A stretch of DNA of 36,524 bases from Sphaerobacter sp. (lineage in GTDB: Bacteria > Chloroflexota > Chloroflexia > Thermomicrobiales > Thermomicrobiaceae), in NCBI RefSeq assembly GCF_019683595.1, contig NZ_JADGHZ010000019.1, positions 1 to 36,524 of the forward strand, written 5' to 3'. Each line of letters opens with the position of its first letter. The stretch's first letter is position 1. Position numbers and translations under genes: made by a program. The notes below the pieces were generated by a model, which made no database searches, had not been told where the DNA came from, and worked only from the letters and a program-made list of their open reading frames with translations. Positions 1 through 36,524 of this stretch are shown here, piece after piece.

Positions 1-88
1 CCCGGGGCGAGTGCGGGGGGGGGGGGGGGCGCCCCCCGGGTCGCCGCGCAACCCCGCGGGCGCTCCTCGGGTTGGACTCACCTGCCGA
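1..88. other. Left-edge non-coding stretch with a 15-G homopolymer
   Basis: This lies downstream of the leftward amidohydrolase. It holds an uninterrupted run of 15 G at 15-29, followed by CG and six C (32-37), so the two can fold on each other. No U-run follows on either strand, so I do not call a terminator. No gene is seen. Confidence 0.6.
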
Positions 89-1750
89 TCAGGCGGCGGT
101 CCCGCGGTCGTAGACGATCCGGCCCTCGACGATGGTGAGGTCGACCCGCACCTGGGCCAGGTTTTCCGGCGGGACGGTTCGGAGGTCCGTCTCGAGCACG
201 GCCAGGTCCGCGAGCTTCCCGACCTCGATGGTCCCCTTGATGTCCTCCTCAAACGAGGCGTAGGCGCCGTTGTAGGTGTAGGCGCGGACGGCTTCCTCCA
301 GATTGATGCGCTCCTCGGGCCAGATCTCGACCCCCTCCTGGCTGCGGCGAGTGACCATCGTCTGAATGCCGATCATCGGGTTGGTCGGGTCTACCGGCGC
401 GTCGCTGCTGGCGGGCGCAATGATGCCGCGGTCGAAGAAGGTGCGCATGGCGTACGCGTAGCGGATGCGGTCCATGCCGAGGTTCTGGACGTAGGCGTTG
501 TGGAACGCCCAGAGGAAGGTCGTGCCGGGCACCGGGATCGCCCCCAGCCGCTGGATGCGGTCGATCAGGTCCGGCCGCAGGATGCTGCTGTGCTCGATGC
601 GATGGCGGTGGTCGGGCCGGGGTTGCTCGGCCAGCGCCTCTTCAAACGCCATGATGAGCAGTTCGATGGCGGCGTCGCCGATAGCGTGGGCGCAGCACTG
701 GAAGCCGGCCCGGTGCGCCGCCTTGATCTTCTCCTTCATCACCTGCGGGTCCTGCATCCAGAGGCCGATGTTGTCGTCCTCCCCTTCGTAGGGCTGGGAC
801 ATGCGGGCGGTGCGCCCGCCGATGCTCCCGTCGAGGAAGATCTTGGCCGGGCCGATGCGGAGCCAGGAGTCGCCGAAGCCGGTGCGCAGTCCGAGGTCGG
901 ACAGCGGGCCGAGCGTCTCGTCGATCATCATCATGAGGTACGTCCGCACCGGCAGTTCACCGGCCTGGGCGAGGTCAAGGTAGGCGCCCATCTCGTCGCT
1001 GGTGCGAATGCCGGCCTCGGCCACGCTGGTGATGCCCTCCGAGAGGAACTGGCGCCCGGCCGCGCGCAGGGCGTCAGCGATCTGCTCACGGGTCGGGGCT
1101 CCGATCGCGTGCTGCACCAGTGTCAAGGCCGCCTCGCGCACGACGCCGGTCGGCTCGCCGTGTTCGTCGCGGTCGATCGTGCCGCCCTCCGGGTCCGGCG
1201 TGTTGCGGTCGATCCCGGCGAGTGCCAGCGCGCGGCTGTTGGCCACGCCGATGTGCCCGCAGGCGCGGACGACGAGGACCGGGTGCTCGGGCGACACCGG
1301 GTCGAGGTCGTGCCGGGTGGGATGGCGCTGTTCGGCCAGGCGGGCCTGATCGTAGCCGCGAGCGTGCACCCAGGTACCGGGCGGGACCGACCGCACCCGC
1401 TCCGCCACCCTCGCGACGATGTCCGCGATCGACTGGTTCGGCGGGGTTCCCGCGTCCACCTGCTGGAGCCCGAAGCCGAGGTACATCGGGTGGCAATGGG
1501 CGTCGTTGAAGCCTGGGGTGATGGTGCGGCCGCGGAGGTCGATCACCTCGACGCCCCGGCCCATCCACTCGCGGACATCGTCCTCCTGGCCGACCGCGAC
1601 GATGCGCCCGCCACGAACCGCCACCGCCGTGGCGGCACTCGGGGTGCCCAGCCCGGTCATGACGTGGCCGTTGACGAGCACGATGTCGCCGCTAACGGAT
1701 CGGTCGTGCTGGGGCGCACCCATGCCGTTGTGCTGATCGCCGGTCTGCAT
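89..1750 (-). CDS. YtcJ-like metal-dependent amidohydrolase
   Basis: A 553-residue amidohydrolase of the YtcJ-type subgroup (amidohydrolase family 3), predicted to be a cytosolic metal-dependent hydrolase that cleaves an amide or imide bond of unknown substrate. Visible features are the N-terminal beta-sandwich opening (DIVLVNGHVMTG), the first metal motif GFNDAHCHP with the HxH pair at His85 and His87, later histidines in HAIGDAA and HRIEHSSIL, and a late Asp in SSDAPVDP. Length fits the family (about 520-570). ATG at 1750 is chosen because a GGGAGGGAG-type ribosome site sits about 9 bases upstream; the directly preceding GTG at 1753 is equally possible. It stands alone, divergent from the lipoprotein gene. 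The family and its catalytic type are clear, but the substrate cannot be read from sequence. Confidence 0.9.
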   Translation of the reverse strand: MQTGDQHNGMGAPQHDRSVSGDIVLVNGHVMTGLGTPSAATAVAVRGGRIVAVGQEDDVREWMGRGVEVIDLRGRTITPGFNDAHCHPMYLGFGLQQVDAGTPPNQSIADIVARVAERVRSVPPGTWVHARGYDQARLAEQRHPTRHDLDPVSPEHPVLVVRACGHIGVANSRALALAGIDRNTPDPEGGTIDRDEHGEPTGVVREAALTLVQHAIGAPTREQIADALRAAGRQFLSEGITSVAEAGIRTSDEMGAYLDLAQAGELPVRTYLMMMIDETLGPLSDLGLRTGFGDSWLRIGPAKIFLDGSIGGRTARMSQPYEGEDDNIGLWMQDPQVMKEKIKAAHRAGFQCCAHAIGDAAIELLIMAFEEALAEQPRPDHRHRIEHSSILRPDLIDRIQRLGAIPVPGTTFLWAFHNAYVQNLGMDRIRYAYAMRTFFDRGIIAPASSDAPVDPTNPMIGIQTMVTRRSQEGVEIWPEERINLEEAVRAYTYNGAYASFEEDIKGTIEVGKLADLAVLETDLRTVPPENLAQVRVDLTIVEGRIVYDRGTAA

Positions 1751-2132
1751 CACGGTGTCTCCCTCCCCGGGTCATGTGTTGGACTCGATGTACAGGCCGC
1801 GCGCCGGGATGTTCGGATGGTCGCACTGAAGGCTTGTTCCGGTACCGCCGCGCCGCGTGGGCTGGGCGAATAACAACACACCACCGGGCCAGGGGCAAGA
1901 GCCGCGGCGCCGTCGGATCCTCGGCGCGACGAGCGCGATGTACGAATGCCGCCTGGACCGCGCCGCTGGCCGTCGTTCTGCGGATACGGACTCGTGTTCC
2001 GAGTTGCACAGCGGTCCCATGACCGAGGTATCGGACAGCAGGTGGTATCCGGAGAGGACGCGACATGCCCAGTCGTGCGCGAGAAGAGCCTGATGGCGTC
2101 GCACCCCGCGCAGGTGTCAGGAGGGCTACACG
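1751..2132. other. Divergent intergenic region, amidohydrolase / lipoprotein
   Basis: About 380 bases between two divergent genes. It must hold both promoters, but I find no close match to -35/-10 consensus on either strand. A ribosome site AGGAGGG (about 2119-2125) precedes the lipoprotein ATG. Short frames here overlap on both strands and show no recognisable protein. Confidence 0.5.
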
Positions 2133-2975
2133 ATGGTGAGGTCATGGATCACGTCCCGCGCCGTCGTGCTGCTGATCGCAGCGCTCGCACTCGCAGCTTG
2201 CTCCGGCCTGGGCACCGGCGGCGACGGCGAGGGCAGCGCCCCAGCCCCGACCAGCCCGCCTGCAACGGCTACTACCGCGCCAACGGAGGCCGCGACGGCC
2301 ACGACGCCGACCACACAAGCCCAGTCGACACCGACCACAACGAGCCCAGCCGGCGGTACCGCGACCCCGGCTCCGACGACGACGAGCGCAGCCGGCGGTG
2401 CAGCAAGCCCCGGGACGGCCACGGGTGGTGGGGAGGACTACTGCTCCGAGCTTGCCGGCGGCTCGGCGGACAACGATGTCCGCGTGCCGGCCGGGGCGAC
2501 CTGCACCCTGGAGAATGCCAGGGTTGGTCGCAACGTGTTCCTCGCCCGAGACGCGACGCTCCATGCGCGTGGATCCAGCATCGGTGGCAACGTCACGGCC
2601 GAGGGGGCCGCGGCAGTGAATCTCCTCGATGGGACGACGGTTGGCGGCAACATCCGTGTCGAGCGGAGCGGCAGCGTGCAGGTGATCGACGCGCGCGTCA
2701 ACGGCACGCTCGACCTGGAGCACAACACCGGCAGGATCGCCATCAATAACTCCGTAGTCGACGGCAGCATCGAGATCGAGGAGAACACGGGCGGCGTGGA
2801 GATCAGCGGGAACACGGTCGGCGGCAGCGTCGAGATTGAGGAGAACACGGGCGGCGTGGAGATCAGCGGGAACAAGGTCGGCGGCAACCTCGAATGCGAG
2901 GAGAATGCACCACCACCCAGCGGCGGCAACAACTCCGTGACCGGCGAGCAGGAGGGCCAGTGCTCCGGTCTGTAA
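2133..2975 (+). CDS. Secreted lipoprotein with Thr/Pro linker and beta-helix-like repeats
   Basis: A 280-residue protein that I cannot assign to a named family. Residues 1-23 form a lipoprotein signal: Arg near the start, the hydrophobic stretch VVLLIAALAL, and the lipobox LAAC with Cys23 as the predicted lipidated residue. Residues about 33-100 are a low-complexity Thr/Ala/Pro/Gly linker. From about 105 to 265 there are roughly seven imperfect repeats of 19-22 residues, each ending in a V-G-G-N/S type turn, as in VGGNIRVE, NGTLDLEH and VGGSVEIEE. The last two 20-residue units (bases 2772-2831 and 2832-2891) are almost identical in DNA. Short hydrophobic-alternating coils of this length are typical of a right-handed beta-helix or bactofilin-like solenoid. 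The predicted location is the outer face of the membrane. Four Cys (in DYCSEL, GATCTLE, LECEEN and GQCSGL) could form disulfides capping the solenoid ends. The ATG has AGGAGGG 8 bases upstream. Confidence 0.8.
   Translation: MVRSWITSRAVVLLIAALALAACSGLGTGGDGEGSAPAPTSPPATATTAPTEAATATTPTTQAQSTPTTTSPAGGTATPAPTTTSAAGGAASPGTATGGGEDYCSELAGGSADNDVRVPAGATCTLENARVGRNVFLARDATLHARGSSIGGNVTAEGAAAVNLLDGTTVGGNIRVERSGSVQVIDARVNGTLDLEHNTGRIAINNSVVDGSIEIEENTGGVEISGNTVGGSVEIEENTGGVEISGNKVGGNLECEENAPPPSGGNNSVTGEQEGQCSGL
2772..2891 (+). repeat. Two near-identical 60-bp coding repeats
   Basis: Bases 2772-2831 and 2832-2891 each encode a 20-residue unit beginning EIEENTGGVEISGN and differ at only a few positions. 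A diverged third copy starts at 2892 (ECEEN). This is a recent in-frame duplication of one predicted solenoid coil. Confidence 0.85.
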
Positions 2976-3026
2976 CCAGTTCGGGCCGTGAGGACGACCG
3001 GCGTTCCGGCACGCGGCGTACGAGCG

Positions 3027-4019
3027 CTACAGATAACGGATGCGATGGAAGAAGGCGTAGGTCGCCCAGCCCAAGAGCGCGAGCCCGGCGCACAGGGCGA
3101 TGAACCAGATCGGGTGGCCTGCACCGAAGACATTCCCATCCCGCACGCCGATATTGGATCCGAACAGCCCCGTGACGAGGGACAGCGGCAAGACGATGGT
3201 GGACACAATCGTCAGGACGTACACCCGGCGGTTGATCTGGTCCGAGGTGCGGCTGGCCAGGGCGTCCCGCATGGCATCCACACGACTGGCGATCCAGTCG
3301 AGCTCGTGGCTGGCTTCGTCGACGTAGTCGATCACCGCGAGCCAGGCATCGGGCTTCTCCTGCGTCAGCCAGTCGAGGTCGAAGCTCCGCAAGCGCAGCA
3401 GGAGCGAGCGCAGCGGCGCGGCGTAGCGCTGGAGCTCCAGGACGCGCCGGTGCATCCGGTGGATCCGGGCGGCGGTTCGCGGGTCGGGAGCATCGTCGTC
3501 GAAGCGGAAGCGGGCGACATCGCTGTCGAGGTCCAGCACGGCGTCGGCGAGCCACGCCGCTGCCGCCTGCATCACCGAGAGCAGAACGCCATCGACGCTG
3601 CGAGGGCCTTTCCCGGCCGCGAGGTCGTCTTGAAGGCGCCGAAGCTCCGGCAGAGCTGTCGCGGCCATGGTGATGATTCGCGCCGACTCGACCCAGACGC
3701 GGAGCACCGAGCTGCGGCCAGATGTCGCGTCGGAAACGGGCACGCGCATCAACAGGAGGACCTCCTCGCTGCTGGGGAGCAAGACGCGAGACCACGTCCT
3801 GGTGCGCAGGAACGCGACGGGATCGCCCGGTTCCAGCCCGCTGCCGGTCTCCAGCCAGGCGCGGTCGCGCTCGCTGGACTCGGCGAGGCAGATCCAGAGG
3901 TCGCCGTCCGTGGGGCGCCAGGCGGCCAATTCATCAGCGTTAAGTCGGCGGGCTCCACCATGCCCGTCCAGGAGCCACGCCGCAGGGTCGTATGCGTCAT
4001 TGGGAGAGGGTGTGTTCAC
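3027..4019 (-). CDS. CorA/ZntB-family divalent metal transporter
   Basis: A 330-residue member of the CorA superfamily, predicted to be a pentameric inner-membrane channel or transporter for divalent cations. The first roughly 260 residues are a soluble cytoplasmic domain with long helices. Two membrane segments lie at the C-terminus (about 266-286 and 303-324), ending in the basic tail HRIRYL. The loop between them reads GLFGSNIGVRDG, so the usual GMN (CorA) or GVN (ZntB) signature is GSN here. The preceding RRVYVLTIVSTIVLPLSLVTG and the following glycine-rich loop look more like ZntB than classical CorA, so zinc is as likely as magnesium. The start is GTG at 4019 with GGAGGA upstream. It is convergent with the lipoprotein gene, 51 bases apart, and divergent from murB. 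Confidence 0.85.
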   Translation of the reverse strand: MNTPSPNDAYDPAAWLLDGHGGARRLNADELAAWRPTDGDLWICLAESSERDRAWLETGSGLEPGDPVAFLRTRTWSRVLLPSSEEVLLLMRVPVSDATSGRSSVLRVWVESARIITMAATALPELRRLQDDLAAGKGPRSVDGVLLSVMQAAAAWLADAVLDLDSDVARFRFDDDAPDPRTAARIHRMHRRVLELQRYAAPLRSLLLRLRSFDLDWLTQEKPDAWLAVIDYVDEASHELDWIASRVDAMRDALASRTSDQINRRVYVLTIVSTIVLPLSLVTGLFGSNIGVRDGNVFGAGHPIWFIALCAGLALLGWATYAFFHRIRYL

Positions 4020-4394
4020 GGTCTATCCGTTCCTCCACTGATGCCCGTCCGCGATGCCCGTTTGGCTCTGCCGGTCCACGGGCGTGCGACCGGCAGCCCG
4101 ATGCCCGTACTTCCACCTGGCGGATCGGAACGCGACCGCGCACGTCGGCCCGGTTCGCCTGCGGCGTCCGGACCGGATCCCAGGCGCCGGCCGGATGGCG
4201 GAAGACACGACCAAGAATCACCGCATCGCGCTTGCCCGGTCGCGCCGCCGGTGCAGCGACGGCGCCCACACGACCGCGCGGGTGCCGAGGGCGACGAGGC
4301 CCGGTGGGCTGCGCTATGCTTCCGTCCGTGCCCCTGCCGGGCGCGGGCGGCGCGGAGCGGGGATGGGGTTGGATCGATCGGGCCAGGAGATCAC
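4020..4394. other. Divergent intergenic region, metal transporter / murB
   Basis: 375 bases without a convincing gene. On the + strand TATGCT (4315-4320) is a plausible -10 for murB, but the best -35 (GCGACG, 4291-4296, 18-base spacer) matches at only three positions, so the promoter is weakly supported. GGAGGA near 4032 on the - strand is the ribosome site of the transporter. Confidence 0.45.
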
Positions 4395-5360
4395 ATGCGA
4401 ATCCTGCGCGATGTGGCGCTGTCGGAGTTGCTCTGGTATCGGATCGGCGGGACGGCCCGCTACCTGCTGGAAGCGCGCGGGCGGGATGATCTGTGCCGTG
4501 CCGTCGAGTGGGTCGCCGCACAGCGCCCGGATCGCGTCTTCGTGATCGGACTGGGATCGAATCTCGTCTTCCCCGACGGTTACTTCGACGGCGCGGTGAT
4601 CCGGGTCGTGCGCGACGACGGCGGCTCGCTGCGCCACCTGGGTGACGGCCGGGTCGAAGGCTACGGCGGCGAGGTGCTCGACCGCGTGATCCGCTTCGCC
4701 TTCGACGAGGGACTGGTGGGCCTGGAGTGGGCCGGGGGCCTGCCTGGCACGCTCGGAGCCGCGGTCCGTGGGAACGTCGGCGCCTTTGGCGGGGAGATGA
4801 CCGACTGCCTGGAATCGGCCGAGGTCGTCGCCCTTGGAGACTCGGGGGATGCGGTTCGCACGCTGTCCCATGCCGATCTCGCGTTCGCGTATCGGGACAG
4901 CTTCGTGAAGCGCGCCGGGAATCTGATCGTTCTCTCCGCCACCCTGGCACTCGAACCGGCCGACCCCGCGCGCCTCGCTACGGCGCGGCAGACGTACGAG
5001 GCGAACGTTCGCTACCGCTACAACCGGCACCCGATGGAGCTGCCGAACTGCGGCTCGGTCTTCAAGAACATCCACCGACGGGAGCAGGTTGAACGGGTGC
5101 TGGCGGTCTGGCCCGACATCGAAGAGCGCGTGCGGAACGACTGGCACGGCAAGGTGTCGATGGGCTACATCATCTCCCGGCTCGGCCTCGCCGGCTATCA
5201 GGTCGGGCGAGCGCGCGTCTCGGAGAAGCACAACAACTTCATCGTGAACCTCGGTGGCGCCCGCGCCGCGGACGTGCGCGCGATCATCCAGCGCATCCAG
5301 ACGGCTGTCGAGGCCACCTTCGGCTTTGTCCCCGAGGTCGAAATCGAGCTGATCGACTGA
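4395..5360 (+). CDS. murB: UDP-N-acetylenolpyruvoylglucosamine reductase MurB
   Basis: The 321-residue FAD enzyme that reduces UDP-GlcNAc-enolpyruvate to UDP-N-acetylmuramate in cytoplasmic peptidoglycan precursor synthesis. The N-terminal FAD-binding part shows YRIGGTARY, GLGSNLVFPDG and the GLEWAGGLPGTLGAAVRGN block. YRDSFVK carries the substrate-contacting Tyr/Arg. NCGSVFKN holds the Ser expected to protonate the product. The C-terminal domain has SEKHNNFIVN and ends in EVEIELID, supplying the conserved Glu. Length and missing loop regions fit type IIb MurB proteins such as those of Gram-positives. ATG 4395 is chosen because AGGAGAT lies directly upstream and homology begins there. The open frame continues upstream to 2988, but that part runs antisense through the transporter gene and is not MurB-like. 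It is a single gene, with no mur cluster around it. Confidence 0.95.
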   Translation: MRILRDVALSELLWYRIGGTARYLLEARGRDDLCRAVEWVAAQRPDRVFVIGLGSNLVFPDGYFDGAVIRVVRDDGGSLRHLGDGRVEGYGGEVLDRVIRFAFDEGLVGLEWAGGLPGTLGAAVRGNVGAFGGEMTDCLESAEVVALGDSGDAVRTLSHADLAFAYRDSFVKRAGNLIVLSATLALEPADPARLATARQTYEANVRYRYNRHPMELPNCGSVFKNIHRREQVERVLAVWPDIEERVRNDWHGKVSMGYIISRLGLAGYQVGRARVSEKHNNFIVNLGGARAADVRAIIQRIQTAVEATFGFVPEVEIELID

Positions 5361-5635
5361 GTCCGGGGCAGCCCCAGGGGGGATCTGGCTCCGCGTCCCT
5401 ATGGGAATCGGAGGTCGATCTCAGCAGGCCGGGCAAGCGGCAGGCCGGTCCTCGGCTTGACATACCGGCTGGTGCGGATGTCATCCTGAGCGGAGCCGCT
5501 CGCCGCGACGCAGCGGGCGGCGCAGCGAAGGATGACACGGAGGCGGGACATGGTCTGTACTCGAGAGCAACCCGCCCCCGATGGGTAGTGGCCGACCAGG
5601 GCGGCGTCGTCGCTGCCCAGGTCGGCTGCGTTCCC
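5361..5635. other. Convergent intergenic region murB / creatininase-like gene
   Basis: 275 bases between two gene ends. The only structure I see is the inverted repeat at 5479-5537. I see no gene and no U-rich intrinsic terminator. Confidence 0.5.
5479..5537. repeat. REP-like imperfect palindrome
   Basis: TGTCATCCT (5479-5487) is the exact reverse complement of AGGATGACA (5529-5537). Between them are two smaller hairpins: GAGCGGAGCCGCTC (5489-5502) and GCCGC/GGCGGC arms. The outer motif resembles a dispersed extragenic palindrome seen in many bacterial genomes. Its position between convergent genes fits such an element. Whether it is repeated in this genome cannot be seen from one copy. Confidence 0.65.
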
Positions 5636-6418
5636 TTACACCGGGTTGGCCGCGATCAGGTTCTCGCAGAAGCGGACGAAGTTGTCGAGCGCGCTTTCGA
5701 CGAGCTCACGGCCGAATTCGGGTGTGGCCTTGGTGGCGTCGCCGAGCGCACCGTTGCGGGTGAGCTGATCGAAGCGGTAGGGGATGCTGACGTTGTACTT
5801 CTGCGCCTCGCGTCGAAACTCCTGGGCCAGCTCCGTCAACTCTCCAGGCGCCAGGGCGTCGCGCTTGACCACGTCGGGCACGAGCTCCATCGCCGTCGCG
5901 ACCTCGACCTCGCAGGCGTGGCCGGTTACCTCGGAGGTGACGTGGCGCTTAGCGATCTCCGGGTCGGGGAACGAGAAGTAGGAGCAGGCGCCGACGAACG
6001 GGACATCCAGCTCCTCGCGGGCCCGAACGGCGGCGATCCCCATTGCGGCGACGTTGCCCCCGTGTCCGTTGACGATCAGGAATCGCTCGAATCCGTGGTG
6101 GTGCAGCGACGCGATGACCTCGACCAGCACCTGGATAAACGTCTCGGTCGAAAGGGTGATGGTGCCCGGGAAGTTCATGTGGTGGAACGAGACGCCCCAC
6201 GGCACGGGCGGGGCGACGGCCACCCGCGGTGCCATGCGGGCCGAGGCGCGGCGGCAGAACTCCGTCGCCGCGGCAATGTCCATCTTCAGCGCCAGATTCG
6301 GCCCGTGCTGTTCGTTCGAGCCGATCGGGAGGAGCACCAATTCGACTTGGTCGCGGATCTCCCGAATCTCAGGCCAGGACAGGTCAGCCAGCATCAGTGC
6401 ACCACTGTCGTTGGCCAT
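5636..6418 (-). CDS. Creatininase-family metal-dependent amidohydrolase
   Basis: A 260-residue member of the creatininase/ArfB family: cytosolic hydrolases with two metal ions that open small cyclic amides or remove formyl groups. The metal-binding Glu, His and Asp are visible in LLPIGSNEQHGPNLALKMD (about residues 23-41), followed by PVPWGVSFHHMNFPGTI and NGHGGN. Length fits the family (240-270). The start at 6418 is chosen over an upstream in-frame ATG at 6526, because GGAAGGAG precedes it and homology begins with LADLSWPEI. It lies 49 bases downstream of the class V aminotransferase on the same strand and is probably co-transcribed from the promoter at 7822-7851. Family members include creatininase and the formylaminopyrimidine hydrolase ArfB. 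Which reaction applies here is not decided by the sequence. Confidence 0.9.
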   Translation of the reverse strand: MANDSGALMLADLSWPEIREIRDQVELVLLPIGSNEQHGPNLALKMDIAAATEFCRRASARMAPRVAVAPPVPWGVSFHHMNFPGTITLSTETFIQVLVEVIASLHHHGFERFLIVNGHGGNVAAMGIAAVRAREELDVPFVGACSYFSFPDPEIAKRHVTSEVTGHACEVEVATAMELVPDVVKRDALAPGELTELAQEFRREAQKYNVSIPYRFDQLTRNGALGDATKATPEFGRELVESALDNFVRFCENLIAANPV

Positions 6419-6467
6419 CAACGGCTCCTTCCTCTCATATTCATCGTGTGACCGTGCGCCGTTCGAG

Positions 6468-7649
6468 CTATCCAGCACGCCGGATCTCCTCCAGCGCGGC
6501 GGCGAGCCGGTCGATGTCCTCCTCATTGTTGTAGAAGCCGGTGGAGACGCGCGAGCAGGTCGGCGTGTTCAGGTGGCGGATGATGACGCCATACTCCGCG
6601 AGTCGTTCGACGACATCGGGCGGCTCAATACCGTCAACGGTGAAGCTCACGAGGCCGGCCATGCACTCCTTCGGGGTGATGACGTTGACCCCGTCGATCG
6701 CGGCCAGGCGGTCCCAGGCGTACCGGCCGAGCTGGGCGATGCGGCGGTAGGCCCAGTCGAGACCCACCGTGTCGAGGATGAACTCGACGCTCGTCGCCAG
6801 CCCGAGGATCTGCGGGGCGTTCATCCCGCCCACCTCGTAGCGGCGCGCGCCGGCGGCCGGGATGAAGTACCCGCCGTGGTGCTCCAGCGGGCCGCCCATC
6901 GACGCGTAGCCCATGATCGTCGGCTGGATCACGTCGAGCGCCTCATCGGAGACGTAGACGCCGCCGGTCCCCTCCGGGCCGCAGAGCCACTTCTGGCCGG
7001 GGAAGGCGTAGACGTCGACGCCCGTCGCGGGCAGGTCGACCGGCACCGACCCGGCCGACTGCGCGGCGTCCACGACGACCAGGACATGGTGCCGGTGCGC
7101 CATTTCCACGATGTCGGCGAGCGGAAGGACCGCGCCCGTTCCCCAGGTCAGGTGCGAGATGGCGATCATCCGCGTCCGCGGGGTGATGAGCCGCTCGATC
7201 TTGCCAACAACGTCGCCGCTGCCGTCGCCCAGCCGGGCCAGGCGGAGCGTAACGCCGAAGCGTCGCGCGACGTTGTAGGCCGGGAGTTGGCCGCCGGGAT
7301 GCTCGAGGTCGCTGATGATCAGCTCATCGCCCGACCGCCAGTTCAGCCCGAAGATGCCGATGTTCATCCCGTCGGTGGTGTGCCGCGTGAGCGCGATGTT
7401 GGCGGGTGAGCAGTTGAAGAGACGGGCCAGGGCAGCGCGGGCACGATCCTTCGTCTCCGCCGCGCGGGTGTAACCATCGCGGAGGATACGACCGTTGTTC
7501 AGTTCATCCGCCTGGTACGCCTGCATTGCCTCGATCGTGACGCGCGGCAGCGGGCCGAACGTCCCAGTGTTAAGGTAGGCGTACTGCAAGGTTGCCGGCA
7601 TTGCCTCACGGATCATCGCGCTCTTGGCCTGATCTTCGACCGCACTCAC
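6468..7649 (-). CDS. Class V aminotransferase, isopenicillin N epimerase / cysteine desulfurase-like
   Basis: A 393-residue PLP enzyme of fold type I. Visible are ALTRHTTDGMN (phosphate-binding region), SDLEHPGGQLP, the PLP aspartate in VVVDAAQSAGSV and the Schiff-base lysine in AFPGQKWLCGPEGTGG. The C-terminus shows the family ending RVSTGFYNNEEDIDRL. The group includes isopenicillin N epimerase-like proteins, EgtE-type lyases and cysteine desulfurases. A cysteine (Cys365, in TPTCSR) lies in the loop where SufS-type desulfurases carry their catalytic Cys, but the context HHC or GSAC is absent. The start is GTG 7649 with GAGAGGGGG upstream; ATG 7616 is the alternative. It is the first gene of a leftward pair with the creatininase-like gene. 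The substrate is unknown; racemase, lyase and desulfurase activities are all possible. Confidence 0.85.
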   Translation of the reverse strand: MSAVEDQAKSAMIREAMPATLQYAYLNTGTFGPLPRVTIEAMQAYQADELNNGRILRDGYTRAAETKDRARAALARLFNCSPANIALTRHTTDGMNIGIFGLNWRSGDELIISDLEHPGGQLPAYNVARRFGVTLRLARLGDGSGDVVGKIERLITPRTRMIAISHLTWGTGAVLPLADIVEMAHRHHVLVVVDAAQSAGSVPVDLPATGVDVYAFPGQKWLCGPEGTGGVYVSDEALDVIQPTIMGYASMGGPLEHHGGYFIPAAGARRYEVGGMNAPQILGLATSVEFILDTVGLDWAYRRIAQLGRYAWDRLAAIDGVNVITPKECMAGLVSFTVDGIEPPDVVERLAEYGVIIRHLNTPTCSRVSTGFYNNEEDIDRLAAALEEIRRAG

Positions 7650-7821
7650 CGGATGGCCCCCTCTCGTTCGACCTGCGCGATTTGCGCGTAGATGTTTCCG
7701 TCCCGCCGCTTCCCCACGGATGCCGGGAGCGGCGAGATGCGATGTACGCTCGTTAGAACACGCAGCAGCCCCATCTCCCACCGGCTGAGACACACGGCGC
7801 TTGGTGACAGGCTGCCGTGCG

Positions 7822-7851
7822 ACTATAGGCACGCCCCGCCGCTGGTGTCAA
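7822..7851 (-). promoter_or_regulatory. Strong sigma-70-type promoter, leftward
   Basis: On the - strand TTGACA (7851-7846) and TATAGT (7827-7822) are separated by 18 bases. The -35 is perfect and the -10 has five of six matches. It would drive the aminotransferase and creatininase-like genes from about 7815. Confidence 0.75.
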
Positions 7852-7882
7852 CGGGGCGGGGGAGAAATGTCGTTGCGCGCGC

Positions 7883-7911
7883 TTGCGTACTATTCCGCAG
7901 CGTGCTATGAT
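7883..7911 (+). promoter_or_regulatory. Sigma-70-type promoter for the ABC importer
   Basis: TTGCGT (7883-7888), a 17-base spacer, then TATGAT (7906-7911). Transcription would begin near 7918 and run into the importer operon after a leader of about 305 bases. Its -35 lies only 32 bases from that of the leftward promoter. Confidence 0.65.
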
Positions 7912-8020
7912 GAGCTCCAGACATCGTTTGTGTTGCAAGATCCTTATAGTCTGCGTGGCGGGTTCTTTTCCTGCCATGGACGGTTCACTTCACCGTGTCC
8001 TCAACGGCCTACCTCTGCCC

Positions 8021-8032
8021 CATACCGGTATG
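8021..8032. promoter_or_regulatory. Perfect 12-bp palindrome in the importer leader
   Basis: CATACCGGTATG reads the same on both strands. It lies about 100 bases downstream of the predicted start of transcription. It could be an operator or chance; no second copy was noticed nearby. Confidence 0.3.
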
Positions 8033-8225
8033 CCGCTCGCGATGTCGTTCGTGTCGAGCGGTACGGATCCGCGGAGTGGCTCACCGTGAGGTGGTGTCGG
8101 CCCTCTCCCGATGGCCGTTCTCACGTGTTGGCCCGGGCGCGTGTCGAACCATCCTCGGCGATCCCCCTTGCGTACTCTCGACGGGCGGGTCGAAAGGCTG
8201 AGTTCCCAGCTAGCGGGGAGGACTT

Positions 8226-9011
8226 GTGACAGTCACCACCCAAGCCGCGATACGAATCGATGGTGTTTCGAGAACGTTCGTCTCCAAACGCGGTGAGACG
8301 GTACAGGCGCTGGATCACATCTCGTTCGACGTCGACGAAGGTGAATTTGTCAGCATTGTAGGCCCGAGTGGGTGCGGTAAGAGCACGTTGCTCAAGATCA
8401 TCGCCGGATTGATCCCGCCGAGCGCCGGTCAGGTGTTGATCGGGGGGCAGCCGGTGGCCGGCCCGCGGTCGGACATCGGCTTCGTCTTCCAACAGCCGGT
8501 CCTGCTGCCATGGCGGACCGTCAAAGCGAACGTCATGCTCCCGGTCGAAGTGCTCAAGCTGGACCGCCGCGATGGCGAGCGCCGTGCCGCTGACTTGCTG
8601 GAAACCGTCGGCTTGTCCAACTTCGCCAATCACTATCCGATGGAGCTATCCGGAGGGATGCAGCAGCGGGTCGGCATCGCTCGCGCGCTCGTCCACGATC
8701 CGGTGCTCCTGTTGATGGACGAGCCGTTCGGGGCGCTCGACGCGATGACGCGCGAACACATGACCCTCGAGTTGCTCAGTATCTGGCGTGCCTTCAGGAA
8801 GACGGTCCTGTTCGTGACTCACAGCATTGCCGAGGCGGTGTTCCTTGCCGACCGAGTGGTCACGATGACCGCACGCCCTGGCCGAGTCGCGGAGGTGGTG
8901 ACGATTGACCTTCCCCGACCACGCGACCTCGCGCTGATGAACACCCCGGAGTTCGGCAGATACGTGTCGCACATCCGAGCGCTCCTCAACGCACGCGGTG
9001 GACTCGACTGA
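8226..9011 (+). CDS. ABC transporter ATP-binding protein, SsuB/TauB/ThiZ type
   Basis: The 261-residue ATPase subunit of a nitrate/sulfonate/thiamine-precursor type importer, acting at the inner face of the membrane. It has Walker A GPSGCGKST (46-54), Q-loop FVFQQP (87-91), signature LSGGMQQR (141-148), Walker B LLLMDE (161-166), D-loop GALD and the switch His199 in VTHS. The FQQPVLLPWRTV stretch is characteristic of the SsuB/TauB/ThiZ subfamily. The start is GTG 8226 with GGGGAGGA upstream. It is followed after 33 bases by the permease and then by the binding protein, giving a complete importer. The location just before the TPP-controlled thi operon suggests a thiamine-pyrimidine substrate, but sequence alone does not distinguish it from sulfonate or similar ligands. 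Confidence 0.93.
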   Translation: MTVTTQAAIRIDGVSRTFVSKRGETVQALDHISFDVDEGEFVSIVGPSGCGKSTLLKIIAGLIPPSAGQVLIGGQPVAGPRSDIGFVFQQPVLLPWRTVKANVMLPVEVLKLDRRDGERRAADLLETVGLSNFANHYPMELSGGMQQRVGIARALVHDPVLLLMDEPFGALDAMTREHMTLELLSIWRAFRKTVLFVTHSIAEAVFLADRVVTMTARPGRVAEVVTIDLPRPRDLALMNTPEFGRYVSHIRALLNARGGLD

Positions 9012-9044
9012 TGGACCGCTCTTGCCAGTCACGGAGGAGGAGGT

Positions 9045-9884
9045 ATGGCGAGTCGTAGCCTCGTAGAGCAGCCCGGACGCGCAGCCTCGCAACGACAGTC
9101 CATGCTCCGCCACCGGCCTGAGATCGTTCTGGTTCCGGCAATCTTCATCCTGATCGTGGCTGCCTGGGAACTGCTGGTCAAGCTCCTCGCGGTGCCGATC
9201 TACATCCTGCCATCGCCGACGGAGATCTGGCGGGCCTTCCGCGACGGGCTCGTGAGCGGAACGCTCGTCGAGCATACCTTGGTGACGCTCCAGGAAGTAC
9301 TGGTCGGGTTTGCAGTCGGCAGTGCGGCTGGCCTGGTGGTGGGTGTGCTCGTCACCCGATTCCGCCTGGTGGAGCGGACGGTGTACCCGTATGTCGTGGC
9401 CTTCCAAACGGTCCCGAAAGTGGCGCTCGCACCGCTGATCGTGACCTGGTTCGGTTTCGGGATGCTCTCGAAGGTCGTGACGACGGCCCTGATCGCGTTC
9501 TTTCCCCTGCTCGTCAATGTGATTGCCGGTCTCCAATCCGTGGATCAGGATCGGATCGACTTGCTGCGCTCGGTCAATGCCAGCGAGTGGCAGATCTTCC
9601 GTATGGTGCGCTTCCCGAGTGCGCTGCCCTTCATCTTCGCCGGGCTGGACGTGGCCATCGTCTTCAGCGTTATCGGTGCGATCGTCAGCGAGTTCGTCGG
9701 TGCCCGGGCGGGACTCGGCTACCTCATTCAGGTCAACAACTACAACTTGAACGTCTCCGGTACGTTCGCAGTCCTCGTCGTGCTCTCGGTGATGGGCCTC
9801 ACACTGCACCTGGTGGTTCAGGCGGTCAATCGCAGGGTGGTTTTCTGGCAACGGGACGATAGGGGTTCCGTGGTCGGTGCCTAG
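9045..9884 (+). CDS. ABC transporter permease, SsuC/ThiX type
   Basis: A 279-residue integral membrane subunit with about six transmembrane segments. The first is at about residues 29-50 (VLVPAIFILIVAAWELLVKL), followed by ILPSPTEIWRAF, typical of the nitrate/sulfonate/taurine permease family. The ATPase-coupling EAA-like loop lies in the middle (IDLLRSVNASEWQIFRMVRFP, about 168-188). The C-terminal cytoplasmic end is NRRVVFWQRDDR. ATG 9045 has GGAGGAGG directly upstream. It partners the preceding ATPase and the following lipoprotein; a homodimer is expected. Confidence 0.92.
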   Translation: MASRSLVEQPGRAASQRQSMLRHRPEIVLVPAIFILIVAAWELLVKLLAVPIYILPSPTEIWRAFRDGLVSGTLVEHTLVTLQEVLVGFAVGSAAGLVVGVLVTRFRLVERTVYPYVVAFQTVPKVALAPLIVTWFGFGMLSKVVTTALIAFFPLLVNVIAGLQSVDQDRIDLLRSVNASEWQIFRMVRFPSALPFIFAGLDVAIVFSVIGAIVSEFVGARAGLGYLIQVNNYNLNVSGTFAVLVVLSVMGLTLHLVVQAVNRRVVFWQRDDRGSVVGA

Positions 9885-9958
9885 GCACCAGCCGGAGGGG
9901 TAGCGTGATGCCTCGCTGGGCATGGTGCATTCCCGATTGAGAGTGAGGAGGAGCGGAG

Positions 9959-11188
9959 ATGCTACGGCATGCCCGGACCTCGATGTTGTATTCCCTTCTC
10001 TCCCTCGCCCTGCTGTTCGCGGTGGCGTGTGGTGGTGTCGCGGGCAGCGCGGGCGGAACCGAAACCCGTCGAGTCCAGATCCTCCTGGCAGCCCAGGCGT
10101 GGAACGTGTCGTTCGCGCCCTGGGTCGTTGCCGAGGAAATGGGCTACTTCGAGGAAGAGGGTATCGAACCTGACTGGGTGATGGTCGCTGGCAGCACCGA
10201 CGTCACCAAGCAGGTCGCGTCGGGGAGCGGGATGATCGGTGCACCGAGCCCGGAACCGGTCATCATCGGGCACCAGGCAAGCCAGGGCATGCAGATTCGG
10301 TACTTCTACACGCTCTACCGGCGGAATATCTATTCGATCGCCGTGCCGGCGGACAGCCCGATTCAAACTCCCGCCGACCTCAAAGGGAAGCGCATCGGCG
10401 TGACCAGTATGGGTAGCGCCGGGGTGATCAACATCAAAGCCGTACTGAAAGAGGCCGGCTTGGATCCGGAAGATGCGACCGTTGTCGCTATCGGTGAGTC
10501 TGGCCAGGCAGCCGCGGCGGTGCAGAAGGGTGAAGTGGACGCCCTGTCGCTCTGGGACGCCCAGTACGCGATCCTGGAGAACCAGGGGATTGAGCTGCGC
10601 TACCTGGACACGCCGAGCCTGCTGAAACTCCCCAGCAACAGCCTCCTGGCGCGGGATGAGGATCTGGAGAAGGATCCGGACCTCTTCGCGCGGGTGGCGC
10701 GAGCTGTCGCCAAGGGCACGATCTTCACGCTGGAGAATCCTGACGCGGCTGTTCGGATCGTCTGGAAGCGACACCCTGACACCAAGCCCGCCGGCATGCC
10801 CGAGGAAGAAGCGTTCGCTCAGGCCAAGCATGTCCTTGAAGCGCGCTCGGAGCGGCTTTGGTTGGAAGAGGGCGTGACACAGTGGGGATACAGCGATCCG
10901 GAGGTATATAAGGCCTTCGTTGACTTCATGGCGGACCAGGGGCTGATCAACGAGCCTGTCAACCCGGAGGACCTGTACACCAACGATCTGCTCAATACCA
11001 TCAACGACTTCGACGCCGACGCCGTCCGTGAGCAGGCACGGAACTGGTCTGGAGAGGCACTCAACCGGCACGGCCTCCTGGACCGGGAGAGCGCTGAGTG
11101 GCGTCGAGCGTTTCTCTCGCGCAGTTGGGGCGAGCCCCTCGCGATCGACGCGCGCGTCCCTCCAGTTGAGTCCGGGTACCCTGCATGA
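9959..11188 (+). CDS. NMT1/THI5-like ABC substrate-binding lipoprotein (ThiY-like candidate)
   Basis: A 409-residue extracytoplasmic binding protein. Residues 1-24 form a lipoprotein signal with lipobox AVAC (Cys24). The mature part opens with the family pattern AQAWNVSFAPWVVAEEMGYFEEEGI, here split across residues about 46-70, followed by QVASGSGMIG and PADLKGKRIGVTSMGS. The latter is typical of the NMT1/SsuA-like group, which includes ThiY and alkanesulfonate binders. Length (409) is longer than usual (about 320-340), with an extra C-terminal helical part after residue 330. ATG 9959 is preceded by GAGGAGGAG. It is the last gene of the importer operon. The promoter of the thi operon lies in its last codons and the riboswitch begins about 12 bases after its stop. 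The thiamine-precursor ligand is inferred from this context only. Confidence 0.88.
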   Translation: MLRHARTSMLYSLLSLALLFAVACGGVAGSAGGTETRRVQILLAAQAWNVSFAPWVVAEEMGYFEEEGIEPDWVMVAGSTDVTKQVASGSGMIGAPSPEPVIIGHQASQGMQIRYFYTLYRRNIYSIAVPADSPIQTPADLKGKRIGVTSMGSAGVINIKAVLKEAGLDPEDATVVAIGESGQAAAAVQKGEVDALSLWDAQYAILENQGIELRYLDTPSLLKLPSNSLLARDEDLEKDPDLFARVARAVAKGTIFTLENPDAAVRIVWKRHPDTKPAGMPEEEAFAQAKHVLEARSERLWLEEGVTQWGYSDPEVYKAFVDFMADQGLINEPVNPEDLYTNDLLNTINDFDADAVREQARNWSGEALNRHGLLDRESAEWRRAFLSRSWGEPLAIDARVPPVESGYPA

Positions 11189-11194
11189 TATGCT
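11166..11194 (+). promoter_or_regulatory. Promoter of the thi operon
   Basis: TTGAGT (11166-11171), a 17-base spacer, then TATGCT (11189-11194). The -35 lies inside the binding-protein gene and the -10 overlaps its stop codon. The start of transcription near 11201 places the riboswitch at the very 5' end of the transcript. Confidence 0.65.
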
Positions 11195-11200
11195 GGACTT

Positions 11201-11298
11201 GACGGATGCCAGGGGTGCGCGTGGCGCTGAGAGTGTGGGGATCGCCCCACCAACCCTCCGAACCTGATCTGGGTAATACCAGCGAAGGGACGGCTCCG
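11201..11298 (+). promoter_or_regulatory. TPP riboswitch (THI box)
   Basis: The conserved THI-box blocks are all present in order. AGGGGTGC (11211-11218) forms the 5' side of P2. GCGCTGAGA (about 11225-11233) follows, then an extra hairpin GGGG/CCCC (P3a). ACCCTCCGAACCTGATCTGG and the following GTAATACCAGCGAAGGGA end near 11290. A P1 helix can form between CGG-AT-GCC (11203-11210) and GGC-T-CCG (11292-11298). It binds thiamine pyrophosphate and controls the downstream thiD-thiG-thiE-tenI-thiS operon through the terminator at 11321-11350. Confidence 0.97.
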
Positions 11299-11326
11299 GG
11301 AGGTACAGCGAACCCACCGTACCGCC
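11299..11326 (+). promoter_or_regulatory. Candidate antiterminator hairpin
   Basis: GG-A-GGTAC (11299-11306) can pair with GTACC-G-CC (11319-11326). The 3' arm covers six bases of the terminator's 5' arm (11321-11327), so the two structures exclude one another. This is the expected arrangement for a TPP-off switch, inferred by hand pairing only. Confidence 0.5.
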
Positions 11327-11350
11327 GCACCGTCGGGTCGGCGGTTTTTT
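11321..11350 (+). terminator. Intrinsic terminator of the TPP riboswitch
   Basis: ACCGCCG (11321-11327) pairs with CGGCGGT (11339-11345). An inner ACC/GGT pair closes a GTCG loop, and a run of six T (11345-11350) follows. It lies between riboswitch and thiD, so TPP binding would stop transcription before the operon. It would also stop any read-through from the importer genes. Confidence 0.9.
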
Positions 11351-11408
11351 GTCTTGGTCGCCGCCCGGCTTGCGCCGCGCGTCCCTGCGTGACTTGGAAG
11401 GAGCAGCC

Positions 11409-12248
11409 GTGGCGACGAGCCCCATTGCGCCACCCAAGGCTCTGACCATCGCCGGCTCCGACTCCGGGGGCGGCGCTGGGATTCAGGCCGACCTCAAGAC
11501 TTTCGCTGCGCTCAACGTCTACGGGTCGAGCGTGATCACCGCGATCACGGCGCAGAACACGATCGGTGTCCGCGCGGTCCATGAGATCCCGCCCGAGATC
11601 GTGGCGGCGCAGTTGGATGCCGTCATGGAGGATATCGGCGCCGACGCGGCCAAGACCGGCATGCTTGCCTCGGCCGAGATCATCCGCGCGGTGGTCGACG
11701 GGGTTCGACGACATAACATCGAGCGCCTGGTGGTCGACCCCGTCATGGTGGCGAAGAGTGGTGACCGGCTGCTCCGCGAGGACGCGGTCGCGGCCATCCG
11801 GGATCTCCTGCTCCCAGTTGCCTACGTGGTGACGCCCAACATCCCGGAGGCCGAGGTGCTGACCGGGCGGGAGATTCGTTCGCTGGCGGACATGGAGGAG
11901 GCGGCCCGGGCGATCGCCGCGCTGGGTGCGCGATACGTGGTCGTCAAGGGTGGCCACCGCAGTGGCGACGCCATCGACATCGTCTACGACGGCACCACGT
12001 TCCAGCGGATCCGCAGCCCACGGGTCGAGACGCGCAACACGCACGGCACCGGCTGCACCTTCTCCGCCGCGATCGCGGCACGGCTGGCGGCGGGAACCTC
12101 GGCGCTGGAGGCGATTGCCGAAGCGAAGGACTATCTCTACCAGGCCCTCCTCCATAGCTACACCGTCGGTGCCGGGCACTCGCCGGTCCACCATTTCTAC
12201 GCGCTTTGGCGCCCACTCGGCGTGCAGGGCGCGGAGGAGGTCGAGTGA
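11409..12248 (+). CDS. thiD: Hydroxymethylpyrimidine (phosphate) kinase ThiD
   Basis: A 279-residue ribokinase-fold enzyme that phosphorylates HMP to HMP-P and on to HMP-PP for thiamine synthesis, or in salvage. The N-terminal [18 protein letters not shown] motif binds the pyrimidine. [12 protein letters not shown] lies in the middle. The ATP-site motif [14 protein letters not shown] carries the catalytic Cys/anion-hole region. GTG 11409 is chosen because AAGGAG lies just upstream and the family homology begins with ALTIAGSD. The upstream frame to 11349 overlaps the terminator's U-run. It is the first gene of the riboswitch-controlled operon, and its stop overlaps the thiG start. Confidence 0.95.
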
Positions 12249-13042
12249 TGCAGACCGAACCGACCATCGTCGACGCCCCGCTGACGATCGCGGGGAAGAC
12301 CTTCACCTCCCGCCTGATCCTCGGTACCGGCAAGTACCGGAACACAGAGGAGATGAAGGCCGCAATCGAGGCGTCGGGTTGCGAGATGATCACCGTGGCG
12401 CTCCGGCGGATCGACTTCGACGACCCGAAGAGCCGCAGTATCCTGGAGGACATCGACTGGACGCGGTACCAGATCCTCCCCAACACGGCGGGGTGCGCCA
12501 CGGCGGAGGAGGCGATTCGGGTCGCGCGGCTCGCGCGGTCGATGGGCCTGTCCGATTGGATCAAGCTGGAGGTTATCCCCGACCCGAAGTACCTCCTGCC
12601 GGACCCCGTGGGCACGCTGGAGGCGGCGCGCGTGCTGGTGGATGAAGGCTTCGTGGTCCTCCCGTACATCAACGCCGACCCGGTGCTGGCGAAGCGGCTG
12701 GAGGAGATCGGCACGGCCACGGTCATGCCGCTGGGATCGCCCATTGGCTCGGGCCAGGGGCTGCCCGACTTCCGCCAGATCCAGATCATCATCGAGCAGG
12801 CGAACGTACCGGTGATCGTCGACGCCGGGATCGGCGCGCCGTCGGATGCGGCGCTGGCCATGGAACTTGGGGCGGACGCCTGCCTGATCAACACGGCCAT
12901 CGCGCAGGCGAAGAACCCGGCGGGGATGGCGCGCGCCATGCGCCTGGGCATCGAGGCGGGCCGGCTGGCGTACCTCTCCGGCCGCATCCCGAAGAAGCCG
13001 TACGCGTCCGCCAGCAGCCCGCTGGAGGGAGTGGTGCGCTGA
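12248..13042 (+). CDS. thiG: Thiazole synthase ThiG
   Basis: A 264-residue TIM-barrel enzyme that builds the thiazole phosphate ring from 1-deoxy-D-xylulose 5-phosphate, dehydroglycine and ThiS thiocarboxylate. Visible are [11 protein letters not shown], the active-site Lys in [24 protein letters not shown], and [20 protein letters not shown] of the phosphate-binding end. Length fits (250-265). The ATG overlaps the thiD stop (TGATG), indicating translational coupling. Its required sulfur-carrier ThiS is the last gene of the same operon. The glycine oxidase (ThiO) or tyrosine lyase (ThiH) that feeds it is not in this window. Confidence 0.97.
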
Positions 13043-13043
13043 C

Positions 13044-13721
13044 GTGGCGGCGAACCGACGCGCGGACCTACGGGAGCGCCTGCCCGACGCGCTGCGCCTC
13101 TACGTGTTGACCGACCGTGGTCTGGCCCGGGGCCGGGATGAGGCGCGGATCGTGGCCGATGCGATCGCGGGCGGCGCGACCGCCATTCAACTGCGCTGGA
13201 AACAAGGCCCGCTCTCGGAGGCGCTGCGAATCGGCCGGGAGGTGCGGCAGGTGTGCCATGCCGCCGGGGTGCCGTTCATCGTCAATGACCGGGTCGACCT
13301 GGCGCTGGCGCTCGACGCGGATGGGGTCCACGTCGGCGTCGATGACCTTCCCGTGGCCGAGACACGGGCGCTCGTCGGCGACCGGATGATCGTCGGTTAC
13401 TCTCCGCCGACGGTGGAGGCGGCGCTGGCGGCCGAGCGGGACGGTGCCGACTACCTGGGTGTCGGGCCGATCTATACCACGGGCACCAAAGCCGACGCCG
13501 GGGCCGCCGTCGGTGTCGACCATCTGGCCCGCATCGTTAACGCGGTCGGCATCCCGGTCGTCGGGATCGGCGGGATCAACGCGAGCAATGCAACCCCGGT
13601 CGTCGCCGCCGGTGCGGTCGGGGTCGCGGTGATCTCAGCGGTCGTGGCGGCCGACGACGTGGAAGCGGCCGCGCGGGCGCTCCGGCAGGCGGTTGAGGCA
13701 GGGCTGGGGTCGCGGGCATGA
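13044..13721 (+). CDS. thiE: Thiamine-phosphate synthase ThiE
   Basis: A 225-residue TIM-barrel enzyme that joins HMP-PP and thiazole phosphate to thiamine phosphate. Visible are YVLTDRGLARGRD, AIQLRWKQG (pyrophosphate contact), PFIVNDRVDLALALDADGVH, and the signature YLGVGPIYTTGTKADAGAA, with the phosphate site VVGIGGINASN. These are the features of true ThiE rather than TenI. The GTG start at 13044 lies one base after the thiG stop. Its end overlaps tenI by four bases (ATGA). Confidence 0.94.
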   Translation: MAANRRADLRERLPDALRLYVLTDRGLARGRDEARIVADAIAGGATAIQLRWKQGPLSEALRIGREVRQVCHAAGVPFIVNDRVDLALALDADGVHVGVDDLPVAETRALVGDRMIVGYSPPTVEAALAAERDGADYLGVGPIYTTGTKADAGAAVGVDHLARIVNAVGIPVVGIGGINASNATPVVAAGAVGVAVISAVVAADDVEAAARALRQAVEAGLGSRA

Positions 13722-14356
13722 GCCGGACCGTGCCGCGCCTGCACCTCATCAGCGACCGGCGCCACTGCCCGTTGGACCGGTTCCCCGAGGTCGCGCGAGC
13801 GGCGGTTCTGGCCGGGTTCGACGCCGTGCACCTGCGAGAGAAGGACCTGCCCGCGGCGGAGGTGATCGAAGCGGCGCGGGCGCTCAACCGGGCCATCGGT
13901 GATGAGGCGGGGTTGCTCATCAACGACCGCGTCGATGTGGCCCTCATCGTGGGGGCGGCGGGCGTTCAGCTCGGCGAGACGTCGCTCAGCCCGCGCGACG
14001 TGCGTGCGCTCGCCGGGCAGAGCCTGCTCATCGGGCGTTCGGTGCATGACGTCGAGGGGGCCGAGCGCGCTGCGGTTGAAGGTGCCGACTTCGTCATTGC
14101 CGGGCACGTCTACGCCACGGGGAGTAAACCGGGCCAGCCGCCGCGCGGCCTCGACTTCCTGGCGGCGATTGTCGCTGCGACGCCGTTACCGGTCATTGCC
14201 GTCGGCGGGATCACGCCGGACCGCGTACCCGAGGTCATCGCGGCCGGTGCGCACGGGGTGGCGGTGATCTCCGGGGTGCTGGCTGCTGACGACCCCGGCG
14301 AGGCAGCAGCGGCGTACCACCGGGCGCTCGTAGCTGGAGGTTCCGTTCAGGGATGA
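13718..14356 (+). CDS. tenI: Thiazole tautomerase TenI (ThiE-like paralogue)
   Basis: A 212-residue TIM-barrel protein related to the preceding ThiE. It has LHLISDRRHCPLD, AVHLREKDLPA, LLINDRVDVALIVGAAGVQLG and IAGHVYATGSKPGQPPRGL. The last motif, with SKPG..PRGL in place of TGTKADAG, is what distinguishes TenI, which aromatises the ThiG product to the carboxy-thiazole phosphate. The HLREK Lys replaces the QLR.K pattern of ThiE. A second, divergent ThiE activity cannot be excluded by eye. The ATG overlaps the thiE stop, and its own stop overlaps thiS. Confidence 0.85.
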   Translation: MSRTVPRLHLISDRRHCPLDRFPEVARAAVLAGFDAVHLREKDLPAAEVIEAARALNRAIGDEAGLLINDRVDVALIVGAAGVQLGETSLSPRDVRALAGQSLLIGRSVHDVEGAERAAVEGADFVIAGHVYATGSKPGQPPRGLDFLAAIVAATPLPVIAVGGITPDRVPEVIAAGAHGVAVISGVLAADDPGEAAAAYHRALVAGGSVQG

Positions 14357-14556
14357 TGGAGATTCGCGTCAACGGGAAGCCGATGCAGGTCGACGGGGTT
14401 CGGACCGTCGCCGACTTGCTGAAGCGGCAGGGGATCAAGCCGGTCCTGGTGGCGGTGGAACACAACGGCGCCATCGTGCCGCGCACCGAGTTCGAGACGC
14501 GCACGATCGAGCCGGGAGACTCGCTCGAGATCGTCCACTTTGTCGGAGGTGGCTAG
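14353..14556 (+). CDS. thiS: Sulfur-carrier protein ThiS
   Basis: A 67-residue ubiquitin-fold carrier that donates thiocarboxylate sulfur to ThiG. It begins MEIRVNGKP, has the central VADLLKRQGI helix and LVAVEHNGAIVPR, and ends in the obligatory Gly-Gly (VHFVGGG). Two successive ATG codons (14353 and 14356) are possible starts; both overlap the tenI stop. It is the last gene of the operon, and its stop overlaps the converging alkyltransferase-like gene by four bases. No ThiF-like adenylyltransferase is present here. Confidence 0.95.
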   Translation: MMEIRVNGKPMQVDGVRTVADLLKRQGIKPVLVAVEHNGAIVPRTEFETRTIEPGDSLEIVHFVGGG

Positions 14557-14966
14557 GGGTCCGGCGCGTCCAGCGTATCTGGTGCGTCAACGGCCTCCAT
14601 CGGATCCCAGAGGTGTCGCGCCAGGTCGACCTGGTACTCGTCGACGAAGGTGACCCCCTCATCCTCGAGCAGCGCGCGCATGATGGCCGGGTGGCCCCAC
14701 GCCCAGCCGCCGGTCAACTCCCCGTTCCGGTTGACAACACGGTGCGCCACGTCGGAGACGTCGGGCGGACAGCGGTGCAGGGCCCAGCCGACCATCCGGG
14801 CCGAGCGGGCCGCACCGATCGCCCGGGCGATGCGGCCGTAGGTCGTCACGCGGCCGGGCGGGATCTGCCGGACCACGGCGTAGACGCGTTCGACGAAGTC
14901 GGTCCGAGTCGTCGCGGCCGCTCGGCGGTTTCGTCGCTCTTTGTCCGTCCTCTGTCTCCGCTGCAT
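14553..14966 (-). CDS. Alkyltransferase-like protein (Atl), cysteine-less
   Basis: A 137-residue protein of the O6-alkylguanine-DNA alkyltransferase fold: FVERVYAVVRQIPPGRVTTYGRIA, then AARSARMVGWALHRCP with the DNA-intercalating Arg region. In active methyltransferases the next motif is PCHRV. Here it is VAHRVVN, with Ala in place of the acceptor Cys, so the protein should bind but not repair alkylated guanine. Known Atl proteins flag such bases for nucleotide excision repair; a version with Ala is described from Thermus thermophilus. An Arg-rich N-terminal extension of about 20 residues is unusual. ATG 14966 is the only clear start. It is convergent with the thi operon, overlapping it by four bases. 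Confidence 0.9.
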   Translation of the reverse strand: MQRRQRTDKERRNRRAAATTRTDFVERVYAVVRQIPPGRVTTYGRIARAIGAARSARMVGWALHRCPPDVSDVAHRVVNRNGELTGGWAWGHPAIMRALLEDEGVTFVDEYQVDLARHLWDPMEAVDAPDTLDAPDP

Positions 14967-15029
14967 CGCTGGTCGCCCTCGCTGTCCCCTGCCTGCGAAT
15001 ACCGAGCGTGGACGGCGTCATCATACGGC

Positions 15030-15059
15030 TTGTCCGCGGTTGGGGCGCTGGACTATACT
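15030..15059 (+). promoter_or_regulatory. Promoter of the ABC-F gene
   Basis: TTGTCC (15030-15035), an 18-base spacer, then TATACT (15054-15059). Transcription would start near 15066, giving a leader of about 138 bases before the GTG of the ABC-F gene. Confidence 0.55.
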
Positions 15060-15203
15060 CGCCCCGTTGCGCCTTGCGCGACCATCGTACCCGTTCTTCA
15101 CCGTCGCGAGTGCGACGCGACGTGGTTCCTCAGGGAGCAGTGGATGCGCCAGTAGCCTTCGTCATGAAGCCGGACCGGCCTCAATGATGAAGGGTGGCGT
15201 GTC

Positions 15204-16865
15204 GTGCTGCACGTCAAGCATCTCTCCAAGTCCTACGGATCACAGGTCATTCTCGACGATGTCTCGTTCGTGGTGAACGCGGGCGAGCGGGTGGGGCTGA
15301 TCGGCCCGAACGGTGCCGGGAAGACGACGCTGCTCCGCTGCATCGTCGGCGAAGAGGCTCCGGACCGGGGCGAGGTCGTCCGTTCGCCGCGGGACGCTGA
15401 GATCGGCTACCTGCCCCAAGCGCTACGGGGTATGGAGGCGCTGACCATCGCTGATGCGGTCGCTGCCGCGCAGCGGGAGTGGGTCGAGGCCGAGCGTGCG
15501 CTGGCTGAGTCCGGGGCGCGATTGGCGGACGACGCGAGCGACGCCGCGCTGGCCGCGTATGACGCGGCGCTCGCTCGCTTCGAAGCTCTGGGCGGCTATG
15601 ACCGCGAACAGCGCGCTGCGGCGATTCTCGCTGGGCTCGGCTTGGGCACGGTGGATGACGAGCGGCCCGTCGCCAGCCTGAGCGGCGGGCAGAAGACACG
15701 GCTGGGGGTTGCGCTCCTGCTGCTCCGCGAGCCGGACATGCTGGTGCTGGACGAGCCAACCAACCACCTGGACGTGGAGGCGCTCGTCTGGCTCGAAGGC
15801 TTCCTCACCAACTTCCCGGGTGCGGTGCTCGTCGTGTCGCACGACCGGGAGTTCCTCGACCGGACGGTCCAACGCATCCTCTTCCTCGACCCGGAAACGC
15901 ATCAGGTGCGGTCCTACCCCGGGAACTACACCGCCTTCGCCGCGGCGCGGCAGCAGGAGGCCGAGCAGCAGCGGGAAGCGTGGGTGCGGCAGCAGGAGTA
16001 CATCAACCGCGTCCGGGGCGACATCGGCCGCCTGAAGGGAGAGGCGCAGGCGATCGAGCGCTCCACCACCCCGCGGCAGCCGGGAGTCCGCGTGCTTGCG
16101 CGCAAGAAGGCGGCATTGGCGAAGGCGCGCGAGAAGAAGCTGGAGCGGTTTCTCGAGTCGGACGAGCGGGTGGAAAAACCACGGCCGCGGTGGGGGCTGA
16201 AGCTCGACTTCGGTGAGCCGCCGCCGGGCGGGCGCGCGGTCCTGTCGCTGGAGGATGTCGCCTTCGGGTACCCCGGTCAGGCGCCGCTCTTCACGGGCGT
16301 CAGCTTCGACGTCCAGCACGGCGACCGGATTGCCGTGGTCGGTCCGAACGGCTCAGGCAAGACCACGCTGCTGCGCCTGATCGAGGGGACGCTGTCGCCG
16401 ACGGCCGGGACCGTGCGGCTGGGAGCGACCGTGCGCCTCGGGGTGCTGGCTCAGGAACAGGAAACGCTCGACCCGGCGCTCTCGGTGCTGGAAACCGCGC
16501 TGCGCGAGCGAGCCATGAGCGAGACGGAGGCGCGAAGCTTCCTGCACTACTTCTTGTTCAGCGGGGACGCGGCGCTGCGGCCTGTTGGGCGGTGCTCGCT
16601 GGGCGAACGGGCACGCCTTCAGCTCGCGCTGCTGGTGCTCCGAGGGTGCACGCTCTTACTGCTCGACGAGCCGTTGAACCACCTGGACATCGAGGGGCGG
16701 GAGCACTTCGCCGCCGCGCTGGAGGCCTACGGCGGGACGGTGTTCGCGGTGGTCCATGACCGGGCGTTCCTCCGCACGTTCGGCGGGCGCATCGTGGCGC
16801 TGGAGCGCGGGACGGCCTGCGTCTACCCCGGCTACGAGGAGTACCTGGAGGCGGGCGCCTGGTAG
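15204..16865 (+). CDS. ABC-F family ATPase (two nucleotide-binding domains)
   Basis: A 553-residue soluble protein with tandem ATPase domains and no membrane segments, the arrangement of ribosome-acting ABC-F factors. Domain 1 has Walker A GPNGAGKTT (34-42), signature LSGGQKTR and Walker B MLVLDEPTNHLD. The interdomain linker (about 235-335) is Arg/Lys/Glu-rich and helical, like the P-site tRNA interaction motif region. Domain 2 has Walker A GPNGSGKTT (about 380-388), but its signature reads CSLGERAR instead of LSGGE, then LLLLDEPLNHLD. GTG 15204 is the only start that keeps the first beta strand (LHVKHLSKSYG). The subgroup (EttA, Uup, YdiF or resistance type) is not decided. It lies 108 bases before secA. 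Confidence 0.92.
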   Translation: MLHVKHLSKSYGSQVILDDVSFVVNAGERVGLIGPNGAGKTTLLRCIVGEEAPDRGEVVRSPRDAEIGYLPQALRGMEALTIADAVAAAQREWVEAERALAESGARLADDASDAALAAYDAALARFEALGGYDREQRAAAILAGLGLGTVDDERPVASLSGGQKTRLGVALLLLREPDMLVLDEPTNHLDVEALVWLEGFLTNFPGAVLVVSHDREFLDRTVQRILFLDPETHQVRSYPGNYTAFAAARQQEAEQQREAWVRQQEYINRVRGDIGRLKGEAQAIERSTTPRQPGVRVLARKKAALAKAREKKLERFLESDERVEKPRPRWGLKLDFGEPPPGGRAVLSLEDVAFGYPGQAPLFTGVSFDVQHGDRIAVVGPNGSGKTTLLRLIEGTLSPTAGTVRLGATVRLGVLAQEQETLDPALSVLETALRERAMSETEARSFLHYFLFSGDAALRPVGRCSLGERARLQLALLVLRGCTLLLLDEPLNHLDIEGREHFAAALEAYGGTVFAVVHDRAFLRTFGGRIVALERGTACVYPGYEEYLEAGAW

Positions 16866-16973
16866 GGGATCGATTGGTTTGTTCGACGTGACGCGCGCCC
16901 CGGGAGTAGAATGGGGTTGTAGCATGGTCTGCATTGCGACCACGATTGAAGCGAACAACGGGGGTTCCCGCTC

Positions 16974-19580
<2,607 letters not shown>

Positions 19581-19604
19581 CGCAGGCAACCAGGACAAGC
19601 AGCG

Positions 19605-19638
19605 AATCGCGGCGGGGAAACCCCCGCCGCGATTTGTG
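19605..19638 (+). terminator. Intrinsic terminator after secA
   Basis: AATCGCGGCGGGG (19605-19617) pairs perfectly with CCCCGCCGCGATT (19622-19634) around an AAAC loop, followed by TGTGTTTATT. This is a 13-bp stem with a moderately T-rich tail, 25 bases after the secA stop. Confidence 0.85.
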
Positions 19639-19763
19639 TTTATTCGGCGCGTCCCCATAGCCTGTCTCGGGAACCGGACCTCACTGTTCACGACCATGCG
19701 GTCAGTCTGCTTCGAGCGCACTACACTCCGTGCCCAGGTGCTGCCTGCCGTCGATAGCGCCCG

Positions 19764-19793
19764 TTGACCGGTCGGGAATATCGCCGCTACACT
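19764..19793 (+). promoter_or_regulatory. Promoter of the beta-oxidation operon
   Basis: TTGACC (19764-19769), an 18-base spacer, then TACACT (19788-19793). It lies about 165 bases upstream of the acyl-CoA ligase ATG. The rest of the interval 19639-19958 shows no gene. Confidence 0.6.
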
Positions 19794-19958
19794 GCCTGCC
19801 GGATCAGAAATCTCATACGCACGTCGTCGCTCCTCGTGGCACTTGTCGGGTTTGAACCGGGGCTGAGCGCGTCGCCGCTCGGCGGTGGACCGGGTCACCG
19901 AAGTGCTCTACCATGGATCCACCGGACGCGACTGACACAGATCACGGGAGGGACGCGG

Positions 19959-21551
19959 ATGCTGGGGCCGACGTTGACGGTCAACGCTGTTTTCGACCGA
20001 GCGGCGCGGATGTTCCCGAATCAGGCGATCGTGGAGCGCGTCGATGACGGGAGCGTCCGCTACACCACGTACCGCGACACTCTGGGGCGGGCCGCGCAAC
20101 TGGCGGCGGGGCTGCGGCGCGCCGGGTTACGCCAGGGGGATCGGGTTGCGACCCTGTTGTGGAACCGCACTGCTCACCTCGAGGCGTACTACGCCATCCC
20201 GGCGGTTGGCGGGGTTATCCATACGCTGAATCTGCGGCTGAACCCGCCCGACCTCGCGCAGATCGTGAACCACGCCGAGGACCGGTTCCTGATCGTGGAC
20301 GCGTCGCTCCTCCCCGTGTTCGAGGCCTTCCGCGACGGCGTCCGGCTGGAGCGGGTGTTCGTCGTCGGGGAGCCGCCCGACGGCGCGGGCTACGAGCGAT
20401 ACGACGGTCTGCTCACCGCCGGGAGTGCCGATATCGGCCGAGAACGGATGGCTCCCGACACGCCCGCGTTCCTCTGCTACACCTCGGGCACGACGGGCCG
20501 GCCGAAGGGCGTGCTCTGGACGCACGGCCAGCTTGCGATGGCCTCCCTGGCGCTGACGTCGACCATCTCGTTCGCCATCAGCCGCGACGACTGCATCCTG
20601 ATGTCGGTGCCGATGTTCCACGTCGCCGGTTGGGCGCTGCCGTATGCGGCACTGCTGGTTGGCTCGCGCGTCGTGATGCCGGGTCCGCGACCTCAGGCGC
20701 GGGACATGCTCGACCTCATGTCCGGCGAGCAAGCGACCTTCGCTGCCGGCGTCCCGACCGTCTGGCACGACATCGCGAACTTGATGGAGGCGAAGCCGGG
20801 GCACTGGTCCTTGTCGCCGCGGCTGCGGGCCGTCCTCGGTGGCAGCGCGGCGCCCGAGGCGCTGCTGCGACGGCTGGAGCGGCTTGGTATGACGGCCATC
20901 CACGGGTGGGGCATGACCGAGGTGCTGCTTGGATTCCAGGCACATGTCAAGCTCGATCAGTTCCCGCCAGAGGAGCGCTACACCTGGCTTGCGAAGCAGG
21001 GACTGCCGGCTCCCTTCGTCGAAGCACGCGTCGTCGGCGAGGACGGCCAGGAGGCGCCGTGGGACGGGAAGAGCGTCGGCGAGTTGCAAGTCCGCGGTCC
21101 CTGGATCGCGACGAGCTACTACCTGGGGGAGAGTGCCGAATCGTTCCACGACGGCTGGCTGGCGACGGGCGACGTGGCGGTCATCGACGAAGAGGGCTAC
21201 ATCAAGATCGTGGACCGGGCGAAGGATCTGATCAAGTCGGGCGGCGAATGGATCAGCTCGCTCGAGCTTGAAGCGGCCCTGGTGGCTCACCCCGCCGTCG
21301 AGGAAGCGGCGGTGATCGGCGTGCCGCACGAGCGGTGGCAGGAGCGGCCGGTCGCGCTCGTGGTCCTGCGGCAGGGGCAGCAGGCGACTGCCGAGGAGCT
21401 GCGTGCATTTCTGGCGGAGCGATTCGTCAAGTGGTGGCTGCCGGACAAGATCATCTTTGTGGACGAGCTCGCCAAGACGTCGACCGGGAAGCTCGCGAAG
21501 GCGGAGCTCCGCGCACGGTATCGAGATCAGGTGTGGGAGGAGGAGGCGTGA
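19959..21551 (+). CDS. Acyl-CoA ligase (AMP-binding, fatty-acid type)
   Basis: A 530-residue ANL-superfamily adenylating enzyme that activates a carboxylic acid with ATP and CoA. The P-loop is YTSGTTGRPKG (174-184). Other motifs are VPMFHVAGWALPY, IHGWGMTEVLLG, WLATGDVAVIDEEGYI (ATP ribose Asp), DRAKDLIKSGGEWIS (hinge and Gly loop), and the catalytic Lys in KTSTGKLAK near the C-terminus. The pattern suits medium/long-chain fatty-acid CoA ligases and the related methylmercaptopropionate CoA ligase DmdB. ATG 19959 has GGGAGG upstream; the in-frame TTG at 19764 lies in the promoter and is rejected. It overlaps the next gene by four bases (GTGA), so a beta-oxidation operon is likely. Confidence 0.93.
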   Translation: MLGPTLTVNAVFDRAARMFPNQAIVERVDDGSVRYTTYRDTLGRAAQLAAGLRRAGLRQGDRVATLLWNRTAHLEAYYAIPAVGGVIHTLNLRLNPPDLAQIVNHAEDRFLIVDASLLPVFEAFRDGVRLERVFVVGEPPDGAGYERYDGLLTAGSADIGRERMAPDTPAFLCYTSGTTGRPKGVLWTHGQLAMASLALTSTISFAISRDDCILMSVPMFHVAGWALPYAALLVGSRVVMPGPRPQARDMLDLMSGEQATFAAGVPTVWHDIANLMEAKPGHWSLSPRLRAVLGGSAAPEALLRRLERLGMTAIHGWGMTEVLLGFQAHVKLDQFPPEERYTWLAKQGLPAPFVEARVVGEDGQEAPWDGKSVGELQVRGPWIATSYYLGESAESFHDGWLATGDVAVIDEEGYIKIVDRAKDLIKSGGEWISSLELEAALVAHPAVEEAAVIGVPHERWQERPVALVVLRQGQQATAEELRAFLAERFVKWWLPDKIIFVDELAKTSTGKLAKAELRARYRDQVWEEEA

Positions 21552-23794
21552 TTCGTCGAGTCGGGATCGTCGGTGCCGGATCGATGGGTGGTGCGATCGC
21601 GGGGGTGGTCGCATCGGCCGGTCTCGAGGTCGTACTGCTCGATGTACGTGGCGACGACGAGCCGAACGCACCCGCGCGGCGTGGACTGGAACGCGCGGTG
21701 GCCAACCGGGCGTTCCTGGATCCGGACGCCGTGGAGCGCGTGACGGTAGGAAACACCGACGAGCACCTCTCACTGCTGGCAGACTGCGACTGGATCCTCG
21801 AGGCGATTGTTGAGGATCGGGAGGTCAAGCGGGCGTTCTTCCGGTCCCTGGTGGACGTCGTCCGTTCCGACGCGCTCATCACCACGAACACGTCCACCTT
21901 CGCGCTGGCGTCGCTCCTTCCCGACGAGGCGGCCTCCTGGCGCGAGCGCTTCTTCGCCACCCATTTCTTCAACCCGCCGCGCGCGCTGCTGCTGACCGAG
22001 GTCGCGTGCCTGCCGGAGGCCGACCGACCCCGCTTCGACTGGTTTGTCCGCTTCCTGGAGCGCCAGCTCGGCCGCCGCGCGCTTGTGGTCCGCGACAGCC
22101 CCGGCTTCGTTGCCAATCGGTTCGGCATCTACTCGCTGGTGCTCGCCATCCGGCTGACCGGCGAGCTCGGGCTGACCGTGGAGGAGGTCGATGCCCTGAC
22201 CGGGCCGCTGCTCGGTCGGCCGCGCTCCGCGACGTTCCGCACCATCGACCTGACGGGCCTGGACATCCTGGTGCTGGGTACCGGGAGCTTGCAGGAGTCC
22301 ACCGGCGACGACTACTCACTGCCGCCCTGGGTCAGGCGGCTGTTCGACGAAGGACACCTCGGGGACAAGACGGGCGGTGGATTCTTCCGTCGCGATGGTG
22401 ACAACCAGCTCTCGCTCGATATCGAGACCGGCACCTATCGCCCGTATCGTGAGCCGGAGATCCCAGGCTTGGCGGAAGTGTTGAGCCAGCCCTTCCCCGA
22501 GCGGCTCAAGGCCGCGATCCGCCTGCCTGATCCGTACGGCTCCTACGTCCGCGCCCTGCTCGGAGGGACTTATCGCTACGTCCTCGACAAGACACCGGAC
22601 GTCGCGGTGGACCTTCCGGCCGTCGACCGGGCGCTGGAGTGGGGCTTCGGCTGGGCGGCTGGTCCGTATCGCCAGATGAGCTCCCTCGGTCCCGACCTGG
22701 CCGCCGAGCTCGTCGCGAGCGCGGACCAGGGTGAGCCCCACCTGCTCGCGCGGGCACGGCGGCACGGTGGCTTCTATCCCGACGGGGGCGCGCTGGGCAT
22801 CGCCAGCGACGCCGTCATTCCGCTCGATACCGTCTCGACTGCCGGGCGGGATCGACAGGCACGGGCCTGGGCGGAGCTGGAGCGGCGCGGGATCCACGAT
22901 TTGGGCGACGGAGTGGTCGCCGTTCGTGTGCCGGCAATCGACCAGCTTCCGGAACTCATCGCCTCGGCAACCCGCGAGACGTGGCCGCAGGCGCTCGCGC
23001 TTGTCCCGCGCATGGAGGGCCTTGGCTATCCATACGGCCGGATGCTGGAGCTCGCCGAGTCGGGCGACTGGCACGGTGTCGAGGACGTCATCGCCGGGGT
23101 GCGGCGCGGGTTCCTGGCACTTGCTGAGTCCGGCTTGCCGATCGTCGTCGTGCTCGACGGGCAGGTGCGCGGGGCCGCGACGACCGTCGCGCTGTGGGCG
23201 GACCGGACGGTGGCCTACGTCACCAGCGTCCTCGGTTTCCCCGAGCTGGGAGCCGGGTTGCTGCCACTCGGCGCCGTGACCGGTCTGCTGGCTCGCGGGG
23301 ACATGATTCCCGGGAACTCCGAAGGAGACGCCACTGCTGGGAATGGACGTCCCGCGCAGGACGTCGACGGCCTTCAGTGGTTCAGCACGGCGACGGCTAC
23401 GTCGATCCTATCGGCGGCGCGGGCGCAGCGCCTGGGGGTGCTGGCGTCCGGCGATGTGGTCAGTCTGAACCGCGACGGTCTGCTGGACGTGGCTCGCGCG
23501 GTGGGCTCGACGCTGGCAAGCAGCGTCCGCGCGCGGCCGGTGAACCTCCCGGCGCTGGACGAGCGTGGTGTGGCGAGCCTCCGCGCACGTGTCGCGCAGA
23601 TCGCCGAGCATGCCGGCCTCCCGAGCGCCATCGGAGAGGTCTGGGCGCAGGCTGTCACCAACGTCGCGGGCGGCATCCCCATCGCCGACGCGCTGGCGTA
23701 CGAGGGAGAGGCGTGGGCGAAAGCGCTCCGCGACGGCGAGGTGCGCGCGCGGCTGCAAACGGTGGTGCGCGAGGCCACGGCACGTCGACGGTAG
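21548..23794 (+). CDS. 3-hydroxyacyl-CoA dehydrogenase, FadN/FadB-like, with degenerate crotonase-like region
   Basis: A 748-residue enzyme of fatty-acid beta-oxidation that oxidises 3-hydroxyacyl-CoA with NAD. The N-terminus is a Rossmann fold with VGAGSMGGAI (Gly9, Gly11, Gly14). Then come NTSTFALASL, the catalytic-His region FFATHFFNPPR and RDSPGFVANRFG, and a C-terminal dehydrogenase domain with GDKTGGGFFR (about 270-280). Residues about 500-740 contain the crotonase-like stretch VVVLDGQVRGAAT, but I do not see the oxyanion GGG and the two Glu of an active hydratase. Length (748) is close to FadN (about 790). GTG 21548 is chosen because of the four-base overlap with the ligase gene and AGGAGG upstream. 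A separate hydratase follows directly. Confidence 0.9.
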   Translation: MIRRVGIVGAGSMGGAIAGVVASAGLEVVLLDVRGDDEPNAPARRGLERAVANRAFLDPDAVERVTVGNTDEHLSLLADCDWILEAIVEDREVKRAFFRSLVDVVRSDALITTNTSTFALASLLPDEAASWRERFFATHFFNPPRALLLTEVACLPEADRPRFDWFVRFLERQLGRRALVVRDSPGFVANRFGIYSLVLAIRLTGELGLTVEEVDALTGPLLGRPRSATFRTIDLTGLDILVLGTGSLQESTGDDYSLPPWVRRLFDEGHLGDKTGGGFFRRDGDNQLSLDIETGTYRPYREPEIPGLAEVLSQPFPERLKAAIRLPDPYGSYVRALLGGTYRYVLDKTPDVAVDLPAVDRALEWGFGWAAGPYRQMSSLGPDLAAELVASADQGEPHLLARARRHGGFYPDGGALGIASDAVIPLDTVSTAGRDRQARAWAELERRGIHDLGDGVVAVRVPAIDQLPELIASATRETWPQALALVPRMEGLGYPYGRMLELAESGDWHGVEDVIAGVRRGFLALAESGLPIVVVLDGQVRGAATTVALWADRTVAYVTSVLGFPELGAGLLPLGAVTGLLARGDMIPGNSEGDATAGNGRPAQDVDGLQWFSTATATSILSAARAQRLGVLASGDVVSLNRDGLLDVARAVGSTLASSVRARPVNLPALDERGVASLRARVAQIAEHAGLPSAIGEVWAQAVTNVAGGIPIADALAYEGEAWAKALRDGEVRARLQTVVREATARRR

Positions 23795-23821
23795 CACGGG
23801 CTCATGGAGCGGAAGCGAGTG

Positions 23822-24586
23822 ATGGAGACGATCCTGACCGAGCGAACGGGTCACGTCCTCGTTCTTCGACTGAATCGGCCCGAGAAACTGAACGCGATCA
23901 ATCCCCAGATGATGCGCGAGATTGCCGGCGCGCTGGAGAACGCACGTGCCGACGACGAGGTGCGTGTCGTGGTGCTGACCGGTAGCGAGCGAGCGTTCTC
24001 CGTCGGCGCCGACGTCGACGTCTTCGCGAACGTGACGTCCCGGGACTTGACGGGCGCAAGCTCGGATCGGCCGCAGTGGGCGACGATCTGGGGTTTCGAC
24101 AAGCCGATAATCGCCGCCGTGTCGGGCTACGTCTTCGGTGGCGGCTTCGAGTTGGCGCTCGCGTGTGACCTCATCGTGGCGTCGGAGACGGCCCGCTTTG
24201 CCAGCCCGGAAATTCGCCTCGGGCTGATCCCCGGCGCAGGCGGAACCCAGCACTTGGCCCGGCGGTTGAGCAAGCCGCTCGCGATGGAGCTGGTGTTGAC
24301 CGGCCGAGAGGTCTCCGCCGACGAGGCGCTGCGTCTGGGACTGGTGAACCGCGTCGTTCCGGTGGACCGGTACGTCGATGAGGCGATGGCCCTTGCGAAC
24401 GAGATCGCCGGCTACTCGCCCGCGGCGACGCGGGCCGCCAAGGCAGCGGTCAAGCTCGGTCGGGAAATGCCCTGGGACGCCGGGGTGGCGTTCGAGCGCG
24501 AGCACTTCCTGCGCGTCTTCGAGACGGAAGAGGCTCAGGGCGCGATCCGGTCGTTCCTCGAACGACGCCAGCGGCGATCGTCCTGA
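23822..24586 (+). CDS. Enoyl-CoA hydratase
   Basis: A 254-residue crotonase-fold enzyme that hydrates trans-2-enoyl-CoA in beta-oxidation. Visible are LRLNRPEKLNAI, the oxyanion-hole region RAFSVGADVDVF, and GYVFGGGFELALACD with Glu110. SPEIRLGLIPGAGGTQ carries Glu130. The two Glu are 20 residues apart, as in rat mitochondrial hydratase (Glu144/Glu164), so it should be catalytically competent. ATG 23822 is preferred because GGAAG lies six bases upstream and homology begins there; an in-frame ATG at 23804 would add six residues but lacks a ribosome site. It is the third gene of the operon and supplies the hydratase activity that the preceding dehydrogenase appears to lack. No thiolase is present here. 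Confidence 0.93.
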   Translation: METILTERTGHVLVLRLNRPEKLNAINPQMMREIAGALENARADDEVRVVVLTGSERAFSVGADVDVFANVTSRDLTGASSDRPQWATIWGFDKPIIAAVSGYVFGGGFELALACDLIVASETARFASPEIRLGLIPGAGGTQHLARRLSKPLAMELVLTGREVSADEALRLGLVNRVVPVDRYVDEAMALANEIAGYSPAATRAAKAAVKLGREMPWDAGVAFEREHFLRVFETEEAQGAIRSFLERRQRRSS

Positions 24587-24715
24587 CCGCGGAGCGGATT
24601 GCGCGTGGGGAGGGCCACGGCAAAAAGCGGACTATCCATGAGATCGCCGACAGCCCCTCTGCCGATGGGCTGGCCCTCCTCCGCGGCCATGTGAACGACC
24701 GGACGGAATCCGCCC

Positions 24716-24758
24716 GCCCCAGTAGATTCTCAGCGCATTCGTGGGAACCTACTGGGGC
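24716..24758. repeat. 10-bp inverted repeat between convergent genes
   Basis: GCCCCAGTAG (24716-24725) and CTACTGGGGC (24749-24758) are perfect reverse complements separated by 23 bases. They lie between the ends of the hydratase gene and the B3/B4 gene. There is no T-run on either side, so it may be a bidirectional pause/termination structure, an RNA processing site or a dispersed repeat. Nothing else is seen in 24587-24835. Confidence 0.6.
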
Positions 24759-24835
24759 CGGTGCCTGATCGATCGGACCAGACACGTTCGGCACTCCCAA
24801 GGGCTCGCGGCAGCGGAGTGGGCCACGCCGCCGGG

Positions 24836-25546
24836 TCAGTCGCGAAGCTCGGGGTGGGCAGCGTCGAGGTAGGCCAGCATTGCGTGACCACCCAGGAGCG
24901 CCGGAACCATGTCGCACAGCGCTTCCGCTGCCTGCCGGGCGGCGTCGTCGGTGATCCCGGCGAAAGCGTCGATGGGGTACAGCAGGTCGGTCGTCTCCGG
25001 GCTCACCAGGCCGGTGCGGCTCTGCCGCCAGACCCAGCGGCGCGTCCGGATATCGGTGCCGTGGGCGTAGACGATCTCGCCCTGGTCGGGTGTCTCGTCC
25101 GGCGCGTCCCCCATCGGGCGGAACACGTCGTCCGGCCCGGCAAGCCGGACGGTGATTCCGTCGGGTGCGGTGCCGAGGTCGTGCGCGCCGATGGGGACGA
25201 GGTAGGTGAGGGATGCGGCGTTGCCCAGGTCGACGGCTGGGTTGATGCTCGGGATGCTTCCGGTCTTCACCACGCGACGCACGAGGGCCTCGATGGAGCT
25301 GAGGTATTTGCTCGGAGTCCAGCCGCGGGCGCCGAAGACGTCGCGCCAGACCGCGATCTCCGGCGCCGACTTGGGATCGCGGCCGTCGAAGCTCTCGCGG
25401 ACCGCGGCCGTCGCCTCCGCCAGCCGCGCGGCTGCCGCCGCGGCGCCGCGGCGGTTGTCGATCCCGCGCACGACCACGGCGTAGAACCGGGCCGTGGGGA
25501 CCAGGTTGAAGATTTCGGGGTCGATGCGGAAGACCGGTGCAGCCAC
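24836..25546 (-). CDS. B3/B4 tRNA-binding-domain protein
   Basis: A 236-residue stand-alone protein related to the B3/B4 domain of phenylalanyl-tRNA synthetase beta subunits (COG3382 type). In the synthetase this domain carries editing activity. Recognisable parts are FYAVVVRGIDNRR, WRDVFGARGWTPSKYLSSIEALVRRV, IPSINPAVDLGNAASL and the late ETTDLLYPIDA. Free-standing versions are common, but their role is poorly defined; tRNA or amino-acid quality control is inferred from the fold only. GTG 25546 is chosen because AGGAGGT sits seven bases upstream, at the end of the preceding gene. It lies one base after the stop of the thioredoxin fusion gene and is surely co-translated or co-transcribed with it. 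Confidence 0.82.
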   Translation of the reverse strand: MAAPVFRIDPEIFNLVPTARFYAVVVRGIDNRRGAAAAAARLAEATAAVRESFDGRDPKSAPEIAVWRDVFGARGWTPSKYLSSIEALVRRVVKTGSIPSINPAVDLGNAASLTYLVPIGAHDLGTAPDGITVRLAGPDDVFRPMGDAPDETPDQGEIVYAHGTDIRTRRWVWRQSRTGLVSPETTDLLYPIDAFAGITDDAARQAAEALCDMVPALLGGHAMLAYLDAAHPELRD

Positions 25547-25547
25547 G

Positions 25548-26255
25548 CTAGACCTCCTGGACGGTGTCCTCGGTCGCCGCCGTCTGCTGTTGCTGCTGTT
25601 GGGCACGGACCGCGCTGAGGAACTGGTAGACGGCTGTCTGCAACGCGGACTCCGGCAGGGCGCCTACGTGGATATTGACGAGCTGGCCCTGCCAGAAGAA
25701 CGCCAGGGTCGGGATCCCTTGCACCCGGTACCGCATCGCCAGCGACGGCTCCTGGTCGACATTCACCTTCACGAACCGCACCAGACCGCGGTACTGCTCG
25801 GCGAGCCGTTCGAAGACCGGCGCCATCATCTTGCAGGGGCCGCACCAGGGTGCCCAGAAGTCGACGACGACCGGGATGTCCGCCTGCAGGACCTGGGCGT
25901 CGAACGTAGCCGTCGTGACCTCGATGACCGCGTTCTTCGCCGCTTCCTCCGCCGCCTTGGCCGCGGCCCGCTCTTCCTTGCGCTTGGCCAGCGCCTCGGC
26001 GGCTTCGGCCTCGGTCATCTCGCCAAGGGTACGCGCCTTGAGGACCTCAAACTCGTCCGGGTCCGGGGTGTAGCGGATCGCGTAGCGGTCGCAGAAGTTG
26101 ACGCAGGGACCGGGGCAGGTGCCGCAGAGGGTGCTGTCGATGACCACCTGCTCGGTGGCGGCATCGAAGAAGAACGCCTGCTCCGGGCAGCGCCGGGCCG
26201 GGAAGCATCCGGCGAAGTTTCGATCACAGACGCTGGGATCGATTACGGCAGGCAT
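25548..26255 (-). CDS. Ferredoxin-like / thioredoxin fusion protein
   Basis: A 235-residue cytosolic protein of three parts. Residues 1-60 are Cys-rich: Cys10, Cys17 and Cys23, then the cluster LCGTCPGPCVNFCDRYAI with Cys44, 47, 51 and 55. This resembles a ferredoxin 4Fe-4S module in spacing (C-x2-C-x3-C-x3-C) but is not canonical. Residues about 75-110 are a charged Ala/Glu/Lys helix (EAAEALAKRKEERAAAKAAE), a likely coiled linker. Residues about 110-220 are thioredoxin with active site WAPWCGPCK (Cys138, Cys141), DQEPSLAMRY and the cis-Pro loop GIPTLAFF. The tail has six consecutive Gln. ATG 26255 is chosen because AAAGGAG lies upstream; an in-frame ATG at 26300 is less likely. It is followed by the B3/B4 gene one base later. 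The fusion suggests electron transfer between an iron-sulfur centre and a disulfide. Confidence 0.88.
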   Translation of the reverse strand: MPAVIDPSVCDRNFAGCFPARRCPEQAFFFDAATEQVVIDSTLCGTCPGPCVNFCDRYAIRYTPDPDEFEVLKARTLGEMTEAEAAEALAKRKEERAAAKAAEEAAKNAVIEVTTATFDAQVLQADIPVVVDFWAPWCGPCKMMAPVFERLAEQYRGLVRFVKVNVDQEPSLAMRYRVQGIPTLAFFWQGQLVNIHVGALPESALQTAVYQFLSAVRAQQQQQQTAATEDTVQEV

Positions 26256-26289
26256 CGAGTTGCGTGCTCCTTTCGTCACCCAAGCAGTG

Positions 26290-26456
26290 TCATACGTCAT
26301 GCGTCATACGTCATACGTGATGCGTGTTGCGTATTCCGTGTTGCGTTCCCCTCACCCCCGACCCCTCTCCCACAAGGGGAGAGGGGAGGAACACACAATA
26401 CGCAAAACGCGTCACGTATGACGCATGACGTATGACGTGTGACGCATCACGCATCA
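26290..26456. repeat. Symmetrical heptanucleotide palindrome with central hairpin
   Basis: The left arm (26290-26345) consists of eight consecutive 7-base units beginning TCATACG, TCATGCG, TCATACG, TCATACG, TGATGCG, TGTTGCG. The right arm (26401-26456) is eight units of the complementary pattern CGnnnnA (CGTATGA, CGCATGA, CGTATGA, and so on). The centre holds a perfect 10-bp hairpin CCCCTCTCCC (26362-26371) / GGGAGAGGGG (26377-26386). The whole can fold into one long imperfect stem. The last heptad, CGCATCA, supplies the stop codon of the glycosyltransferase. No flanking duplication is seen. Confidence 0.9.
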
Positions 26457-27764
26457 CGCCGACGCGATGACCGGATTTGCTGCGGCGAGGTGCTCGTAGA
26501 CCCCGAGCACTGCCGAGGTGATCGTCTGCCACGAGAAGTGGACGGCCGCCTGACGTGCACCGACCTGCATGCGGGATCGCAGATCGTGGTCGATCAGCAC
26601 GCGGCGCAGGGCCGCGGCCAGCGCGGCGGGGTCGGAGTGCGGGACGAGCAGGCCGGAGATGTCGTCCTCGATGGTGAACCGCAACCCGCCGACGCGGGAG
26701 GCCACGATCGGGGTGCCGCAGGCCATCGCCTCGACGGCCACCAGCCCGAACGACTCGTAGCGCGAAGGGACGGCGCAGACATCCACCGCGTTGTAGTAGA
26801 GCGGCAGCCGCTCGCGGGGCTGGGCGCCGTGAAAGAGGACGTAGTCCGAGAGGCCGAGCGCTTCGGCCCGGGCGGCCAGCCGTTGCAGGTCGGCGTCCAT
26901 CGTCGAGCCGTGGTCGTCGATCTGGATCAACCCGCCGACGAAGACGAGCCTGGGCGCTGGTCCCTCCCACTCATGGTCGTGGACGAGGCGCCGGAAGGCG
27001 TCGAAGAGGGTGTCGATCCCCTTCACCGGGTCGATGCGGCCGACGAAGAGGACGAGGGGACCATCCGGCAGGCCGAGACGGTGACGCGCGGCGTAGCCGT
27101 CCGCGGGGCGGAACCGCTCCAGGTCGACGCCCGGCGGAACGGTGTGGATGCGTGCCGGGTCCGCGCCGAGCCGGTGGATCATCTCTTCGCGCTCATCGGG
27201 GTTGGCCGAGATGATGGCATCGGCCAGGTCCACGAGACGGCGCTCCACCTGGAGACGGAGGGTGGTTTCGCGGTGCTCATCTTGAGCCACGGCGTTCTTC
27301 AGGTGGGCCAGCGTGTGGAACATCAAGACGAGCGGCGCGTCGATGTAGCGGCGAAGCAGGTGGCCGGCCCAGCCTGACAGCCAATAGTGGGCGTGGATGG
27401 CGTCGTAGCGGAGCCCCTCGCTGATGGCGAGGTAGGCGACGTCGCTCGCGAACTCCGGGAGATAGCAGAACAAGGAGTCCTTGTCGATTGGGTGAGGCGG
27501 GCCAGCCTCCACCTGGATCAGGCGCATACCCTCCATGATGGGCGTGATCTGCGGGGAGAGTCGATCCGTGCGCCGGGTATAGATGTCGACGGCAACGCCT
27601 CGTTCGACGAGGTGCCGGCTCAGCTCCCGCACGTAGACGTTCATGCCGCCCGCGTCTCGCCCGCCGAACATGGCGAAGGGAGACGTGTGGACCGAGATCA
27701 TCGCAACCCGCTCCACGTGCGGAGGCACGAAGAGCGGTGATGTGATTTGCTGTGCGCTTTGCAC
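26454..27764 (-). CDS. GT4 family glycosyltransferase (MshA/sucrose-phosphate-synthase-like)
   Basis: A 436-residue GT-B fold glycosyltransferase predicted to transfer a sugar from a nucleotide donor, acting in the cytosol. The N-terminal domain has VHTSPFAMFGGRDAGGMNVY and HAHYWLSGWAG. The C-terminal nucleotide-sugar domain has VLFVGRIDPVKGIDTL and the E-x7-E motif in YESFGLVAVEAMACGTPIVA. This combination is typical of the MshA / sucrose-phosphate synthase group, but the acceptor cannot be deduced. The start at 27764 leaves a 22-residue tail before VERVAMISVH; GTG or ATG codons closer to that core are possible. The stop codon and last bases come from the heptad repeat. The thioredoxin fusion gene begins about 200 bases further downstream on the same strand. 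Confidence 0.88.
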   Translation of the reverse strand: MQSAQQITSPLFVPPHVERVAMISVHTSPFAMFGGRDAGGMNVYVRELSRHLVERGVAVDIYTRRTDRLSPQITPIMEGMRLIQVEAGPPHPIDKDSLFCYLPEFASDVAYLAISEGLRYDAIHAHYWLSGWAGHLLRRYIDAPLVLMFHTLAHLKNAVAQDEHRETTLRLQVERRLVDLADAIISANPDEREEMIHRLGADPARIHTVPPGVDLERFRPADGYAARHRLGLPDGPLVLFVGRIDPVKGIDTLFDAFRRLVHDHEWEGPAPRLVFVGGLIQIDDHGSTMDADLQRLAARAEALGLSDYVLFHGAQPRERLPLYYNAVDVCAVPSRYESFGLVAVEAMACGTPIVASRVGGLRFTIEDDISGLLVPHSDPAALAAALRRVLIDHDLRSRMQVGARQAAVHFSWQTITSAVLGVYEHLAAANPVIASA

Positions 27765-28674
27765 CCGCGTGTACTACCTTCCCCCGGCCCCACTTGACCC
27801 ATGATGCTGGCCGACCTGGCCGCCCGGACCCACGTCATAAATCCCGGACAGCTTCGCAGTGCCGTCCTCGCGCGCTCCCACGCTGCGGCGTGTCATCACC
27901 GCAGAGCGACCCGAGCCTCGTAAGTCGGCACTGCTAGCATACAACGTCGCGACAAGTCGGCGCATTCCCGCCCCGGTGTGGACCGGTGGGGCGCTTAGGA
28001 CGCGCCCTGGGCGGGAGGTCAATGGGTCGAACGAGTGCAGGCGGTTCACATGTGGTGGGTGAGCGGTACGAGCGTGTGCCTGGGGCTGATGGAGTGTGCC
28101 GAATTCGAGGGGTGTATGGGGGCTGCGCGTGCCCGGTGGTACTGGAGTTTGACGAGTTCGTTGGATGTTCGCTGCTCGGCGCGTGCGCGGGGCTGAAGCC
28201 GCCGGGCTGACAAGGAAAGCCGGCTCATGCCGGCTGGAGCGACGCAGGACTGGCGCCTCGGCATGATGGACTCCGCCGCTCGGCACGGTCCACGACGCGG
28301 GGATCCTCACGCCACCAACCCCCGGGCACGGGCCGCGCCCGTACACTCCAACACCTCGTCAAACTGGGCCACCCCCTGGGCGCGTGCCCCCGCACGGGGA
28401 TCCGTTCACGACCCATCGCGGAGACGGTCGGGGTCGCACGAGACCGTTGAGGCGGGCTCGGGACGAAGCGGCAGGCAGACGGGAGGATGTCGGCAATTGC
28501 GGGGGAAGCCGCGCATCTCTCGGCACGGATTTGCCTGTGGGTAGCCCCGCTGTTTGTGTGGCGGATGTCTCAGCGCGTTGAGCCGGCATCGGTTGTCAGC
28601 CGCCGGGAACCGGGTGGCGAGGATGTCGGGGAGGCATCCGGGCGCTCCGGCTCCCGACGGTCGCAGCTCGACAC
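27765..28674. other. Gene-poor 0.9-kb region with hairpins
   Basis: 910 bases between the glycosyltransferase start and the hpf end with no recognisable protein. Short frames on both strands are low-complexity and share no family features. A hairpin AGCCGGC/GCCGGCT (28218-28235, TCAT loop) follows GGGGCTGAAGCC and looks like part of a dispersed repeat. A second stem CCCCGGT / ACCGG(GT)GGGG surrounds 27970-27990. No clean promoter, tRNA or terminator was found. Confidence 0.5.
28218..28235. repeat. REP-like hairpin
   Basis: AGCCGGC (28218-28224) and GCCGGCT (28229-28235) form a 7-bp perfect stem with a TCAT loop. Just upstream, GGCTGAAGCC (about 28191-28200) is another short palindrome. The pair resembles dispersed extragenic palindromes; copy number is unknown. 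Confidence 0.45.
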
Positions 28675-29256
28675 TTATGCGAGGTCGGGCTGGATGACCC
28701 CGTAGAGCCCGTCACGGCGACGGTAGAGCACGTTGATCTCAGCCAGATCGGGGTTGAAGAAGACGAAGAAGTCGTGGCCGAGGAGCTCCATCTGTTCGAT
28801 GGCCTCTTCCTCGCTCATCGGCTGAATCTTGAAGCGCTTGCGCCGCACCAGCAGTTCGGTCGGGGTCTCTTCTTCGTCAGCGACGTCGAGGCCGTCAAGC
28901 GTGCCGGCTGGGAGCAACTCACCGGCTTCGGCTGCCATCTGGGCCTGGCGGCGGCGGTAGAAGACGCGCTTGTCACGGAAACGGCGGATCTGTCGCTCCA
29001 TGCGCTCGATGGCGAGGTCGATGGCGACGTGGATGTCGCGGTTCTTCTCCTCGGTGCGGAGGATGGCGTCCTTGGTGGCGATCGTGAACTGGGCCACCAT
29101 CTGCTCACCGCCGGTGCGGTTCCGCTCCGAGCGGATCTCGAACTTGGCGTCGGTCACTTTCTGGTCGATCTTGTCGAGGCGTTGCAGGCGGGTTTGGATA
29201 TATTCCTGGAGGGCGTCGGTGAGGCGTAGGTTCCGGGATTTGATCTGGACGTCCAC
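28675..29256 (-). CDS. hpf: Ribosome hibernation promoting factor, long form
   Basis: A 193-residue long HPF that binds the 30S subunit and dimerises ribosomes into inactive 100S particles in stress or stationary phase. The N-terminal S30AE domain (1-105) starts VQIKSRNLRLTDALQEYIQ, with EKNRDIHVAIDLAIERMERQIRR. A charged, variable linker follows. The C-terminal dimerisation domain (about 135-190) has RRKRFKIQPMSEEEAIEQMELL, split here around SEEEA, and HDFFVFFNPD..NVLYRRRDG.YGVI. GTG 29256 is chosen because AAGGAGG lies seven bases upstream and the family homology begins there. The open frame reaches back through the tRNA gene, which rules out the upstream starts. It lies 75 bases downstream of tRNA-Arg on the same strand. 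Confidence 0.95.
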   Translation of the reverse strand: MDVQIKSRNLRLTDALQEYIQTRLQRLDKIDQKVTDAKFEIRSERNRTGGEQMVAQFTIATKDAILRTEEKNRDIHVAIDLAIERMERQIRRFRDKRVFYRRRQAQMAAEAGELLPAGTLDGLDVADEEETPTELLVRRKRFKIQPMSEEEAIEQMELLGHDFFVFFNPDLAEINVLYRRRDGLYGVIQPDLA

Positions 29257-29289
29257 GGCGGCCTCCTTCGCGGTTCCGCTCGAGCCGTT

Positions 29290-29320
29290 GGCCGGTGCAG
29301 CAGGTCCTGCTCCACCGGCC
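29290..29320 (-). other. Strong hairpin between tRNA-Arg and hpf
   Basis: GGCCGGTG (29290-29297) pairs with CACCGGCC (29313-29320), and the enclosed part (GCAGG/CCTGC around one or two bases) continues the stem. It lies 11 bases past the tRNA 3' end and 34 bases before the hpf start. No U-run follows. It could be a processing or mRNA-stability structure. Confidence 0.6.
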
Positions 29321-29330
29321 TGATGCACGG

Positions 29331-29404
29331 CGCCCGCGGAGGGACTCGAACCCCCGACCACAGGGCTTAGGACGCCCCGGCTCTATCCGCTGAGCTACGC
29401 GGGC
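29331..29404 (-). tRNA. tRNA-Arg (anticodon CCT)
   Basis: The cloverleaf can be read by hand on the - strand. Acceptor GCCCGCG pairs with CGCGGGC. The D-arm is GCTC AGCGGATA GAGC. The anticodon stem GGGGC/GCCCT has loop GTCCTAA, giving anticodon CCT, which reads AGG. The T-arm is GGGGG TTCGAGT CCCTC. The discriminator base is G, and the CCA end is not encoded (CCG follows). Base 32 is G, which is unusual. The variable loop is six bases. Confidence 0.95.
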
Positions 29405-29429
29405 ACGGCCACGCCGCGACGCGGACTAC

Positions 29430-29459
29430 ATTGTAAGTTTACCCGCTTGCAGCCGTCCT
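29430..29459 (-). promoter_or_regulatory. Promoter of tRNA-Arg (and hpf)
   Basis: TACAAT (29435-29430) is a good -10 about 26 bases before the tRNA. The best -35 is AGGACG (29459-29454) with an 18-base spacer and three matches. It probably serves the tRNA and may read on into hpf. Confidence 0.5.
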
Positions 29460-29514
29460 TTCCAGCGGGGGCCACGCTGCCGTTCCCGTCACAGGTGCCC
29501 CTCAACTCCGCCAC

Positions 29515-29544
29515 TTGACACCTGCTCTGACACGCTACTAGAAT
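29515..29544 (+). promoter_or_regulatory. Promoter of the peptide/solute importer operon
   Basis: TTGACA (29515-29520) is perfect. After an 18-base spacer comes TAGAAT (29539-29544). Transcription would begin near 29551 and leave a leader of about 230 bases before the binding-protein ATG. The rest of 29405-29780 shows no gene. Confidence 0.7.
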
Positions 29545-29780
29545 GGGCACTATTCGCGGAACGCGCATGTCACTGCCTCGTTTTCGCATGCTTCTTCAGC
29601 ACAAGCTGGCTGTCTGGTGGAATGCGGTTCGTGCGACGCAGATCGGGTAGATGGGCTGTGTGAGGAGGTGGACCCACGCTCGAAGCGATCGAACCGCTGC
29701 TTGCACCGCCCGGGCGCGAGTATCGGGTGTGCCTCCAGCGAGCATCGTGGCGTCGAACTAGCTGAGGAGGAGATCGTTCC

Positions 29781-31646
29781 ATGCGTAGCCGCGACGTCGA
29801 CGAGTTGTTTGCGGAGATCCGGGCCGGTCGACTCAATCGCCGCGAGGTGCTCAGGCGTGGTGCCGCACTCGGTCTTGGCGCGCCGGTGCTGGCGTCGCTC
29901 CTTGCCGCTTGCGGAGGCGGGGGCGGGGGTACGAGCGAAACGGCGGTGCCCACCACCGGTGGAGGTGCGGCCCAGCAGACCCCGAGCGGGAGCCCTGGTA
30001 CCGCACCGGCCGGCCAGCGTGGGCAGGGTGGCCTGCTGAAGCTCCTTTGGTGGCAAGCTCCGACGATCCTCAACCCTCATCTGGCGCAGGGCACGAAGGA
30101 CTTCGATGCCGCCGCGGTGGTGCTTGAGCCGCTGGCTGACATCGACATCAACGCCCAGTTGGTGCCCAAGCTGGCTGCCGAGATCCCCAGTCTCGAGAAC
30201 GGGGGTGTCGCGGAAGATGGGCTGAGCGTGACCTGGCGGCTCAAGGAAGGGGTCGTCTGGTCGGACGGCGAGCCGTTCACCTCCGCCGACGTGAAGTTCA
30301 CGTACGACTACGTCATCAACGAGCAAACGACCGCAACCACGGTGAGCTACTACCGGGGTATCGAGTCGATCGAGACCCCCGACGACTACACGGTGGTGAT
30401 CCACTTCACCGATCCGACGCCGGGCTGGTTCAACGTCTTCGTCGGCCCCTATGGGATGATCCTTCCGGAACACGTTCTTCGCGACTACGTCGGGGAAGAG
30501 GCGCGAAACGCTCCGTTCAACCTGATGCCGATCGGCACCGGGCCCTTCAAGGTCGACGAATTCCGCCCGGGCGACGTCGTCCTCTACTCCGTGAACGACA
30601 ACTACCGCGAGGAGGGGAAGCCATTCTTCGCTCAGGTGGAGTTGAAGGGTGGCGGCGACGCGACCAGCGCGGCCCGCGCCGCGATCCAGACAGGCGAAGT
30701 GGACTTTGCCTGGAACCTGCAAGTGCAGGAGCAGGTGCTGGCGTCGCTGGAGGCGGAAGGCGAGGGTATCGCGTCGGTGACGCCCGGCAACAGCGTCGAG
30801 CGAATCTTGGTCAACCTGTCCGACCCACGGACCGAGGTCAACGGTGAGCGCTCCCACCTGGGCACGCCCCACCCGTGGCAGTCGGACCTTGCCGTGCGCC
30901 AGGCGTACGCGCTGGCCGTGCAGCGGGACGTGATCGCCGAGCAGCTCTACGGGCGCGGTGGGGAAGCGACCCCCAACGTCCTCGTCGCGCCGCCGAAGTT
31001 CGTCTCCCAGAACACGTCGTGGCGGTTTGACCTGGAGGAAGCCGGACGCCTGCTCGACGAGGCGGGATGGGTACGGGGACCGGACGGCATCCGCGCTAAG
31101 GACGGCGTCCGGATGGAGATCGTCTACCAGACGACGGTGAACCCGGTGCGTCAGCAGACACAGGAGATCGTCAAGGCTGCGTTCGAGCAGCTTGGCATCT
31201 CCGTGCAGCTCAAGTCGATCGAGTCGGGCGTCTTCTTCTCGTCCGAAGCCGGCAATCCGGATACCGCAGCGCACTTCTACGCCGACCTGGAGATGTTCAC
31301 CAACAACCCCAGTTCGCCGTATCCCCTCGATTACATGGCGTCGTGGTGGGGTGACCCGAGCAACATCGCCCAGAAGGACAACAACTGGTCCGGCAACAAT
31401 TACGAGCGCTGGCAGAACGACGAGTACGACCAGCTCTACCAGCAGGCCAACACCGAGCTTGACGAACAGCGCCAGGTCGAGCTCATCACGCGTATGAATG
31501 AACTCGTCGTCACCGACGTGGCGTCTATCCCGCTGGTCCAGCGCAACAACGTTCAGGGGCAGGCCAAGAATCTGTCCGGTCTGGAACTGTCACCCTGGAC
31601 GTCGAACTTGTGGAACATCGCGAACTGGGTGCGCACCGAGGGGTGA
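29781..31646 (+). CDS. Family-5 ABC solute-binding lipoprotein, Tat-type signal
   Basis: A 621-residue extracytoplasmic binding protein of the peptide/nickel (SBP_bac_5) class. The N-terminus has a cytosolic lead of about 19 residues, a twin-arginine-like motif NRREVLRRG (Arg20, Arg21), a hydrophobic core and lipobox LAAC (Cys44). A Gly/Thr/Pro linker follows. The mature domain has WWQAPTILNPHLAQGT, TWRLKEGVVWSDGEPFTSADV (split around WSDG), the typical GTGPFKVDEFRPGDVVLY and, late, ASIPLVQRNNVQG. Export as a folded lipoprotein through Tat is therefore plausible. ATG 29781 has GAGGAGGAG upstream. Two permeases follow after 342 bases. The substrate (peptide, sugar or other) cannot be read from sequence. 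Confidence 0.92.
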   Translation: MRSRDVDELFAEIRAGRLNRREVLRRGAALGLGAPVLASLLAACGGGGGGTSETAVPTTGGGAAQQTPSGSPGTAPAGQRGQGGLLKLLWWQAPTILNPHLAQGTKDFDAAAVVLEPLADIDINAQLVPKLAAEIPSLENGGVAEDGLSVTWRLKEGVVWSDGEPFTSADVKFTYDYVINEQTTATTVSYYRGIESIETPDDYTVVIHFTDPTPGWFNVFVGPYGMILPEHVLRDYVGEEARNAPFNLMPIGTGPFKVDEFRPGDVVLYSVNDNYREEGKPFFAQVELKGGGDATSAARAAIQTGEVDFAWNLQVQEQVLASLEAEGEGIASVTPGNSVERILVNLSDPRTEVNGERSHLGTPHPWQSDLAVRQAYALAVQRDVIAEQLYGRGGEATPNVLVAPPKFVSQNTSWRFDLEEAGRLLDEAGWVRGPDGIRAKDGVRMEIVYQTTVNPVRQQTQEIVKAAFEQLGISVQLKSIESGVFFSSEAGNPDTAAHFYADLEMFTNNPSSPYPLDYMASWWGDPSNIAQKDNNWSGNNYERWQNDEYDQLYQQANTELDEQRQVELITRMNELVVTDVASIPLVQRNNVQGQAKNLSGLELSPWTSNLWNIANWVRTEG

Positions 31647-31988
31647 GCGAGCGGTTCCGGCAGCAGCGATCGGCTCCGGTTCGCCCGGCCGGGCGGAGCG
31701 ATCGCGGGCCACGTAGTGCGCGTCCCGGCCAACCCGTGGCGACCCCGTCGTACGCGCTCGACGAAACTGAACCGGCATGTGAGTAGACGAGAAGCCCGTA
31801 ATCCGCTATCCTGAACAGCGACGTTTTCAGTGGAACCTGTTCTACGGTCTGTGCTTGGTGCCGATGTGGCCCGGCCGCGTAGAAATTGACGATTAATGCG
31901 GTGTCCAGGGCGTCGGCCTGTGTGGCTGGGTTGAGCCGCTGAGCGGCGGTTCCTGTGGCAAGAGGGCGGAGCAGGAGAAGCAAGCTCG
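31647..31988. other. Intergenic region, binding protein / permeases
   Basis: 342 bases with no gene. CGCCCGGCCGGGCG (about 31683-31696) is a perfect 14-bp palindrome but no terminator. A possible second promoter, TAGACG (31784-31789) with a 17-base spacer and TATCCT (31807-31812), would start the permease genes separately; it is weak. GGAGAAG near 31974 is the ribosome site of the permease. Confidence 0.45.
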
Positions 31989-32948
31989 ATGACGAGGTAC
32001 ATTATTCGCCGGCTTATTATCGCGGTCCCGACCCTGATCGCGATCAGTATGGTGGTGTTCACGATCCTGGCGTTGGCGCCGGGTGACCCCTTGTCGGAGT
32101 TCGCCAACAACCCCGCCGTCCCACCCCAAGTGCGGCAGAACATCCGAAAGAATCTGGGGCTCGATGATCCCATCCCGGTGCGCTACGCGAAGTGGTTCCG
32201 TCAGGTCGTGCAGGGTGATTTCGGCTACTCATTCCGCAGTCGCTCGCCGGTGCTCGATCTGATCAAGATGCGGCTGCCGACAACCCTGTATGTGATCGGG
32301 ACGGCTTACCTGATCTCGGTCCTCGTCGCGATCCCGATCGGCGTACTGTCGGCGGTGAAGCAGTACTCCATCTTCGACAACGTGGCGACCACCATCGCCT
32401 TCATCGGCTTCTCGCTCCCCACGTTCTTCACCGGCTTGCTGCTGATCATCATCTTCAGCGTGAAGCTCGGCTGGTTACCGTCCATTTATCGCTCGACTAT
32501 CAACACGCCAGGCCTTCTCGGCGTATGGGAACGCATTGAACAGGCCATCATGCCGATCGCGGTGCTGGCCCTCTTCGAGGCGGCGTCGCTGATGCGCTAC
32601 GTGCGCGCCTCGATGCTGGAGACGATTCACCTGGACTACGTGCGGACCGCGCGGGCGAAGGGGCTGCCGGGGCGGGCAGTCATCACGCGACATGCGATGC
32701 GGAACGCCCTGATCCCGGTCGTGACCATCATCGCGCTGGGCGTGCCGGCCGTGTTCACCGGCGCGGTCGTGACCGAGCAGATCTTCCGGGTGCCGGGGAT
32801 CGGTTCACTGTTGATTACCGCGATTTACGACAGTGACACGCCGGTGGTGATGGCGATCACGTTCATCTTCGCCGTGCTGATCGTCGTATTCAACCTGATC
32901 GCAGACGTTATCTACGGGGTCCTCGACCCGCGGATCAAGTACTCATAG
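31989..32948 (+). CDS. ABC permease, DppB/OppB type
   Basis: A 319-residue inner-membrane subunit of a peptide/nickel-type importer. It starts MTRYIIRRLIIAVPTLIAIS, the family's first membrane helix. It has the N-terminal periplasmic loop with NLGLDDPIPVRYAKWF and GDFGYSFRS, five further helices, and the ATPase-coupling loop DYVRTARAKGLPGRAVITRHAMRNALIP, split here around AKGLP (about 215-242). It ends VLDPRIKYS, typical of DppB. It forms a heterodimer with the next gene. The 33-base gap indicates one operon. No DppD/DppF ATPase follows, so the motor subunits must be encoded elsewhere. Confidence 0.94.
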   Translation: MTRYIIRRLIIAVPTLIAISMVVFTILALAPGDPLSEFANNPAVPPQVRQNIRKNLGLDDPIPVRYAKWFRQVVQGDFGYSFRSRSPVLDLIKMRLPTTLYVIGTAYLISVLVAIPIGVLSAVKQYSIFDNVATTIAFIGFSLPTFFTGLLLIIIFSVKLGWLPSIYRSTINTPGLLGVWERIEQAIMPIAVLALFEAASLMRYVRASMLETIHLDYVRTARAKGLPGRAVITRHAMRNALIPVVTIIALGVPAVFTGAVVTEQIFRVPGIGSLLITAIYDSDTPVVMAITFIFAVLIVVFNLIADVIYGVLDPRIKYS

Positions 32949-32981
32949 GCGCGGTGCGCCGCTTCGAGGAGGCAGAGAGCA

Positions 32982-33941
32982 ATGTCTGAGGTTACGGAGT
33001 CCAGCGTGCAGGCGTCAACCAGGGCCGACACGCTCGCAGAGGTGGGGGCGCTGGCGGCGAAGAAGCCGCGTTCACTCTGGAGTAACGCCTGGCGACAGTA
33101 CCGTCGCCACAAGCTGGCGCTCGCCGGCACCTTCGTCCTCTTCTTCTTCATCGTGGCCACGATTGTGGGGCCGATGCTGTGGGACCAGAGCCCCACCGCC
33201 ATCGACGTGGTCAACGCGATGCAGGGGCCGTCGTTGCAACACCCCATGGGGACCGACACCCTGGGCCACGACGTCTTCGCACGCATCCTGTGGGGCGGAC
33301 GGGTGTCGATCTCGGTGGGGGTCGTGGCGATGCTTGTGTCGATCTTCCTCGGCACGCTCATCGGGGCGATCTCCGGCTACTTCGGGCGCTTCATTGACTC
33401 GACGCTGATGCGCCTGACGGACCTCTTCCTGGCGCTGCCGACCCTCCCGCTTCTGCTGCTGGTGATTTACCTCTTCCGGGACCCGATGCAGAAGACGTTC
33501 GGGATCCTCATCGGGATGTTCATCCTGATCGTGGGCATCATTGGTGTCCTGTCGTGGATGCCGGTCGCGCGGTTGGTGCGCGCGGAGTTCCTGTCGCTCA
33601 AGGAGAAGGAATTCATCGAGGCCGCGCGCTGTATGGGGGCGGGAACCGCCAGCATCATCTTCCGGCATATCCTGCCCAACGCGCTTAGCCCGGTGATCGT
33701 GGCGGCGACGCTGGGCGTCGGCTCGGCGATCATCACCGAGTCGACCCTCTCCTTCCTCGGTCTGGGCTTCCCGCCGGACACGCCGACGTGGGGCCGGCTG
33801 CTCTACGAGGGGCAGGAGTATATCCAGATCGCGCCCTACCTCGTGCTCTTCCCCGGGTTGGTCATCTTCCTCTCGGTCCTCAGCATCAACTACATCGGGG
33901 ACGGGCTGCGCGACGCGATCGATCCCCAGCACACGCTCTAG
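32982..33941 (+). CDS. ABC permease, DppC/OppC type
   Basis: A 319-residue partner permease. A soluble N-terminal tail of about 45 residues precedes the first helix (LALAGTFVLFFFIVATIVG). Then comes the family signature HPMGTDTLGHDVFARILWGGRVS, here split at LGHDV (about 87-108). It has five further helices, the coupling loop EFIEAARCMGAGTASIIFRH (about 210-229), LGLGFPPDTPTWGRLL, and the end GDGLRDAIDPQHTL. ATG 32982 has GAGGAGG upstream. It is the last gene of the operon. The following thrC has its own -10 and leader. Confidence 0.94.
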   Translation: MSEVTESSVQASTRADTLAEVGALAAKKPRSLWSNAWRQYRRHKLALAGTFVLFFFIVATIVGPMLWDQSPTAIDVVNAMQGPSLQHPMGTDTLGHDVFARILWGGRVSISVGVVAMLVSIFLGTLIGAISGYFGRFIDSTLMRLTDLFLALPTLPLLLLVIYLFRDPMQKTFGILIGMFILIVGIIGVLSWMPVARLVRAEFLSLKEKEFIEAARCMGAGTASIIFRHILPNALSPVIVAATLGVGSAIITESTLSFLGLGFPPDTPTWGRLLYEGQEYIQIAPYLVLFPGLVIFLSVLSINYIGDGLRDAIDPQHTL

Positions 33942-33956
33942 CCGCACGGGACGCGG

Positions 33957-33962
33957 TACAAT
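33957..33962 (+). promoter_or_regulatory. Possible -10 of thrC-thrB
   Basis: TACAAT lies just after the permease stop. No good -35 is seen at 16-18 bases. Transcription would begin about 33969, exactly at the base of the hairpin 33969-34004. Confidence 0.4.
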
Positions 33963-33968
33963 GGTATC

Positions 33969-34004
33969 GAGCGCGGCACAGGCGTTCCGCCTGTGCCGTC
34001 GCTC
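33969..34004 (+). repeat. Very stable hairpin in the thrC leader
   Basis: GGCACAGGCG (33975-33984) pairs perfectly with CGCCTGTGCC (33988-33997) around a TTC loop. The stem is extended by GAGCGC / G-(T)-CGCTC to 16 pairs with one bulge. It is followed by CTGTAAGC, so it is not an intrinsic terminator. The thrC ribosome site begins about 20 bases later. It may protect the 5' end or be a dispersed palindrome. Confidence 0.7.
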
Positions 34005-34037
34005 TGTAAGCACGGGGGAGCGAGAGGGGACTGCGAG

Positions 34038-35300
34038 GTGCACCTGCGCTGCGTAGACTGCGGGGAAACGTACCCGGCTGACCGGTTGGTCACGCGCTGC
34101 CAGTGCGGTGGTCTGCTCGACGTCGTCATCGAGCGCACCGGCCCGCTGGACCGCTCGGCCTTCGATCGCCGCCTGACGGCGCTCACCGGGTTCGACCACA
34201 GCGGCGTTTGGCGCTACCGCGAACTCTTGCCACCCCTCCCTGACGCGGCCATCGTCACCAAACCCGAAGGGAACACGAACCTGTACGAGGTCCCCGGCCT
34301 GGCGGCGTGGGCGGGCGTCGCGCGCCTGGTGCTGAAGCACGAGGGCGAGAACCCGACCGGCTCATTCAAGGACCGGGGCATGACCGTCGCCACCAGTCAC
34401 GCGCTGTGGGTGGGTGCACAGATCGTGGCCTGCGCCTCGACCGGGAACACGTCGGCTTCGGTGGCGGCGTACGCCGCGGCGGCCGGGCTGCCCGCCATCG
34501 TTTTCATCCCCGAGGGGAAGATCTCCGCGGCAAAGCTCGGCCAGACGATCGCCTACGGCGCCCGCATCGTGCAGATCCGGGGTAACTTCGATGCGGCGAT
34601 GGCGCTGGTGCAGGAGGCGGCGCAGCGCTACGGCATCTACCTCCTCAACTCGATCAACCCCTTCCGGTTGGAGGGGCAGAAGACGATCGTCTTCGAGCTG
34701 CTGCATCAGATGGGCTGGGAGACGCCCGATTGGATCGTCCTCCCGGGTGGGAACCTGGGCAACACGTCCGCGATCGGCAAGGCACTGACCGAGTTGCACG
34801 AGGCCGGGGTGATCGGGCGGCTGCCGCGCGTGGCGGTGATCCAGGCCGCCGGCGCGGCGCCGTTCTACCAGGCGTACCGCGCGGGTTTCCGGGAGTACCA
34901 TCCGGTGACGCCCGAGACGGTGGCGACGGCCATCCGCATCGGCGACCCGGTCAGCTACGCCAAGGCGCGGCGCACCATCGAGGTCACGAACGGGGTCGTG
35001 GCGGCTGTGTCCGACGAGGCGATCATGGAGGCGAAGGCGCGGATCGACCGCGCGGGCATCGGCTGCGAGCCGGCGTCCGCGGCGACGCTTGCCGGACTGC
35101 GCCAGCTCGTGTCGGACGGGGTGATCCCGGTCGGCGCGAGTGTGGCTGGAATCCTGACCGGACACCTCATGAAGGACACGGACGCGGTCATGAACTACCA
35201 CCTCGGGCCGGACGCCGCCCATCACTCGCTGGCCAATCCGCCGCAGGTGATCGACCCAACGCCGGCTGCGCTGGAGGAGATCCTGGGAGATGTCCTTTAG
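34038..35300 (+). CDS. thrC: Threonine synthase ThrC
   Basis: A 420-residue PLP enzyme converting O-phosphohomoserine to threonine in the cytosol. The N-terminal lobe starts VHLRCVDCGETYPADRLVTRC, with a Cys4 site (Cys5, 8, 21 and 23) that could bind zinc, as in a subset of short threonine synthases. The Schiff-base Lys111 lies in NPTGSFKDRGM. The PLP phosphate loop has PGGNLGNTSAIGKAL (about 235-249), and SNTS-like AST GNTSAS occurs at about 134-141. GTG 34038 is chosen because GAGAGGGGA lies upstream; an in-frame GTG at 33993 lies within the leader hairpin. It overlaps thrB by 11 bases, so the last two threonine steps are coupled. Confidence 0.95.
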   Translation: MHLRCVDCGETYPADRLVTRCQCGGLLDVVIERTGPLDRSAFDRRLTALTGFDHSGVWRYRELLPPLPDAAIVTKPEGNTNLYEVPGLAAWAGVARLVLKHEGENPTGSFKDRGMTVATSHALWVGAQIVACASTGNTSASVAAYAAAAGLPAIVFIPEGKISAAKLGQTIAYGARIVQIRGNFDAAMALVQEAAQRYGIYLLNSINPFRLEGQKTIVFELLHQMGWETPDWIVLPGGNLGNTSAIGKALTELHEAGVIGRLPRVAVIQAAGAAPFYQAYRAGFREYHPVTPETVATAIRIGDPVSYAKARRTIEVTNGVVAAVSDEAIMEAKARIDRAGIGCEPASAATLAGLRQLVSDGVIPVGASVAGILTGHLMKDTDAVMNYHLGPDAAHHSLANPPQVIDPTPAALEEILGDVL

Positions 35301-36189
35301 TGTCCGCGTTCCGGCCTCGTCGGCCAACCTCGGTCCCGGCTTCGACATCCTGGCGATCGCGGTCGGGCTGTACCTGGAGGTCGAGGTGGAGCCGGCCGAA
35401 GGGGAGCCGGTCGTCGTGGACGGCCCTGATCTCCGGGGTGGCGGCGACCTCGTCCTTGACGGCCTGCGCCGCGTTGCGTCGGCGGCGGGGCGGCCGTGCC
35501 CGGGCTGCCGGCTGTGGGTGCGAAGCGACATCCCGGTGGCGCGCGGCTTGGGCAGTTCGGCTGCGGCGCTCGTGGCCGGGATGGTGGCCGGCAACCGGCT
35601 GCTGGGCGACCCACTGGACCGCGAGGCGCTGCTGCGGCTCGCCTGCGAGGCGGAGGGCCACGGGGACAACGTCGCCGCGGCGCTCTTCGGGGGTGTGGCG
35701 CTGGCGGTGCCGACCGCGTCGGGATGGCTCTACCGTCCGCTGACGCTGGCGCAGCCGCTGCGAGCGGTCGTCTTCGTGCCGGAGCGGACTGCGCTCACGC
35801 GGGAAGCGCGTGCGGTGGTGCCCGAGTCGATGCCTCGTGCCGACGCCGTCGCCAACGCCGCGCGCTGCGCGCTGCTGGTCCTGGCGCTGGTGGAGGGACG
35901 CTTCGAGCACCTCGCCGAGGCGATGGACGATCGCCTGCACCAGCCGTACCGGGCGCGGATTTTCCCCTACCTCCCGCACCTGATCGCGGCTGCTCGCGCC
36001 GCGGGGGCCTATGGCGCAAGTCTGAGCGGCGCAGGGCCGTCCGTGCTCGCCCTGGCCGACCCCTCGGCCGCCGAGGCGGTGCGGATCGCCCTCGCGGCCG
36101 CCGCTGCCGAAAACGGCCTGGCCGGGGTCGCGCTTGACCTCCCGGTGGAGGCGGACGGGGCTCGGGTGTTAACCGCGACGCCTCAGTAG
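35290..36189 (+). CDS. thrB: Homoserine kinase ThrB
   Basis: A 299-residue GHMP kinase that phosphorylates homoserine for ThrC. It opens VRVPASSANLGPGFDILAIA (motif 1), with the ATP-binding P-loop PVARGLGSSAAALV (82-95), the middle EAEGHGDNVAAALFGGVAL, and the late motif 3 ASLSGAGPSVLAL. Length fits (300-310). ATG 35290 lies within the end of thrC with GGGAG upstream. The substrate-producing homoserine dehydrogenase is not in the window. It is convergent with the next gene, with about 157 bases between the ends. Confidence 0.96.
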   Translation: MSFSVRVPASSANLGPGFDILAIAVGLYLEVEVEPAEGEPVVVDGPDLRGGGDLVLDGLRRVASAAGRPCPGCRLWVRSDIPVARGLGSSAAALVAGMVAGNRLLGDPLDREALLRLACEAEGHGDNVAAALFGGVALAVPTASGWLYRPLTLAQPLRAVVFVPERTALTREARAVVPESMPRADAVANAARCALLVLALVEGRFEHLAEAMDDRLHQPYRARIFPYLPHLIAAARAAGAYGASLSGAGPSVLALADPSAAEAVRIALAAAAAENGLAGVALDLPVEADGARVLTATPQ

Positions 36190-36346
36190 CGGTGGCCCCA
36201 CGACACAATGCAGCGCCCAGAGTGCCCCTGCGGGCGTTCGGGGTTCCCGCCTTCTGGCGCACTCGATCCTTCGCGGGGCGGAGACTGTCACCACCCTGTC
36301 GCGCCCCATCCCGACCGGGCACGAGCCCACCGCCTCGTCCGGTGCG
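36190..36346. other. Convergent intergenic region
   Basis: 157 bases between the ends of thrB and the partial binding protein. It has several GC-rich short stems (for example CGCCC/GGGCG around 36211-36236) but no U-run and no gene that I can support. Confidence 0.4.
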
Positions 36347-36524
36347 CTAGTCAATGGCCTCGCTGCGGTTGACCCACCATTCCTCTGGGTTCCACCAGAG
36401 GCCGGCGACGGGCCCGGGGTCGAGCCCCTGCACGTAGCGACGGCTGACGTCGATCTCCAGGTGGGCGTAGATCGGGATGAGCGGCACATCCTCGTGGACC
36501 TGCCGCTGCACGCGGTCGATCAGG
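36347..36524 (-). CDS. C-terminal end of a family-5 ABC solute-binding protein (partial)
   Basis: 59 codons at the right edge, read leftward, ending in TAG at 36349-36347. The residues include VQRQVHEDVPLIPIYAHLE, the hallmark near-C-terminal motif of SBP_bac_5 proteins (E-D-x-P-x-I-P-x-Y), then VQGLDPGPVAG and the end NPEEWWVNRSEAID. The N-terminal part, signal and start lie outside the window. It is a different gene from the binding protein at 29781-31646, whose end is SNLWNIANWVRTEG. Confidence 0.82.
   Translation of the reverse strand, partial: LIDRVQRQVHEDVPLIPIYAHLEIDVSRRYVQGLDPGPVAGLWWNPEEWWVNRSEAID

Follow-up and report, generated by a model that had tools for sequence, protein, structure and literature searches.

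Locus and neighbouring genes

The element described here occupies positions 26290–26456 of the window, i.e. of the whole analysed stretch of 36,524 nucleotides from Sphaerobacter sp. (contig NZ_JADGHZ010000019.1 of the assembly GCF_019683595.1). It is situated between two genes of the minus strand, the order on this strand being a glycosyltransferase gene, the element and a gene with a thioredoxin domain. The glycosyltransferase gene (26454–27764, minus strand; Pfam PF00534, 8.5e-41, and PF13439, 2.7e-32) has an uncertain start, at 27716 or 27764, and its translation ends with ...VIASA*. Its TGA stop codon (26454–26456, minus strand) coincides with bases 1–3 of TGATGCG, the outermost heptad of the element, and the identical TGA is found at the identical place in S. 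thermophilus. The element indeed supplies the stop codon of the upstream gene, as was stated in the initial annotation. The downstream gene, modelled at 25548–26255 of the minus strand, harbors the thioredoxin domain at its C-terminus (PF00085, 1.6e-32). Its open reading frame is listed up to 26300; the ATG at 26255 suits the sequence AAAGGAG (26267–26273, minus strand), a probable ribosome binding site of this gene that is conserved in S. thermophilus as well as in Bu17, which has no palindrome here. The element lies 34 nt upstream of this start.

Architecture and predicted fold of the element

The left arm (26290–26345, plus strand) is composed of eight heptads directed inward to the core, in the order TCATACG, TCATGCG, TCATACG, TCATACG, TGATGCG, TGTTGCG, TATTCCG and TGTTGCG. 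As can be seen from direct reading and a regular-expression search, all eight follow the pattern TnnTnCG perfectly; tandem repeat calls cover 26289–26346. The right arm (26401–26456, minus strand), also read directly, comprises eight heptads of the opposite orientation. Six of them fit the mirror pattern CGnAnnA, and two imperfect ones (CGCGTCA at 26408 and CGTGTGA at 26436) are each off by one transition. The single pattern ascribed earlier to all units is therefore kept throughout the left arm and in six of the eight units of the right one.

The perfect hairpin at 26362–26386, recognised by sequence reading and by the fold, is CCCCTCTCCC-ACAAG-GGGAGAGGGG, with a 10-bp stem free of mismatches and a 5-nt loop, ACAAG. 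It is embedded in a GC core, CCCCTCACCCCCGACCCCTCTCCCACAAGGGGAGAGGGG (26348–26386, plus strand), which is asymmetric: CCCCTCACCCCCGA stands 5' of the hairpin. The arrangement of eight plus eight heptads around a 10-bp hairpin was thus described correctly in the initial annotation, but this larger asymmetric core was missed there. Alignment of the cores of different copies and the matches found across the order and the phylum identify the core as a member of a repeat family dispersed across the order. The inner right stretch AGGAACACACAATA (26387–26400, plus strand), when compared with other copies, consists of degenerate heptads of the TGTTCCG/TATTGCG class, which is the class usual on that side of the core.

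The RNA fold predicted for the plus strand has an energy of −109.8 kcal/mol (z −14.9), which was reached by none of 200 dinucleotide shuffles. Against dinucleotide shuffles z amounts to −12.0 with DNA parameters and to −11.1 for the minus strand as RNA. A search of the element against Rfam gave no match above the gathering score, only sub-threshold chance miRNA-like matches. Two terminator-like calls fall within an arm. On neither strand is the core stem or the long stem followed by a T-run, which rules out a classical intrinsic terminator.

Dispersed copies of the element

Three genomes were compared: the source Sphaerobacter draft (3.89 Mb; G000), S. thermophilus DSM 20745 (G001; an assembly of two contigs of 2,741,033 and 1,252,731 bp; the published genome has 3,993,764 bp, PMC3035262) and the MAG Sphaerobacter sp. 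Bu17 (G002). The search for the element revealed many dispersed copies, at least 40 in the source genome (40 of 262 candidates scored) and about as many in each of the other two, all copy numbers being minima. The heptad-array pattern gives 289, 428 and 545 overlapping matches in the source genome, S. thermophilus and Bu17, respectively, and zero matches across 18 further genomes from the family; as an armless unit, the GC core is dispersed through the order and the phylum. The heptads are mostly TCATGCG, TCATACG and TGATGCG, which stand in tandem and point inward from both sides of the core. This supports a real dispersed element of the MITE/REP kind, present in many copies and with counterparts in relatives; the condition under which the initial annotation would be refuted, a single occurrence lacking a counterpart, does not hold.

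A second palindrome, CCCCTCTCCCAAnnTTGGGAGAGGGG, is more numerous and was found at about 100 places of the source genome (e.g. L035, L038–L048). It belongs to the core family without heptad arms, is often preceded by CCCTCACCCCCGG or followed by its complement, and at times forms inverted pairs (L036, L042). The same GC core was also found in another phylum, in the MAG of Planctomycetaceae bacterium RYN_439 (L209, L211), where it forms inverted pairs with a partly conserved spacer of less than 100 nt; the arms are absent, which rules out these matches as heptad-armed copies.

Position at gene ends and register with the stop codon

According to a purpose-built ORF scorer based on codon usage, 52 copies are located between codirectional genes, 21 between convergent and 3 between divergent ones, and one copy lies inside a gene; the counts for divergent and convergent gaps differ with p 0.0003. 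Stop codons lie at a median of 6 nt from a copy and starts at a median of 57 nt. The arrays begin at the stop codon of the neighbouring gene or a few bases away from it, mostly in a 7-nt register with the stop. Among the 38 gene ends of the source genome with an array no more than 31 nt past the stop, 31 are in register (chance 1/7, p 3e-20). A stop codon followed by NNCG is present at 23 of the 38 array-bearing gene ends vs 9 of 47 control ones, and the typical outermost heptad is a stop codon plus nnCG (TGATGCG, TGAGGCG, TAGGGCG). Heptads beginning with TGA are enriched at the outermost position (37/136 vs 64/571, p 8e-6). The register is partly automatic where the stop is provided by a heptad itself, because TGA fits only positions 1–3 of such a unit. 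At the site L003 the element-free gene of Bu17 terminates at the same codon with a TGA of its own, so the stop there seems, from this comparison of sequences, to be older than the array.

Comparison of sites between species

To compare the gaps, the flanks of source-genome copies were mapped onto S. thermophilus, which gave 37 distinct sites. The core is present in both genomes at 32 of these; at one of them (L016) it is too decayed in S. thermophilus to be oriented. At the 31 comparable sites the orientation of the core, which like the gene context given above partly rests on a draft genome, is the same in 20 cases and inverted in 11, the window site being among the inverted ones. Inversion calls were discarded as unreliable for L143 (no core in S. 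thermophilus), L027 (a different centre), L029 (a near-symmetric bare palindrome) and the decayed L016. At three sites (L139, L147 and L019) it is S. thermophilus whose core orientation departs from both the source genome and Bu17, and at L015 the source genome is the odd one out. This distribution argues against the flips being merely an artifact of the draft assembly.

S. thermophilus has no element at L002 and L017, where heptad-like remnants are retained, and its counterpart of L143 is not recognisable. Two sites differ in another way. Opposite the source copy L027, which has the usual GC core, the heptad arms of S. thermophilus surround a wholly different centre (L264, G001:C2:659800–661000). 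Opposite the heptad-armed element L029, S. thermophilus carries a bare GC palindrome (L269, G001:C2:1103200–1104400).

The resemblance between orthologous cores and arms exceeds that of random pairs only modestly (z 3.3, 6.4 and 2.8). The core subtype containing GGACGGAG, assigned like the other subtypes from the core sequence alone, is found in 17 of 32 copies in S. thermophilus vs 4 of 33 in the source genome. The hairpin loops also occur in both orientations, ACNAG and CTNGT. Most sites thus keep their occupancy between the sister species. What changes is the number and kind of the heptads as well as the subtype of the core and its orientation.

Relation to known repeats

A search of the literature gave no description of the element; neither the combination of its features nor the stop-codon register was found in the papers searched. 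It resembles REP in the broad sense, which are likewise palindromes dispersed in many intergenic regions (here at least 40 in the source genome), and like REP/BIME it mostly follows the ends of coding regions, in gaps between codirectional or convergent genes (52 and 21 vs 3 divergent; median 6 nt from the stop). Some REP dimers are nested within longer palindromes (PMC3733652). Unlike REP/BIME, the whole Sphaerobacter element is ~150–170 bp long, has arms of tandem 7-mers and is not flanked by a RAYT gene. A partner gene for a Y1 transposase of the IS200/IS605 type (RAYT) was looked for: the source genome and S. thermophilus each contain one Y1_Tnp gene, neither of which is flanked by the core or heptads, and around 27 Y1_Tnp loci of relatives no clear enrichment was seen.

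Two particular REP groups were considered and rejected. A GTAG REP is a short palindrome with an unpaired GTAG at one of its ends, and GTAG-23 REP is present in the related Thermomicrobium roseum (PMC3733652); the aligned copies of our element have no conserved GTAG beside the core and no link to RAYT. The CGTC REP are defined by a CGTC tag, a stem of 8–9 bp starting with A/T, a loop of 4–5 nt and a CCA-like tail (PMC3733652); the stem of the element has 10 bp and starts with G/C, and there is no CCA tail. CGTC does stand before the core in most copies of the genus because the heptad array ends there, and it is absent beside the core in the copies outside the genus.

MITE-like palindromes of bacteria such as YPAL/RU-2, ERIC and NEMIS (PMC2229807) are similar to the element in their size of ~100–170 bp, in their ability to form long stem-loops and in being co-transcribed with their neighbours. 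They have, however, a fixed consensus, and several of them possess terminal repeats and target duplications, whereas the arms of the Sphaerobacter element are heptads variable in number with no visible target duplication. Multi-copy intergenic tandems of 7-base units are also known, namely TAACTGA in Beggiatoaceae (PMC4679880) and G-rich heptamers in Xanthomonas and Nostoc (PMC4692102). The TAACTGA arrays at times overlap stop codons (PMC4679880), but they are direct repeats located mostly near starts, whereas in Sphaerobacter two opposed arrays enclose a hairpin at the 3' end of a gene. The closest parallel to the flipping is given by the hairpin-loop inversions of chloroplasts (PMC3351433), where a stem-loop segment at a gene 3' end, enclosed by inverted repeats, is flipped in related genomes as it is in Sphaerobacter. 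Those inversions are single organelle sites, in contrast to the Sphaerobacter element, which is a bacterial family dispersed over the genome and flips at two nested levels, the loop and the whole core.

Origin and possible role of the element

With a probability of roughly two in three, the element belongs to a REP/BIME-like family of interspersed palindromic repeats that is specific to the genus Sphaerobacter, with arms of tandem heptads, with a stable RNA hairpin at the gene 3' end and with a centre that flips by means of its own arms. The sequence probably represents a REP-like DNA element giving an RNA hairpin at the 3' ends of genes rather than a chance microsatellite or a switch of a single gene. 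In the simplest reading, slippage inside the arrays would account for the turnover of heptad number and type, and the core may be flipped when the inverted arms recombine or the template is switched from one arm to the other; the 10-bp stem would let the loop flip likewise. Such flips would be tolerated because the palindrome would work in both orientations. As suggested by its position and fold, the element would be co-transcribed with the upstream gene and form a very stable hairpin at the end of the message. This hairpin might shield the message from 3' exonucleases, aid termination or slow the terminating ribosome. REPs of E. coli no more than 15 nt from the stop codon were reported to stall ribosomes (PMC12306157).

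It is possible, though we consider it rather doubtful, that the element is a selfish or neutral mobile repeat of the MITE type, which has spread by transposition into 3' ends that merely tolerate it and whose hairpin has no function. The family is dispersed, and its rarity in divergent gaps would be expected if promoters refuse insertions. The comparison of gaps gave two sites (L003/L135 and L141/L280) filled in both the source genome and S. thermophilus and apparently empty in Bu17; these are too diverged in Bu17 to delimit a target duplication. No clean recent insertion was found between the source genome and S. thermophilus, however, and the remnants at the two S. thermophilus absences do not favour one either; no target duplication can be defined and no transposase is linked to the copies in a search that covered the Y1 type. 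Transposition alone also leaves the exact start of the array at the stop, in the 7-nt register, unaccounted for.

The initial annotation suggested that pairing keeps the element and proposed, as one of its options, an RNA stem controlling the downstream thioredoxin gene. The very stable predicted fold and the location between two codirectional genes, just before the thioredoxin start, are in line with this. The pairing was checked by comparing the right arm of the same copy with those of other copies as a partner of each left arm (81 copies, which include orthologous ones, so the entries are not independent). Within-copy complementarity is 17.4 and between-copy 16.7 (z 1.8), and the median rank of the own partner is 0.48, i.e. 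the own arm is no better match than a foreign one. The copy in the window pairs better than most (rank 0.85). The complementarity of the arms is explained by the use of one heptad vocabulary in inverted orientation on both sides. Selection on pairing copy by copy is not supported, and neither is a structured RNA maintained by covariation. The same element occurs, in addition, at tens of unrelated genes. At the window site itself the core is reversed in S. thermophilus, and Bu17 keeps the gene pair and the ribosome site with the core and arms gone and only heptad-like traces left. Specific control of the thioredoxin gene by the element is therefore unlikely as judged from these sequences, and the full proposal of a stem held by compensatory pairing for this purpose is very improbable.

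Equally improbable is a chromosome-organising site recognised by a protein that acts in the nucleoid, in segregation or in replication. A weak hint was obtained on chromosome 1 of S. thermophilus, where the copies are denser near the replication origin (35 positions, Rayleigh p 0.0007; dnaA at C1:440), but these positions were taken from similarity-ranked matches and replicon 2 is not significant (p 0.11). The core orientation, moreover, flips freely, and the placement tracks stop codons. Chance slippage, leaving a plain microsatellite whose hairpin is accidental, would agree with the slippage-like gain and loss of heptads between orthologs but is practically excluded by the dispersed family, i.e. 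by tens of copies of one architecture in three species, and by the fold (z −14.9).

The REP-like repeat proposed here adds to the bacterial interspersed palindromes an architecture in which heptad arms of variable number surround a hairpin core, and it provides a natural system of many small hairpin centres flipped between sister species. It also ties palindromic elements to the stop codon to the exact base. Should the register have a functional basis, the copies would offer a direct test of whether post-stop hairpins govern the release of ribosomes or the stability of messages; should it stem from insertion, an undescribed targeting mechanism would be indicated.

Heptad palindromes in other genera

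Inverted heptad arrays with long stems were also found in two genera (G023 and G027; L213–L225, L233–L252) that belong to a different family within the order. They are built of other heptads (TAGTCCG or CGTACTT/CGTCGTT), have unrelated centres and contain no GC core. In these loci, chosen for holding arrays so that the fractions are not genome-wide, an array begins no more than 40 nt past the stop at 10 of 18 gene ends in G027 and at 6 of 7 in G023, many of them within 7 nt. As in Sphaerobacter, the within-copy complementarity of the G027 palindromes is not significant (z 1.7). One may speculate that all these belong to a class of palindromes locked to the stop codon, in which lineage-specific 7-mers are laid from the stop and mirrored past a variable centre by an undescribed process, although we regard such a class as unlikely. 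Were it real, the recurrence would be accounted for by an enzyme dedicated to the process or by selection for a role in ribosome release or at message ends. The reversed pattern that served as a control in the heptad search matches 23 times in G022 and 122 times in G031, which suggests arrays of yet other 7-mers in these genomes.
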